Program-made: the position numbers and the translations under genes | Part shown: in pieces, positions 1 through 64,000 of the stretch | Layout: each line of letters opens with the position of its first letter | Position numbering within the stretch: position 1 is the first letter of the stretch | Origin: Acanthamoeba sp. SK_2022b | Lineage: Eukaryota > Discosea > Longamoebia > Acanthamoebidae | Direction of reading: 5' to 3' | Length of the DNA stretch: 64,000 nucleotides | NCBI GenBank assembly: GCA_027943245.1 | Contig: JANDJZ010001750.1 | Span: 1-64,000, forward strand | The notes under the pieces: model-generated | Database searches by the model: none | What the model was told of the DNA's origin: nothing | What the model saw: only the letters and a program-made list of their open reading frames with translations

Positions 1-125
1 ATGACAGGTTACTCTTTATCCCAGTACATCTACGGAGGGATAAATTTCAGCCGTCATGTTTCAATTTTCAGCTTGTTCCAGATTGTTAAAGAGCAATATC
101 TTAAACATGACTCGCAAGTCATCTT
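1..125 (-). other. rRNA spacer/leader-like sequence with boxA, left edge
   Basis: Read on the minus strand this stretch carries TGCTCTTTAACA (84-95), the boxA antitermination element of rRNA operons, followed by ATCTGGAACAAGCTGAAAA-type sequence (about 58-83). As I recall it, that sequence follows boxA in the 16S-23S spacer of Serratia and Yersinia rather than in the 16S leader. Further on, TTATCCC (16-22) pairs with GGGATAA (37-43) and ATGAC (1-5) with GTCAT (53-57), a processing-stem-like fold. An rRNA operon adjoins yrdA in E. coli, so an rRNA gene probably lies just left of the window on the minus strand. No rRNA gene body is inside the window. Confidence 0.6.
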
Positions 126-314
126 TAAGATTTTTTCGGTCTGTCGTGACCGGTGATAATGTCTTTCACTCATTATCCACACTTTTCAGCCCTTCCGGGT
201 GGATCTTGTGCGATCAGGGCCATTTTCCGCAGGATCCGGCGCTGCTGTTGGTTGTAATTCCATCGCCAGAGTCTAGTATTGCCGGTAAATATGATCCCGA
301 CGTGAGGCAGCATT
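126..314. other. Intergenic stretch without a recognised gene
   Basis: No convincing coding region is present. On the minus strand I looked for the expected rRNA P1/P2 promoters (TTGACA-like and TATAAT with a GC-rich discriminator) and did not find them. A single TTATCCACA at 173-181 matches the DnaA-box consensus but is isolated. The promoter of the following plus-strand gene should lie here, but I cannot place it. Confidence 0.5.
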
Positions 315-857
315 ATGTCCGATGCAGTACGTTCTTATCTTCAATACACCCCCAAACTCGGTCAGCGCGTCTTGATCGATCCTTCCAGCGTCGTGATCGG
401 CGACGTCGATCTGGCGGATGACGTCAGCATCTGGCCGCTGGTCGCTATCCGCGGCGACGTCAATGCGGTAAAGATCGGCGCGCGCAGCAATATTCAGGAC
501 GGCAGCGTACTGCATGTGACTCACCGTTCCGAACACAACCCAGACGGTTATCCCCTGCTGATTGGGGAAGACGTGACCGTGGGCCATAAAGCGATGCTGC
601 ACGGCTGCGCCATCGGCAACCGGGTGCTGGTCGGTATGGGATCGATCCTGTTGGACGGTGTAGTAGTAGAAGACGACGTAATGATTGGTGCCGGCAGTTT
701 GGTGGCGCCGGGCAAGCGCCTGGCGAGCGGCTATCTTTATATGGGCAGCCCGGCACGCCAGGTTCGGCCGTTGACCGCCGCCGAGTTGGAGGGATTGCTT
801 TACTCTTCTAACAACTATGTACGCTGGAAAGACGAATACCTGTCGGAAGATATCTGA
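315..857 (+). CDS. yrdA: Gamma-class carbonic anhydrase-like protein YrdA
   Basis: 180 residues of the hexapeptide-repeat left-handed beta-helix family, typical in length (E. coli YrdA is about 184). Visible are the RGD motif (46-48) and candidate metal-ligand histidines H91 and H96 (GHKAMLHGC), with H67 or H70 upstream, as in gamma-carbonic anhydrases. These proteins are trimers binding zinc or iron between subunits. Enzymatic activity of YrdA itself is not firmly established, so hydration of CO2 is a family inference. It is convergent with aroE. The small yrdB gene that separates them in E. coli is absent. Confidence 0.9.
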   Translation: MSDAVRSYLQYTPKLGQRVLIDPSSVVIGDVDLADDVSIWPLVAIRGDVNAVKIGARSNIQDGSVLHVTHRSEHNPDGYPLLIGEDVTVGHKAMLHGCAIGNRVLVGMGSILLDGVVVEDDVMIGAGSLVAPGKRLASGYLYMGSPARQVRPLTAAELEGLLYSSNNYVRWKDEYLSEDI

Positions 858-863
858 TGGGCG

Positions 864-889
864 CCCCGTTCCCTATAAAGAGAACGGGG
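864..889. terminator. Hairpin between convergent yrdA and aroE
   Basis: CCCCGTTC (864-871) pairs with GAACGGGG (882-889) around a 10-base loop, in the 38-base gap between two convergent genes. There is no T-run on the plus side, so it may act as a weak or bidirectional terminator. Confidence 0.5.
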
Positions 890-895
890 TAGGAT

Positions 896-1714
896 TTATG
901 CCGCCAGCTCGCTGCGCAGCTGGCGCAATACCGGCTCGATCTCTGGCATCACTCCGTGCCAAAGCAGGAAAGCATGCGCCGCCTGCCCCACCAGCATACC
1001 CAGCCCATCGGCATATTCCGTTGCCCCCCGCTGCTGCGCCCAGGCCAGGAATGGCGTGACGCCCTGCTGATAGAACATGTCATAACAACGGGTTTTCGCG
1101 TTGACTACGCCCGCGGGCAAGGCCGGGATCTCCCCGCTGATGCCGGACGCCGTCGCATTGATCACCAGATCGAACGCTTGCTGATCCAGTTGATCCATCG
1201 GCGCCGCCGAGATTTCCCCCAAATGCCGGAAAGCGTGGGCCAACTCTTGAGCCCGGCTGAAGGTGCGGTTGGTGATCGTGAGCCGGCAGCCGAAAGACAG
1301 CAGCGGTAGGATCACACCGCGCGCTGCGCCGCCGGCGCCCACCAGCAGAATGCGATCCTGCGGCCGGATCAATTGTTGACGCTGCAGATCGGTCAGCAAA
1401 CCGACGCCGTCGGTGTTATCCCCCAATAGACCGCCATTCGGCAATACCTTCAGGGTATTGACCGCCCCGGCCATCGCTGCACGCTCGCTCAGCTCGGAGG
1501 CGAGCTCATAAGCACGCTCTTTGAAAGGCACCGTGACGTTCGCCCCCAGCCCTCCGGCGTGGATAAACGCCTGCAGGCTGGTTTCAAAACTGTCCAACGG
1601 CGCCAACACCGCTCCATAAGGATGCTCAATGCCAGTCTGGGCAGCGAACAGCGCATGAATTCGCGGCGACTTGCTGTGACCAATAGGGTTGCCAAATACC
1701 GCAAACTTCTCCAT
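896..1714 (-). CDS. aroE: Shikimate dehydrogenase AroE
   Basis: NADP-dependent reduction of 3-dehydroshikimate to shikimate, step 4 of the chorismate pathway, in the cytoplasm. 272 residues, equal to E. coli AroE. The shikimate-site SKSP and catalytic lysine (VPFKERA) sit in the N-terminal domain, followed by NTDGVG, the GAGGAARG nucleotide loop and NRT (NADP preference). I prefer the ATG at 1714 to the in-frame ATG at 1720, because the GAGG upstream is only 2 bases from the latter but 8 from the former. It follows tsaC directly in a minus-strand run with the zinc-finger gene. aroB and aroK, for neighbouring steps, lie near the other end of the window. Confidence 0.95.
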
Positions 1715-1725
1715 GCCCATTACCT

Positions 1726-2295
1726 CTAGCCCTGACGGATCTGTTCGCCGGTCAGAGCATCTCTGATTTCGGAAGGATTAAGACGGCCACCCACCTCGCC
1801 GGCCAATACCGGGAAAGCAGTGCCGAATTGTCGTGTGACTTCATCCGCACTGCGGCACGGCTCCAACCCACTGAGATTGGCACTGGTCGATACCAGTGGC
1901 TTACCGTACTGCCGACACAGCCGCTGCACCAACGGGTGATCGCTAACGCGCACCGCCAGCGAGCTGAAACGCCCGGTCAGTAAACGTGGCGTCTCCGGGC
2001 GAGCAGGCAACACCCAGGTTACCGGCCCAGGCCAGCTGGCGAACATCGTCGCGCGCTGCTGTTCGCTGAGCGCACTGTCGTCGATATAAGGCTTAAGCTG
2101 CGCATAGTCGGCGGCGATCAGAATCAGCCCCTTTTCCCACGGCCGCTGTTTCAACGCCAGCAGCGCATTGACCGCCTGTTCGCTGTCGGGATCGCACCCC
2201 AGGCCGAATACCGCTTCGGTAGGATAGGCAATCACCTGCTGTTGATGCAAAGCATCGATGATAGATACAAGGTTCGGGCTTAATTCTGAGTTCAT
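1726..2295 (-). CDS. tsaC: Threonylcarbamoyl-AMP synthase TsaC (YrdC/RimN)
   Basis: Makes L-threonylcarbamoyladenylate from threonine, bicarbonate and ATP, the first step of t6A37 modification of ANN-decoding tRNAs. 189 residues, as in E. coli (190). The YrdC fold is shown by [12 protein letters not shown], the [12 protein letters not shown] segment and STSANLSG. The open frame extends upstream to 2346, but the ATG at 2293-2295 (MNSEL) gives the family length, and the extra 17 residues overlap the preceding gene. It lies between the zinc-finger gene and aroE, probably in one transcript. Confidence 0.94.
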
Positions 2296-2302
2296 GATGT
2301 GA

Positions 2303-2848
2303 TTATTCTGTAGTCGCGACGGGTTTTCCGCACAGCTTGCTGGCACAGCACAGGACGGGGCCTTTTGCCGTGCGCTTTTCCATCAGCAGCGGATAATGGC
2401 AATAGGCACATTCACCGGCGACGGGTTTAACATTGAGGGCAAATTGGCATTCCGGGTAACGATCGCAGGAGTGAAAAACCTTGCCATAGCGCGATTTACG
2501 CTGCAGCAGTTTGCCCTGACCGCACTGCGGACAGGTAATGGCGGTTTCGTCAGGCTTATCGATCACTTCAGTGTGATCGCACTGCGGATAATCGCTGCAA
2601 CCGATAAACATGCCATAGCGCCCCTGGCGCAGCACCAACGTCGCCTGGCACTTCGGGCACTGTTGCCCATCCAGCACCTTGACGATATGCCCGTCGGCCT
2701 GCGCTTTCAGCGGGCGAATATATTGGCATTCAGGGTACTGGGAACAACCGAGGAAGGGGCCATGGCGACCGCTACGGATCACCAACTCGGCCCCGCATTC
2801 CGGACAGGGTTCATTTTGCCTGGCGGCAAAAATCGCGTTTTTTGTCAT
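2303..2848 (-). CDS. yrdD: YrdD-type topoisomerase zinc-finger protein
   Basis: 181 residues made of four consecutive four-cysteine modules like the C-terminal zinc ribbons of DNA topoisomerase I: CPEC/CSQYPEC, CPKC/CSDYPQC, CPQC/CDRYPEC and a more divergent CAYC/CCASKLC. It therefore probably binds single-stranded DNA or partners RNA polymerase-like machinery, but no catalytic domain is present and the cellular role is unknown. It sits between smg and tsaC, as in E. coli. Confidence 0.88.
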
Positions 2849-2873
2849 AACGTCTTCTATGCGCGTTATCGGC

Positions 2874-3347
2874 TCAATGCAGATAACCTTCGTTCACTTC
2901 AAACAACAGTTCTTCCATTTGCTGATAGGCGCTTTCATATCCGGGGATATTAAACAGCACCATCAACACGACCCATTTCAGATCTTCGAGATCGAATTCC
3001 GCATTATCCAAGGCCATAACGCGGTCGATAACCATTTCACGGGTTTCGAGGTTCAATACCTGAATCTGTTCCAGGAACAGGAGAAAACCACGGCAGCCGG
3101 CGTCCAAACGCGCGCTTTCCTCTTCGGTGTAGATCCGCATCGCCAGCGGATCGGCATCCATAAAGTAAGGCGCATTTTGACCTTCTTGCAGGTCAGCCAA
3201 CTTCTCAAGCCAATTCAACGCGTTGTAGATATCATCCCGATGAAACCCCGCCTGAGCGAGATCATCAGTCAGTTGATCCTGATCGACGCGCATCTCTGGT
3301 TCATTGTGGATATAAGTTTCAAACAAGTACATGAGTACGTCGAACAT
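2874..3347 (-). CDS. smg: Smg family protein (DUF494)
   Basis: 157 residues, exactly the family length, acidic and mostly helical by composition, starting [19 protein letters not shown]. Its function is not established; conservation next to dprA and the topoisomerase-like zinc-finger gene hints at nucleic-acid work but proves nothing. Its 5' end overlaps the 3' end of dprA by 29 bases, as in E. coli, so translation is probably coupled. Confidence 0.92.
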
Positions 3348-4440
3348 GGCTTGCCCTCCTTATTCGGACATAGCCGCCGGGTACAGCTGCGATCCAACCT
3401 GCTAACTCCAGTTCGAGTAACTTGATTACCACCACTGGCACAGGTTGGCCGGCACGTTCAGCGACGACGTCAACAGGTGTCACCTCATCTCCTACGTTAG
3501 CCAACACATCGGCAAATGGCAATTCAACTTCAGCCTGCGACGCACAAATAGTTGTATTTTCGTTCAGTGGCAGCCAGTGAAGGCCGCTTCCCAGCAATTC
3601 TGCGATATCTTTAGGCCCGGTGACCAGGTGCGCGCCCTGTTGGATCAGCCAATGTGTCCCCTCGCTCATCGGGTTCCCTAACGGCCCCGGCAAGGCGAAC
3701 ACTTCACGCCCCTGCTCCAGCGCATAGCGAGCCGTCACCAGAGTACCGCTGCGCAACGAGGCTTCTATGACCAGAACGCCCTGGCTCAGCCCGCTGATAA
3801 TACGGTTACGGCGCGGAAAATGGTCGGCCAGAGGTAAATCAGTGACCAAATGATCTGAAATCACCGCGCCGCCCTGCTCGACAATATGCTCCGCGAGCCT
3901 GCGGTGCCGGCGTGGATAAACATTGGCCAGTCCGCTGCCCAGCACCGCTACCGTGCAACCCCCGACCGCCAGCGCTGCGCGATGGCAAATGCCGTCGATG
4001 CCGATCGCCAAACCGCTGGTGATGGTGAAACCGCAACGCGCCAATTCCTCGGCGAAATAATTGGCCCAACGCTCACCGTAGTGGCTGAACTGCCGGCTGC
4101 CAACCATGGCGAGCTGCGGGCGCAGCAACGCCTGAGGATCGCCCTCGATCAGCAGAAACAGCGGCGCATCGTCGATCTGGGCCAGGCGTTCCGGATAACC
4201 GGCCGCTCCGTAGTTCAGCATACGGTGCGCCGGCTCCTCCAGCCAACGCAGGGTCGCGGCCAGATAACCGGGATCCACCTGGTTGAACTGCGTCTGCTGC
4301 CGTTCGTCCAACCCTAGCTCATGCAGCACGCGGCGAGGCTCGCACCCCATTTGCGATAGCTGCCGCACGAGCCGGCTGGCCACAACGGTCTGCAGCCCCG
4401 TTACCCCTCGCATCCGTAAAGCGATCTCTTCCGGCCGCAT
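3319..4440 (-). CDS. dprA: DNA-processing protein DprA (Smf)
   Basis: Single-stranded-DNA-binding, RecA-loading protein required for natural transformation in competent bacteria. 373 residues from the ATG at 4438-4440 ([10 protein letters not shown]); the frame continues to 4485 but the shorter start fits the family. A Rossmann-like core ([60 protein letters not shown]) is followed by a C-terminal winged-helix region. The window also contains the hof genes for type IV pilus-like DNA uptake, although most enterobacteria are not readily transformable in the laboratory. It is divergent from def. Confidence 0.93.
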
Positions 4441-4573
4441 CGTCTGTTCCCTCAGCAAAAACGGTGGTATTACCAATCTGAGCAATTGGTGCGCAATGCT
4501 GTCAATCAGGCCGGGAAATGTCTAGAATAGAGGTTAAACCTCGTTCATTACTCGGATACAGATCTAAAGATAT

Positions 4574-5083
4574 ATGTCAGTCTTGCAGGTATTACATTTC
4601 CCAGACGAGCGTCTGCGCAAAGTCGCAGCGCCGGTAAAAGAAGTCAATGCAGATATCCAGCGCATCGTGGATGATATGTTTGAAACCATGTACGCAGAGG
4701 AAGGCATTGGCCTGGCTGCGACTCAGGTGGATATCCATCAGCGCATTATCGTGATCGACGTCTCCGAGAATCGCGATCAGCGCCTGGTGCTGATCAACCC
4801 GGAACTGCTGGAAAAAAGCGGCGAAACCGGCATCGAGGAAGGCTGTCTTTCCATTCCCGAACAGCGTGCGTTGGTACCCCGTGCCGCGCAGGTGAAGATC
4901 CGCGCGCTGGATCGCGAAGGCAAACCTTTCGAGCTGGAAGCGGACGATCTGTTGGCGATCTGCATCCAGCACGAGATGGATCACCTGATGGGTAAACTGT
5001 TCGTCGATTACCTGTCGCCGCTCAAGCGTCAGCGCATTCGTCAGAAACTGGAAAAAATGGCCAAGCTTCAAGCCCGCGCCTAA
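4574..5083 (+). CDS. def: Peptide deformylase
   Basis: Removes the formyl group from the N-terminal methionine of nascent proteins. 169 residues. All three signature motifs are present: GIGLAATQ (44-51), EGCLS with metal ligand C91, and HEMDH with ligands H133 and H137 and catalytic E134. It is followed after 17 bases by fmt, which adds the formyl group to initiator tRNA, the usual def-fmt pair. Confidence 0.97.
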
Positions 5084-5100
5084 CCGATCAGGAAATCAAC

Positions 5101-6045
5101 GTGTCTGACTCTTTACGGATTATTTTCGCCGGAACACCAGACTTCGCAGCGCGTCATCTTGACGCGCTGTTGTCATCTGAGCACCAGATTGTCGGCGTTT
5201 TTACTCAGCCCGACCGCCCGGCAGGCCGCGGCAACAAGCTGACGCCAAGCCCGGTCAAAGTGCTGGCTGAACAACACCAACTGCCGGTCTTCCAGCCCAA
5301 ATCGCTGCGCCCCGAAGAAAACCAACGCCTGGTGGCCGATCTCCACGCCGACGTGATGGTGGTGGTTGCCTACGGGCTGATCCTGCCGCAGGCGGTGCTG
5401 GATATGCCGCGTCTCGGTTGCATCAACGTACATGGCTCGCTGCTGCCTCGCTGGCGCGGCGCGGCACCGATCCAGCGTTCGCTCTGGGCCGGCGACAGCG
5501 AAACCGGCGTGACCATCATGCAGATGGACGTCGGTCTCGATACTGGCGACATGATGCACAAGATTGCCTGCCCGATTGAGAGCAGCGATACCAGCGCCAG
5601 TCTCTACGACAAGCTGGCACAGCTCGGCCCGCAGGGCATGCTGACTACGCTGCGCCAAATGGCAGACGGCAGCGCCACCCGCGAAGTGCAGGACGAAGCG
5701 CTGGTCACCTACGCAGAGAAGCTGAGCAAAGAAGAAGCCCGTCTGGACTGGAATCTGTCCGCCGCTCAGTTGGAGCGTTGTATCCGCGCCTTCAACCCTT
5801 GGCCGGTCAGCTACTTCACCATCGACGATCAACCGGTAAAAGTGTGGCAAGCCAGCGTACTGACGCAAAGCACCAACGCGGAGCCAGGCACCGTTGTCCA
5901 TGCCGACAAGCACGGCATTCAGGTGGCGACCGCCGACGGCATCCTCAATCTGATCCAACTGCAGCCCGCCGGCAAGAAACCGATGTCGGCGCAAGACCTT
6001 TTAAATTCACGTCGTGAATGGTTTACCCCGGGTAACCGGCTGTAA
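5101..6045 (+). CDS. fmt: Methionyl-tRNA formyltransferase, GTG start
   Basis: Transfers formyl from 10-formyl-tetrahydrofolate to Met-tRNAfMet. 314 residues (E. coli 315). The catalytic segment [17 protein letters not shown] and the downstream [10 protein letters not shown] with the conserved Asp are clear, and the C-terminal OB-fold half is complete. The first codon is GTG at 5101, giving the normal N-terminus [17 protein letters not shown]. It is in a plus-strand series with def, rsmB, trkA and mscL. Confidence 0.96.
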
Positions 6046-6056
6046 GTCACCCCACT

Positions 6057-6085
6057 GCCCGGCCGTTCATCGCCGGGCCGTTATT
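6057..6085 (+). terminator. Possible weak terminator after fmt
   Basis: GCCCGGC (6057-6063) can pair with GCCGGGC (6072-6078), followed by CGTTATTTT. The T-tract is broken, so read-through into rsmB is likely. Confidence 0.35.
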
Positions 6086-6117
6086 TTCTTAATGCCGATC
6101 GTTATCAGCTTCAGCCT

Positions 6118-7407
6118 ATGAAAAATAATTACAATCTCCGCAGCATCGCTGCCAAAGCCATCGGCCAGGTGCTGGATCAAGGGCAGTCGCTCAGCACCGT
6201 CCTGCCGGCGCTCCAAACCACCATCAGCGATAAAGATCGCGGGTTGCTGCAGGAACTGTGTTTCGGCACGCTGCGCGTGCTGCCGCAGCTCGAATGGTGC
6301 ATTCAGCAATTGATGGCCAAGCCGCTAACCGGCAAGCAGCGTACACTGCACTATTTGCTGATGGTCGGCCTGTATCAGCTGCTGTATACCCGTATCCCGG
6401 CGCACGCCGTATTGGCAGAAACCGTGGAGGGCGCGGTAGCGCTGAAACGCCCGCAGTTGAAAGGCCTGATTAACGGCGTCTTGCGGCAATTCCAGCGCCA
6501 GCAGGAAGAGCTGCTGCAGCGCGCCGCCAACAATGACAGCCGCTATCTGCACCCAAGCTGGTTGCTGAAACGCCTTCAACAAGCCTATCCCGCCAACTGG
6601 GAACAGATCGTCGACGCCAATAACCAGAAGCCACCGATGTGGCTGCGCGTCAACCGCCTGCATCACACTCGGGAAGCTTATCTGCAGTTGTTGACCGACG
6701 CCGGCATCGCCGCAGAACCTCACGCAGACTATACCGATGCAGTGCGTTTGCTGGCGCCTTGCGCCGTGACCGATCTGCCTGGGTTCGCCGACGGCTGGGT
6801 CACCGTGCAAGATGCCTCAGCCCAGGGCTGTGTCGATCTATTGGATCCGCAAGACGGTGAACAGATCCTCGATTTATGCGCCGCGCCCGGCGGCAAAACC
6901 ACGCATATTCTGGAAGCGGCACCGAAAGCGCATGTCATGGCGGTCGATATCGACGAACAGCGCCTGGCGCGGGTGAAAGAAAACCTGCAGCGCCTGCGTT
7001 TGCATGCCGAAGTTAAGCTGGGTGATGGCCGCACCCCGCAGCAATGGTGCGGTGACAAGCAGTTCGACCGGATCCTGCTGGACGCACCTTGTTCCGCCAC
7101 CGGCGTGATCCGCCGTCATCCCGACATCAAATGGCTGCGCCGCGATCGCGACATCGCCGAACTCGCCGCGCTGCAGGCCGACATCCTGGAAGCCGTCTGG
7201 CCCCATCTGAAATCGGGTGGCGTGATGGTTTACGCGACCTGCTCTATCCTGCCGGATGAAAACAGCAGCCAGATCGCCGCGTTCTTGCAGCGCCACGCCG
7301 ATGCCAAGCTGGTTGAAACCGGCGATGCGCAGCGGCCTGGGCGGCAGAATATCCCGCATCCCGAGGACGGCGATGGCTTCTTTTACGCTAAGCTGATTAA
7401 AATGTAA
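6118..7407 (+). CDS. rsmB: 16S rRNA (cytosine-967-C5)-methyltransferase RsmB (Sun/Fmu)
   Basis: Methylates C967 of 16S rRNA in free 30S precursors using S-adenosylmethionine. 429 residues as in E. coli. A NusB-like RNA-binding domain covers about residues 1-140; then come the SAM motif [12 protein letters not shown], the motif IV cysteine in DAPCSATGV and the second catalytic-motif cysteine in [11 protein letters not shown]. It lies between fmt and trkA. Confidence 0.96.
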
Positions 7408-7462
7408 TGCTTCGGGGCGTGCACGCGCGCCCTAAGTCTTTCAGTGTGAAGCAGAGAACACG

Positions 7463-8839
7463 ATGAAAATAATTATTCTTGGTGCCGGTCAGGTTGGCGG
7501 GACGCTGGCGGAAAACCTGGTGGGTGAAAACAACGATATCACCGTCGTCGATACCGATTCCGGTCGTCTGCGTCAGCTGCAGGATAAATTCGATCTGCGC
7601 GTGGTTCAGGGGCACGGCTCTCACCCTCGAGTGCTGCGCGAAGCCGGCGCGGAAGACGCCGACATGCTGGTCGCCGTCACCAACTCCGACGAAACCAACA
7701 TGATCGCCTGCCAGATCGCCTATTCTCTGTTTAATACCCCCAACCGTATCGCCCGTATCCGCGCGCCGGAATATATCCGCGAGTCGGAGAAACTGTTCCT
7801 GCCGGAAGCGGTGCCGATCGACCATCTGATTTCACCGGAACAGTTGGTCATAGACTATATCTACAAGCTGATTGAGTACCCCGGCGCGTTGCAGGTGGTC
7901 AATTTCGCCGAAGGCAAGGTCAGCATCGCCGCGGTTAAAGCCTATTACGGTGGCCCGCTGGTCGGCAATGCGCTCTCTTCGATGCGCGAACACATGCCAC
8001 ATATCGACACCCGCGTCGCCGCAATTTTCCGCCAGGACAGACCGATCAGGCCGCAAGGCTCGACCATTATCGAAGCCGGTGATGAAGTCTTCTTCGTCGC
8101 CGCATCACAACACATCCGCGCGGTGATGAGCGAACTGCAGCGGCTGGAAAAACCGTATAAGCGCATCATGATCGTCGGTGGCGGCAACGTCGGCGCCGGC
8201 CTGGCCGCCAAGCTGGAAAAAGACTACAACGTCAAACTTATCGAGCGAAACCAGCAACGCGCCGCCGAACTGGCCGAGCAGCTGCACGATACCATCGTGT
8301 TCTACGGCGATGCCTCCGACCAGGAGCTGCTGGCCGAAGAGCACGTCGAGCAAGTGGATGTCTTCATCGCTATCACCAACGACGATGAGGCCAACATCAT
8401 GTCCGCCATGCTGGCCAAGCGCATGGGCGCCAAGAAGGTAATGGTATTGATCCAGCGCCGCGCCTATGTCGATCTGGTGCAAGGCAGCGTGATCGATATT
8501 GCCATTTCCCCCCAACAGGCGACCATCTCCGCCCTGTTGGGGCACGTGCGCAAAGCGGATATCGTCAGCGTTTCGTCACTGCGCCGCGGCGTGGCGGAAG
8601 CGATCGAAGCGATTGCCCACGGTGATGAAAGCACGTCCAAAGTGGTCGGCCGCATCGTCGAAGACATCAAGCTGCCACCAGGTACCACCATCGGTGCGAT
8701 CGTGCGTGGCGACGACGTTATCATCGCCAATGGCAACAGCAAAATCGAACAGGGCGATCACGTCATCATGTTTATTACCGACAAGAAATTCGTGCCGGAC
8801 GTTGAACGCTTGTTCCAACCGAGCCCGTTCTTCTTGTAG
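7463..8839 (+). CDS. trkA: Trk system potassium uptake regulator TrkA
   Basis: Peripheral NAD(H)-binding subunit that gates the TrkH/TrkG K+ channels. 458 residues, full length. Two tandem RCK units are visible, each with a Rossmann glycine loop (GAGQVGG near residue 7, GGGNVGAG near residue 237) and a following TrkA-C domain. The neighbouring gene is the osmotic safety valve mscL. Confidence 0.97.
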
Positions 8840-8862
8840 AACGAATTTATTAGGCGATGGTC

Positions 8863-8868
8863 TATAAT
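8863..8868 (+). promoter_or_regulatory. Candidate -10 of the mscL promoter
   Basis: A perfect TATAAT lies about 108 bases before the mscL start, in the trkA-mscL gap. No good -35 hexamer is seen at 16-18 bases upstream, so the promoter may depend on another sigma factor or an activator. The assignment is by position only. Confidence 0.4.
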
Positions 8869-8975
8869 CGCGTAGTTGTTCTCTGCCTTGGGGGAGATAA
8901 AACTTCTCTCCTTTTGTGGCAAAGGGAAATTGCTTTGTTAAACTTGAGTTATTAATTCTGCAAGGGGTGCGTTCT

Positions 8976-9392
8976 ATGAGTATGTTGAAAGAGTTTCGCG
9001 AATTTGCCATGCGTGGCAACGTGGTCGATTTGGCCGTCGGTGTGATTATCGGTGCTGCATTCGGCAAGATTGTTTCGTCCTTCGTGGCCGATATCATCAT
9101 GCCACCTCTGGGCCTACTGATCGGCGGCGTCGACTTTAAACAGTTCCATCTGGTTTTACGTGAAGCTCAGGGCGCCGTCCCGGCGGTGGTAATGAACTAC
9201 GGTTCATTCATTCAAACCGTATTCGACTTCGTGATTGTCGCCTTCGCCATCTTCCTGGCGATTAAATTGATGAACAAAATGCGCCGCAAGCAGGAAGAAG
9301 CTCCGGCAGCGCCGCCAGCACCTACCGCAGAAGAGAAACTGCTGACGGAAATCCGTGACCTGCTGAGCCAGCAACAACAGCCAAAACTGTAA
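8976..9392 (+). CDS. mscL: Large-conductance mechanosensitive channel MscL
   Basis: Inner-membrane pentameric channel that opens under membrane tension and releases solutes during hypo-osmotic shock. 138 residues. The N-terminal helix [20 protein letters not shown] leads into TM1 ([12 protein letters not shown]), then a periplasmic loop, TM2 ([19 protein letters not shown]) and a charged C-terminal bundle. The frame is open from 8916, but the ATG at 8976 gives the canonical MscL N-terminus. Confidence 0.96.
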
Positions 9393-9414
9393 AACAGCGT
9401 TTGGTTACGCCAAT

Positions 9415-9444
9415 AAAAAGCCACCTGACGAAGGTGGCTTTTTT
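9415..9444. terminator. Bidirectional terminator between mscL and arfA
   Basis: AAAGCCACCT (about 9417-9426) pairs with AGGTGGCTTT (9432-9441) around GACGA, with T6 on the plus side and A5 on the other, serving both convergent genes. Confidence 0.85.
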
Positions 9445-9450
9445 AATGCC

Positions 9451-9657
9451 TTAAAACCAGAAGGCCAGTGGTAACTTATCGTTTGATCGTTTACCACTGG
9501 CCTCCCAGTTACCGCCTTTGTTGTGTTTTTCTTTACGCCGATAGCTGCCTTTGCCTTTCACATTCTTTTCTACTCGTTGACGGAATAGCGGATCATGCAG
9601 CAGCGCCTCAATGGCGTTATCTTGAATCTGACCTTTAGTGTGACGATATTTCGTCAT
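9451..9657 (-). CDS. arfA: Alternative ribosome-rescue factor ArfA
   Basis: Back-up to tmRNA: ArfA enters the empty mRNA channel of stalled ribosomes and recruits RF2. 68 residues (E. coli 72), with the family start [20 protein letters not shown], a basic middle ([16 protein letters not shown]) and a hydrophobic end LPLAFWF. In E. coli the 3' part of the reading frame contains a hairpin that truncates the message, so functional ArfA is made from nonstop mRNA only when tmRNA fails. The same arrangement is visible here (9463-9502). Confidence 0.93.
9463..9502 (-). promoter_or_regulatory. Intragenic hairpin in arfA that should truncate its mRNA
   Basis: GGCCAGTGGTAA (9463-9474) is perfectly inverted at 9491-9502, a 12-bp stem with a 16-base loop inside the coding sequence (about codons 52-65). 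On the minus strand it is followed by TTCTGGTTTTAA. Position and strength match the E. coli arfA hairpin that acts as an RNase III site and intrinsic terminator. Confidence 0.85.
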
Positions 9658-9732
9658 GATAATGCTCCTGTAAAAGGTGGGGTAATAAAACGGGGCGATA
9701 ATACTGCCGGCGGTATAAAAATTAAAGTGCCG

Positions 9733-10164
9733 TCAGCAACCTTTTTTGCCTTTTTCATCGCTGGCACCCTGTTCCAAGGCTTCCAGAATAGAGCAATAAT
9801 TGCTGGTATGGGCAGTGCCGCAGCAGGCATCACTCAGCCGCTTCAGCGATTCGCGCATACGAGTCAGCTCCGCCAACTTGCTTTCCACTTCGCTCAGCCG
9901 CGCATCGACGATCGACTTCGACTCTTGGCAGGTATGATGCTCAGGATCGACGCGGATCGACAGCAGCTCGGCGATCGTTTCCAGAGTAAACCCCAGCTGC
10001 TTGGCATAGCGAATGAAGCGCAGCCGCTGCAGATCCTGCTCGGTATACAACCGATAGCCGCCTTCGGTGCGGACATTGTGATCCATCATGCCCTGCTTTT
10101 CATAGTAACGCACGGTATCCGGCGTCACTTCGGCAAGCTTGGCCAACTGACCTATCTTGAACAT
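9733..10164 (-). CDS. zntR: MerR-family zinc-responsive activator ZntR
   Basis: Activates the zinc/cadmium/lead exporter gene zntA by distorting its long-spacer promoter. 143 residues: MerR helix-turn-helix (IGQLAKLAEVTPDTVRYYEKQG), dimer helix, then the metal site. The ligands C79, C114, C115, H119 and C124 are all present at the E. coli numbering. Its start codon abuts the end of the yhdN-like gene, as in E. coli. No zntA is in the window. Confidence 0.95.
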   Translation of the reverse strand: MFKIGQLAKLAEVTPDTVRYYEKQGMMDHNVRTEGGYRLYTEQDLQRLRFIRYAKQLGFTLETIAELLSIRVDPEHHTCQESKSIVDARLSEVESKLAELTRMRESLKRLSDACCGTAHTSNYCSILEALEQGASDEKGKKGC

Positions 10165-10547
10165 TACTTCTCCTCCCGGGTGAATTTGCCATCCAATGCA
10201 CGCTGATATTCGCCATGCAAGAAATCCGTACTCATCCCAGCCTGACGTAATCGATGCTCCAGCAGCGCCATGCGTTTACTGAGTTCGACATAATCCGGAT
10301 GCTCACTGCTAATCCCTTGCAGCAAGCGAGCAACGGTCAACGCCTCTTTGCGATCTTCCAACTCCGGTGGAAGGTAACCGGCATTTTTCAGCAGACGGTA
10401 ACCGGCGCGTAGCTCAGCCGGCACCGCGCTGTCATCTTCCAGCGTCAACGGTTGGCCCTGGCCGGGCAGATTGTCGAACTCGCCTTTATCCCAACATATA
10501 ACCCCCATATCGGGAGTATTGTTCGAAAGGCAAAAAAGGCCTGCCAA
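10164..10547 (-). pseudogene. yhdN: YhdN-like DUF1992 protein, 5' end replaced
   Basis: From about residue 21 (KGEFDNLPGQGQPL) to the C-terminus this matches the DUF1992 family (ELRAGYRLLKNAGYLPPELE, LRQAGMSTDFLHGEY). The family's first ~20 residues (a helix with an AERHI-type motif before KGEF) are missing. In their place the frame runs into DNA resembling an S10-operon leader (MAGLFCLSNNTPDMGVICWD). The break lies near 10488. In E. coli yhdN directly follows rplQ, the last gene of the alpha operon, which is absent here. Function of the family is unknown. I treat it as truncated, although translation from an in-frame ATG is possible. Confidence 0.75.
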
Positions 10548-10596
10548 TCGACTGATTCGCTAAAATCAGGCTTACCAAGATTAGGTAAGCCCGCGC
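10488..10596 (-). promoter_or_regulatory. S10-operon-type leader without its operon
   Basis: Downstream of the TATAAT box the minus strand holds a series of hairpins: GCTTACC/GGTAAGC (10570-10590), CTGATT/AATCAG (10551-10568), AGGC/GCCT around an A/T-rich loop (about 10529-10543) and CTCCC/GGGGG (about 10502-10516). Location directly downstream of bfr and the hairpin series agree with the L4-regulated leader of rpsJ (S10 operon) in enterobacteria. rpsJ does not follow; the leader runs into truncated yhdN. Confidence 0.6.
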
Positions 10597-10624
10597 ATTA
10601 TACGCAAAATGGCCCAGGAAGCAA
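10597..10624 (-). promoter_or_regulatory. Ribosomal-type promoter (probable S10 promoter)
   Basis: On the minus strand TTGCTT (10619-10624), a 16-base spacer and a perfect TATAAT (10597-10602) are followed by the GC-rich discriminator GCGCGGGC typical of stringently controlled ribosomal promoters. It lies where the S10 operon promoter is expected, just after bfr. Confidence 0.65.
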
Positions 10625-10791
10625 GCCGCAGTTGGAAATATGCTCAGGAAATCGTCATTTTTGAGCGTTCAGCGGCAGTCGCGAGATGAGGACGGCTAAC
10701 AGGGTATGAATTATGCTTGGCGGGGAAGCTCCCCTGCCCCACCGTAAAAACGGTCGCCGGCAGGAGAGACGATGACGAACGGAAGACAGGC

Positions 10792-11271
10792 TTACTCTTT
10801 GCGCTCTAGAACCTGGGCCTGGGCATAGTTTTGAATACCGAGGCGAGCGATCAGATCCAGCTCGGTTTCCAGCCAGTCGATATGCTCTTCTTCATCGGCC
10901 AGGATATCGATCATCAAATCGCGGCTGACGTAATCATGAATCGAGTCGGCATAGGCGATACCTTCACGCAGGTTTTTAGCGCCTGCCAGCTCCAGCGCCA
11001 GATCGGAACGCAGCATCTCTTCAATGTCTTCGCCGATGTTCAGCTTGCCGAGATCCTGCAGGTTAGGGAGCCCTTCCAGGAACAGGATACGCTCGATGTA
11101 GCGATCGGCATGCTTCATTTCGTCGATCGACTCGTGGTATTCCTTGTCGTTGAGGCGCATTAAGCCCCAATTCTTGAACATGCGGGCGTGCAGGAAATAT
11201 TGATTGATGGCAACCAGCTCGTTGCCGAGCAGCTTGTTGAGGTGAGCAATGATCTTTTTATCGCCTTTCAT
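10792..11271 (-). CDS. bfr: Bacterioferritin
   Basis: 24-mer haem-containing iron storage protein with ferroxidase activity. 159 residues. All expected ligands are present: E18, E51, H54, E94, E127 and H130 for the di-iron site, and M52 for haem. The ATG at 11269-11271 follows a GGAG-type ribosome site; the frame upstream to 11319 is not needed. A partial bfd lies upstream. In relatives bfr is followed by rpsJ. Confidence 0.96.
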
Positions 11272-11344
11272 AGGTAACTCCTCCTGGCCAGTTCTAAAAG
11301 TGTAGAACCTGTAAGCCAAGAGTCAAAAATAACCTTACCCTTTG

Positions 11345-11464
11345 TTAGGCAACTTCATGCATTGGGATGATAGTTCCGCGTTCCTCCACCATAATCTGTC
11401 TTGCCTGACGAATGCACTTTCCACAATCGGTACCAATCGGCACAAGTTCACGCAGCTGCTTCAT
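11345..11464 (-). pseudogene. bfd: Bacterioferritin-associated ferredoxin, second half only
   Basis: The frame [19 protein letters not shown] to PMHEVA is the C-terminal part of Bfd, the [2Fe-2S] protein that reduces and releases iron from Bfr. Only the CGKC cysteine pair is present. The N-terminal region with the other two cluster ligands (the CLC motif) is gone, replaced by the end of tusB. Only about 39 of ~64 codons remain, so no cluster could form. In relatives tufA and the rest of the str operon lie upstream of bfd. Confidence 0.85.
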
Positions 11465-11733
11465 GGTATTTGTTCGGTTAATTCAACGAAGTGATTATAG
11501 CCGACGACAGTGATTTTGTGCGAGAAATGACCAACCAATCCCCGGGCTTCCAGGTCGTCCTGCAGCGCGTAAAGGGATATGGGGGCGGCGAGCAGCAATT
11601 CAAGATGGGCGCTGCCGGCAAGGCCGGCAAGCACACCGTCCTGCAGCAGCAGCAGCGCGTCGCCCTCGGCCGTCAGGCGCAGCAGCGCAGGTAAGTCACA
11701 TTGGTTTGGCGAATGGCTCAGGGTATATAGCAT
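11461..11733 (-). CDS. tusB: Sulfur-relay protein TusB, 3' end altered
   Basis: Subunit of the TusBCD complex that passes persulfide sulfur from TusA to TusE for 2-thiolation of U34 in Lys, Glu and Gln tRNAs. The N-terminus ([20 protein letters not shown]) and middle are normal. The protein has 90 residues against about 95, and the usual C-terminal tail ending in AW is missing: after FVELTE the frame reads QIP-stop and is already within bfd-derived DNA. The junction with bfd lies around 11463-11475. Confidence 0.82.
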
Positions 11734-11742
11734 CAGAGGATC

Positions 11743-12102
11743 CTAAAACGTCATCACAGCGTCGTAGCCGGCCAGTTCGCGGCGCAGTTCGTCCGGCGCC
11801 AGCACCTCGGCATCCAGCACCCAATCGGTCACCTGGCTCAGCCCACGCTCCTGCAGCGAAACCTGGCACAGATAGCAGCGCTCCACGTCATACAGCGGCA
11901 GCACGCCGAAGGTGGCAATGTAATTGCGCGCCAAAATCTTTTCCGGTTGCTGGCCCGGCAACAGCTGCAATACGCCATCGCCGACAAAAAACACCCCCAA
12001 GTCTTCGCTGAGCGCCGACGTGGCGAGCAGCGCATCCAGCCCTTCCCTGCCACCGGCGGCGCCGTGCGGCCCGTGGGTGAAAACAAAAGCGACTCGTTTC
12101 AT
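11743..12102 (-). CDS. tusC: Sulfur-relay protein TusC
   Basis: Structural subunit of the TusBCD heterohexamer for tRNA 2-thiouridine synthesis. 119 residues, as in E. coli. It has the DsrF-like fold with [14 protein letters not shown] at the start. Two adjacent ATG codons exist (12105 and 12102); the second is better placed behind AGGA. The stop is 9 bases before tusB. Confidence 0.92.
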
Positions 12103-12109
12103 CATATCC

Positions 12110-12499
12110 TCAGAACTGCACCAAACGGTCGCAACTCAGCGACGCTTCGGCCAGGGAACCCAGCCCGCTCAGGGTAAAACCGGGCTGCAGGTTGGCGCTT
12201 GCCAGCCCCTGTTGCGCCGCCTCCTGCTCGTCGGTGACGCCACGGCGCAGCGCAGCAGCAACGCAGACGTTGAGCGCCACGCCGTGTTGCTGCGCCAGCT
12301 GCGCCCAGCCGCGCACCAGGTCGAACTCGTCGCTGGCCGGCGCGGTCAGCTGGTTGGCGTTCAACACCCCTTCACGGTAGAAAAAAACGCTGGAAAGCCG
12401 GTGCCCTTTCGCCAGCAAAGCCTGAGCGAACTGATAGGCGCTGCTGGCCTGCTGCGTGCCGTAAGCCGGGCCGGTGACCAACAGGCAATAATCGAGCAT
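12110..12499 (-). CDS. tusD: Sulfurtransferase TusD
   Basis: Sulfur-accepting subunit of TusBCD. 129 residues. The catalytic cysteine is in [11 protein letters not shown] (residue 79). The ATG at 12497-12499 overlaps the TGA of yheO by one base (TGATG), indicating translational coupling. The TTG one codon upstream is unnecessary. Confidence 0.93.
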
Positions 12500-13221
12500 C
12501 AACGGTCGCTTCCCAACAGATCGCCGCTCTTGAACTGGCGGATGTACAGATACACGGTGTTTTTGGAGATATTCAGGCGATCCGCCACCTGGTTGATCGC
12601 ATCCTTGATGTCGAAGATGCCTTTCTCATAGAGATTGAGCACCACCTGACGATTCTTGGCGTTATTGGACACCGAGCGGTCGGCGTTCACCTCTTCGATG
12701 GTGAACTCCAGCGTCTGCGCCACCAGATCGTCGACGGAAGAAGCGAAATTCACCGACGACGGCACGTCCTGCGTGGCCGGCGGCATAAAGGTCTGCATGA
12801 TCTGCGAGAACGGCACGTCGAGGTTCATGTTGATGCACAGCAAGCCGATCACCCGCTGCTCGCGATTGCGAATGGCGATGGTCACCGACTTCATCAACAC
12901 GCCGCTCTTGGCGCGGGTAAAGTAGGCTTTCGACACGCTGCTGTCGTCGCCGGCCATGTCGTGCAGCATGCGCAGCGCCAGATCGGTGATCGGCGAGCCG
13001 ATTTTACGCCCGGTATGTTCACCGTTGGCGATGCGTACCGCAGAGCTGTTCAGGTCTTCCAGCGCGTGCAGTACGATCTCGCAGTGGCCACCGATCAACA
13101 TCGCCAGCCCGTCGACCACCGCTTCATAGGATTTCAGGATTTCATGATCCGTTTGAGTAAACGGACGTTCATTCAGCAAATCAAGTTCGCTGGCTTCGCT
13201 GGATAAAAGCGAATTCGACAT
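12499..13221 (-). CDS. yheO: YheO/DauR-type transcriptional regulator
   Basis: 240 residues from the ATG at 13219-13221. The YheO PAS-like domain (about 25-140, [19 protein letters not shown]) is followed by a C-terminal helix-turn-helix ([25 protein letters not shown]). Relatives include DauR, a repressor of D-arginine catabolism genes; the ligand here is unknown. It heads the yheO-tusDCB run as in E. coli. Confidence 0.88.
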
Positions 13222-13545
13222 CGAAGATACCACCCTCATAGATCGCCTGTGCCAGGGGGCGCAGCTAAAACCGCTCGGACCGGATCGCTGCCGTCGTCGG
13301 CACGCCGCAGCGCGGCCGGCTGAGAGCGGCATCAAACGGCACGATGACATCCGCGGGCGAGGCGGCCGGGAACAATTTTAGGTACACGCCCTAAGGGGCA
13401 GACGCATGACTGATAAATCAGAATTACTAGTCTAGCAAAGCGGCCGGAGCAAAGTCCTTGCGTTTGCGCGTGGTATTGACGTTAAGCCCGATGCCCGGCA
13501 GGCGTCAAGCGTTCAATGGAGAGAGAGGCGGCGGCTGCCGAAATG
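13222..13545. other. yheO upstream region, no gene
   Basis: About 320 bases between the yheO start and the fkpA terminator. It should contain the minus-strand promoter of yheO-tusDCB. Open frames here are read-throughs or shadows, and I see no repeat or RNA gene. Confidence 0.5.
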
Positions 13546-13575
13546 AAAACCGCCGCGGAGGGCATCCGCGGCGGT
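13546..13575 (-). terminator. fkpA terminator
   Basis: ACCGCCGCGGA (13549-13559) pairs with TCCGCGGCGGT (13565-13575), a perfect 11-bp stem with a 5-base loop. On the minus strand it is followed by TTTTCATTT. Confidence 0.85.
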
Positions 13576-13594
13576 GGCAAACAGAGCGACGATG

Positions 13595-14434
13595 TTATTT
13601 CGCTTTGGTAGCGGCTTTCGCGTCAGCCGGTTTTTCAGCTTTAGCGTCGGCTTTCGGCGCCGCTTTCACGTCCAGCAGCTCAACGTCGAAGACCAGCGTG
13701 GAGTTAGCCGGGATGCCCGGAACGCCGGTTTTACCGTAGGCCAGCGCCGGTGGGATCACCAGCTTGATTTTGCCGCCTTTCTTGATGTGCTTCAGGCCTT
13801 CGGTCCAGCCTGGGATCACGCCGTCCAGACGGAACGACAGCGGCTCGCCGCGGGTGTAGGAGTTATCGAACTCGGTACCGTCGGTCAGGGTGCCTTTGTA
13901 GTTCACTACCACGGTGTCGCTGTCTTTCGGTGCTTCACCCGCGCCCGGTTTCTCTACCTGGTACAGCAGGCCGGATTCGGTTTTCTTCACGCCTTTTTCT
14001 TTAGCGAAGCTGTCGCGGTACTTGGCGCCTTTGGTTTCGTTGTCCTTGGCGTCCTGTTCCATCTTCGCCTGAGCGGAAGCCTTCACGCGCGCTTCGAAGC
14101 CCTGCAGGGTCTTCTCGATGTCGGCATCGTTCAGCTTGCTCTTGTTGGCGAACGCGTCCTGAACGCCGGCGATCAGCTGATCTTTGTCCAGCTTGATGCC
14201 CAGCTTCTCTTGCTCTTTCAGAGAGTTGTCCATGTAACGACCGAGAGAGGCGCCCAGTGCGTAAGCCGCTTGCTCGTCGTCGTTTTTGAACTTGCCGGTG
14301 CTCGGTGCTGCTGCCGCGTCCGCTGGTTTAGCGGCTTCTGCCGGTTTGGCGGCATCGGCTGCCATGACCTGGGTCGCATTCAGAGCAAAAGCCATGGTGG
14401 TTGCCAGAAGCGTGACTTTAAACAAAGATTTCAT
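13595..14434 (-). CDS. fkpA: Periplasmic FKBP-type peptidyl-prolyl isomerase FkpA
   Basis: Prolyl cis-trans isomerase and chaperone of the periplasm. 279 residues: signal peptide cleaved after VMA|AD (about residue 25), an Ala/Pro-rich linker, a helical N-terminal dimer domain (about 45-150) and an FKBP domain (VVNYKGTLTDGTEFDNSY ... GWTEGLKHIKKGGK ... IPANSTLVFDVELL). It ends in a low-complexity Ala/Lys tail (PKADAKAEKPADAKAATKAK), longer than in E. coli. The start MKSLFKVTLL is chosen because it begins the signal peptide. It is divergent from slyX. Confidence 0.95.
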   Translation of the reverse strand: MKSLFKVTLLATTMAFALNATQVMAADAAKPAEAAKPADAAAAPSTGKFKNDDEQAAYALGASLGRYMDNSLKEQEKLGIKLDKDQLIAGVQDAFANKSKLNDADIEKTLQGFEARVKASAQAKMEQDAKDNETKGAKYRDSFAKEKGVKKTESGLLYQVEKPGAGEAPKDSDTVVVNYKGTLTDGTEFDNSYTRGEPLSFRLDGVIPGWTEGLKHIKKGGKIKLVIPPALAYGKTGVPGIPANSTLVFDVELLDVKAAPKADAKAEKPADAKAATKAK

Positions 14435-14790
14435 CCATTTCTCCAGTGTCTGAAGCAATGCCCCAAACAATCATTAGGTAAGATAACCGGGCTACTATAG
14501 CTGCCTGAAACAAAACAAAACAGTCGCACAGGTAACCAATCGAGTCAAAGTGTGACTCCCGCTTTGCCAAGAAGTTTCCCACCGCGTGCTACTCGCATGA
14601 TAAATCAGATTTTTCTTGCAGAATATTCGGCGAGGTTAGCAAAAAACGGCGTATCAGGCGCGCAACTTTTCAGCACTTTACACTGCCGATCGCAACGTTG
14701 CGCGCCGTCTGGAGAAATAGCGCGAGCAAACCCGGCGCCAGCTGTTACCATAGCGCCGAATCAGGATTTTATCGCGTCAGAGGTAGCCTC
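14435..14790. other. Divergent fkpA-slyX intergenic region
   Basis: About 355 bases without a gene. It carries the promoters for fkpA (minus; a TATAGT-like box near 14493-14498) and slyX (plus). E. coli fkpA is a sigma-E target, but I could not find a clear sigma-E consensus here. Confidence 0.4.
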
Positions 14791-15018
14791 ATGCACAACG
14801 CCGACACTCAACGCCTGCTACAGCGGCTTGAAGAACTGGAGAGCCGTCAGGCCTTCCAAGAGCTCACCATCGAAGAGCTCAACCAGACCGTCATCCAGCA
14901 TCAAATGGAAATGCTGAAGATGCGCGAACATCTGCGCATGTTGACCGACAAGCTGCGCTCGACCCAAACCTCAATGATCGCCTCGCAATCGGAAGAAACG
15001 CCTCCGCCGCACTATTGA
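14791..15018 (+). CDS. slyX: SlyX family protein
   Basis: 75 residues, a small coiled-coil protein ([24 protein letters not shown]) of unknown function, always beside slyD and fkpA in enterobacteria. The ATG at 14791 matches the family start. Here it is separated from slyD by an accessory cassette of 3.9 kb. Confidence 0.92.
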
Positions 15019-15033
15019 GGGCCCGCCATGCGT

Positions 15034-16206
15034 TTATTTCAGGCGTGCCAGCCCTGCGACGGCACGCTCGAGATACCGGCGCGGGCATCCCAGGTTGATG
15101 CGGATAAAACCGCTCCCCTGCGGGCCGAAACCGCTGCCCATCGACGGCGCCAGCTTCGCCACCGCCACCAGCGCCTGCTGCAAGTCAGCATCGTTCAAAC
15201 CCAGCGAGCGGCAATCCAGCCAGGCGAGATAGGTCCCTTCAGCCTGGGTCATCGTGCACCAGGGCGCGGCGTCCGCCAGCGCCTGCTTAAACCAACGCCG
15301 GTTCTCCGCCAGGTAGTCGAGCAGCTCATCAAGCCAGGCCGCGCCCCGTTGATAGGCCGCGGTCGCCGCCGTCATCGACAACGCGTTGAACACATCCAGC
15401 CCGTGGGCGTTCAGCCGATCGACAAACGCCTGCCGAAGCCGGGCATTGGGGATCAGGAAATTCGAAATGCGCAGCGAGGAAAGGCCGAACGTTTTGCTGG
15501 CGGACGTCGCCGCAATGACCCGCTCGCGATATTCCTCGCCCAGATGCAACACCGACGTAAACGTCTCGCCGGGCAGCAGCAGATCGGCCCAAATTTCATC
15601 GGAGATCACCGTGACGTCGTGGGCGTGGCAGAGCGCCATGAGCCGCTCCAGTTCATCACGGCGCCAGCAACGGCCGGTCGGGTTGTGCGGATTGCACAGT
15701 AACAACAGCGGCGGTTTACGCTGCGCCAGACAGGCGGCCAGCTGGTCGAAATCGATCCGGTATCCCTGCGGGGTTTCCAGCAGCGGGTTTTCAATCACCT
15801 CTCTGCCGTTCATGGTGACTATCTTGGCGAACGAGCCATAATACGGCCCCTGCACCACCACGCCATCCCCCGGCTTGCTGAGCAGTTGGATCAGCATCGC
15901 CAACCCCGGCACTACCCCTTCAATCGACGTGAACCATTCGCGCCGCAGCGGCAAGCCGTGCCGCTTGGCAAACCAGTCGATCGCCGCCTCATAGTAAGCG
16001 TCGTCGCGTTCGCTGTAGCCAAAGACGCCGTGGTCCACCCGCTGATGCAGCGCCTGCTGCACCTCCGGCGGGCACGGAAAGTCGAAATCGGACACCCACA
16101 TCGGCAACAGTTCACTGCCGTCCAGTTGCAGATAGCGGTCGATGAAGTCCCACTTCACGGAGCCGGTGTTGTGGCGATCGATGATGGCGTTGAAATGACT
16201 CGTCAT
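15034..16206 (-). CDS. PatB/MalY-type pyridoxal-phosphate C-S lyase
   Basis: 390-residue fold-type I PLP enzyme of the cystathionine beta-lyase MalY/PatB group. The start MTSHFNAIIDRHNTGSVKWD and WVSDFDFPCPPEV are typical; the PLP lysine is in SASKTFGLSSLR, and CNPHNPTGR and SDEIWADL line the cofactor site. It cleaves C-S bonds of cystathionine, cysteine or cysteine conjugates to pyruvate, ammonia and a thiol; the true substrate is unknown. Its ATG comes one base after the stop of the transporter gene (TGAcATG), so they are co-translated. Confidence 0.9.
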   Translation of the reverse strand: MTSHFNAIIDRHNTGSVKWDFIDRYLQLDGSELLPMWVSDFDFPCPPEVQQALHQRVDHGVFGYSERDDAYYEAAIDWFAKRHGLPLRREWFTSIEGVVPGLAMLIQLLSKPGDGVVVQGPYYGSFAKIVTMNGREVIENPLLETPQGYRIDFDQLAACLAQRKPPLLLLCNPHNPTGRCWRRDELERLMALCHAHDVTVISDEIWADLLLPGETFTSVLHLGEEYRERVIAATSASKTFGLSSLRISNFLIPNARLRQAFVDRLNAHGLDVFNALSMTAATAAYQRGAAWLDELLDYLAENRRWFKQALADAAPWCTMTQAEGTYLAWLDCRSLGLNDADLQQALVAVAKLAPSMGSGFGPQGSGFIRINLGCPRRYLERAVAGLARLK

Positions 16207-16207
16207 G

Positions 16208-17647
16208 TCAGGCTTCCTTACGCTGCAAGTCGTTCTGAGGTTGGAGTTTGGCGATACCGAAGCCGGTGAACCCATAAATCAGGGCGAACACCACCGCGGC
16301 ATAACATTGGATCGCCCACGGCAGCAGATCGAGGGTGCTGACCCCCAGCGTGGTGGCCATGTAAATGCCGGCGGCCGTCCACGGGATCAGCGGTTCAATG
16401 ACGGTGCCCGCATCTTCGACGGTGCGCGACAGATTTTTGTTGTCCAGCCCCATGCGTCGATAGGCCCCTTTGAACAGTTCCGCCGGGATCAGCAGCGCCA
16501 GCTTGCCGTCGCTGGTCGCGCCGGTCACCAGGATAGTGGTGGCAACGGTGGCGGCGATCAGCTGGCCGGTGGTGTGCACCACTTTCAGCAGCCGGCTGAT
16601 GATCACCGTCAGCGCGCCGGTCAGCGTCAGGGCGCCGGCGAAGGAAAAGGCGCAGAACACCAGCAGGATCGTACTCATCATCGAGAACATGCCGCCGCGG
16701 TTCAGCAGGCGCGGCACATCGGCGACGATCCCTTCGACGTTATGGCCCTGAGTGGCGAACATCGACAGATTGAAGCCGTCCATCAACGCATTCAGCCCCT
16801 GCTGCAGGCTAAAGCCCTGCAGCGCGACGCCGATGGCGATCGCCAGCGCGCAGGCGGCCAGCATGACGGGGATCACCGGCCGTTTGGTCACCGCGCCCCA
16901 CAGCACCAGCACCGGCGGCAGGATCAGCAGCAGATTGAAGTGGTACAGCCCCTCGAGCGCACCGACAATTTCGGTCACTTTTTCGGGCGTTGCCACGCTG
17001 CCCACCGCACCGGTGTGGCCGGCGATCAGGTACACCACGGCGGCCAGGATAAAACTCGGCAGCGTCGTGTACATCAGATGCTGGATATGGCTGTAGAGAT
17101 CGGTATCCGCAACGATAGCCGCGAAGTTCGTCGAATCGGACAACGGCGAAATTTTGTCGCCGAAGTAAGCGCCGGACACCACCGCCCCGGCCGCGGCGGC
17201 CAGCGGCACGTCCAGACCGGCGGCCACGCCCATCAGCGCCACGCCCACGGTGCCGGCCGCCCCCCACGAGGTGCCGGTGCACACCGAGATCACGCTGGTG
17301 ATGAAGAACGCGGCGATCAGAATGTATTGGGGGCTGATCAGCTTCAGCCCCCAATACACCATGTAAGGGATGGTGCCGCTGATCATCCAGGTGCCGATCA
17401 GGCCGCCCACGCAGATCAGGATCATGATCACCGGCATCGCCTTCGCCAGCTTGGCCACGATGGCCTCGATGATGTCGTCCCAGCGGTAGCCTTGCCACCA
17501 GGCTAACGCCGCGGCGATGGCGGCGGAAACCAGCAGCAGCGGTTCAATGCGCAGGCCAAACTGGCCATAGCCGATGATGAGCAGCAACAGCATGGCCACA
17601 ATCGGCAGCGTCGCCAGCCCAAGGTTGAGCGTTTTCTTATTATCCAT
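16208..17647 (-). CDS. NhaC-family antiporter
   Basis: 479-residue inner-membrane protein with about 11-12 hydrophobic segments and the NhaC-family core TGTSWGAAGTVGVALMG and GAYFGDKISPLSDSTN. The family includes Na+/H+ and malate/lactate-Na+ antiporters, so ion-coupled transport of a small organic ion is possible. Because it is coupled to a C-S lyase gene and preceded by a LacI-type operator, I infer uptake of the lyase's sulfur substrate or export of its product. The start MDNKKTLNLG follows AGGAG. Confidence 0.88.
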   Translation of the reverse strand: MDNKKTLNLGLATLPIVAMLLLLIIGYGQFGLRIEPLLLVSAAIAAALAWWQGYRWDDIIEAIVAKLAKAMPVIMILICVGGLIGTWMISGTIPYMVYWGLKLISPQYILIAAFFITSVISVCTGTSWGAAGTVGVALMGVAAGLDVPLAAAAGAVVSGAYFGDKISPLSDSTNFAAIVADTDLYSHIQHLMYTTLPSFILAAVVYLIAGHTGAVGSVATPEKVTEIVGALEGLYHFNLLLILPPVLVLWGAVTKRPVIPVMLAACALAIAIGVALQGFSLQQGLNALMDGFNLSMFATQGHNVEGIVADVPRLLNRGGMFSMMSTILLVFCAFSFAGALTLTGALTVIISRLLKVVHTTGQLIAATVATTILVTGATSDGKLALLIPAELFKGAYRRMGLDNKNLSRTVEDAGTVIEPLIPWTAAGIYMATTLGVSTLDLLPWAIQCYAAVVFALIYGFTGFGIAKLQPQNDLQRKEA

Positions 17648-17729
17648 ATACGGCTCCTGTTGAAGATGGGGTACTGCAACAGCGTAATGGCTTCGGTAAT
17701 TGGAGGATGTGAGCGCAGGCAACCGGCCA

Positions 17730-17743
17730 TGTAATCGGTTTCA
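17730..17743 (-). promoter_or_regulatory. Candidate GalR/LacI-type operator
   Basis: TGTAATCGGTTTCA fits the TGTAANCGNTTNCA pattern bound by GalR-like regulators. It lies between the regulator's stop and the antiporter start, where control of the antiporter-lyase pair is expected. Assigned by pattern only. Confidence 0.5.
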
Positions 17744-17769
17744 TGAGATGGCGTTGTGTGAGCCGTCTC

Positions 17770-18798
17770 TCATTCACCGCGCTTGCTTTGCTCATGCGGT
17801 TCGCCGTCGGCTACGGAGTCTCGCAGGATAAGTTCGGCCGAAAAGCGGTTGTTTCGTGGCGCGACGTCGCTGCCGCTGTGAATCTGTAGCGCCAGGCGCG
17901 CGGCACGCCGAGCCATTTTCTCGATGGGATAATGCACGGTGGTCAACGCAGGGTGGAGATACTTCGCCAGGGCAATGTCGTCAAAACCGACGATCGACAG
18001 CGCCTCAGGCAGCTGAATGTGCCGTTGGTGGCAGGTGCGCATCATGCCGGCGGCCATTACGTCGTTGAAGGTCACTGCGGCGGTGAAGCATGGGTCGCTG
18101 GCCAGCACGCGCTCGGCCGCCAGTTCGCCCCCTCGCTCGTTGAAGGGCACGCTGATGATCCAGCTGCCGGGTACCTCAATGCCGGCGGCGGCCATGGCCT
18201 TGCGGTAACCCGCTAACCGCTGCGCGCGATCGTCGATCGGCAGATCCGCCGTCACGCAGGCAATTCTCCGATGCCCCTGGCGTATGAGCAACTCGGTCGC
18301 CGTCTGCGCCGCATTGGCGTTGTCGAGCCAGATGCAACGGTTGGCGATGGCGGGCAGATAACGATTGATCAGCACCAGCGCAGGCGTGTGGGCGGCGTAG
18401 CGCAGCAGCTCCTCCTCCCCCATGCGCGTGACGTGCGCCACGATGGCTTCGCATCCCTGGTTGATGAGAAAATCGAGGCCGCTTTTTTCCAGCTCGGCCT
18501 GATGCCCGCCGCTGCACAACATCAACCGCACGCCGGCCTGCCGCGTGATGTCTTCCACGCCCCGCGCCAGGCGTGAAAAAAACGGATCGTCGAGGTTGCC
18601 GGTCAGCAATCCCAGCATATTGCCGCTTCTTTTCGCCAGCGCCAGCGCGGCGGCGTTGCGATGGTAGTTAAACTCGCGCATCGCTTTCTCGACGCGTTCG
18701 CGGGTCACCGGTTCAACATAGGCGGTATTATTGATCACCCGGCTGACGGTGGCCGTGGAAACGCCGGCGCGGCGCGCAACGTCTTTCATGGTGGCCAT
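17770..18798 (-). CDS. LacI/GalR-family regulator of the lyase cassette
   Basis: 342 residues: N-terminal helix-turn-helix (MATMKDVARRAGVSTATVSRVIN) and hinge helix (ALALAKRSG), then a periplasmic-binding-protein-like sensor domain (GLLTGNLDDPFFSRLARGVE ... IVGFDDIALAKYLHPALTTV). The ligand is unknown. It points the same way as the antiporter and lyase genes, which it probably controls through the site at 17730-17743. Confidence 0.9.
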   Translation of the reverse strand: MATMKDVARRAGVSTATVSRVINNTAYVEPVTRERVEKAMREFNYHRNAAALALAKRSGNMLGLLTGNLDDPFFSRLARGVEDITRQAGVRLMLCSGGHQAELEKSGLDFLINQGCEAIVAHVTRMGEEELLRYAAHTPALVLINRYLPAIANRCIWLDNANAAQTATELLIRQGHRRIACVTADLPIDDRAQRLAGYRKAMAAAGIEVPGSWIISVPFNERGGELAAERVLASDPCFTAAVTFNDVMAAGMMRTCHQRHIQLPEALSIVGFDDIALAKYLHPALTTVHYPIEKMARRAARLALQIHSGSDVAPRNNRFSAELILRDSVADGEPHEQSKRGE

Positions 18799-18841
18799 GG
18801 CATGTCCTGTTGTGCCGTTCGGCGCCCGGTGCGCCGCGCAT

Positions 18842-18866
18842 AAAAAAGGGCAGCCGATGGCCGCCC
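18842..18866 (-). terminator. slyD terminator
   Basis: GGGCAGCC (18848-18855) pairs with GGCCGCCC (18859-18866) with one G-U pair. On the minus strand it is followed by six T (18842-18847), directly after slyD. Confidence 0.8.
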
Positions 18867-18890
18867 TCTTGTCTCGTCACTGCGCTCTGC

Positions 18891-19478
18891 TTAGTGGCAG
18901 CCGCAGCCGCCGTTACCGCAACCACCTTTACCGTGGTCGTGACCATGGTCGTGATCGTGGCTGTGGCCGTGACCGCCGCAGCAGCCTTCACCGTGCTCGT
19001 GGTGATGGTCGTGCTCGCCGTGTACGTGGCCGTGCGCCAGTTCTTCTTCGGTCGCTTCGCGGATCGCGACAACTTCCACGTTGAAGTTCAGGTTTTGGCC
19101 GGCCAGCATGTGGTTGCCGTCAACCACCACGTGGTCGCCGTCAACTTCGGTGATTTCAACCGGTACCGGGCCCTGATCGGTGTCAGCCAGGAAACGCATG
19201 CCGACCTGCAGTTCGTCAACGCCCATGAAGACGTCTTTCGGTACGCGCTGCACCAGGTTTTCGTCGTAGTTGCCGTACGCGTCGTTCGCGCCGACGTGAA
19301 CGTCAAAACGATCGCCAACGTCGTGGCCTTCGAGTGCTTTTTCCAGACCTGCGATCAGAGAACCATGCCCGTGCAGATAGTCCAGCGGTGCGCTCACCGG
19401 AGACTCATCAACCAAAACACCGTCTTCTGTACGTACTTGGTAAGCCAGGCTGACCACCAAGTCTTTTGCTACTTTCAT
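18891..19478 (-). CDS. slyD: FKBP-type prolyl isomerase and metallochaperone SlyD
   Basis: 195 residues: FKBP core with inserted-in-flap domain (DLVVSLAYQVRTEDGVLVDE ... GHGSLIAGLEKALEGH), then a metal-binding tail from about residue 150 rich in His, Cys, Gly and Asp (HGEHDHHHEHGEGCCGGHGH, HDHDHGHDHGKGG). It folds and isomerises nascent proteins and supplies nickel to hydrogenase maturation; E. coli SlyD has a similar tail. Confidence 0.96.
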   Translation of the reverse strand: MKVAKDLVVSLAYQVRTEDGVLVDESPVSAPLDYLHGHGSLIAGLEKALEGHDVGDRFDVHVGANDAYGNYDENLVQRVPKDVFMGVDELQVGMRFLADTDQGPVPVEITEVDGDHVVVDGNHMLAGQNLNFNVEVVAIREATEEELAHGHVHGEHDHHHEHGEGCCGGHGHSHDHDHGHDHGKGGCGNGGCGCH

Positions 19479-19590
19479 GATATCTCCTACCGTTGGCTAC
19501 TAGGACGCACACCGTTATCGGGATGCGCGCCTTTTCCGGACAGATTGTAACGGAAATCTGCCTCGCTGTACCCTCCGGGATAAAAAAACG

Positions 19591-19794
19591 CTACTTCGGC
19601 TGGAAAATGCCGATCACCTGCTCTTGCGGGCGAACGTGTTTTTCCACCTGTTGTTCGGTCTGGCGCTGATGGTGGCCGCACTTGACGCACTCCACCACCT
19701 CCACCTGATCCTCCCGCCATACCGCCAGCGTATCCATGGCGCTACAGCTCGGGCACACCGCCCCGGCGATAAATCTTTTACGTGTTGCAGACAT
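19591..19794 (-). CDS. yheV: YheV-type zinc-ribbon protein (DUF2387)
   Basis: 67 residues with two CxxC pairs (CPSC and CVKC), a small zinc ribbon of unknown function. It follows kefB on the same strand after 14 bases, as in E. coli. Confidence 0.88.
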   Translation of the reverse strand: MSATRKRFIAGAVCPSCSAMDTLAVWREDQVEVVECVKCGHHQRQTEQQVEKHVRPQEQVIGIFQPK

Positions 19795-19808
19795 CGTTAT
19801 GCTCCCGC

Positions 19809-21617
19809 TTATTCGTATTCGTCCCAGCCGTCGAACTGGCGGCTTTCTTTTTGCATTTCGCGATGGAACAGCTCTTCCAGCTCGCGCCGCGCCTCTTTCA
19901 CGCGGGAAATTTGCGCCACGTCGCCCTGATGCGGCGGCATCAGTTCACGCAGCATGCGCATATCCAGGCGGCGGAAATGCTGCTGGGCGCGGAAGGCCTG
20001 ATGCGGGTGCATCCCCAACTCCATCAGCGCCTTGCGCCCCAGTTCCAGCGCGCTGGAGAAGGTTTCGCGGCTGAACTGTTTCACCCCCGCCTGCAGCAAC
20101 TCATGCGCCTCCACGCGGCCGCGCGCCCGCGCCAGAATGCTCAGGTTCGGGAAGTGTTGCTGGCACAGCCGCACGATCTCCATGGTGTCTTCCGGCTCGT
20201 TGCAGGTGATCACGATCGACTTGGCCTTCTCGGCGCCCGCCGCGCGCAGCAGCTCCAGCTCGGTGGCATCGCCGTAATAAACCTTGTAGCCGTAGCGCCG
20301 CAGTACGCCAACGGCGCTGACGTCGCGCTCCAGAACGGTAATGCGCATTTTGTTGGCCATCAACAGGCGGCCGATCACCTGGCCGAAACGCCCGAAGCCG
20401 ACGATGATCACCTGCGGATCGTCATCTTCCACGTACGGCGTCTCCTCGTCTTCGTCTTTGGCGTTATAGCGGCGCGCCAAAATGCGGTCGATGGCCTGCA
20501 TCAACAGCGGCGTGGTCATCATCGACAGCGTCACCACCACCAGCAGCAAAGAGAGTTGATCCGGCTGCAGCACCTTTTGGGCGCCCGCCGCCGAAAACAG
20601 CACGAAGGCGAACTCACCGCCCTGGCTGAGCACCCCGGCAAACTGCAGCCGCACCGAACTGCGCAGGCCGAACAGGCGCGACACGCCGTAGAGCACGCCG
20701 GATTTGACCGTCACCAGCACCAGCACGCCGATCAACACCTCGGCCAGATGGGTGTAGAGCACGCCGATATTCAACACCATGCCCACCGAGATAAAGAACA
20801 ACCCCAGCAGCAGCCCTTTAAACGGCTCGATGGAAATTTCCAGTTCGTGGCGGTATTCGCTCTCCGCCAGCAGCACCCCGGCAATGAAGGTGCCGAGCGC
20901 CATCGACAGGCCGAGCGCTTCCATAAACAGCGCCGAGCCGAGCACCAGCAACAGCGCCGCGGCGGTGAAGATCTCGCGCACGCCGGAAGCGGCGATATAG
21001 CGGAACAGCGGCCGCAGCAGGAAACGGCCGCCGATCAGCATGCCGCCGAACGCCGCCACCTTAAGCGCGATCTTCGCCCAGTCGTCGCTGGTGCCGCCGG
21101 CGCCGGCCAGAATCGGGATCAGCGCCAGCGCCGGGATCACCGCCATATCCTGGAACAGCAGCACCGAGAAGCCGAGCTGCCCCCCTTCGTTGCGGTTCAT
21201 GCCCTTCTCGCGCATCAGCTGCAGCGCCATGGCGGTGGAAGACATCGCCAGGCCGACGCCGCCGATCACCGCCGCCTGCCAGGCGAAGTGCGTCAGGTAC
21301 AGCAACGCACCCAGCACCGCCGCGGTGATCAACACCTGGCCGGCGCCGGCGCCGAAGATCGAACGCCGCAGCTCCCACAGCTTGCTGGGGTTCAGCTCCA
21401 GGCCGATGATGAACATCAGGAACACCACGCCCAGCTCGGAGAAGTGCAGGATCTCGTCGACGTCGCGAATGAAGCCCAATCCCCAGGGGCCGATGGCGAT
21501 GCCGGCGATCAGATAGCCCAGCACCGCGCCGATCCCCAGGCGACGGGCGATCGGCACCGTCACCACCGCGGCGAACAGGAACAGTAAAATGGCGGTCAGT
21601 AAGGTCGATCCTTCCAT
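19809..21617 (-). CDS. kefB: Glutathione-gated K+/H+ antiporter KefB
   Basis: Inner-membrane K+ efflux system kept shut by glutathione and opened by glutathione adducts, protecting against electrophiles such as methylglyoxal. 602 residues (E. coli 601): about twelve membrane segments, the CPA2 core ([20 protein letters not shown]), then a KTN Rossmann domain ([17 protein letters not shown] near residue 400). The start MEGSTLL is chosen over an upstream in-frame start at 21656. It follows its ancillary subunit kefG after 2 bases. Confidence 0.95.
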
Positions 21618-21619
21618 GC

Positions 21620-22174
21620 TCACCGCCCTCCGCGTGGCAGCGGGTGGCTCAGCCACTCGCCATAGGCGTCCGCATGGCTACGCAGCACCTCCGGCTTTTG
21701 CCGCCGCGCCCAATACACCACGAACGGCGTCAGCCAATGCATATGGCACATCCCGGCGGTCAGCTCGAACGGCCGCAGAATATCTTCCATCGGGTAGTGG
21801 TTATAACCGCCGGTGCGGTAGGCGCCTTCCGGTTCGCCGGTGGTGATCACCGAACGCCAGTATTTGCCCGCCAGCGCATTGCCGCCCACGCCGCTGGCAA
21901 AGCCGCGCGACAGCACGCGATCCAGCCACTCCTTCAGCAGCGCCGGGCAGCTGTAGGTATACAGGGGGTGCTGAAACACGATGACCTGATGCTCACGCAG
22001 CAGCTGTTGTTCGTGATGGATATCGATAAAAAAATCAGGGTAGTGCGCGTAGAGATCGTGCACGGTGACATGTTCCAACTGCTGCGCCGGTCGAAGCAAA
22101 ACCCGGTTCGCCACCGAGTCATGGGATTCCGGATGGGCATACAGCAGCAAGACCTTGGGCGGCTGCGACATCAT
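21620..22174 (-). CDS. kefG: KefB ancillary flavodoxin-fold protein KefG
   Basis: 184 residues like E. coli KefG, of the NQO1-like quinone reductase fold ([48 protein letters not shown]). It binds KefB and is needed for full activity. It is divergent from yheS. Confidence 0.95.
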
Positions 22175-22300
22175 TCCCCTCCAAAGCGTCGTCAGGGTAG
22201 CGGTTTTCCGTTACCATGCATCGCAAAGACAAAAACAGCGCGCGGTGCGCGTTCTGTTACCTTAATGATAATTTAACATACTCTGAACATACGGCGCTTT

Positions 22301-24214
22301 ATGATTGTATTCTCCTCGCTACAAATCCGACGCGGCATCCGCGTCCTGCTGGACAACGCCACGGCGACGGTTAATCCAGGTCAGAAGGTCGGCCTGGTGG
22401 GCAAAAACGGCTGCGGCAAATCCACGCTGCTGTCGCTGCTGAAGGGCGAGATCGCGGCGGACGGCGGCAGCTTCACCTTCCCCGGCAACTGGGCGCTGGC
22501 CTGGGTCAACCAGGAGACGCCGGCGCTGGACGTGCCGGCAATCGAGTATGTTATCGACGGCGACCGCGAGTTTCGCCAACTCGAAGCCGAATTGCAGGCG
22601 GCCAACGATCGCAACGACGGCCACGCCATCGCCACCCTGCACGGCAAGCTGGACGCCATCGACGCCTGGACCATCCGCTCCCGCGCCGCCAGCCTGCTGC
22701 ACGGCCTCGGCTTCTCCAACGAACAGCTGCAAAGCCCGGTGCGCGACTTCTCCGGCGGCTGGCGCATGCGCCTCAACCTGGCGCAGGCGCTGGTGTGCCG
22801 TTCCGACCTGCTGCTGCTCGACGAACCGACCAACCACCTGGATCTCGATGCGGTGATCTGGCTGGAGCGCTGGCTGAAAAGCTATCCCGGCACGCTAGTG
22901 CTGATCTCACACGACCGCGACTTCCTCGATCCGATCGTCGACAAAATCCTGCATATCGAACAGCAGACGATGAATGAATACACCGGCAACTATTCGTCGT
23001 TCGAACGCCAGCGCGCCACCAAGCTGGCGCAGCAGCAGTCGCTGTATCAGCACCAGCAAGAGAAAGTGGCGCACCTGCAAAGCTATATCGACCGTTTCCG
23101 CGCGCAGGCCACCAAGGCCAAGCAGGCGCAGAGCCGCATCAAGATGCTGGAGCGCATGGAGCTGATCGCCCCGGCGCACGTCGACAACCCGTTCACCTTC
23201 AGCTTCCGTCCGCCGGAAAGCCTGCCAAATCCGCTGCTGCGCATGGACAAAGTCAGCGCCGGGTATGGCGACAAGGTGATCCTGAAGTCAATCAAGCTGA
23301 ACCTGGTGCCCGGCTCGCGCATTGGCCTGCTCGGCCGCAACGGCGCCGGTAAATCGACGCTGATCAAACTGCTGGCCGGCACTCTGGAACCGCTGAGCGG
23401 CGAGATCGGCCTGGCGAAAGGCATCAAGCTGGGTTACTTCGCCCAGCACCAGCTGGAATTCCTGCGCGCCGACGAATCGCCGCTGCAGCACCTGAGCCGC
23501 ATCGCACCACGGGTGCTGGAGCAGCAGCTGCGCGACTATCTGGGCGGTTTCGGCTTCCAGGGCGACAAGGTCAGCGAAGTGACCGAACGTTTCTCCGGCG
23601 GCGAGAAGGCGCGGCTGGTGCTGGCGCTGATCGTCTGGCAGCGCCCTAACCTGCTGCTGCTCGATGAACCGACCAACCACCTGGATCTCGACATGCGTCA
23701 GGCGCTGACCGAGGCGCTGATCGATTTCGAAGGCGCGTTGGTGGTGGTCTCGCACGACCGTCACCTGCTGCGCTCTACCACCGACGATCTGTACCTGGTG
23801 CACGACGGCCAGGTCGAGCCTTTCGAGGGCGATCTCGACGACTACCAGCAGTGGCTTGTCGACCTGCAGCGCCAGGAAAGCCAGCAGGACGCACCGGAAA
23901 AAGAGAGCGGCGGCAACAGCGCGCAGGCGCGCAAGGATCAAAAACGCCGCGAGGCGGAGTTCCGTACGCAGACCCAGCCGCTGCGCAAGCAGATCGCCAA
24001 GCTGGAACAGCAGATGGAAAAACTGGGCGCCGAACTGGCGGCGGTGGAGGAACAGCTGGCGGATTCCGCACTGTACGACATCAGCCGCAAGGCCGAGTTG
24101 ACCGACTGCCTGCAAAAGCAAAGCCAGGCCAAATCCGCGCTGGAGGAGACGGAAATGACCTGGCTGTATGCACAGGAACAGCTGGAACAGTTAACGCAGG
24201 CGTTCGAAGCCTAA
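22301..24214 (+). CDS. yheS: ABC-F family ATPase YheS
   Basis: 637 residues as in E. coli. Two ABC modules without membrane segments: Walker A GKNGCGKSTL and GRNGAGKSTL, signatures FSGGWRMRL and FSGGEKARL, and the repeated LLLLDEPTNHLDLD. The inter-domain linker (about 240-300) and a charged C-terminal coiled coil are typical of ABC-F factors that act on the ribosome. The exact role of YheS is less defined than EttA's. Confidence 0.94.
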   Translation: MIVFSSLQIRRGIRVLLDNATATVNPGQKVGLVGKNGCGKSTLLSLLKGEIAADGGSFTFPGNWALAWVNQETPALDVPAIEYVIDGDREFRQLEAELQAANDRNDGHAIATLHGKLDAIDAWTIRSRAASLLHGLGFSNEQLQSPVRDFSGGWRMRLNLAQALVCRSDLLLLDEPTNHLDLDAVIWLERWLKSYPGTLVLISHDRDFLDPIVDKILHIEQQTMNEYTGNYSSFERQRATKLAQQQSLYQHQQEKVAHLQSYIDRFRAQATKAKQAQSRIKMLERMELIAPAHVDNPFTFSFRPPESLPNPLLRMDKVSAGYGDKVILKSIKLNLVPGSRIGLLGRNGAGKSTLIKLLAGTLEPLSGEIGLAKGIKLGYFAQHQLEFLRADESPLQHLSRIAPRVLEQQLRDYLGGFGFQGDKVSEVTERFSGGEKARLVLALIVWQRPNLLLLDEPTNHLDLDMRQALTEALIDFEGALVVVSHDRHLLRSTTDDLYLVHDGQVEPFEGDLDDYQQWLVDLQRQESQQDAPEKESGGNSAQARKDQKRREAEFRTQTQPLRKQIAKLEQQMEKLGAELAAVEEQLADSALYDISRKAELTDCLQKQSQAKSALEETEMTWLYAQEQLEQLTQAFEA

Positions 24215-24217
24215 GCC

Positions 24218-25066
24218 TCAGGCCTTGTAAAAAGGCCTATCCCCCAGAATGGTCGCGCGGTGCATAATGCGCCGCTGCGGCAGATAATCCGCGTTGGCGT
24301 AGTGCTGCGTCACGCGGTTATCCCAGATCGCCACGTCATTTTCCTGCCAGCGCCAGCGCACCTGAAACTCCGGTTTGGTGATGTGAGCAAACAGGAAGTT
24401 CAGCAAAGCGTCGCTCTCTTTCGGCGCCAGATCGACGATCCGCGTGGTAAATCCTTCATTGACGAACAGCGCCTGCCGGCCGCTGACCGGGTGGGTGCGT
24501 ACCACCGGATGCAGCAGCGGCGGGTTTTTCTGCACCGCCAGCTGCCAGCGCTGATGCTCTTCTTCACTGCCGCGATGTTTGTGTTCCGGGAACGACTTGG
24601 TGAAGTCATGCTCCGCACGCAGCCCTGCGAGCAGCGTTCTGAACGGCGCCGACAGCGCCTCGTAGGCCGCGATGCCGCTGGCCCACAGCGTATCGCCGCC
24701 GGTGGAAGGCAAGGTCTTGGCCGCCAGGATCGCCCCCAGCGGCGGGTTCTCGATAAAGGTCACGTCGGTGTGCCAGTTATCGTTGTCCGGCGGGTTGTCG
24801 TCGTGGGTATCGAGCACGATGATCTCTTCCACGTCGGTGGCGTGCGGATAGACCGGATGGATATGCAGATCGCCGAAGCGGCCGGCCAGATCGCGCTGCT
24901 GCAGCGGCGTGATCGGCTGATTGCGGAAGAACAGCACCTGATGCTTCAGCAAGGCATGATAAAGCTGTTCAAACTGGCCGTCGCCCAGCGGCCGGGCCAA
25001 TTCGACGTTTTCCACCAGCGCCCCGATGTAAGGCCCCAGCGGGGTCATATTCAGACGTTCGTTCAT
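24218..25066 (-). CDS. tauD: Taurine dioxygenase TauD
   Basis: Fe(II)/2-oxoglutarate dioxygenase converting taurine to aminoacetaldehyde and sulfite under sulfur starvation. 282 residues (E. coli 283). The iron ligands are at the E. coli positions: H99 and D101 in WHTD, and H255 in RVTQHY. The ATG overlaps the tauC stop by 4 bases. Its 3' end lies 3 bases from convergent yheS. Confidence 0.96.
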
Positions 25067-25899
25067 TGCTGTACTCCATGCCACGGGGTCAATCGGCGCT
25101 GCAGGGCACGCAGCCCCAGCTCCAGCCCAAATGCAATCACCGCAATCACGCCGATGCCGGCCAACACCACGTCGGTCGCCAGAAACTCACCGGCGGATTG
25201 CACCATAAATCCCAGGCCGCGCGTGGCGGCGATCAGTTCGGCGGCCACCAGCGTCGACCAGCCGACGCCCAGCCCGATGCGAATGCCGGTCAGGATCTCC
25301 GGCAGCGCACTCGGCAGCACCACGAAACGCAGCACCTGCCAACGCGTGGCGCCCAACGCGCGGGCGGCACGCACCCTCACCTGCGCCACGCTGCGCACGC
25401 CGGCCACGGCAGACAGCGTCACCGGCGCGAAGATCGCCAGATAAATCAGCAAGATCTTTGAGGTTTCGCCGATGCCGAACCAAATCACCATCAGCGGCAG
25501 ATAGGCCAGCGGCGGCACCGGGCGATAGATTTCAATCAGCGGATCGAGGATGCCGCGTACCGTGTCGTTCAGCCCCATGGCGATGCCCACCGGAATGCCG
25601 ACGATCACCGCCGCCAACAGCGCTACCAGAATGCGCCCCAGGCTGGCCGCCAGATGTTGCCACAGCGTGGCGTCCATAAAGCCTTGCGGGCTGGCGATGG
25701 TGATCAACTGGTGCAGCACCTGCTGCGGCGCCGGCAAAAACAGCGGGCTGATCAGCTGCAGCGCCGTCACGCCCCACCAGACGATCAACACCGTCAACAG
25801 CGTGGCGCCGCTCAGCCAAACGTTGCGCGGCACGCTGAAACGGCGCGTCGCTTTGCCCTGCGGCTGCGCCGCGGCCTTCAGAGTGGAATGCAGGCTCAT
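25063..25899 (-). CDS. tauC: Taurine ABC transporter permease TauC
   Basis: Inner-membrane permease of the TauABC importer. 278 residues with about six membrane segments and the BPD motif region ([22 protein letters not shown], similar to the EAA loop that contacts the ATPase). Overlaps tauB and tauD by 4 bases on either side. Confidence 0.95.
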
Positions 25900-26663
25900 A
25901 GCAAGGCCTCGCGCTGTTGGAAAACTTTGCCCAGCACGTATTCGCGCTGCGCGATAAATTCAGGATCTGACTTGATGGCGCGGCAGGCTTCGCCGTCGGC
26001 ATAGCGTTGGCCGAAGTTCAGCGACAGCCTCTCCACCACCTGCCCTGGCCCCGGCGACAGCAGCAGCAGTTCGCTGGCGAGGAACACCGCCTCTTCGATA
26101 TCGTGGGTGATCAGCAGCACCTGCTTGCCGGTATCACGCCAAATGGTCAGCAACAGCTCCTGCATCTGCTCGCGGGTGAACGCGTCCAGGGCGCCGAACG
26201 GCTCGTCCAACAACAACAGCCGCGGATCGGCGGCCAGAGCGCGGGCGATGCCGACGCGTTGGCGCATGCCGCCGGAAAGCTGCCAGATAAAGTGCTGTTC
26301 ATAGCCCGCCAGCCCCACGCGCTGCAGCATCTGCTCCGCCACCTGGCGGCGCTGCGCCTTGCCGACGCCGGCCAGTTGCAGGCCGAACTCGACGTTGTCC
26401 ACCACGTTGCGCCAAGGCAGTAAGCCCTCATGCTGGAACACCACGCCCCGTTCGGCGCCCGGGCCGTGAACGGGCGTTCCATCCAGCGTGATGCTGCCAG
26501 CTGAAGGCTCGATAAACCCGGCGATCAAATTCAGCAGCGTGGTCTTGCCGCAGCCCGACGGGCCGAGCACCACCACCAGTTGCCCGGCGGCGATCTGGAA
26601 CGACACGTCACGCAGCGCGGGCCGCCCCTGATACTCTGCTGAAAGATGATTGACGTTTAGCAT
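25896..26663 (-). CDS. tauB: Taurine ABC transporter ATPase TauB
   Basis: 255 residues, the ATPase of TauABC. Walker [12 protein letters not shown], signature [15 protein letters not shown], Walker [13 protein letters not shown] and the switch histidine in [11 protein letters not shown] are all present. Confidence 0.96.
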
Positions 26664-26672
26664 CCTGCTTCC

Positions 26673-27668
26673 TTACGACTGCGGCGCAGCCTGCACCTGT
26701 TTCACAAAGCGGTCGGTCACGTAAGCGCTGTAGTCGCTGTCGACCTGCGGGATCTTGCCCTGCTGCTTGAGGAATTCGGCGGTATCGCGGATCGCCTTGT
26801 CCACCGGCTGGCCGAGCTGGGCAACCTGATCCGCCACCGGCAGATAACGGTTTCCCTTCACCAGCTCCGGCACCTGCGCTTCCGGCACGCCGCTCAGGCG
26901 CGCCAGCGTGCTGAGGTGGTTCGGATCTTTCAGCCACTGTTCCGGCGCCGCCAGGTAGGCTTTTTGCGCCTGCAGGGCGCTGGCGGCAAAGGCGGTCACC
27001 ACGTCGGGATGTTTCTCGGCAAAATCTTTGCGCACCACCCACACGTCCAGCGTCGGCGAGCCCCATTCGCCCACCTGCGCGGAGTCGGTCAACACCTTGC
27101 CCTGTTTGGCCAGTTCGTTGACCACCGGCGCCCAGACGTAGGCGCCGTCGATGTCGCCGCGCTGCCAGGCGGCGGCGATGGCCGGCGGCTGCAGATTGAG
27201 GATCTTCACCTGCTCAGGCTTGATGCCCCAATGCTTGAGCGAGGCCAGCAGGCTGTAATGGGTGGTGGAGATAAACGGCACCGCAATGCGCTTGCCGATC
27301 AGATCCTGCGGGCTTTTGATGTCATTTTTCACCACCAGCGCTTCGGAACTGCCGAGCTGCGAGGCGATGAGGAACACTTCGATGGGGAGTTTCTGGCTGG
27401 CGGCCACCGCCAGCGGGCTGGAGCCGATATTGCCGATCTGCACGTCGCCGGAGGCCAGCGCACGCAGCACGCTGGAGCCGCTGTCGAACTTACGCCAGTC
27501 GACCGTCGCGCCGGACCGTTTGGCGAAGCTGTTTTCCGCCTGCGCCACCTTGGCCGGTTCTGCCGACGTCTGGTACGCCACGGTCACATCCACCGCGTAG
27601 GCGCTGGTTGCGCTGAGCGACAGCGCCAACAGCGCCGCGTTGCGTAAGGAAAAGAGTTTGCCCGCCAT
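26673..27668 (-). CDS. tauA: Taurine-binding periplasmic protein TauA
   Basis: 331 residues. The signal peptide (LLALSLSATSAYA) is followed by mature VDVTVAYQTSAEPAK, an NMT1/SsuA-like sulfonate-binding fold. First gene of tauABCD; E. coli tau genes need the CysB-like activator Cbl under sulfate limitation. Confidence 0.95.
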   Translation of the reverse strand: MAGKLFSLRNAALLALSLSATSAYAVDVTVAYQTSAEPAKVAQAENSFAKRSGATVDWRKFDSGSSVLRALASGDVQIGNIGSSPLAVAASQKLPIEVFLIASQLGSSEALVVKNDIKSPQDLIGKRIAVPFISTTHYSLLASLKHWGIKPEQVKILNLQPPAIAAAWQRGDIDGAYVWAPVVNELAKQGKVLTDSAQVGEWGSPTLDVWVVRKDFAEKHPDVVTAFAASALQAQKAYLAAPEQWLKDPNHLSTLARLSGVPEAQVPELVKGNRYLPVADQVAQLGQPVDKAIRDTAEFLKQQGKIPQVDSDYSAYVTDRFVKQVQAAPQS

Positions 27669-27689
27669 GTTCCGCTCCGTTGATAAAAA

Positions 27690-27765
27690 TCTGTTCAGTT
27701 GCTGACAGTTTTATCTGAGCGATGACGGGCTATAAAAGAATAAAAAAGTCTTCTTTATTACCGTG
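27690..27765 (-). promoter_or_regulatory. tauA upstream region
   Basis: The A/T-rich stretch before tauA includes AATAAA/TTTATT inverted repeats (about 27739-27759), stands out from the GC-rich surroundings and is the likely site for the promoter and a Cbl/CysB-type activator. No exact consensus was found. Confidence 0.35.
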
Positions 27766-27782
27766 AGTAATATAAACGCGGG

Positions 27783-28565
27783 TTACAGCGCGATACTTCC
27801 GCGCAGGAACACATGAGCATAGCCGCCGAGCAGCGTGCGATCCCCGTGCAGTTCGCAGAACAGTTCGCCGCCGCGTGCCGAGATCTGCTGCGCATGCAGC
27901 CGATGGCGGCCGAGACGCGCCGTCCAGTAAGGCATCAGCGTGCAGTGCGCGGAGCCGGTAACCGGATCTTCACCGCCGTCGAGCGTGAAATAGCGCGACA
28001 CGAAGTCCACGGTGTCACCCGGCGCGGTAACGATTACCGCACGCCCGGCCAGCGCGATCAGCGCCGGGATGTCCGGCCGCAGCGCGCGTACCTGCGCCTC
28101 ATTTTCCAGCACCACCATCAGCGCTTTCGCCTGCCACACCTCCAGCGGCTGCACGCCCAGCAGCGCCGCGAGGCCCGCCGGTTCAGCCACCTTCTGCGGC
28201 GGCCGTGCGGGGAAGTCGAGCACCAGCCGTTCCCCGTCCTGCGCATCGCGCTTGACGAACAGCTCGCCGCCGGCCGAACGGAAGCGGATATCCTGCAGCG
28301 CCGGATTGATCGCGCTGAACATCACATGCGCCGCCGCCAGGGTGCCGTGGCCGCAAAGGTCGACCTCGCGTTCCGGGGTAAACCAGCGGATAGCGGTCAT
28401 GTCGCCGTCATCCCAGACAAAGCTGGTTTCCGGCAGGCCGATCTCGTTGGCGATCGCCTGCAGCCGCTCCGCCGGCAGCGGCTGCGTCAGCAGGCAAACC
28501 CCGGCCGGGTTGCCGCGCAGCCCTTTGCCGGTAAAGGCAACCACGTGATAATAATTTTCCGCCAT
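27783..28565 (-). CDS. PhzF-family isomerase-like protein
   Basis: 260 residues of the diaminopimelate-epimerase-like PhzF/YddE family: GNPAGVCLL near the start, conserved LPETSFVW with the catalytic-type Glu, LCGHGTLAAAHV, and GGEDPVTGSAHCTL near the end. Family members isomerise small acids, but substrates are mostly unknown. No phenazine genes accompany it. It follows the exporter gene on the same strand after 10 bases. Confidence 0.88.
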   Translation of the reverse strand: MAENYYHVVAFTGKGLRGNPAGVCLLTQPLPAERLQAIANEIGLPETSFVWDDGDMTAIRWFTPEREVDLCGHGTLAAAHVMFSAINPALQDIRFRSAGGELFVKRDAQDGERLVLDFPARPPQKVAEPAGLAALLGVQPLEVWQAKALMVVLENEAQVRALRPDIPALIALAGRAVIVTAPGDTVDFVSRYFTLDGGEDPVTGSAHCTLMPYWTARLGRHRLHAQQISARGGELFCELHGDRTLLGGYAHVFLRGSIAL

Positions 28566-28575
28566 CGTTCGCTCC

Positions 28576-29178
28576 TTAATGCCAGATCAGTAACACACAG
28601 GCTGCGGTCAACAACCCCATGGAAACGTTGAAGATAACCCAGGCCTTTTTGCTGCGCAGCAGGCGGCCGATCACGGTGCCGAACGCCAGCCAGATAATGC
28701 CGGCGACAATGTTGACCACCAAAATGCCCAGCGCGATCGCCGCAATGGATCCGTTGTACTTATCGCCCGCCAGGCTGAAGCTGGCCACCGCCCCCAGCGC
28801 CATCAGCCAGGCTTTCGGGTTGAGGAACTGCAGCAGCCAGCCCTGATACAGCCGCACCGGCTGCGGCGGCGCCACGTCGGTTTCCAGCTTTTCATAGGCG
28901 GCGGTGGCGACTTTCCACGCCAGCCACAGCAGGTACAGACTGCCGAGGATTTTCAGGATCAGGTGCAGCGACGGGTAGACCAGGATCAGGCTGCCGACGC
29001 CGAAGGCCACCAGCAGCAAAATGCTTTGCATGCCGAGCATGATACCGACCATCAGCCACAGCGATCGCATAAAGCCGAAGTTAGCGCCGGAGGTAGTCAA
29101 CAGCAGGTTATTGGGGCCAGGCGTGATGGCGGCGACCCACAGGAAGCCCAGCATCGAAAGGAATAAACTCGGTTCCAT
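28576..29178 (-). CDS. LysE/RhtB-family exporter
   Basis: 200 residues, about six membrane segments, with TPGPNNLLLTTSGANFGF near the N-terminus, the mark of LysE/RhtB amino-acid exporters. Substrate unknown. Paired with the PhzF-like gene, and divergent from yheT. The start MEPSLFLSML is preferred to 29196. Confidence 0.88.
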   Translation of the reverse strand: MEPSLFLSMLGFLWVAAITPGPNNLLLTTSGANFGFMRSLWLMVGIMLGMQSILLLVAFGVGSLILVYPSLHLILKILGSLYLLWLAWKVATAAYEKLETDVAPPQPVRLYQGWLLQFLNPKAWLMALGAVASFSLAGDKYNGSIAAIALGILVVNIVAGIIWLAFGTVIGRLLRSKKAWVIFNVSMGLLTAACVLLIWH

Positions 29179-29297
29179 GGCACGGGTGCTCCTCACCCAA
29201 GGCGCTTTTTTGCAGTATCATTGTTAGTTCTTGGTATTGAAGCTAACAGTGCGCTAGGGATCTCACAATAGCCGCCCACAACATTTTTACTCAGCCT

Positions 29298-30278
29298 ATG
29301 CCTAACACCTTTCGCCCTCTGACCGGGGCCAGTAACCCGCACCTGCAAACGCTGTTGCCGCGGTTGGTGCGCCGCCGCGTGTTATTGAAACCGCATTGGC
29401 AACGGCTGGAATTGCCCGACGGCGATTTCGTCGATCTCGCCTGGAGCGAAGATCCGGCGCAGGCGCGCGACAAACCGCGCGCGGTGCTGTTCCACGGCCT
29501 GGAAGGCAGCTTCTACAGCCCCTACGCACATGGCCTGCTCAACGCCTGGCGTGAGCGTGGCTGGCTCGGCGTGGTGATGCACTTTCGCGGCTGCAGCGGC
29601 GTGCCCAACCGCAAGCAGCGCATCTACCACTCCGGTGAAACCGAAGATGCACGCTTCTTCCTGCGCTGGCTGCGCGACCGCTACGGCGAGGTGCCAACCG
29701 CGGCGGTAGGCGTTTCGCTCGGCGGCAACATGCTGGCCTGCTATCTGGCGCAGCAAGGCGCCGACAGCCTGCTGCAGGCGGCGGTGGTGGTCTCGGCGCC
29801 GCTGATGCTGGAGCCCTGTGCCTACCGCATGGAGCAAGGCTTCTCCCGCGTTTATCAGCGCTACCTGCTGGGGCAGCTGAAACAAAACGCCACCCGCAAG
29901 CTGTTGCACTACCCGGACACTCTGCCGCTCAAGCTGTCACAGCTGAACGGGTTGCGGCGCATCCGCGAATTCGACGACGCCATTACCTCGCGCATTCACG
30001 GCTTTAGCGACGCTATCGACTACTATCGCCGCTGCAGCGCCCTGCCGCTGTTGCCGGCTATTCAGACGCCGCTGCTGATCATCCATGCGAAGGACGATCC
30101 CTTCATGACCCATGAGGTGATCCCCGACGTCGCCGGTCTGCCGCGCAATATCGAATATCAACTGACCGAGTACGGCGGCCACGTCGGCTTCGTCGGCGGC
30201 ACGCTGAAAAAACCGCACATGTGGCTGGAACATCGCATTCCGGCCTGGCTTTCCCCTTATCTGGACATCCCGACGTGA
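29298..30278 (+). CDS. yheT: YheT-type alpha/beta hydrolase
   Basis: 326 residues of the AB-hydrolase 4 family, with the nucleophile elbow GVSLGG, Asp in [11 protein letters not shown] and His in [10 protein letters not shown] lipase/esterase-like activity is assumed and the true substrate unknown. Overlaps yheU by 4 bases. Confidence 0.92.
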
Positions 30279-30508
30279 TCATTCCCTGGCAAGAACTGGC
30301 AACCGACACCCTGAACAGCCTGATCGAATCCTTTGTACTGCGCGAAGGCACCGATTACGGCGAACATGAACGCTCGCTGGAACAGAAGGTGGAGGACGTG
30401 CGCCGCCAGCTGAAAAACGGCGAAGTGGTGCTGGTGTGGTCGGAACTGCACGAGAGCGTCAACATCATGCCGCGCGGCCAGTTCCGCGCCGGGCAGGAAG
30501 AAATTTAG
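30275..30508 (+). CDS. yheU: YheU family protein (UPF0270), GTG start
   Basis: 77 residues; [20 protein letters not shown] and [18 protein letters not shown] match YheU closely. The GTG at 30275 overlaps the yheT TGA (GTGA), giving the family N-terminus, whereas the ATG at 30221 lies inside yheT. Function unknown. Confidence 0.9.
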
Positions 30509-30659
30509 TGGCGCTCGGTTCTATGACTGACGGAAAAAATCAGGTAACAATGGGGCATTGCAAACCAGCGCGCGCCATTTTTTCCTGAGATAGAGAGCGT
30601 CAACAAGAGCCACAATAATCCCCTGACGCCGGCGCATTCAACACGGAGTGACAACCATC

Positions 30660-31529
30660 ATGTCTGCCAAACATCCCGTTATCGCGGTGACCGGTTCCAG
30701 CGGCGCCGGCACCACTACCACCAGCGTGGCGTTCCGTAAGATCTTCCAACAGCTCAACATCCGCGCCGCCGAGCTGGAGGGCGACAGCTTCCATCGCTAC
30801 ACCCGGCCGGAAATGGACGCGGCGATCCGCAAGGCGCGCGATCTGGGCAGACACATCAGCTATTTCGGCCCCGAGGCCAACGACTTCGGCCTGCTGCAGC
30901 AGAGCTTTATCGACTACGGCAAGAACGGCACCGGGCGCTCGCGCAAGTATCTGCACACCTACGACGAAGCGGTGCCCTACAATCAGGTGCCGGGTACCTT
31001 CACCCCGTGGGAACCGCTGCCGGCGCCGACTGACGTGCTGTTCTACGAGGGGCTGCACGGCGGCGTGGTCACCGAGCACCATGACGTGGCCAACCACGTC
31101 GATCTGCTGGTCGGCGTGGTGCCGATCGTCAACCTGGAGTGGATTCAGAAACTGATCCGCGATACCGGCGAGCGTGGCCACTCTCGCGAAGCGGTGATGG
31201 ATTCGGTGGTGCGTTCGATGGAAGATTACATCAACTACATCACGCCGCAGTTCTCGCGCACCCACATCAACTTCCAGCGCGTGCCGACGGTGGACACCTC
31301 CAACCCGTTCGCCGCCAAGGCGATTCCCTCACTGGACGAAAGCTTCGTGGTGATCCACTTCCGCGGGCTGGATCAGATAGATTTCCCCTATTTGCTGGCG
31401 ATGCTGCAGGGCTCGTTTATCTCACACATCAATACGTTAGTGGTGCCGGGCGGCAAGATGGGGCTGGCGATGGAGCTGATCATGGCGCCGCTGGTGCAGC
31501 GGTTGCTGGAAGGCAAGAAGATCGAATAA
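30660..31529 (+). CDS. prkB: PrkB, phosphoribulokinase-like protein
   Basis: 289 residues as in E. coli. The P-loop GSSGAGTTTT and the family segment EGDSFHRY are present. It belongs to the phosphoribulokinase/uridine kinase superfamily, but no Calvin-cycle genes are present, so the substrate is uncertain. The ATG at 30660 is chosen over 30648. Confidence 0.93.
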   Translation: MSAKHPVIAVTGSSGAGTTTTSVAFRKIFQQLNIRAAELEGDSFHRYTRPEMDAAIRKARDLGRHISYFGPEANDFGLLQQSFIDYGKNGTGRSRKYLHTYDEAVPYNQVPGTFTPWEPLPAPTDVLFYEGLHGGVVTEHHDVANHVDLLVGVVPIVNLEWIQKLIRDTGERGHSREAVMDSVVRSMEDYINYITPQFSRTHINFQRVPTVDTSNPFAAKAIPSLDESFVVIHFRGLDQIDFPYLLAMLQGSFISHINTLVVPGGKMGLAMELIMAPLVQRLLEGKKIE

Positions 31530-31536
31530 ATGCGTT

Positions 31537-31559
31537 GAGCGCGGCGCCGGGCCGCGCTC
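31537..31559. terminator. Hairpin between convergent prkB and yhfA
   Basis: GAGCGCGGC (31537-31545) pairs with GCCGCGCTC (31551-31559) in the short gap between convergent genes. No T-run. Confidence 0.5.
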
Positions 31560-31567
31560 CGTCTCGA

Positions 31568-31975
31568 TTACGCCGGTTGGCGGATCTCGAAGCTGTGGGT
31601 CACCGTGGCGGCCTTGTTGAGCATCAGCGCCACCGAGCAGTATTTCTCCGCCGACAGGTTCACCGCACGCTCGACGATCTTGTCGGTCAGGTCCTGGCCG
31701 GTAACGATGAAGTGCAGGTTGATATGGGTGAACAACCGCGGGGCTTCTTCGCGGCGCTCGGAGGTCAGCTTCACCTCACAGTCGCGCACGTCGTTGCGCC
31801 CTTTTTGCAGGATGGACACCACGTCGATCGCGCTGCAGCCGCCCACCGACATCAGCACCATCTCCATCGGGCTGGGCGCTTTATCACCGGCGTTGCCGTC
31901 CATCAGCACCTGGTGGCCGGAGGCCGATTCCCCCAAAAACGTTAACCCTTCCACCCATTTAACTCTTGCCTGCAT
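31568..31975 (-). CDS. yhfA: OsmC-family protein YhfA
   Basis: 135 residues (E. coli 134), OsmC fold with MSVGGCSAIDVV carrying the conserved cysteine. OsmC proteins reduce organic peroxides with a Cys pair; whether YhfA does is unknown. Divergent from crp, as in E. coli. Confidence 0.9.
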   Translation of the reverse strand: MQARVKWVEGLTFLGESASGHQVLMDGNAGDKAPSPMEMVLMSVGGCSAIDVVSILQKGRNDVRDCEVKLTSERREEAPRLFTHINLHFIVTGQDLTDKIVERAVNLSAEKYCSVALMLNKAATVTHSFEIRQPA

Positions 31976-32190
31976 TCTGGTCACTCCGGTTGATTTCTTA
32001 AAATCAGAGTACGCTTTCGCATAGAAACAGGCAACGTAACCTGATGCTAATCATGCTGAAGCGAGACAACACGAGACACCCGCCTTACTCTGTGCTACAA
32101 ACAGAGCCGCAATAAATCTTTCCGGGACACTGAATTTCAGGGAAACGCCCAGAGAAAGGCTCCTTTACCGGTATGTTAACAGAATGTAGC
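31976..32190. other. Divergent yhfA-crp intergenic region, proximal part
   Basis: No gene. The 63-codon minus-strand frame at 32085-32276 has no homology that I recognise and crosses the crp promoter. Half-sites such as TGTGAC (near 32317) are present, but I find no full TGTGA-N6-TCACA CRP site. Confidence 0.45.
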
Positions 32191-32219
32191 TTGCAGCGCT
32201 TACGGCAAGTTAATATGCT
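32191..32219 (+). promoter_or_regulatory. Candidate crp promoter
   Basis: TTGCAG (32191-32196), a 17-base spacer and TATGCT (32214-32219) would start transcription about 130 bases before crp, a leader of roughly E. coli length. The sequence just before the ATG (AACAGAGGATAAC) is conserved with E. coli crp. Confidence 0.5.
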
Positions 32220-32357
32220 AGAGCGACAGCGTATTTTTATGACACGCCTCAAAACTTGCCGGTAGCCCTCGCTCATGACTGCGGCTACAGGCGGGTTTTA
32301 CAGGGAACTCTGACCCCTGTGACACAAGGCAGCGATAACAACAGAGGATAACAGCGA

Positions 32358-32990
32358 ATGGTTCTCGGCAAACCGCAAACAGACCCTACTCTCGAATGGT
32401 TCCTGTCTCATTGCCATATCCACAAATATCCATCGAAGAGTACGCTGATTCACCAAGGTGAAAAGGCCGAAACGCTTTACTACATCGTGAAAGGCTCCGT
32501 CGCGGTGCTGATCAAGGATGAAGAAGGTAAAGAGATGATCCTGTCCTACCTCAACCAGGGGGATTTCATCGGCGAGCTCGGATTGTTCGAAGAAGGCCAG
32601 GAGCGCAGCGCCTGGGTTCGCGCGAAAACCGCCTGTGAAGTGGCCGAAATTTCCTACAAGAAATTCCGCCAGCTGATCCAGGTGAACCCGGACATCCTGA
32701 TGCGTCTGTCCGCCCAAATGGCGAGCCGCCTGCAGGTCACCTCCGAAAAAGTGGGCAACCTCGCCTTCCTGGACGTTACCGGCCGCATCGCGCAAACCCT
32801 GCTGAATCTGGCGAAGCAACCCGACGCCATGACTCACCCGGACGGCATGCAGATCAAGATCACCCGTCAGGAGATCGGCCAGATCGTCGGCTGCTCGCGT
32901 GAAACCGTTGGCCGTATTCTGAAAATGCTGGAAGATCAAAACCTGATTTCCGCCCACGGCAAAACCATTGTCGTCTACGGCACCCGTTAA
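32358..32990 (+). CDS. crp: cAMP receptor protein CRP
   Basis: Global regulator activated by cAMP. 210 residues, near-identical in appearance to E. coli CRP: cAMP pocket GELGLF...RSAWVRA, dimer C-helix, and the helix-turn-helix [20 protein letters not shown]. The adjacent LacI-controlled sugar genes and tsgA-nir region may include CRP targets. Confidence 0.98.
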
Positions 32991-32998
32991 TCCCTGAA

Positions 32999-33026
32999 AA
33001 AACGGCGCAGTCTGCGCCGTTTTTTT
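32999..33026 (+). terminator. crp terminator
   Basis: ACGGCGCA (33002-33009) pairs with TGCGCCGT (33013-33020) with a 3-base loop and T7 behind it. Confidence 0.9.
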
Positions 33027-33040
33027 GTCTGCTCTCTGCC

Positions 33041-35119
33041 ATGTGGCGCCGCCTGATCTACCACCCGGAAATCAACTACGCACTGCGACAAACGCTGGTG
33101 TTGTGCCTGCCGGTGCTGTTCGGCCTGCTGATAGGCCAGCTGCAGCTCGGCCTGATGTTCTCCCTCGTGCCCGCCTGCTGCAATATCGCCGGGCTGGATA
33201 CGCCGCATAAGCGCTTCTTTAAACGACTGATCGTCGGCGGTTCGCTGTTCGCCTTCAGCAGCGTGCTGCTGCAACAGGCCCTGCTGTGGCACGTGCCGCT
33301 GCCGGCGCTGATGCTGGGCCTGGCGCTGCTGCTCGGCGTCACCGGCGAAATCAGCCCGCTGCACGCCCGGCTGTTGCCGGCGGCGCTGGTGGCCGCCATC
33401 TTCGCCCTCAGCACGGCCGGCACGGTGCCTATCTGGCAGGCGCCGCTGCTGTACGCGATCGGCACCGCCTGGTATGGCTTATTCACCTGGTTCTGGTTCA
33501 AGCTCTGGAAAGAGCAGCCGATGCGCGAGACGCTGAGCCAGCTCTACCTGGAACTGGCGGACTATTTCGAAGCCAAATACTCGCTGCTGACCCAGCACAC
33601 CGATCCGCAGACCGCGCTGCCGCCGCTGCTGGTGCGCCAGCAAAAGGTGATGGACCTGATCAGCCTGTTGTACCAACAGCTTAATTTCCTGCCGCACGCC
33701 AACAATCTCGAGCAAAAGCGCCTGCAGCGCGCCTTTCAGGTGGCGATGGACCTGCAGGAGCACATCACCGTCAGCCTGCATCTGCCGGAAGAGGTGCAAA
33801 AACTGGTGGAGCAGAGCCAGGCCGAAGCGATCATTCGCCGCAATGCTCAGGTGATCGCCGGCCGGCTGCGCGTGGTGGCGCACGATATTCTCTATCATCA
33901 ACATTCGAAGCGCTTCTCCATGACCCACGAGCTGGCGGCGCTGGAAAAAATGGCGGCGCAGCATCCCGATAACCCGGTCGGCCAGTTTTGTTATTACCAC
34001 TTCAGCCGTATCGCCCGCCTGCTGCGCACCCAGCATCCGCTGTACCGCCGCGACCTGATGCCCGGCCAGCACCGCCTGCCGTTTTGGCCGGCGCTGGTCA
34101 GCTATCTGTCGTTCAAATCCACCGCCCTGCGCAACGCCGCGCGGCTGGGCGTAACGCTGGCGGTCGGCAGCAGCCTGGGTGCGGTATTCAACCTGCCGAA
34201 GCCTTACTGGATCCTGCTCACCATCATGCTGGTGAGCCAAAACGGGTATAACGCCACCCGGGTGCGTATTCAGCACCGTGCGCTGGGCACGATTGCCGGG
34301 CTATTGCTGGCAGCCGGGCTGCTGCAGCTGCAGTTGCCGGAGGGAGAAACGCTGAGCATCATGCTGGTGATCACGCTGCTGGCCTACCTGGTTTCGCGCA
34401 AGAACTACGGGCTGTCGGTGATTGGCTTTACGGTCACGGCGGTTTACACCCTGCAGCTGCTGGCGCTGAACGGCTCGCATTTTCTGGTACCGCGCCTGAT
34501 CGATACGCTGATCGGCTGCGTGCTGGCGTTCGGCGGCACCATTTGGCTGTGGCCGCAGTGGCAAAGCGGGCTGCTGCGCAAGAATGCCCATCAGGCGCTG
34601 GAGAACGATCAAGCCGCGCTGCGGCTGATGCTGAAGCAACCGGAACCGGACGCCACCGCGTTGGCCTATACCCGCATGCAGGTCAACCAGGCACACAACG
34701 CGCTGTTCACCTCGCTCAATCAGGCGATGCAAGAGCCGGGGTTCGCGTCAAACTATCTGGCGGACATGCGGCTGTGGGTCACTCACAGCCAGTTCATCGT
34801 CGAACACCTGAACGCCATGACCATTCTGGCACGCGAGCACTACATGCTGACGCCGAAACTGGCGGAAGAGTATCTGCAGACCTGTGAAATCGCGCTGCAA
34901 AGCTGCCAGCAGCGGTTGGAATACGACGGCCCGAGCAGCGGCAACAGCGGCATCATGCAGCCGCCGGATCTGCATCCGGACATGCCCGTTACCGAGATGG
35001 AGCGCCATCTGCGGCGCATTTTGTCGCACCTGAGCGTGATGCACACCATTTCGTCGCTGGCCTGGCGCCAGCGCCCGCACCACGGCATCTGGCTCAAGCG
35101 CAAACTGCGCGATCAATAA
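33041..35119 (+). CDS. yhfK: YhfK, FUSC-family inner-membrane protein
   Basis: 692 residues (E. coli about 696). Two clusters of hydrophobic helices (about 15-150 and 370-500) flank cytoplasmic domains, the layout of fusaric acid resistance/YccS-like proteins. It may export aromatic acids, but this is inferred from the family. It directly follows the crp terminator. Confidence 0.9.
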   Translation: MWRRLIYHPEINYALRQTLVLCLPVLFGLLIGQLQLGLMFSLVPACCNIAGLDTPHKRFFKRLIVGGSLFAFSSVLLQQALLWHVPLPALMLGLALLLGVTGEISPLHARLLPAALVAAIFALSTAGTVPIWQAPLLYAIGTAWYGLFTWFWFKLWKEQPMRETLSQLYLELADYFEAKYSLLTQHTDPQTALPPLLVRQQKVMDLISLLYQQLNFLPHANNLEQKRLQRAFQVAMDLQEHITVSLHLPEEVQKLVEQSQAEAIIRRNAQVIAGRLRVVAHDILYHQHSKRFSMTHELAALEKMAAQHPDNPVGQFCYYHFSRIARLLRTQHPLYRRDLMPGQHRLPFWPALVSYLSFKSTALRNAARLGVTLAVGSSLGAVFNLPKPYWILLTIMLVSQNGYNATRVRIQHRALGTIAGLLLAAGLLQLQLPEGETLSIMLVITLLAYLVSRKNYGLSVIGFTVTAVYTLQLLALNGSHFLVPRLIDTLIGCVLAFGGTIWLWPQWQSGLLRKNAHQALENDQAALRLMLKQPEPDATALAYTRMQVNQAHNALFTSLNQAMQEPGFASNYLADMRLWVTHSQFIVEHLNAMTILAREHYMLTPKLAEEYLQTCEIALQSCQQRLEYDGPSSGNSGIMQPPDLHPDMPVTEMERHLRRILSHLSVMHTISSLAWRQRPHHGIWLKRKLRDQ

Positions 35120-35139
35120 GGGCGCGGCATGCCGCGCCC
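35120..35139. terminator. Palindromic hairpin between yhfK and argD
   Basis: GGGCGCGGCA (35120-35129) and TGCCGCGCCC (35130-35139) form a perfect 20-bp palindrome between convergent genes. No T-run. Confidence 0.5.
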
Positions 35140-35159
35140 CGTTATATGCCGCGCGGGCT

Positions 35160-36401
<1,242 letters not shown>

Positions 36402-36438
36402 TCAGCGCTATCGTAATGTTAGATTGAAAACATAATCA

Positions 36439-36456
36439 CGAAATATGCATAAAAAA
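36439..36456 (-). promoter_or_regulatory. Candidate ARG box upstream of argD
   Basis: AAATATGCATAAAA matches the A/T-rich TATGCATA core seen in enterobacterial ArgR sites and lies 60-80 bases before argD. Assigned by motif and position only. Confidence 0.4.
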
Positions 36457-36508
36457 CCAATCAAGCGCAAACGCAAAACGCCTGACGGGCGAAAAAAACG
36501 CACCGGAA

Positions 36509-37084
36509 TTAACGCTTGAGGAAATTATCCAGCAGCTGGTGGCCCTGCTCGCTGAGCACGCTTTCCGGATGGAACTGCACGCCTTCCAACGCCAAAGTGC
36601 GGTGGCGGATGCCCATGATCTCGTCGCGCACGCCGTCGCGCTCGCTCCAGGCGGTCACTTCAAAACAGTCCGGCAGCGTATCGGCTTTCAGCACCAGCGA
36701 GTGATAGCGGGTCACGGTCAGCGGATCGCTCAGGCCACGAAACACGCCGACGCCCAGGTGACGAATCGCCGAGGTTTTGCCATGCATCACCGCGCGGGCG
36801 CGCACCACCTCGGCGCCGAACGCCTGCCCCAGCGCCTGGTGCCCCAGGCACACGCCGAGGATCGGCAGCTTGCCGGCGAAATGACGAATGGCGGCCAGCG
36901 AGATACCCGCTTCGTTCGGGGTACAGGGGCCAGGGGAAATCACCAGATGCTGCGGCGCCAGCCGCTCGATATCGGCCAGCTGCAGCTCATCGTTGCGCTT
37001 CACCAGCACCTCGGCGCCCAATTCGCAGAAGTACTGGTAAAGGTTATAGGTAAAGGAGTCGTAGTTATCGATCAGCAGCAGCAT
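36509..37084 (-). CDS. pabA: Aminodeoxychorismate synthase glutaminase PabA
   Basis: Supplies ammonia to PabB for p-aminobenzoate (folate). 191 residues; catalytic Cys79 in [10 protein letters not shown] and His/Glu in VQFHPES. The start [11 protein letters not shown] at 37082-37084 is canonical, and the frame upstream is extra. fic and yhfG, its neighbours in E. coli, are absent. Confidence 0.94.
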
Positions 37085-37156
37085 GTTAGGTCCGGCAGAG
37101 AAAAATGCCGCCACAGTGTACTGATTTAACCCGCCGCTGCCGACGATAATTTCCGC

Positions 37157-38683
37157 TTACTTTTTACGGCCGCCGGTGATCGACCCCAGCACGCCGCGCA
37201 GGATCTGGCGGCCGAGATCGCGCGCCATGCTCTTGGCGGCGGTCTGGACGATGCCGTCGCGCTTGCCGCCGCGCGGGCCGGTGGAACCGAACAGCAGCTC
37301 GTTCAGGCCGTCCATCAGGCCGCCGCCCGCCTGCTGTTGTTGCTGTTGCGCCTGCGGTTGCTGCCCCTGCTGCGGGGTGCCGACGGTGGCGAAGCCGCCC
37401 GACGACAGCTTCTCGTAGGCGGATTCGCGGTCGATCATATCCTCATAGCGGCCATACAGCGGCGACTTGTTGATCGCGCTGTTCAGCCCTTCCGCACCGA
37501 GCATGCCCATTTTGGATTCCGGCGCGATCACCATCGCCCGCTCCACCACGTTAGGCCGGCCCTTCTCGTCGAGGAATGACACCAGCGTTTCGCCCACGCC
37601 CAGCTCGGTGATCACCGTTTCGGCATCGAAGGCCGGATTGGCGCGCAGGGTTTGCGCCGCCGTCTTCACCGCCTTCTGATCGCGCGGAGTAAAGGCGCGC
37701 AGCGCATGCTGTACGCGGTTGCCCAGCTGGCCCAGCACGCTGTCCGGAATGTCCAGCGGGTTCTGGGTGACGAAGTAAATGCCGACGCCTTTGGAGCGGA
37801 TCAAACGCACCACCTGTTCGATCTTGGTCAACAGCGCCGCCGGCGCATCGTTGAACAGCAGGTGCGCCTCATCGAAGAAGAACACCAGCTTCGGCTGTTC
37901 AGGGTCGCCCACTTCCGGCAGGTGCTCAAACAGCTCGGCCAGCAGCCACAGCAGGAATACCGAATACAGCTTCGGCTGATTGATCAGCTTGTCCGCCGCC
38001 AGCAGGTTGATCACGCCGTGACCGTTGGCGTCGGTTTTCATCAGATCGTTGATGTCCAGCATCGGCTCGCCGAAGAACTGGTTGGCGCCCTGCTCTTCCA
38101 GCGTCAGCAACCCACGCTGGATGGCGCCGATCGACGCGGCAGAGATATTGCCGTACTGGGTCTGGAATTGTTTGGCGTTGTCGCCGACGAACTGCACCAT
38201 GGCGCGCAGGTCCTTCATGTCCAGCAACAGCAGCGCATTGTCATCGGCGATCTTGAACACCAGCTGCAGCACTCCGCTTTGCACCTCGTTCAGATCCAAC
38301 AGGCGCCCCAGCAACAGCGGCCCGAGATCGGAAATCGTGGCGCGGATCGGATGGCCCTTTTCGCCGTAAATATCCCACGGGATAATGGTGCAGGCCTGCG
38401 GCTGCCAGTCGGTGACGCCGATCGCCGCCAGGCGCGCCTGCAGTTTCTCGGAAGGCACGCCCTCGGCGCCGATGCCGGACAGATCGCCCTTCACGTCGGA
38501 CAGGAACACCGGCACGCCGATGCGCGAGAACTGTTCGGCCATTTTCTGCAGCGTCACCGTCTTGCCGGTGCCGGTTGCCCCGGTGATCAGCCCGTGGCGG
38601 TTGGCCAACGCCGGCAAAATCACCAGATCCTGCTCCGGTTTTCCGTCTTTCATCGCTTTGGCGATAATCCGTGGTTCACTCAT
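37157..38683 (-). CDS. yjgR: YjgR-type HerA-like ATPase (DUF853)
   Basis: 508 residues. Walker A GATGTGKT (35-42), Walker [11 protein letters not shown] and a Gln/Pro/Gly-rich low-complexity segment ([18 protein letters not shown]) before the basic C-terminus. The family is a putative hexameric DNA translocase/helicase of unknown role; inhibitor or phage-defence links of HerA relatives do not transfer automatically. The start MSEPRII is chosen. Confidence 0.9.
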
Positions 38684-38834
38684 TTTCTGTTCCTTTGACG
38701 CTGACGCAGCGCGAAACGCGCCTGTTGATGCAATAAAGCTATAAGCGCCGCGTAACCCCGTCAAGGACAAACAAAAAGGGCGCCGTCGGGATGCCCATGA
38801 TGCCTGTCTTTTCAGAATCCCCCTAAGACCTGCG

Positions 38835-39560
38835 TCACCCCCGCAGCCCCAGTTGCTCTTTCAGCGCCTTCAAATAGCGTCGGCTGACCGGCACCGGATC
38901 GCCGGCCGACATGATCATCTCCGCTGCGCCACCCTCTTCGAAGCGGATCTCGCGCACCTGCTCCAGGTTGACCAGATACTGCCGATGGCAGCGCACCAGC
39001 GGCGTACGGCTTTCCAGCGTGCGCAGCGTCAGCTCGGTGAAACACTCCATGCCGTCGCTGCGCACCACGAAGACCCCGCTCAGTTTGGAACGGATCGCCA
39101 GCACTTCATCGAACCGCAGCAGGTAGATGCGGCTGTGGCCGGTGCAGGGAATGTATTTCAGGTAACCGGCGCTCTCTTCCAACGCCGCCACGTCCTGCGG
39201 TGCCCTGCGCTGCCGCAGGCGTTGCAGCGTCTTGCTCAGCCGCTTCGGCTCCGCCGGCTTCAGCAGATAGTCGAAGGCATGCTCCTCGAACGCCTGCACC
39301 GCGTATTCGTCGTAGGCGGTCAGAAACACGATGTGCGGCATGCGGTTGGGATCCAGCATGCCGACCATTTCCAGCCCGCTGATGCGCGGCATCTGGATAT
39401 CGAGAAACACCACGTCCGGCTGCAGCCGGTGGATCTGGCTGATGGCTTCGATGGCGTTGGCGCATTCGCCGATAATCGCGATCTCCGCCTCGGCCTCCAG
39501 CAGATGGCGCAGGTTGTCGCGCGCGGAAGGTTCATCGTCAACAATCAGTGCGTTTAACAT
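38835..39560 (-). CDS. btsR: Response regulator BtsR (LytTR type)
   Basis: 241 residues: receiver with D54 ([10 protein letters not shown]) and Lys in LLKPAEP, then a LytTR DNA-binding domain ([16 protein letters not shown] to the end). In E. coli BtsS/BtsR senses pyruvate and induces the transporter btsT. Its ATG overlaps the btsS stop. Confidence 0.93.
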
Positions 39561-41245
39561 CAGGCGGCCCTCTCCATGGGGACATTGAGCGTAATGCGGG
39601 TGTAGGCGTCCGGCCGGCAATCCACCTGCACGCCATAGCCTTCGCCGTAGCGCACGCGAATGCGTTTATCCACCAGATTCATCCCCAGCCCGCTGCAGTT
39701 CGGTTTCGGCTGGAACAGCCCGGCGTTGTCCGTCACCTGCAGCAGCAGATGCTCGCCTTCGCAGCAGGCGCCGATTTCGATGCGACCCACGCCCAACAGA
39801 TGCGAGGTGCCATGCTTGATGGCGTTTTCGACGATTGGCTGCAGCGAGAACGCCGGCAGCCGCACCGCCAACAGCGCCTCCGGCAGCGATACCGCGATCT
39901 CCAGCCGATCGGCGAAGCGCGCTTTCTCGATCTGCAGGTAGGCGTTCACGTGTTCAATCTCATCCGCCAGGCTGACTTCGTCATCCGAGCGTTTGAGGTT
40001 TTTACGAAAGAAGGTCGAGAGGGACTGCACCAGATCGCAGGCGCGCTCGCCATCGCGGCGGATCACCGCCACCAGGGTATTCAAGGCATTGAACAGGAAA
40101 TGCGGATTGACCTGCGCATGCAGCAGCTTGATCTCCGACTGCGCCAGCAGCTGCTTGTGGCGCTCGTACTGTCCGGCCATGATCTGCGCCGACAACAGGC
40201 TGGCGATGCCTTCGCCCAGCGTACGGTTGATGGTGCTGAACAGCTGGCTTTTCGGTTCGTACAGTTTGATGGTGCCGATCACCCGCTGGTTTTCGCCGCG
40301 CAGCGGGATCACCAGCGTCGAACCCAGCTTGCAGGCCGGGTTGATCGAGCAGCAATAAGAGAGCTGATTACCGTCGGCGTACACCACCTCGTTGTTGTCG
40401 ATGGCGCGATGCGAATGCACCGAGGCGATCGGCGTGCCCGGCAGGTGATGATCGTCGCCGATGCCGATAAACGCCAGCAGCTTGTCGCGATCGGTGATCG
40501 CCACCGCGCCGATGCCCAGCTCCTGATAGATCACCCGGGCGACCTTCATGCTGTTCTCCTGATCGAACCCCTGCCGCAGGATGCCCTCGGTGCGCTCGGC
40601 TATCTTCAGCGCCTTGGAAGAGAAGGCGCTGGTGTATTTTTCGAACATCGCGCGCCTATCCAGCAGGATTTGCATGAACATCGCCGCGCCGACGGTATTG
40701 GCGATCATCATCGGCAGCGCGATGTGCTCCACCAGCTGCAACGCTTCGTCGTAAGGGCGCGCCACCGCCAGGATGATCGCCATCTGCAGCACTTCCGCCA
40801 CCAGCGCCACGCCGCCGACGAACAGCGGATTGAACAGCAGCTCGATGCGCCCCCGGCGCATGGCGATGCTGTGCACAATGCCGCCGACCAGGCCTTCCGA
40901 CACCGTGGAAATCGCGCAGGCCACATCGGTCATGCCGCCGAGCGTATACCGGTGCAGGCCACCGGTCAGCCCGACCAGAAAGCCCACCGACGGCCCGCCC
41001 AGCAGCCCGCCCAGGACCGCGCCTATCGCGCGGGTGTTGGCGATCGAATCCTGAATGTGCAGCCCGAAATAGGTGCCCATGATGCAGAACACCGAGAAGA
41101 TCACGTAGCACAGCAGCTTGTGCGGCAGGCGAATGGTCACCTGCATCAGCGGGATGAACAGCGGGGTTTTGCTCAGCAGATAGGCGATAACGAGATAGAC
41201 GCACATCTGCTGCAGCAGCAACAGCACCTGGTTAAATTCATACAT
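39560..41245 (-). CDS. btsS: Histidine kinase BtsS (pyruvate sensor)
   Basis: 561 residues as in E. coli: six membrane segments (5TM-5TMR_LYT type, about 1-195), a GAF-like region, and a LytS-type kinase with the phosphorylated His in [11 protein letters not shown] (H382) and the ATPase motifs VENAIKHG and GLGMNLV. Partner of the adjacent btsR. The target btsT is not in the window. Confidence 0.94.
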
Positions 41246-41401
41246 GGCAGCAACTCATCCAGAGACAACAAAGGGCGAACGCCGGATTTCCGGTCTGATT
41301 ATTGTCTGCCGATTAGAGCATGGGGCGCGGGAGAAAACAGTGATGAAGGCAAGGCTTCGGGAGGAAGGAGCGGCCGATCCCGGCGGGATCGGCCAAAAAA
41401 C

Positions 41402-41971
41402 TTACGGCAGTACCTTGGCCGACAGAATCACCACCGGTTTGGTCGGCACATTCTGGTAAGGGCCGACGTTGCCGGTCGGCACCTGGGCAATTTTGTCCAC
41501 CACGTCCATGCCTTTCACCACTTTGCCGAACACCGCGTAGCCGAAGTCACGCTGGCCGTGATCCAGGAAGGCGTTATCCGCCACGTTCAGGAAGAACTGG
41601 CTGGTGGCGCTGTCCTTGTCGGCGGTGCGCGCCATCGAGATGGTGCCGCGCAGGTTGCGCAAGCCGTTGTCGGCTTCGTTCTTGATCGGCGCCTTGGTGG
41701 ATTTTTGCTGCATGTCAGCGGTGAAACCGCCGCCCTGGATCATAAAGCCCGGGATCACGCGGTGGAAGATGGTGTTGTTGTAGTACCCGCTGTTCACGTA
41801 GTCGACGAAGTTCTGGCTGGAAACCGGTGCCTTCTGGCTGTCGAGCGCCAACTCGATATTCCCCGCCGAGGTCGTCAGCATGACGTGGGTCTCACCGGCG
41901 GCGAGTACGGCTGGCGCCACTGCGGTCAGGGAACACAGCGCGACGAAGGTCACTAAAGTACGTTTGAACAT
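41402..41971 (-). CDS. ppiA: Periplasmic peptidyl-prolyl isomerase PpiA
   Basis: Cyclophilin-type isomerase. 189 residues with signal peptide ([20 protein letters not shown]) and the cyclophilin core ([28 protein letters not shown]). The start MFKRTLV gives the signal peptide. In E. coli its expression depends on CRP/CytR or Cpx. Confidence 0.95.
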
Positions 41972-42230
41972 TAACGGGTCCTTTCTCTGAGAGACAAACA
42001 ACGGAAAAGCGCTTTGATTCTAAAGAGCTGTATCGGCAAGTGCCAGCCATTTACCTATATTTACCCAATTACGGGACATATCCTAGGCGGCCCTGAATTT
42101 TGCTGCGGAAAGTATGGGCGCAGAAGACTTTTTTGCCAACCGCATCACGCATTTTTTGCCCCGCGCCACCCTGGGTCGGTTTTTGCGATCTGCCTCCCAG
42201 TTTGCACACGCATTGTCGTTACTCTATTTA
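41972..42230. other. Divergent ppiA / beta-glucoside operon intergenic region
   Basis: About 260 bases without a gene, A/T- and T-tract-rich (TTTTTT runs near 42129 and 42152), unlike the GC-rich coding flanks. It holds the promoters of ppiA and of the IIA operon. The plus-strand frames within it lack a family match. Confidence 0.45.
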
Positions 42231-42248
42231 AATGAGAGCGCTCTCATT
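42231..42248. promoter_or_regulatory. Perfect 18-bp LacI-type operator
   Basis: AATGAGAGCGCTCTCATT is an exact palindrome, of the central-CG type bound by LacI-family repressors. It lies 64 bases before the IIA start, where the promoter is expected. The likely binder is the regulator encoded at 44041. Confidence 0.75.
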
Positions 42249-42312
42249 ATAAAAAGAACGGATACTGAAGCATCCCACGGCGGCGTCGCCGCGCAACCCC
42301 TGGAGAAATGAC

Positions 42313-42663
42313 GTGAGTGAATTGATGACTGAAGTCAGCCCCGAGTTTGAAAGCACCATCATGGAACTGCTGGTGTTCTCCGGCAGCGCGCGCAGCAATG
42401 CGTTGATGGCGCTGCGGCAAGCGCGCGCCGGCGACTTCGCCGCCGCGGCCAAGCACATGGCCGAATCCAAAGAATGGGTGAAGAAGGCGCACCTGATCCA
42501 GACCGAGCTGATCGGCCTGGACGAAGGTTGCGGCAAGCTGGCGATCAACCTGATCACCGTGCATGCGCAGGACCATCTGATGAACGCCATGGTGATCCAG
42601 GATCTGGCCGACGACATGATCGAGCTCTATCGCCGTCAGTCGCAGACGGAGGGCCGCCCATGA
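42313..42663 (+). CDS. PTS lactose/cellobiose-type IIA component
   Basis: 116 residues of the all-helical Lac/Chb IIA family; the phosphorylated His is in ITVHAQDHLM (H84 as first His). A GTG at 42313 follows GGAG; an in-frame ATG lies 12 bases in. It carries phosphate from HPr to a IIB that is not encoded here. It overlaps the glycosidase gene by 4 bases (ATGA). Confidence 0.9.
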   Translation: MSELMTEVSPEFESTIMELLVFSGSARSNALMALRQARAGDFAAAAKHMAESKEWVKKAHLIQTELIGLDEGCGKLAINLITVHAQDHLMNAMVIQDLADDMIELYRRQSQTEGRP

Positions 42664-43967
42664 GCACGCTCAAAATCGCCGTGATCGGCGGCGGCAGCAG
42701 CTACACCCCCGAACTGGTGGACGGGCTGATCCAGCGCATCGAGGAGCTGCCGGTCACCGAACTGGCACTGGTGGACGTCGAACCGGGCCGGCAAAAAGTG
42801 GAAACCATCGCCGCCCTGACCCGCCGCATGCTGGCGCGCCACGGGCTGGAGCAGGTGAAGGTCAGCGTGCACTTCGCGCTGGACGACGCCATTCGCGACG
42901 CCGCTTTCGTGCTGACCCAGTTCCGCGTCGGGCAACTGCCGGCACGCGCCGCCGATGAACGGCTGGGCCTGAAATATCAGCTGCTCGGCCAGGAGACCAC
43001 CGGCGTCGGCGGCTTCGCCAAAGCGCTGCGCACCATCCCGGTGATGCTGGATATCGCTCGCCGGGTGGAAAAGCTGGCGCCCGACGCCTGGATCATCAAC
43101 TTCACCAACCCGGCCGGCATCGTCACCGAGGCGGTGTCTCGCTTTACCAAAGCGAAGATCATCGGCCTGTGCAACGTGCCGATCAGCATGCATCACATGA
43201 TCGCCAACATGCTGCAGGCACCTTACGCCGACGTACAGCTGCAGTTCGCCGGCCTGAACCACATGGTCTGGGTGCATCAGGTCACGCACCTGGGGCGCGA
43301 CGTCACCGCCAAGGTGATCGACATGCTGTGCGACGGTGCGGCGCTGACCATGAACAACATCAAGGAAGAGCCCTGGCAGCCGGACTTCCTGCGCGCGCTC
43401 GGCGCGATCCCCTGCCCGTACCACCGCTATTTTTACCAGACCCGCGAGATGCTGGCGGAAGAGATGGCCGCCGCCGGCGAGCGCGGTACCCGCGCCGAGC
43501 AGGTGATGCAGGTAGAAAAAGAGCTGTTCGAGCTGTATGCCGATCCGCAGTTAAACACGAAACCGGAGCAGCTCAGCTTCCGCGGCGGTTCTTTCTATTC
43601 CGAAGTTGCGCTGGAGCTGATTCGTGCTATCCATAATAATCTCGGCACGCAATTAGTGGTCAACACCGCAAACCGCGGCGCAATCCATGGCCTGCCGGAC
43701 GATGCTGTGATAGAAATCAACTGTATCGTCGATGCTCAGGGCGCACACCCGCTGACCTTCGGCCCGCTGCCGGAGCCGATGCAGGCCCTGACGCAGCAGG
43801 TGAAAGCCTACGAACGTCTAACCATCGAAGCCGCGGTGCACGGCGATCGCCGCAGCGGGTTGCTGGCGCTGATCGCCAACCCGTTAGTGGGCAACGCCAA
43901 CCTGGCGCAGCCGCTGCTGGACGAGGTGTTGACGATAAACGCGCCGTATTTGCCGCAGTTCAGGTAA
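42660..43967 (+). CDS. GH4 6-phospho-beta-glucosidase
   Basis: 435-residue glycoside hydrolase family 4 enzyme (ChbF/LicH-like). The NAD+ loop GGGSSYTPEL, then NPAGIVTEA, GLCNVP with the metal-ligand Cys, and HMVWVH are seen. GH4 enzymes need NAD+ and Mn2+ and cleave phosphorylated disaccharides such as cellobiose-P or chitobiose-P. The ATG overlaps the IIA stop. Confidence 0.92.
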   Translation: MSTLKIAVIGGGSSYTPELVDGLIQRIEELPVTELALVDVEPGRQKVETIAALTRRMLARHGLEQVKVSVHFALDDAIRDAAFVLTQFRVGQLPARAADERLGLKYQLLGQETTGVGGFAKALRTIPVMLDIARRVEKLAPDAWIINFTNPAGIVTEAVSRFTKAKIIGLCNVPISMHHMIANMLQAPYADVQLQFAGLNHMVWVHQVTHLGRDVTAKVIDMLCDGAALTMNNIKEEPWQPDFLRALGAIPCPYHRYFYQTREMLAEEMAAAGERGTRAEQVMQVEKELFELYADPQLNTKPEQLSFRGGSFYSEVALELIRAIHNNLGTQLVVNTANRGAIHGLPDDAVIEINCIVDAQGAHPLTFGPLPEPMQALTQQVKAYERLTIEAAVHGDRRSGLLALIANPLVGNANLAQPLLDEVLTINAPYLPQFR

Positions 43968-43989
43968 GCGGCTATACGCAGCCAGACAG

Positions 43990-44017
43990 GGGTTCGGCGC
44001 GCCGAACCCATTTTTTT
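43990..44017 (+). terminator. Terminator between glycosidase and regulator
   Basis: GGGTTCGGCG (43990-43999) and CGCCGAACCC (44000-44009) form a perfect palindrome followed by T7 (44011-44017). It would limit read-through into the regulator gene. Confidence 0.85.
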
Positions 44018-44040
44018 AGCCGTAATTCAGGAGTGGGACG

Positions 44041-45021
44041 ATGGTGACACTGGAAGATGTCGCGGCGCTGGCGGGCGTTTCGCGCGCCACCGTATCGCGC
44101 GTGGTGAACGGCGACAGCAACGTCAAGGCGCCGACCCGCGAGAAGGTTGAACGCGCCGTCGCCCAGCTCGGTTATACCCCCAACCCGGCGGCCCGCGCGC
44201 TCGCCTCCAGCCACAGCAATACCCTCGGACTGGTCACCACGTCGTACCGCGGCGGCTTCTTCGGCGCGCTGATGGACTTCGTGCAGACCGAGGCCGAATC
44301 CCACGGCAAACAGCTGCTGGTGACCCAGGGCCGCAACAGCGCCGAAAACGAATGGCAGGCGATACAGCGGCTATTTAGCCTGCGCTGCGACGGCGTGATC
44401 CTGCACGTGCGTTTTCTCAGCGACGATCGGCTGCGCCAATTGGCGGCGGAACAACGTGATTTCGTGTTGCTCGATCGTCTGGTACCGGGGCTGGAAGCCC
44501 GCTGTGTCACCTTCGATCACCCGCTCGCCAGCCGCATGGCGACGCAGCAACTGCTCGATGCCGGGCACCGGCGCATCGCCTGCATCAGCGGCCCGCGTGA
44601 GCGCCCGTCGAGCCGCCTGCGGCTGCAGGGGTTTGAAGAGGCAATGCAGGCGGCGAATATCGAACCGGTGGCCTGCCTGGAGGGCGTCTACGATCTGGAA
44701 AGCGGTTACCGCTGCGCCGATCGACTGCTGCAGCAAGCCTCGCGGCCCAGCGCCATCTACTGCTGCAACGAAGAGATGGCGATCGGCGCGCTGCTGGCGA
44801 TCAACGAGCACCGCCTGCGGGTGCCGCAAGATATCTCCTTGATCTGCTACGACAGCGGCGAACGCGCGCCTTTCGTGCGCCCGGCGTTGAGCAGCGTCCA
44901 TTTTCCCATCAGCGAGATGGCCCAATACGCGGCGCGCAGGCTGATCGACCCCGCCACCCCGGCGCACCGGTTTGAGCCGACGATAGTCAACCGTGATTCC
45001 ATTGTGACGGTACGCAAATAG
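44041..45021 (+). CDS. LacI-family repressor of the beta-glucoside operon
   Basis: 326 residues: helix-turn-helix VTLEDVAALAGVSRATVSRV, hinge ARALASSHSN, and a sugar-binding domain (GLVTTSYRGGFFGALMDF ... ISLICYDSGERAPFVRPAL). It is separated from the GH4 gene by a strong terminator, so it must be read through or have its own promoter. Probably binds 42231-42248. Confidence 0.92.
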   Translation: MVTLEDVAALAGVSRATVSRVVNGDSNVKAPTREKVERAVAQLGYTPNPAARALASSHSNTLGLVTTSYRGGFFGALMDFVQTEAESHGKQLLVTQGRNSAENEWQAIQRLFSLRCDGVILHVRFLSDDRLRQLAAEQRDFVLLDRLVPGLEARCVTFDHPLASRMATQQLLDAGHRRIACISGPRERPSSRLRLQGFEEAMQAANIEPVACLEGVYDLESGYRCADRLLQQASRPSAIYCCNEEMAIGALLAINEHRLRVPQDISLICYDSGERAPFVRPALSSVHFPISEMAQYAARRLIDPATPAHRFEPTIVNRDSIVTVRK

Positions 45022-45212
45022 ATCACAATAATGCGCATCACCCCTTCATGGGTTACATCAAAAAATCGACAGCCATCACAAAAAATCCCGTTGTCTGTGC
45101 TAGGATCCGCCCCCTGGTGGCCTGATCGGGACTTTTTTCTGCGTTTGCCAGGAAAAGCCAGCGGCCTTATGCCAGCTTTAAAACCTCTAACAGACATATT
45201 CAGGCCTATACA

Positions 45213-46397
45213 ATGAATGACAGTAACCGCATACGGCTTACCTGGATCAGCTTCTTTTCGTACGCGCTGACCGGTGCTTTAGTGATCGTCACAGGGATGG
45301 TGATGGGAAACATTGCAGAGTACTTTAACCTGCCGGTTTCCAGCATGAGTAACACCTTTACTTTCCTCAACGCCGGTATTTTGATTTCGATCTTCCTCAA
45401 TGCCTGGCTGATGGAAATCATCCCGCTGAAGCGTCAGCTGATCTTCGGCTTTGTCCTGATGGTGCTGGCGGTCGCAGGGCTGATGCTCGGCAAGAGCCTG
45501 ACCATGTTCTCGCTGTGCATGTTTATCCTCGGCGTGGTTAGCGGTATCACCATGTCGATCGGCACCTTCCTGATCACGCACATGTATGCCGGCCGCCAGC
45601 GCGGTTCACGCCTGTTGTTCACCGACTCCTTCTTCAGCATGGCCGGGATGATCTTCCCGATCGTCGCCGCGATGCTGCTGGCTCGCCACATCGGCTGGTA
45701 CTGGGTTTATGCCTGCATCGGCCTGCTGTACGTGGGGATCTTCGTGCTGACCCTGTGCTCCGAATTCCCGGTGCTGGGCAAGAAAGGCGCCGACGCCGGT
45801 CAGCCGGTCGAAAAAGAAAAATGGGGCATCGGCGTGCTGTTCCTGTCGATCGCCGCACTGTGCTACATCCTCGGCCAGCTGGGCTTCATTCAGTGGGTGC
45901 CTGAGTACGCCACCAAGTCGTTCAACATGGACATCGGCCAGGCCGGTAAGCTGGTGAGCGACTTCTGGACCTCTTACATGGTCGGCATGTGGGTGTTCAG
46001 CTTCATCCTGCGCTTCTTCGATCTGCAGCGCATCGTTACCGTGCTGGCCGCACTGGCTACCGGCGCGATGTACCTGTTCGTCAGCACCGACAACCCGGAG
46101 CACCTGGGCTACTACATCATGGCCCTGGGCTTCGTTTCCAGCGCCATCTACACCACGCTGATCACCCTCGGCTCGCTGCAGACCAAGGTCTCCTCACCGA
46201 AGCTGGTCAACTTTATCCTGACCTGCGGCACCATCGGCACCATGCTGACCTTCGTGGTCACCGGCCCGATCGTGGCGAAAGGCGGCGCGCACGCAGCGCT
46301 AACCACCGCCAACGGCCTGTACCTGGCAGTGTTCGTGATGTGTCTGCTGCTGGGCTTCGTAACCAAGCACCGCAGCCACGGTCACGTGACGCACTGA
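45213..46397 (+). CDS. tsgA: MFS transporter TsgA
   Basis: 394 residues (E. coli 393), 12 membrane segments, major facilitator superfamily. In Salmonella tsgA was found as a selenite-growth gene; the substrate is unknown. It occupies its usual place next to nirB, with codA inserted between. Confidence 0.93.
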
Positions 46398-46419
46398 TTT
46401 CTTTTTATTAAATGCACCA

Positions 46420-46446
46420 AGGGCGCCCGCAAGGCGCCCTTTTTTT
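46420..46446 (+). terminator. tsgA terminator
   Basis: AGGGCGCC (46420-46427) pairs with GGCGCCCT (46433-46440) around CGCAA, followed by T7. Confidence 0.9.
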
Positions 46447-46451
46447 GCGCC

Positions 46452-47735
46452 TTAGCGCCGAAAATCCACCGTCTCATCCTGCTGCAAATGCAGCGTGGTT
46501 TCCGCCGGCCGCGTTTCGGCGATCACCGCTCCCTGGCGAATCGAATAACGCACCGGCGTCTGGCGGCGCACCGCGTCAAAGCCGCTTTCCGCCGGCAGGA
46601 TCACCAGGTTGGCGCTGTTGCCGGCCGCCAGGCCGTAGTCGCTCAGGTTAAGGGTGCGCGCGCTGTGGTGGGTGATCAGCTTCAACCCATCGTCGATCTG
46701 GCCATAGCCCATCAGCTGGCACACGTGCAGCCCCATATGCAGCACCTGCAGCATGTTGGCGGTGCCGAGCGGGTACCAGGGATCGAACACGTCGTCATGG
46801 CCGAAGCAGACGTTGATCTCTGCCTCCAGCATCTCCTTCACCCGCGTCACGCCGCGCCGTTTCGGGTAGCTGTCGAAGCGCCCCTGCAGGTGAATATTCA
46901 CCAGCGGGTTGGCGACGAAGTTGATGCCGGACATTTTCAGCAGGCGGAACAGCCGCGAGGCGTAAGCGCCGTTGTAAGAGTGCATCGCCGTGGTGTGGCT
47001 GGCGGTGACTTTCGCCCCCATCTCCAGCTTCAACGCCAGCGCCGCCACGGTCTCGACGAAGCGCGATTGCTCGTCGTCGATTTCATCGCAGTGCACGTCC
47101 ACCAGCCGATCGTATTTTTGCGCCAGCGCGAACGCCTTATGCAGCGACTCCACGCCGTATTCGCGGGTGAATTCGAAGTGCGGAATGGCACCCACCACGT
47201 CGGCCCCCAGCCGCAGCGCCTCTTCAAGCAGCGCTTCGCCATTAGGATAGGAAAGGATCCCCTCCTGCGGGAAGGCGACGATCTGCAGCGTCACCCAGGG
47301 CGCCACCTCCTGCTTCACCTCCAGCATGGCACGCAGCGCGGTCAGCGTGGGATCGGAAACGTCGACGTGGGTGCGCACATACTGCACGCCGTTGGCGATC
47401 TGCCACTTGAGCGTTTGCCAGGCGCGCTGTTTGACGTCTTCATGGGTCAGCAACGCTTTACGTTCGGCCCAGCGCTCAATGCCCTCGAACAGCGTGCCGG
47501 ACTGGTTCCAGGCCGGCTGACCGGCGGTTTGCGTGGTATCCAGGTGGATATGTGGTTCGACGAACGCCGGCAACGCCAGCCCGCCCTGCGCATCCAACAC
47601 GTCGCTGCGCCACTCCTGCCCTTCCGGCTGCGGCACCAGATGCGCGATGCGCCCCTGTTCGATCGCCAGTTGCCACAACCCTTCATGCCCGCTTAAACGC
47701 AGGTTGTCGATAAACTTCAATGGACGTTTCGCCAC
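46452..47735 (-). CDS. codA: Cytosine deaminase CodA
   Basis: Converts cytosine to uracil and ammonia. 427 residues as in E. coli. The amidohydrolase metal site HIHLD (near residue 61), DVHCDEID and the Asp in [13 protein letters not shown] are present. The permease gene codB, its operon partner in E. coli, is absent; this copy sits between tsgA and nirB. Confidence 0.93.
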
Positions 47736-47922
47736 CCTTCACCTCTGCCGTTGCGCTGGTTTTCTTCATCATACTGGCAGCGGATCGCGCTGACAAAGTC
47801 GCCGTTGCCTACCTACCCCCTGCGTTTACTCCCTGCGGGGTAATTTGCATGCAAACTGACTCCCTTCAGCTAAAGGTGAATAAAATCCGCAACTTATCAA
47901 AAAACGTGAAAAATCATCCATA

Positions 47923-47938
47923 TACCACGTTAGAGGTA
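47923..47938 (+). promoter_or_regulatory. NarL/NarP-type 7-2-7 site, nirB promoter
   Basis: TACCACG-TT-AGAGGTA is an inverted pair of heptamers (TACYNMT; the right half matches fully on the opposite strand). Its centre lies at -69.5 if transcription starts near 48000 as predicted from the FNR site, the same offset as in E. coli nirB. Confidence 0.65.
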
Positions 47939-47951
47939 TATAAGGGTGTGA

Positions 47952-47965
47952 TTGATTTGCATCAA
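47952..47965 (+). promoter_or_regulatory. FNR site of the nirB promoter
   Basis: TTGAT-TTGC-ATCAA is a perfect FNR consensus. A -10-like ATAAGGT follows at about 47986, placing the site near -41.5, a class II position, so nirBDC-cysG should be induced without oxygen. Confidence 0.85.
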
Positions 47966-48023
47966 TAAATTGCCCATCGGGAGAGATAAGGTAAGCCTAG
48001 GAAACCAGAATTTTGAGGCAATA

Positions 48024-50573
48024 ATGAGCAGAGTCAAACTTGCCGTCGTCGGCAATGGCATGGTCGGCCACCGGTTCATCGAAGATCTGTTGGATAAAGC
48101 AGACAAAGACCAATTCGAAATCACCGTATTTTGCGAAGAGCCACGCATCGCTTACGATCGCGTGCACCTTTCCTCCTACTTCTCGCACCACACCGCCGAA
48201 GAGCTGTCGCTGGTGCGCGAAGGCTTTTACGAAAAACACGGCGTGAAGGTGCTGGTCGGCGAGCGCGCTATTACCATCAATCGCGACGAGAAGGTGATCC
48301 ACTCCAACACCGGCCGCACCGTCTATTACGACAAGCTGATCATGGCCACCGGCTCCTATCCGTGGATCCCGCCGATTAAAGGCTCGGATAGCCAGGACTG
48401 CTTCGTTTACCGCACCATCGAAGACCTGAACGCCATCGAAGCCTGCGCGCGCCGCAGCAAACGCGGTGCGGTAGTCGGCGGCGGACTGTTGGGGCTGGAA
48501 GCCGCCGGCGCGCTGAAAAGCCTGGGGGTGGAAACGCACGTGATCGAGTTCGCTCCGGTGCTGATGGCCGAACAGCTCGACCCGATGGGCGGTGACCAGC
48601 TGCGCCGCAAGATCGAGCGCATGGGCGTCAAGGTACACACCGGCAAAAATACCCAGGAGATCGTCAACGGCGGCGGCACAGCGCGCAAAACCATGCATTT
48701 CGCCGACGGTAGCCTGCTGGAAGTGGATTTCATCGTGTTCTCCACCGGCATCCGCGCCCAGGACAAGCTGGCGCGTCAGTGCGGGCTGGAGATTGGCAGC
48801 CGCGGCGGCATCGCCATCAATGACAGCTGCCAGACGTCGGATCCGGACGTGTACGCCATCGGTGAATGCGCCGCCTGGCGCGATCGCACCTTCGGCCTGG
48901 TGGCGCCGGGGTACAAAATGGCGCAGGTGGCCGTCGATGACCTGCTGGGCCGCGAAAACGGCTTCCAGGGCGCCGACATGAGCGCCAAGCTGAAGCTGCT
49001 GGGCGTAGACGTCGGCGGCATCGGCGATGCCCACGGCCGCACCGAGGGCGCCCGCAGCTACGTTTATCTGGATGAAAGCAAAGAAGTCTACAAACGCATC
49101 GTGGTCAGCGCCGACAATAAAACCCTGCTCGGCGCGGTGCTGGTGGGCGACACCAGCGATTATGGCAACCTGCTGCAGCTGGCGTTGAACGGCATCGAAC
49201 TGCCGGAAAACCCGGACGGCCTGATCCTGCCGGCCCATGCGGGCAGCAAACCGGCCATCGGCGTGGATTCGCTGCCGGAAAGCGCGCAGATCTGCTCCTG
49301 CTTCGACGTCAGCAAAGGCGACATTATCCAGGCGGTCAACAAAGGCTGCCACACCGTAGCGGCGCTGAAGGCTGAAACCAAGGCCGGCACCGGCTGCGGC
49401 GGCTGCATCCCGCTGCTCACCCAGGTGCTGAACGCCGAGCTGAGCAAGCAAGGCATCGAGGTCAACCATCACCTGTGCGAACACTTCGCCTATTCGCGCC
49501 AGGAGCTGTTCCACCTGATCCGCGTCGAAGGCATCAAGTCGTTCGAGGCGCTGCTGGCCAAATACGGCAAAGGTTACGGCTGCGAAGTGTGTAAACCCAC
49601 CGTCGGCTCGCTGCTGGCCTCGTGCTGGAACGAATACATCCTCAAGCCGCAGCATACGCCGCTGCAGGATACCAACGACAACTTCCTCGGCAATATCCAG
49701 AAAGACGGCACCTACTCGGTGATCCCACGCTCCGCCGGCGGCGAAATCACCCCGGACGGCCTGCTGGCCATCGGCCAGATCGCTAAGGAATACAATCTCT
49801 ACACCAAAATGACCGGCTCGCAGCGCATCGGCATGTTCGGCGCGCAGAAAGACGATCTGCCGGCCATCTGGCGCAAGCTGCTCGCCGCCGGCTTTGAAAC
49901 CGGCCACGCGTATGCCAAGGCGCTGCGCATGGCGAAAACCTGCGTCGGCAGCACCTGGTGCCGCTACGGCGTCGGCGACAGCGTCGGCTTCGGCGTCACG
50001 CTGGAACATCGCTACAAAGGCATCCGCACCCCGCACAAAATGAAGTTCGGCGTCTCGGGCTGTACCCGTGAATGCGCCGAGGCGCAGGGCAAGGACGTCG
50101 GCATCATCGCCACCGAGAACGGCTGGAACCTGTACGTCTGCGGCAACGGCGGCATGAAACCGCGCCACGCCGACCTGCTGGCCGCCGACCTCGATCGCGA
50201 GACGCTGGTGCGCTACCTCGACCGCTTCATGATGTTCTATATCCGCACCGCCGATAAGCTGCAGCGCACCTCGGTGTGGCTGGAAAGCCTGGAAGGGGGC
50301 ATCGATTACCTGCGCAAGGTGATCATCGACGACAAGCTCGGCATCAACAACCAACTGGAAGCGGAGATCGCTCGCCTGCGCGATGCGGTAATTTGCGAGT
50401 GGAAAGAGACCGTCGAGCATCCGGAAACGCAGCTGCGCTTCGCCCACTTCATCAACAGCCCGCTGCGCGATCCGAATGTGCAGGTGGTGGCCGAACGCGA
50501 CCAGCACCGCCCTGCGCGCCCGGACGAGCGCATTCCCGTCACCCTGATCGATACCGAGGAGAGCCACGCATGA
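48024..50573 (+). CDS. nirB: NADH-dependent nitrite reductase large subunit NirB
   Basis: 849 residues (E. coli 847). Cytoplasmic sirohaem enzyme reducing nitrite to ammonium. FAD/NAD domains at the N-terminus, a [2Fe-2S] BFD-like region (SCFDVSKGDI, GTGCGGC), and the sirohaem/[4Fe-4S] cysteines in TCVGSTWCR and GCTREC. The ATG at 48024 follows TGAGGCA. Confidence 0.97.
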   Translation: MSRVKLAVVGNGMVGHRFIEDLLDKADKDQFEITVFCEEPRIAYDRVHLSSYFSHHTAEELSLVREGFYEKHGVKVLVGERAITINRDEKVIHSNTGRTVYYDKLIMATGSYPWIPPIKGSDSQDCFVYRTIEDLNAIEACARRSKRGAVVGGGLLGLEAAGALKSLGVETHVIEFAPVLMAEQLDPMGGDQLRRKIERMGVKVHTGKNTQEIVNGGGTARKTMHFADGSLLEVDFIVFSTGIRAQDKLARQCGLEIGSRGGIAINDSCQTSDPDVYAIGECAAWRDRTFGLVAPGYKMAQVAVDDLLGRENGFQGADMSAKLKLLGVDVGGIGDAHGRTEGARSYVYLDESKEVYKRIVVSADNKTLLGAVLVGDTSDYGNLLQLALNGIELPENPDGLILPAHAGSKPAIGVDSLPESAQICSCFDVSKGDIIQAVNKGCHTVAALKAETKAGTGCGGCIPLLTQVLNAELSKQGIEVNHHLCEHFAYSRQELFHLIRVEGIKSFEALLAKYGKGYGCEVCKPTVGSLLASCWNEYILKPQHTPLQDTNDNFLGNIQKDGTYSVIPRSAGGEITPDGLLAIGQIAKEYNLYTKMTGSQRIGMFGAQKDDLPAIWRKLLAAGFETGHAYAKALRMAKTCVGSTWCRYGVGDSVGFGVTLEHRYKGIRTPHKMKFGVSGCTRECAEAQGKDVGIIATENGWNLYVCGNGGMKPRHADLLAADLDRETLVRYLDRFMMFYIRTADKLQRTSVWLESLEGGIDYLRKVIIDDKLGINNQLEAEIARLRDAVICEWKETVEHPETQLRFAHFINSPLRDPNVQVVAERDQHRPARPDERIPVTLIDTEESHA

Positions 50574-50896
50574 GCCAGTGGATTACCGTTTGTCCCGTCG
50601 CCGACATTCTGCCCGGCACCGGCGTGTGCGCCCTGATCGGCGATCGGCAGGTGGCGGTGTTCCGCCCCTATGCCGACGAGCAGGTGTTCGCCATCAGCAA
50701 TATCGACCCGTTCGCCCAGGCCAGCGTGCTGTCGCGCGGCCTCATCGCCGAGCATCAGGGCGAGCTGTGGGTCGCCAGCCCGCTGAAGAAACAGCATTTC
50801 CGCCTGTACGACGGCCACTGTCTGGAAGACGACAGCCGTTCCGTCGCCAGCTTCGCCAGCCGGGTGGTCGACGGCATCGTGCAAGTCGCGGCATAA
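50570..50896 (+). CDS. nirD: Nitrite reductase small subunit NirD
   Basis: 108 residues like E. coli. A Rieske-like fold without cluster-ligand motifs, needed for NirB activity. Overlaps nirB by 4 bases. Confidence 0.95.
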   Translation: MSQWITVCPVADILPGTGVCALIGDRQVAVFRPYADEQVFAISNIDPFAQASVLSRGLIAEHQGELWVASPLKKQHFRLYDGHCLEDDSRSVASFASRVVDGIVQVAA

Positions 50897-50912
50897 CCTT
50901 TCGGGAGGCAAC

Positions 50913-51713
50913 ATGTTTACCGACACGATCAATAAATGCGCCGCCAACGCGGCGCGCATCGTCCGCCTGGCGAAGGAGAGCCCGCTCGGCTTCTGGATCA
51001 GCTCGGCGATGGCCGGTGCCTACGTCGGCCTCGGCATCATCCTGATCTTCACCCTCGGCAACCTGGTCGACCCAAGCGTTCGGCCGCTGGTGATGGGCGC
51101 CACCTTCGGCATCGCGCTGACGCTGGTGATCATCGCCGGTTCCGAGCTGTTCACCGGCCATACGATGTTCCTGACGCTCGGCGTCAAGGCCGGCACCATC
51201 CGCCAAAGCCAGATGTGGGCGGTGCTGCCGCAAACCTGGCTCGGCAACCTGCTCGGCTCGGTGCTGGTGGCGCTGATGTATTACTACGGCGGCGGCAGCC
51301 TGCTGCCGGTGGATACCAGCCTGGTGCACAGCGCCGCGCTGGCGAAAACCACCGCGCCGGCCGAAGTCCTGTTCTTCAAGGGGGTGCTGTGCAACTGGCT
51401 GGTTTGCCTGGCGATTTGGATGGCGATCCGCGTTGAAGGCGCCGCCAAGTTCATCGCCATTTGGTGGTGCCTGCTGGCCTTTATTGCCTCGGGTTACGAA
51501 CACTCCGTCGCCAACATGACGCTGTTCGCCCTCTCCTGGTTCGGCAACCACAGCGAGGCCTACACCCTCACCGGCATCGGCCACAACCTGCTGTGGGTGA
51601 CGCTGGGCAATATCCTGTCCGGCTCGGTGCTGATGGGCCTGGGGTATTGGTACGCCACGCCGCTCGCCGAACGCCCGCAGGCGGCGAAAGCCGCTGCACG
51701 TCAGACCGCCTGA
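50913..51713 (+). CDS. nirC: Nitrite transporter NirC (FNT family)
   Basis: 266 residues, six membrane segments of the formate/nitrite transporter fold (ELFTGHTMFLTLGVKAG, FIASGYEHSVANM). Imports nitrite for NirBD or exports it from nitrate respiration. Confidence 0.95.
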   Translation: MFTDTINKCAANAARIVRLAKESPLGFWISSAMAGAYVGLGIILIFTLGNLVDPSVRPLVMGATFGIALTLVIIAGSELFTGHTMFLTLGVKAGTIRQSQMWAVLPQTWLGNLLGSVLVALMYYYGGGSLLPVDTSLVHSAALAKTTAPAEVLFFKGVLCNWLVCLAIWMAIRVEGAAKFIAIWWCLLAFIASGYEHSVANMTLFALSWFGNHSEAYTLTGIGHNLLWVTLGNILSGSVLMGLGYWYATPLAERPQAAKAAARQTA

Positions 51714-51719
51714 GTTTTC

Positions 51720-51738
51720 GGGGGCGCACTTCGCCCCC
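51720..51738 (+). terminator. Hairpin between nirC and cysG
   Basis: GGGGGCG (51720-51726) pairs with CGCCCCC (51732-51738) with a 5-base loop but no T-run, so partial termination or mRNA processing is more likely than full stop. Confidence 0.4.
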
Positions 51739-51763
51739 ACACTGATTACCCCGAGGAGTGCCG

Positions 51764-53167
51764 ATGGATTACCTGCCTATCTTCTGCCAACTGCAACATA
51801 AAGCCTGCCTGCTGGTGGGCGGCGGCGAGATCGCCGAACGCAAGGCGCGCCTGCTGCTGGACGCCGGCGCAGCGCTGACCGTCAACGCCGTGGACTTCAC
51901 CCCGCAGTTCCGCCTGTGGGCGGAAGAAGGCCGGTTGACGCTGGCCGAAGGCGAATTCAGCCCGGCCCTGCTGGCGGAAAAATGGCTGGTGATCGCCGCC
52001 ACCGACCGGCTGGAGGTCAACGCACTGGTGTATCAGTGCGCCAACCAGCAGCGGGTGTTCTGCAACGTGGTGGACGATCCGAAACGCGCCAGCTTTATCA
52101 TGCCGTCAATCATCGATCGTTCGCCGATCATGGTGGCGGTGTCCTCCGGCGGCAAAGCGCCGGTGCTGGCGCGGCTGCTGCGCGAGAAGCTGGAAGCGAT
52201 GCTGCCGCAGCACCTCGGCAAGCTGGCCCAGCTGGGCGGCTCGCTGCGGCAGCGGGTAAAACAACGTTTCAGCAGCCTCGGCGCGCGCCGTCGCTTCTGG
52301 GAACGGTTATTCGCCCACGATCGGCTGGCGCAGTCGCTGGCCAACGACGACGCCACGCTGGCCGAACGCCAGCTCGAGCAGCTGTTCAGCGAACAGCCGG
52401 AAGATCGCGGTGAAGTGGTGCTGGTGGGCGCCGGGCCGGGCGATGCCGGCTTGCTGACGCTGAAAGGGCTGCAGCAGATCCAGCAGGCCGACGTGGTGGT
52501 TTACGACCGGCTGGTCTCCGAAGAGATCATGACGTTGGTGCGCCGCGACGCCGAACGCATCTTCGTCGGCAAACGCGCCGGCCACCACTGCGTGCCGCAA
52601 GAGCAAATCAACCAAATCCTGCTGCAGCAGGCGCAGCAAGGCAAACGCGTGGTGCGTCTGAAAGGCGGCGATCCCTTTATCTTCGGCCGCGGCGGCGAAG
52701 AGCTGGAGACGCTGGCGGACGCCAACGTGCCGTTCTCGGTGGTGCCGGGCATCACCGCCGCCTCCGGCTGTTCCGCCTACAGCGGTATCCCGCTCACCCA
52801 CCGCGACCATGCGCAGAGCGTGCGCCTGGTGACCGGCCACGCCAAGGCCGACGGCGGATTGGACTGGGCGACGCTGGCCGCCGGGCAACAGACGCTGGTG
52901 TTCTATATGGGGCTGTCGCAGGCGGCGGAGATCCAGCGCCAGCTGATCGTGAATGGATTGGCGGCCACCACGCCGGTGGCGCTGGTAGAAAACGGCACTT
53001 CCTGCCACCAGCGGGTGATCGAAGGCGAGCTCGGCCAACTGGGCGCTCTGTCACTGCAGGCCGCCAGCCCCAGCCTAATCATCGTCGGCAGCGTGGTCAG
53101 CCTGCGCAGCAAACTCAACTGGTTCGCCAGCGAGGCATCACCCGTCAGCCTGGCGCAAATGGCGTGA
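51764..53167 (+). CDS. cysG: Sirohaem synthase CysG
   Basis: 467 residues. The N-terminal Rossmann domain (precorrin-2 dehydrogenase/ferrochelatase, [18 protein letters not shown]) is followed by SUMT methyltransferase from about residue 215 ([32 protein letters not shown]). Makes sirohaem for NirB and sulfite reductase, hence its place after nirC. Confidence 0.96.
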
Positions 53168-53176
53168 TACCGACAT

Positions 53177-53205
53177 AAAAAAAGCGGCCCGTGGCCGCTT
53201 TTTTT
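53177..53205. terminator. Bidirectional terminator cysG/trpS
   Basis: AAAAAAAGCGGCC (53177-53189) and GGCCGCTTTTTTT (53193-53205) with loop CGT serve both convergent genes. Confidence 0.9.
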
Positions 53206-53218
53206 ATTTTCGCCGGCG

Positions 53219-54226
53219 TTACGCCTGCGGCGGTACGAAACCAACGGCCTGATAGACCTTCGCCAGGGTTTCCTGCGCGCGTGCGCGGGCCTTGGCGGCG
53301 CCGTCGCGCATCACCTGCTGCAGATAGGCTTCGTCGTTACGGAAGCGGTGATAGCGCTCCTGCAGCTCACCCAGCATGCCGGAGACGGCTTCCGCCACCG
53401 CGCCTTTCAGGTGGCCGTACATCTGGCCTTCGAACTCGGCTTCCAGCTGCGCGATGCTCTTGCCGGTCACGCCGGCGAGAATATCCAGCAGGTTAGAGAC
53501 GCCCGCCTTGTTGACCACGTCGTAACGCACGACAGGCGGCTCTTCCGAGTCGGTCATTGCGCGCTTAATCTTCTTGGTCACCGCTTTCGGATCTTCCAGC
53601 AGGCCGATCACGTTGTTGCGGTTATCGTCCGACTTGGACATCTTCTTGGTCGGTTCCTGCAGCGACATCACGCGCGCGCCGGATTTAGGAATAAACGGCT
53701 CCGGCACTTTGAACACGTCGCCGTACAGCGCGTTAAAACGCTGGCCCACGTCGCGGCTCAGTTCCAGGTGCTGCTTCTGGTCTTCGCCCACCGGCACCTG
53801 GTTGGTTTGATACAGCAGGATATCCGCCGCCATCAGCACCGGATAGCTGAACAGCCCGGCGTTGATGTTCTCCGCGTAGCGCGCGGATTTGTCTTTGAAC
53901 TGCGTCATGCGGCTCAGTTCGCCGAAATAGGTGTAGCAGTTCAGCACCCAGCTCAGCTGCGTGTGCTCAGGCACGTGCGACTGCACGAAGATGGTGCTTT
54001 TTTCCGGATCGATACCGCAGGCCAGGTACAGCGCCAGCGTATCCAGCGTGGCTTTGCGCAGTTTCTCGGCGTCCTGGCGCACGGTGATGGCATGCAGATC
54101 GACGATGCAGTAGATGCAGTCGTAGTCGTCCTGCATCTGCACCCACTGACGCAGCGCACCCATGTAGTTGCCGATGGTCAGTTCGCCGGACGGCTGCGCG
54201 CCGCTAAATACGATGGGCTTACTCAT
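53219..54226 (-). CDS. trpS: Tryptophanyl-tRNA synthetase
   Basis: 335 residues (E. coli 334), class I synthetase: the HIGH-like [13 protein letters not shown] and KKMSKSD loops are clear. Last gene of the aroK-aroB-damX-dam-rpe-gph-trpS series, 2 bases after gph. Confidence 0.97.
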
Positions 54227-54228
54227 GT

Positions 54229-54927
54229 TTAAATTTCCTGATTCTCTAAAGATGACAGCCCAAGAGCGGGCAACAAATCGGCAAAGCGCTCCAACACCCG
54301 ATCGGGGTGGCTCAGGGCTATCGATTCGCCGTAGTTATAACCGTAGGTAAAGCCGACGCTTGGGCAACCGGCACCCTGCGCGGCTTGAATATCGTTGCGT
54401 GAATCGCCGACGAACAGCAGTTCATGCGCGCGCAGCCCAAGCTTGCCGAGCACCAGATACAACGGCGCCGGGTGCGGTTTCTTTTCCGTCACGTCGTCGC
54501 CGCCGATCACCAGCGAGAAATAGTCGCCAATCCCCAACGATGCCAGCAGCGGCGCCACGAACGGCGTCGGTTTGTTGGTCACCAGCGCCATCGGGTAGCC
54601 GTGCGCGGCCAGTCGGGCCAGCGTCTCTTGCACCTGCGGGAACAGACGGCTACCGCTGTCGACGGTCTGCGCATAGAAATAGTCGAAGCGTTCACGCAGC
54701 CGGCCGCACTGTTCCGGCGTGCCTTCTGCTTCCGCCCAGTGCAACGCGCGCTGCACCAGCACGTCGGCGCCGTTGCCGATCCAGGTGCCAACCCGCTCCT
54801 CACCCGCTTGCGGCAGGCCCGCTTCTTCCAGCGCCATATCGATGGCGGCCGCCAGGCCCGGCGCGCTGTCGACCAGCGTGCCGTCCAGATCGAAGGCCAA
54901 TGCGCGGATCGCGCCGAAATCAGCCAT
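54229..54927 (-). CDS. gph: Phosphoglycolate phosphatase Gph
   Basis: HAD hydrolase removing 2-phosphoglycolate formed during DNA repair. 232 residues; [26 protein letters not shown] and [14 protein letters not shown] are the four HAD motifs. Overlaps rpe by 8 bases. Confidence 0.95.
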
Positions 54928-55597
54928 GGGAAACCTTCGCCAGCTCGCTGCGCATCTCGTCGATCACCTTGCGGTAGTCCGGCTGGCCAAAGATGGCGGA
55001 ACCGGCGACGAACATATCGGCACCCGCGGCGGCGATTTCGGCGATGTTATCCACCTTCACCCCACCGTCGACTTCCAGGCGGATGTCGCGACCGCTGTCG
55101 TCGATCAGCTTGCGCACCTGGCGCAGCTTGTCCAGGGTGCCGTGGATGAACGACTGGCCGCCGAAGCCCGGGTTAACCGACATCAGCAGGATCACGTCGA
55201 TTTTATCCATCACGTAGTCGAGGTAGCTCAGCGGCGTGGCCGGGTTGAACACCAGGCCGGCTTTACAGCCGTGCTCTTTGATCAGCTGAATGGTGCGATC
55301 GACATGCTCGGAAGCTTCGGGGTGGAAAGAGATATAAGACGCGCCGGCCTTGGCGAAATCAGGCACGATGCGGTCCACCGGTTTGACCATCAGGTGCACG
55401 TCAATCGGCGCGGTAATACCGTAATTGCGCAGCGCTTCGCACACCATCGGACCGATGGTCAGATTGGGCACGTAGTGGTTGTCCATCACGTCGAAGTGCA
55501 CCACGTCACCGCCTGCGGCCAGCACGTTGGCGGTATCTTCACCTAACCGGGCAAAATCTGCCGACAGAATGGACGGGGCAATCAAAAACTTTTTCAT
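54920..55597 (-). CDS. rpe: Ribulose-phosphate 3-epimerase
   Basis: 225 residues as in E. coli, TIM barrel of the pentose phosphate pathway ([26 protein letters not shown]). The start [11 protein letters not shown] is chosen. Confidence 0.97.
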
Positions 55598-55648
55598 CCG
55601 CTTCTCCAAACGTAGGGTCGAGTTGTTATGCGCCGGGGTGCCCCCGGC

Positions 55649-56461
55649 TTAGCGATACAGCGCCAAAAGCTCGTTCACTTTGCTGCGGCCGAGAATATTG
55701 CGGCTGATCGTGCGGCGCGCTTTCACCACATACAGCGCAGCATTCTGGTACCAGTCGCGCGTCAGCTCGGTATCGTGATTGGAGATCAATACCGGTACCC
55801 GGCTCTCTACCGAGAGCTGATGCGCCAGTTGCGCCAGGCTCTGCTGATCGGCGATGCTGAAGCTGTTGGTGTGGTAAGCGGTGAAATTCGCCGTCGCCGA
55901 CAGCGGCGCATAAGGCGGATCGCAATACACCACGGCGCCGGCCACGGCCTTCGCCATGGTATCGCGGTAATGCTCGCAGACAAAAGTGGCATTGCGCGAT
56001 TTTTCGGCAAACCAGTAGAGCTCTTCTTCCGGGAAGTACGGTTTCTTGTAGCGGCCGAACGGTACGTTGAACTCGCCGCGCAGGTTATAGCGGCACAGGC
56101 CGTTATAGCAGTGGCGATTCAGGTACAGGAACAGCAGCGCCCGGCGGTAAGGCTCGGTGCTAGTATTGAACTCTTCTCGCAGCAGGTAAAACTGATCCGA
56201 GTTATTGAATTCATCGGCGAAAAGCGTGCGGGCATCGCGCACGAAGTCATCCGTGCGCAGCTTAACGATGTTATACAGGTTGATAAGATCGCTATTGATG
56301 TCGGCGAGAATGTAGGCGTCGTAATCCGTATTCAGGAAGACGGATCCCGCACCCACGAAGGGCTCGATTAAGCAGTCTCCCGCCGGCAGATGGCGACGAA
56401 TCTCGTCTACCAGCGGGTATTTTCCACCAGCCCATTTTAAAAAAGCGCGGTTTTTCTTCAT
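55649..56461 (-). CDS. dam: DNA adenine methylase Dam
   Basis: 270 residues (E. coli 278). Methylates N6 of A in GATC, serving mismatch repair and replication timing. FLKWAGGK (SAM motif) and catalytic DPPY in VYCDPPYAPL are intact. It is in the aroB-damX-dam-rpe row. Confidence 0.97.
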   Translation of the reverse strand: MKKNRAFLKWAGGKYPLVDEIRRHLPAGDCLIEPFVGAGSVFLNTDYDAYILADINSDLINLYNIVKLRTDDFVRDARTLFADEFNNSDQFYLLREEFNTSTEPYRRALLFLYLNRHCYNGLCRYNLRGEFNVPFGRYKKPYFPEEELYWFAEKSRNATFVCEHYRDTMAKAVAGAVVYCDPPYAPLSATANFTAYHTNSFSIADQQSLAQLAHQLSVESRVPVLISNHDTELTRDWYQNAALYVVKARRTISRNILGRSKVNELLALYR

Positions 56462-56545
56462 GCCGTCAATTAGCTACTTATACAATTCAGAGCGGCGGAT
56501 TGTACTCTGTTTCAGACAGCACATCAGCGCACAAATTTAAATGAT

Positions 56546-57559
56546 TTATTTTTTAAGATCTTGCTGTACCTGATGTACAGGTCGGACCCATGGTTTTTTC
56601 GCCTGTACATCCGCCGGCAACGAAGCAATGGCGCGCTTCGCTTCCGCGGAAGACGCGTAGTTGCCGCTTACCAGCACATACCACGGTTTGCCGTCACGCT
56701 TGGTGGCGTACACCAGGTAGTTCTGCAGCTTCTGCTGTTTGGCGTAGGCGTTCAGCGTATCGGAACGCGAAGCGCTGCTCAGCTGCAGCGTGTAATGGCT
56801 GCCCGGTGCAGACTGCAGCGAACTGCCGCTGCTGCTGACCGCTCCCGCTTTCGCGGTGGAAGACGGCTTGACCGGCGGCGTATACACCGTAGTCGGCGAT
56901 TTATGCTGCGTCGCGGTCGGTTTGGTGGCGGCGGTTTTCGCCGGCGTTTTATGCTGTTGCTGCGCGGTACCTTGCACAGGGCGAGTCGCCTCGCGCGCCG
57001 CGGCGCCGCTCATCACCGTCGCCGGTGCGGTCGGTAGCGTCGAGGCTGCGCCGGTCATGCCCTGGGTCGCAGCATCCACTTGCCCCTGCTGCTGCGACAG
57101 CGCATCCGCCATGTTGCCCGGCAGATCGACGCGCTGCTGCGCACCGCCCTGCTGAAGCTGAGTTTGCGCTTCGGTCGGCGTGCCGGAGATCGGCGGAACG
57201 CTGACGTTCTGCGGTTGCTGCGGCTGAGTCGTACTCACGCCGTTGTTGTCGTGGGTATCCGTCGTGCCGCCCGGCACGCCGTTGTTGGCGGTGGTCAGCG
57301 ACGAAGAACCGGACAGGTTGATATCGCGAGCCGCGCCGTTTTGCGCGCCGCTCTCCTGAGCCGCCTCATGCTTGGTCGGCGCCTTCAAGGCGGAACCGAT
57401 ACCGATAATCAGCAGCAACAGCACCAAAATGCCGATGCCGATCATCAAATGCTGGCGCGAAACGGCGAAGCGCGGCGCGGCGGCCGGCTTGCGCGAACGC
57501 GTAGGACGACGATCGCTGCTATCAGGTCTGAGATCGTCTTCCGGTTTAAACTCGTCCAT
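56546..57559 (-). CDS. damX: Cell-division protein DamX
   Basis: 337 residues, shorter than E. coli DamX (about 428). Cytoplasmic N-terminus, one membrane segment (about 37-58, IGIGILVLLLLIIGIGSAL), an unstructured Ala/Gln/Thr/Pro-rich periplasmic linker and a C-terminal SPOR domain (about 254-337) that binds denuded septal peptidoglycan. The start MDEFKPED is selected. Confidence 0.93.
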   Translation of the reverse strand: MDEFKPEDDLRPDSSDRRPTRSRKPAAAPRFAVSRQHLMIGIGILVLLLLIIGIGSALKAPTKHEAAQESGAQNGAARDINLSGSSSLTTANNGVPGGTTDTHDNNGVSTTQPQQPQNVSVPPISGTPTEAQTQLQQGGAQQRVDLPGNMADALSQQQGQVDAATQGMTGAASTLPTAPATVMSGAAAREATRPVQGTAQQQHKTPAKTAATKPTATQHKSPTTVYTPPVKPSSTAKAGAVSSSGSSLQSAPGSHYTLQLSSASRSDTLNAYAKQQKLQNYLVYATKRDGKPWYVLVSGNYASSAEAKRAIASLPADVQAKKPWVRPVHQVQQDLKK

Positions 57560-57715
57560 CTGAAACCCTCCAACTAGAGGCAAAAGCCCACCACCGTAGA
57601 CCTACCGTGGCACGGGCAGATTAACCCGATGATGGCAAAGCGACACCCGTCGTGCTCTGCTCACTGTATTAATATAGATGCAAATGGCGGCTAAGCCACT
57701 GTTACTTGGTCCGAT

Positions 57716-58816
57716 TTAATTACGCTGCTGCTCAGGCAGACAGGCGGCGATCGACGCCAACACCAGCTCATGCCCTACGCCGCCGCGCACTTCCGCCGCA
57801 CCGATCGCGGTCGGCAGCACCAGACGCAGTTCACCCGCCAGCACTTTCTTGTCGCGCAGCATGTGCGGCAGATAGGACTCCGGCGTCATTTCCTGCGGCC
57901 CGCAAACCGGCAACCCGGCGCGCAGCAGCAGCGTTTTGATGCGTTCGATATCTTCAACGGAGAACTGGCCGAGACGGTGCGCGGTTTCCGCCGCCATCAC
58001 CATGCCCGCAGCCACCGCTTCGCCGTGCAGCCATACGCCGTAGCCCATTTCGGCTTCGATGGCGTGGCCGTAAGTATGGCCCAGATTCAGCAAGGCGCGC
58101 AGGCCGCTTTCGCGTTCGTCGGCGGCCACGACCTCGGCCTTCAGCTCGCAGCAGCGGCGGATACAGTAGGCCAACGCCTGCATATCCAACGCCATCAGCG
58201 CATCGATGTTGTTTTCCAGCCAGACGAAGAACTCGCGATCGAGGATGATCCCGTATTTGATAACTTCAGCCAAGCCGGAAGAGAGTTCACGCGTCGGCAA
58301 CGTTTTCAGGCAATCCAGATCAACCACCACCGAAGCGGGTTGATAGAAAGCGCCGATCATGTTTTTGCCGAGCGGGTGGTTGACGGCGGTCTTGCCGCCC
58401 ACGGAAGAATCCACCTGCGACAACAGCGTGGTGGGAACCTGAATGAAGCGCACGCCGCGTTGATAGCACGCGGCGGCAAAGCCGGTCAGATCGCCGACAA
58501 CGCCGCCACCGAGCGCGATCAGCGTCGTGTCGCGCCCGTGCGGTTTTTCCAGCAGCGCCGAAAACACCTGCTCCAACACCGCCAGAGATTTGTACTGCTC
58601 ACCATCGGGAAGGATCACCTGATCCACCACGACGCCGCCCCGCTCCAGCACCTGCCGGACGCGCTCCAGATAGAGCGGCGCCAGGGTCTGGTTGGTGACC
58701 AACATCGCTTGCTCACCCGCCTTCAACGGCATAAAAGAAGCCGGATCGTTAAACAATCCGGCGGCGATGGTAATCGGGTAGCTGCGCTCCCCAAGCGTTA
58801 CAGTAATTCTCTCCAT
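57716..58816 (-). CDS. aroB: 3-Dehydroquinate synthase AroB
   Basis: 366 residues (E. coli 362). Second step of the shikimate pathway, needing NAD+ and a divalent metal; [26 protein letters not shown] and the metal-site His in [12 protein letters not shown] are clear. Start [11 protein letters not shown]. Confidence 0.96.
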
Positions 58817-58922
58817 GTCGCGCTCAGTTCTCTGTATGGTGCGGCGGTGGTTGATCCCCGCAGCGGCGGGGAACACAAATCAGTTTTCCGCATTGGCCGA
58901 CGGCGAACGCGAAAATCGGCAA

Positions 58923-59444
58923 TCAGTTGCTTTCCAGCATGTTGATGATCTGGTTAGCAACCACTTTAGCGCTCTGATCGTCGGTGCGGATGGTGACATC
59001 GGCAATCTCTTCATACAACGGATTGCGCTCTTTCGCCAAGGCTTCCAGCACTTCACGCGGCGGAGAATCGACCTGCAGCAGCGGGCGTTTTTTATCACGC
59101 TGGGTACGAGCCAGCTGCTTCTCGATCGTGGTTTCCAGATAGACCACCACGCCGCGCGCGGACAGACGGTTGCGCGTTTCGCGCGACTTCACCGAACCGC
59201 CGCCGGTCGCCAACACAATCCCTTGTTTTTCCGTCAGTTCATTAATGACTTTTTCTTCACGATCGCGGAAACCTTCTTCCCCTTCCACGTCGAATACCCA
59301 GCCCACGTCAGCTCCGGTACGTCGCTCAATTTCTTGATCGGAGTCGAAGAACTCCATATTGAGTTGCTGAGCTAACTGACGGCCAATAGTGCTTTTGCCG
59401 GCACCCATAGGCCCAACCAGAAAGATATTGCGTTTCTCTGCCAT
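58923..59444 (-). CDS. aroK: Shikimate kinase I AroK
   Basis: 173 residues, P-loop [11 protein letters not shown], the shikimate-binding DQEIERRTG and [11 protein letters not shown], with the lid around RDKKRPLL. Phosphorylates shikimate; first gene of the operon ending at trpS. Confidence 0.96.
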
Positions 59445-59793
59445 GTTTTTCGGTATTACTAAGACAATTCGTTAATGTTAACCCGCCCCGCCAATCAAAT
59501 CAGCGGCGGGACCTAAACTGAAACCTCATGAGCGATAGTGCGAGATCAGACGAAAAATTATCTCAACACTCTTGGTAGTTTGGCAACCGAATAAATCGCA
59601 ATCCACGCCGCGGGAGGGAAACCATATGTTTTTAACGGCGTCTTGACGCTAACAAAAAACCTCGGTGCTCAATTCGGTAACCCTTGTAAGCTAAATCGGC
59701 CGCAGCGTCAAACGCAGATCCCCCCAAGGAGATAAAAAAGTGTATCTGCTCATCAACTTTAGGAGATTTGCCGTCCGGCTGACAGGTAGCCGC
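59445..59793. other. aroK upstream region between aroK and hofQ
   Basis: About 350 bases without a gene. It should hold the aroK promoter (minus strand) and the end of the hof transcript. TTGACGCT (about 59643-59650) and AGCGTCAA (about 59704-59711) form an 8-bp inverted repeat about 50 bases apart; I cannot assign a role. Confidence 0.45.
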
Positions 59794-61038
59794 TTATCCC
59801 TTAATCAGGGTCGGCGTAATGAAGATCACCAGCTCGCGTTTTTTCTGTTGTGCGCCGCTTTGTCGGAACAAACCTCCCAATAACGGCGCATTCGCCAATC
59901 CCGGCACCTTGTCCGCCGTCTTGCCGCTATGCCGTTGAAAAATACCGCCGAGCACCAGGGTTTCACCGTTTTTCACCGTGATCTGCGTTTTAATCTCCTG
60001 TTTATCGATGGTCAGCGCTTCCCCCGCGCCTCGGCTGATGGCGCGCCCCGGCATATTTTGGCTGATGTGCAACGTCAGCGTGATGCGCCCGTCCGGCAAC
60101 ACTTTCGGCGTCACCTCCATGCCCAGCACCGCCTCTTTGAACTCGATGGCGGTCGCACCGCTGGCGCCGCTTGACACTTCGTAAGGGATCTCGGTTCCCT
60201 GCTTGATGCTGGCTGTTTGCAGGTGGGCCGTCAGCAGCCGCGGGCTGGCGATGATCTCCACCTGATTCTCCTGTTCCAGCGCCGTCAGCTCGAGGCTCAG
60301 CAAACGCCCGCTGATGCGCGCCAGATGGAAACCGGCGTTCACCGCGCTGCGCTCCAGCGGCAGGTTGACGCCGAGATTGCCCGGCCGCAGCGGCTGCGCC
60401 GGCCTGTCGTCAGGCGCCAATCCCCAACGCACGCCGAGTTCGCGCAAGCTTTCGCTGTTGATGGTCACGATATGCGCCGCCAGCTGGACCTGTGCCAGCG
60501 GCGCGTCCATTTCCGTTACCCGCTTTTTCAACTGCGCCAGGATAGGCGCGGTGTCGCGCAGCAGCAGCGTATTGGTGCGCTTATCCGCCAGCACGCTGCC
60601 CCGCTCGCTGAGCAAGGCGCCGCGTTGGGCATTGAGGCTTTCGGCAATCTCCGCCGCATCGCCGTTCTGTAACGTCAGGCTCAGGCTGTGCAGCGGTTGC
60701 CGCTGCGCCAGCGCCTCTCGCTGCTGCCTTTTTTCCTGCGCGTCCGGCTCCGGCGCAATCAGCATCACGTTACCCTCACGCGTCATCGCCAGTTTGCCCA
60801 TGCGCAGGGTCAGCGCCAGCGCCTGAGGCCAGGGCACATTCTCCAGCCGCAGCGTCAGGTTGCCGCTCACGCCGGGCGCGGCGATCAGGTTCATCTGCCG
60901 ATAATCCGCCAGCGCCTGCAGGATGACCGTGACCGGCGCATCCTGAAACTCCAGCGAAATAACCTGTTTATCCTGCGCCTGTGCGGCGCCGAGCGTCAGA
61001 CACCACAGCGCCACGCCCAATCCAGCGCGTCCTTTCAT
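59794..61038 (-). CDS. hofQ: Secretin-like protein HofQ
   Basis: 414 residues (E. coli 412). Outer-membrane secretin for DNA uptake and DNA-as-nutrient use (PilQ/ComE family): signal peptide, STN-like and secretin N-domains, then the secretin core (VEIIASPRLLTAHLQTASIKQG, LGMEVTPKVLPDGRITLTL, LVIFITPTLI). The ATG overlaps the hofP stop (ATGA). Confidence 0.92.
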   Translation of the reverse strand: MKGRAGLGVALWCLTLGAAQAQDKQVISLEFQDAPVTVILQALADYRQMNLIAAPGVSGNLTLRLENVPWPQALALTLRMGKLAMTREGNVMLIAPEPDAQEKRQQREALAQRQPLHSLSLTLQNGDAAEIAESLNAQRGALLSERGSVLADKRTNTLLLRDTAPILAQLKKRVTEMDAPLAQVQLAAHIVTINSESLRELGVRWGLAPDDRPAQPLRPGNLGVNLPLERSAVNAGFHLARISGRLLSLELTALEQENQVEIIASPRLLTAHLQTASIKQGTEIPYEVSSGASGATAIEFKEAVLGMEVTPKVLPDGRITLTLHISQNMPGRAISRGAGEALTIDKQEIKTQITVKNGETLVLGGIFQRHSGKTADKVPGLANAPLLGGLFRQSGAQQKKRELVIFITPTLIKG

Positions 61039-61397
61039 GGCTTCCCATCCTTGTTGTCGCCCATCATGAGCGAGATGTCGCCCTGGCTCGCCGGGCAATC
61101 CGGTTCGGCCGCCAGCGCCGTTAACGTCAGGCTGCGCGCCTGCACCTGTGTCACCTGCCAACGCTCGGCCAGCACCCGCTGCTGCGGCCGCAGGCGCAGC
61201 CACTGCCCCTCCGGCGTCACCACCCAGCCATAGCGCAGCGTCGGTTGCCCGATGATGCCTTTCAGGCGCCAGCCCGCCGGCGATGCCGCCGTTTGGGCAC
61301 AAGCAGGCAGCGGAGGCGGCGCAAACGGGTCGCGCGGTTCAGCACATAAGGCCCACGGCCATAGCAGCCACCACCAACGGCCCGGTCTTTTACTCAT
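61035..61397 (-). CDS. hofP: HofP, PilP-like pilus assembly protein
   Basis: 120 residues, a signal-like N-terminus (WWWLLWPWALCAEPRDPFAPP) and a PilP-type small beta domain (LKGIIGQPTLRYGWVVTPEG). In type IV pili PilP links inner-membrane PilMNO to the secretin. Overlaps hofO by 8 bases. Confidence 0.85.
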   Translation of the reverse strand: MSKRPGRWWWLLWPWALCAEPRDPFAPPPLPACAQTAASPAGWRLKGIIGQPTLRYGWVVTPEGQWLRLRPQQRVLAERWQVTQVQARSLTLTALAAEPDCPASQGDISLMMGDNKDGKP

Positions 61398-61884
61398 CTG
61401 CCTGCTCCTCGGCGGCATCCTGCAAAACCAACCGTGCCGTCATGCCTTGCGGCGGTGTCTCCACGTTCAATTGTTCGAGACGCAAATCGGCGGGCAGCGC
61501 CTCCAGCAGCGCCAACAAACCGGCGTAGTCAATGCGCAAGCTCAGCGTTTGCCGCAGCGGTTTTTCCTGCCGCTGCCAGCGCAGCAAAGCGCCCCCCGCC
61601 CGTTGCAGCACACTCGCCAAATCGCCGGTGGTGGTCGGCGCAAGCACCGCCGCCGGGATAATGGTTTGCGGCGTCTCTTCCAACTGGCTCTGCACCATAG
61701 AGATCTGTTGCAGCAGGCGCTGTTGCCGCTCCGCCGCATTTTCCCGCTGACGCCATTCGTCTTGCAGCAGCCAACCGCCGCCCAACAGCGCCAGCGTGCC
61801 GATGCCCACCCCTTGCGACAGCAGCAATAGCCAGCCCGGTAAGCTCAGCCAGAGGCGCAGCCCGGAGGACAAACGGCTATCCAT
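61390..61884 (-). CDS. hofO: HofO, PilO-like protein
   Basis: 164 residues (E. coli 146): one membrane segment (LLLLSQGVGIGTLALLGGGW), a coiled-coil-like stretch and a C-terminal ferredoxin-like domain. Paralogue in role of PilO. The ATG at 61882-61884 overlaps hofN; a GTG lies one codon earlier. Confidence 0.85.
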   Translation of the reverse strand: MDSRLSSGLRLWLSLPGWLLLLSQGVGIGTLALLGGGWLLQDEWRQRENAAERQQRLLQQISMVQSQLEETPQTIIPAAVLAPTTTGDLASVLQRAGGALLRWQRQEKPLRQTLSLRIDYAGLLALLEALPADLRLEQLNVETPPQGMTARLVLQDAAEEQADE

Positions 61885-62416
61885 CACGCCCCCACTGCGC
61901 CGCCAGATGAAAGGAGTACAGGCCGTCTTCGCGTTGCGCCATCTCCGCCAAATGCAGCCGTGGCAACGCAGGTATCCCCGCCAGCCGCCGTTCGAACTGC
62001 GTGATGGCCGCAGGAGAGCGGCTCAATCCACGCAGCCGCAGGCCGTTCGCCGCATTGCAGTCCAACGCCGTGAGCCACAGCGGCGGAGGAATGCTGGAGG
62101 ACAATTGCTGCAGCAACTGCAAATAACGCCGGTTATGTTGGGCGTTATTTGCCTGCCGTTCGGCGCGGGCACTGTGCATCGCTTGCTGCGCACGCTCTTG
62201 CTGCTGCTGGCGGGCGAGCGACGTCAATGCCGCCAGCTCCTCACCCAGCATCGCCAGCCGCGCCTGCCGCTGCGTCTGTTGGTGACGCAGTTGGCCGGCG
62301 GCCAGGAACAGTGCCAGCAGCAGCGCCGTTACCTGCAACAGCAGCACGCCCAGCCAGAAATAGGCGCGTCGCCGATCGCGGCGCTGGCGCCAGGGCAGAA
62401 AGTTAACCTGATACAT
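61877..62416 (-). CDS. hofN: HofN, PilN-like protein
   Basis: 179 residues as in E. coli. The N-terminal motif YQVNFLPWRQRRDRRR is typical of PilN, which hooks into PilM, followed by one membrane helix and a periplasmic domain. The open frame upstream is longer, but the ATG at 62414-62416 sits in TGATG with the hofM stop. Confidence 0.88.
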   Translation of the reverse strand: MYQVNFLPWRQRRDRRRAYFWLGVLLLQVTALLLALFLAAGQLRHQQTQRQARLAMLGEELAALTSLARQQQQERAQQAMHSARAERQANNAQHNRRYLQLLQQLSSSIPPPLWLTALDCNAANGLRLRGLSRSPAAITQFERRLAGIPALPRLHLAEMAQREDGLYSFHLAAQWGRDG

Positions 62417-63249
62417 CAACGATCCTCCTCGCGCAGCGCCAGACCACCGGCCAACGCGAACGCCGAGGGATGCACGGGCAACGGCGGACGCAGCTGCGTA
62501 AAGGCGCTGAGCGGCGACCAGGCCAGGCAGCCGGCGGGCAGGGCTCCCGCCAGCACGCTGCCGGCATAGACAGGCCGATCGTCGCCCGCCGGCGTCTGGG
62601 CTTGCAGCGCCCGCAGCGCCTGGGCGCCATCGTCGCCCGGCGCCAGACCAAAGGCGAAGGCGCCATCGGCCGGCGCCACCCACAGCCATTCTCGTTCGAG
62701 GCGATGCATCAGCCCCGCGGCGGGCGGCACGCCTGCCGCCGTCGCCATCATCCGCAGCGCGCAGGGGGTGATATCGACCGCCTGCGGATGCAGGCCAGCC
62801 TGACGCAGACAAAGCAGCCACTGCTGCAGTTCCTGCCGCCGCGCGGCGGTCAACAGCAGCGCCGCCTCATCCCCCGGTGCGGCGCGATAGTCGAGCGCCA
62901 GCGTCTGGCCGTCGAGCGGAAACTGCTTCAAACCGTGGCCGCCGATATACTCGCTGCGTTCCGGCTCGCGCAGCCGCGCATCAGGCCGTGCCATACGCTG
63001 CTGCAACACACGCTGCGCCGGCAGGGCAATGCGTAAGGAAATATGTCGCGGCAGCTGGACGCGCCATTGCCGCAGCGCCCGGATCAGGAATTCGGAAGGT
63101 TCCAGGCAGCCGTCGCGTAAAACTGCCTGCGGCAGCGCCTGCTGCCACCAGTGGCGCAACTGCCAGCCGTTGCGGCGGCGTTGGGCCGCCACCGCCCGCA
63201 CGCAGTCGATTTGTATATCCAGCCCCACCTGCCATGCTTGAGGGAACAT
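62416..63249 (-). CDS. hofM: HofM, PilM-like protein
   Basis: 277 residues, actin-like cytoplasmic protein of the PilM family, which supports assembly of PilN-PilO. The ATG at 63247-63249 with GGAGG about 10 bases before fits better than 63258. First gene of hofMNOPQ, divergent from mrcA. Confidence 0.87.
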   Translation of the reverse strand: MFPQAWQVGLDIQIDCVRAVAAQRRRNGWQLRHWWQQALPQAVLRDGCLEPSEFLIRALRQWRVQLPRHISLRIALPAQRVLQQRMARPDARLREPERSEYIGGHGLKQFPLDGQTLALDYRAAPGDEAALLLTAARRQELQQWLLCLRQAGLHPQAVDITPCALRMMATAAGVPPAAGLMHRLEREWLWVAPADGAFAFGLAPGDDGAQALRALQAQTPAGDDRPVYAGSVLAGALPAGCLAWSPLSAFTQLRPPLPVHPSAFALAGGLALREEDR

Positions 63250-63370
63250 GTTTCGCAAGCCTCCATAACATCAGATGATAAAAGAACATATCCATGTCGC
63301 AGGCTTGCCTTTATACTACCGCGCGGTTGTTTATAAACTGCCCAAATGACTTAGAAATGGGAAATCTCAG

Positions 63371-64000
63371 GTGAAGTTCGTAAAGTATTTACTAATCCTT
63401 GCAGTATGTTGCATCGTGCTGGGAGCAGCCTCGATTTTCGGCTTGTACAAATATGTCGAGCCACAGCTGCCCGACGTCGCAACGCTGAAAGATGTGCGGC
63501 TGCAAATACCGATGCAGGTTTACAGCGCCGATGGCGAACTGATCGCCCAATACGGCGAGAAGCGCCGCATTCCGCTGAAGCTGGATCAAATTCCACCGGT
63601 GATGGTGCACGCATTCATCGCCACCGAAGACAGCCGCTTCTACGATCACCACGGCGTCGATCCGGTCGGCATCTTCCGCGCCGCCTCCATCGCGCTGGTC
63701 TCCGGCCACGCTTCGCAGGGGGCCAGTACCATTACCCAACAGCTGGCGCGTAACTTCTTCTTAAGCCCGGAACGCACCCTGATGCGTAAAATCAAGGAAG
63801 CCTTCCTGGCTGTGCGCATCGAGCAGATGCTCACCAAGGATGAAATCCTTGAGCTGTATCTGAACAAGATCTATCTGGGTTACCGCGCCTACGGCGTGGG
63901 CGCCGCCGCGCAGGTCTATTTCGGCAAAGACGTCAGCCAGCTGACCCTGAGCGAAATGGCGACCATCGCCGGCCTGCCGAAAGCGCCGTCCACCTTCAAC
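63371..64000 (+). CDS. mrcA: Penicillin-binding protein 1A MrcA, partial (N-terminus)
   Basis: The first 210 codons run off the right edge. Bifunctional peptidoglycan glycosyltransferase/transpeptidase of elongation. GTG start (VKFVKYLLILAVCC), membrane anchor about 5-28, then GT51 motifs: EDSRFYDHHGVDP with the catalytic Glu and GASTITQQLARNFF. The transpeptidase domain lies beyond the window. Confidence 0.95.
   Translation, partial: MKFVKYLLILAVCCIVLGAASIFGLYKYVEPQLPDVATLKDVRLQIPMQVYSADGELIAQYGEKRRIPLKLDQIPPVMVHAFIATEDSRFYDHHGVDPVGIFRAASIALVSGHASQGASTITQQLARNFFLSPERTLMRKIKEAFLAVRIEQMLTKDEILELYLNKIYLGYRAYGVGAAAQVYFGKDVSQLTLSEMATIAGLPKAPSTFN

Follow-up and report, generated by a model that had tools for sequence, protein, structure and literature searches.

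Why are the S10-spc-alpha ribosomal-protein operons missing between yhdN and bfr in a stretch of enterobacterial DNA? The window, by which we mean the whole 64,000-bp stretch analyzed here, comprises bases 1–64000 of contig C314 (152,584 bp), in a mixed assembly of 44,949,280 bases and 1,129 contigs. In alignments, blocks of this contig are 95–98% identical to Serratia marcescens 106R (NZ_VFMJ01000001), and from base 178 to the contig end their order is collinear with that of 106R. The normal enterobacterial order, seen in 106R, Klebsiella pneumoniae and K. aerogenes, is yhdN, S10-spc-alpha, bfr, bfd, tufA-fusA-rpsG-rpsL and tusBCD; E. coli K-12 has the same yhdN-to-tusBCD order, with gsp and chiA inserted. 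The window carries the same flanking genes in identical order and on identical strands, but lacks both translation blocks and, at the left end, the 16S gene. A preliminary description of this DNA had reported the operons missing between bfr and yhdN, a gap of about 14 kb if they were lost, and the comparison with 106R confirms their absence, at 13,942 bp. The observation is larger in extent than was first reported: the description saw this joint correctly, and missed two further joints as well as the way in which the losses relate to E. coli similarity.

Three flush joints in the window

Relative to 106R, the window contains three flush joints, at 177/178 (J0), 10490/10492 (J1) and 11469/11470 (J2), which truncate bfd, tusB and yhdN (Table 1). 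C314 contains no N over its whole length of 152,584 bases. Because the blocks flanking each joint are long and 95–98% identical to 106R, chance resemblance can be set aside; the shortest block beside any joint, the 16S-23S spacer, has 177 bases.

Table 1. Features at the joints of the window, with the evidence for each
Feature	Position	Strand	Evidence or content
16S-23S rRNA spacer remnant	1..177		106R and S. liquefaciens spacer matches
J0, flush joint	177..178		tRNA-Glu, 16S rRNA and leader missing
yhdN without its first 16 codons	10164..10490	-	ORF and 106R alignment
J1, flush joint	10490..10492		13,942 bp (S10-spc-alpha operons) missing; alignment to 106R
Promoter and first part of S10 leader	10492..10624	-	106R alignment
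bfr, complete	10792..11271	-	ORF; S. marcescens protein 99% identical
bfd without its first 23 codons	11345..11469	-	106R comparison
J2, flush joint	11469..11470		4,773 bp (rpsL, rpsG, fusA, tufA) missing; 106R alignment
tusB without its last 7 codons and stop	11470..11733	-	ORF and 106R comparison

At J1, window base 10490 corresponds to 106R position 4985601 and base 10492 to 4971658, and the single base between them, 10491, aligns to neither side. The loss runs from inside the S10 leader, 79 bp upstream of rpsJ, through codon 16 of yhdN; the earlier estimate for the truncation of yhdN, about 20 codons, is too high by this comparison. The promoter hexamers described before the S10 leader do lie at 10597–10624. 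At J2, window base 11469 corresponds to 106R 4970676 and base 11470 to 4965902.

The left end of the window is occupied by what remains of an rRNA operon. Bases 1–99 match 106R 4998243–4998145 at 97%, so that window base 1 is 106R 4998243, and bases 1–177 match an S. liquefaciens spacer, the matched part of which stops 3 bases before tRNA-Glu. On the other side of J0, window base 178 corresponds to 106R 4995913, a position that lies upstream of the 16S leader. Since J0 unites the DNA from both sides of a 16S gene in correct order, the uncut contig probably spanned the rRNA operon, which would favor cutting after assembly. At gathering thresholds, an Rfam search of the window returned nothing. 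Among the records related to this region, NC_021742.1, a 44-kb entry filed as an S. liquefaciens plasmid, holds tuf, coaA, birA, murB, tRNAs and rRNA at 33500–44107 and looks like a piece of chromosome.

Other departures from 106R look like ordinary strain differences. A 3.8-kb insert at 15024–18824, between slyX and slyD, is absent from 106R and encodes a malY-like aminotransferase, an nhaC antiporter and a LacI-type regulator; related gene sets occur on many Serratia plasmids, at ~77% identity. Three 106R blocks of 0.65–1.0 kb each are absent from C314. Those of 669 and 652 bp, missing at window 38789–38834 and 46445–46453, each look by eye like a small toxin-antitoxin pair.

Loss and retention in relation to E. 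coli identity

The losses track likeness to E. coli, not gene function. We ranked by identity the matches of at least 1 kb to E. coli, using 532,004 E. coli bases and, from 106R, only stretches whose presence in the assembly was established, a number of which had been selected as tests; the rRNA matches lie outside the span of this ranking. Of its 20 matches, ranks 1–4 (90.9, 90.7, 90.6 and 89.1%) had been removed and the other 16, all at or below 86.6% identity, had been kept, the highest of these being rpoD. The third-ranked removed match is the tufB copy of the tufA block ranked fourth, and 19 matches are left without this duplicate. A blind pick of three from those 19 would yield the top three once in 969.

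Several matches also begin or end at or near the joints. With default megablast, the E. coli K-12 match on 106R at 4971659–4985446 (90.9%) starts at the right edge of J1, which is the match start in all five S. marcescens-complex genomes compared. The str match (4965825–4970522, 89.1%) nearly covers the J2 loss. The rRNA matches, that of the K-12 16S at 4995914–4998190 and that of the 23S from 4998245, meet the right edge of J0 and the start of the contig, respectively.

Predictions made from E. coli identity were borne out for long matches. A cut at rplM-rpsI (106R 5184375–5185492, 90.7%) was predicted in advance and then found on contig C321, where the flanks join at 106R 5184373 and 5185490 and their alignments overlap by 2 bases. 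The retention of rpoD (1,867 bp, 86.6%) also matched prediction. Cuts predicted at rpsU (324 bp, 90.4%) and rnpB (376 bp, 94.4%) are absent, each gene lying inside an unbroken 8-kb match at 98%, which indicates that short matches were spared. Short matches to E. coli tRNAs (77–85 bp, 97–100%) were likewise kept, on C309 and C367.

Less similar sequences were retained in two further cases. A 1,250-bp tail of rpoC, 85% identical, remains on C312, and the remainder of rpoBC has no enterobacterial match in the assembly. On C735, which belongs to another bacterium, S10 and str genes that give matches of 72–78% were kept. This second bacterium has 60–66% G+C and, with gene names assigned by reading, its S10-operon and str genes stand in normal order. 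Bacterial-looking rRNA-polymerase and tuf genes occur also on C1005, C1047 and C186, and an S10 match on C797 is divided, with 62 bp between its two pieces, as an intron might divide it.

Some Serratia stretches of lower identity are missing too. The fis-mreB stretch, intended as a kept control (fis, accBC and mreB are 84–86% identical to E. coli), has no match in the assembly, and the nusA-pnp stretch, below the identity cut-off, is also absent from it. The atp operon and glmU-glmS, which would lie beside C315 and fall below the cut-off as well, gave no Serratia-type match in the assembly. Near position 144870, C315 keeps Serratia-like rsmG and mnmG, though their 106R neighbors atp and glmU-glmS are absent; the gap beside C315 may be a further cut or a contig rearrangement. 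Low-identity stretches of this kind may have been excised, discarded with entire contigs or left unassembled.

Cut edges, missing copies and rival explanations

When cut edges are compared with the ends of default megablast alignments, 4 of the 8 that can be measured fall within 1 base and 5 of 8 within 3. The high edges of J1 and J2 overshoot the end of the K-12 match by 154 and 153 bp, and the low edge of J2 lies 78 bases inside the K-12 match, though only 5 bases away from where the matches of two other E. coli records start. Of the references tried, K-12, K. pneumoniae and K. aerogenes included, none fits every edge. The matches of these three all begin at the right edge of J1 and end ~150 bp short on the high sides. 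Matches of Trabulsiella and Franconibacter share the J1 right-edge start, and those of other genera begin 29–46 bases earlier. Thus, the right edge of J1 points to Enterobacteriaceae and not to E. coli alone.

The lost DNA was then sought in the rest of the assembly. No Serratia-type copy was found there of the str block, queried whole with its flanks, or of S10-spc from 106R 4971573 to 4981350 (S10 leader to secY), a query that covered 9.7 of the 13.9 kb. Both queries returned the flanks on C314 itself at 97–100% and otherwise matches of 63–79% on other contigs, which we read, as a group, as other organisms or paralogs. The search for rpsJ that the preliminary description had proposed is included here, and no Serratia-type rpsJ is present. 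That description had also proposed looking for relatives with yhdN beside bfr. This adjacency occurs in none of 80 stretches, and yhdN itself was found in none of them; they surround the bfr genes of the best 80 of 338 Bfr matches, with each species represented by one genome and the DNA reaching at most 10 kb downstream of bfr. Within the same set, rpsJ lies no more than 2 kb from bfr in 75 loci; in 5, from three Rahnella and two Chimaeribacter, the gsp cluster directly follows bfr. For E. coli and its relatives, the preliminary description had placed the ribosomal genes between bfr and yhdN; in K-12 a gsp cluster additionally separates rpsJ from bfr. The normal order is also seen in two Klebsiella records.

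These results bear directly on whether the operons were truly relocated within the genome of this strain. Nothing but the joints themselves favors relocation; parts of the Serratia genome are absent from the assembly, such that a moved copy could be unassembled. However, the 16S gene, str, S10-spc-alpha and rplM-rpsI would all have to have moved, with edges at the ends of E. coli alignments, and in doing so would have truncated bfd, tusB and yhdN. No relative's stretch has the resulting gene order, and no intact Serratia copies lie elsewhere for the parts queried, in an assembly whose Serratia part is incomplete. On the assembly searches, the C321 cut and the relatives, we reject relocation as extremely improbable. 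It is no more credible that, in some Serratia lineage, the 16S gene and the ribosomal-protein operons had moved as precise blocks to a second replicon lacking here. Deliberate removal of ribosomal genes by annotation would account for the content of the blocks cut from the window, which are rRNA and translation genes. Yet rpsU was kept, as were the ribosomal operons of the other bacterium on C735, and we take these to rule such removal out; moreover, the cuts ignore gene borders and left the rpoC tail behind. Its probability is as negligible as that of relocation.

Somewhat more weight, though still little, goes to a filter acting before assembly, in which E. coli-like reads were discarded, the flanks scaffolded across the gaps and the Ns stripped later. 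Filtering of reads also fits a loss governed by E. coli identity and the sparing of short matches, which longer reads would bridge, and the overshoots of 153–154 bp at two edges fit it better than they fit the cutting of contigs. However, it should blur the edges by about one read length, yet half of the measurable edges lie within a base of alignment ends, and it requires a second event in the stripping of Ns. Less probable again is that a second enterobacterium was co-assembled, and that long conserved blocks shared by both genomes acted as repeats and dropped out. There are several bacteria in the assembly and only long conserved blocks were lost, as this idea predicts. But a collapsed repeat should persist as a contig of its own, and the S10 and str queries turned up none; assemblers, moreover, generally break at repeats instead of joining their flanks flush.

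Excision by a similarity screen as the probable cause

The explanation that we favor, with a probability of about 0.86, is that S10-spc-alpha and the other missing blocks were lost when a Serratia marcescens-like contig went through a similarity-based contaminant screen and the flanks were butted together. What was lost depends on the identity and length of the E. coli match and pays no heed to gene borders, and short matches and the ribosomal genes of less similar bacteria were spared, as would be expected if spans were removed and the flanks then joined. In such a process, a similarity screen would flag long E. coli-like spans in the Serratia contig, the flagged spans would be cut out, and the DNA on either side would be joined end to end. 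Cutting probably acted on finished contigs and not on reads, and the screening reference would have been E. coli or a near enterobacterium. The matches kept and lost suggest a minimum match length for the screen, somewhere between 376 and about 1,100 bp. The size of the assembly and the divided S10 match on C797 suggest that the host is a eukaryote carrying bacterial passengers. Counting against this explanation are the retention of rpsU and rnpB despite predicted cuts, the edges of J1 and J2 that no reference tried fits throughout, and the missing stretches below the identity cut-off; neither the edges nor these stretches favor a biological relocation. The missing ribosomal-protein operons are therefore most likely an assembly artifact and not a biological feature, and the living bacterium would likely still carry them. 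The preliminary description had already preferred a stripped or edited assembly to a real relocation, and in this it is supported by the assembly search, the relatives and the joint on C321.

Excision of this kind has consequences for how mixed assemblies are read. Bacterial DNA inside another organism's assembly can mimic a genome that lacks its most essential genes, and checks based on rRNA or ribosomal-protein markers would miss such trimmed bacterial passengers. Joined flanks, in turn, create false gene neighbors and truncated genes. Such trimming could be tested for quickly by ranking the losses by their identity to E. coli. Our literature search on the over-removal of conserved genes found no paper, and we make no claim that the effect is unreported.

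The closest known procedure is the screening of eukaryotic assemblies for common contaminants. The sequence set 'contamination in eukaryotes' contains E. coli. As given in Table 1 of PMC7794651, this screening uses megablast against that set, with at least 90% identity and a match longer than 200 bp. The printed rule (90% over 200 bp), applied unchanged, does not reproduce what is seen here: rnpB, at 376 bp and 94.4%, was kept, and so was rpsU, a borderline case. Joining of the flanks, as found in the window, is not described in the passages of PMC7794651 that set out the screen. In those passages, contaminant-like spans are likewise detected by megablast identity and length, and are then masked or removed.
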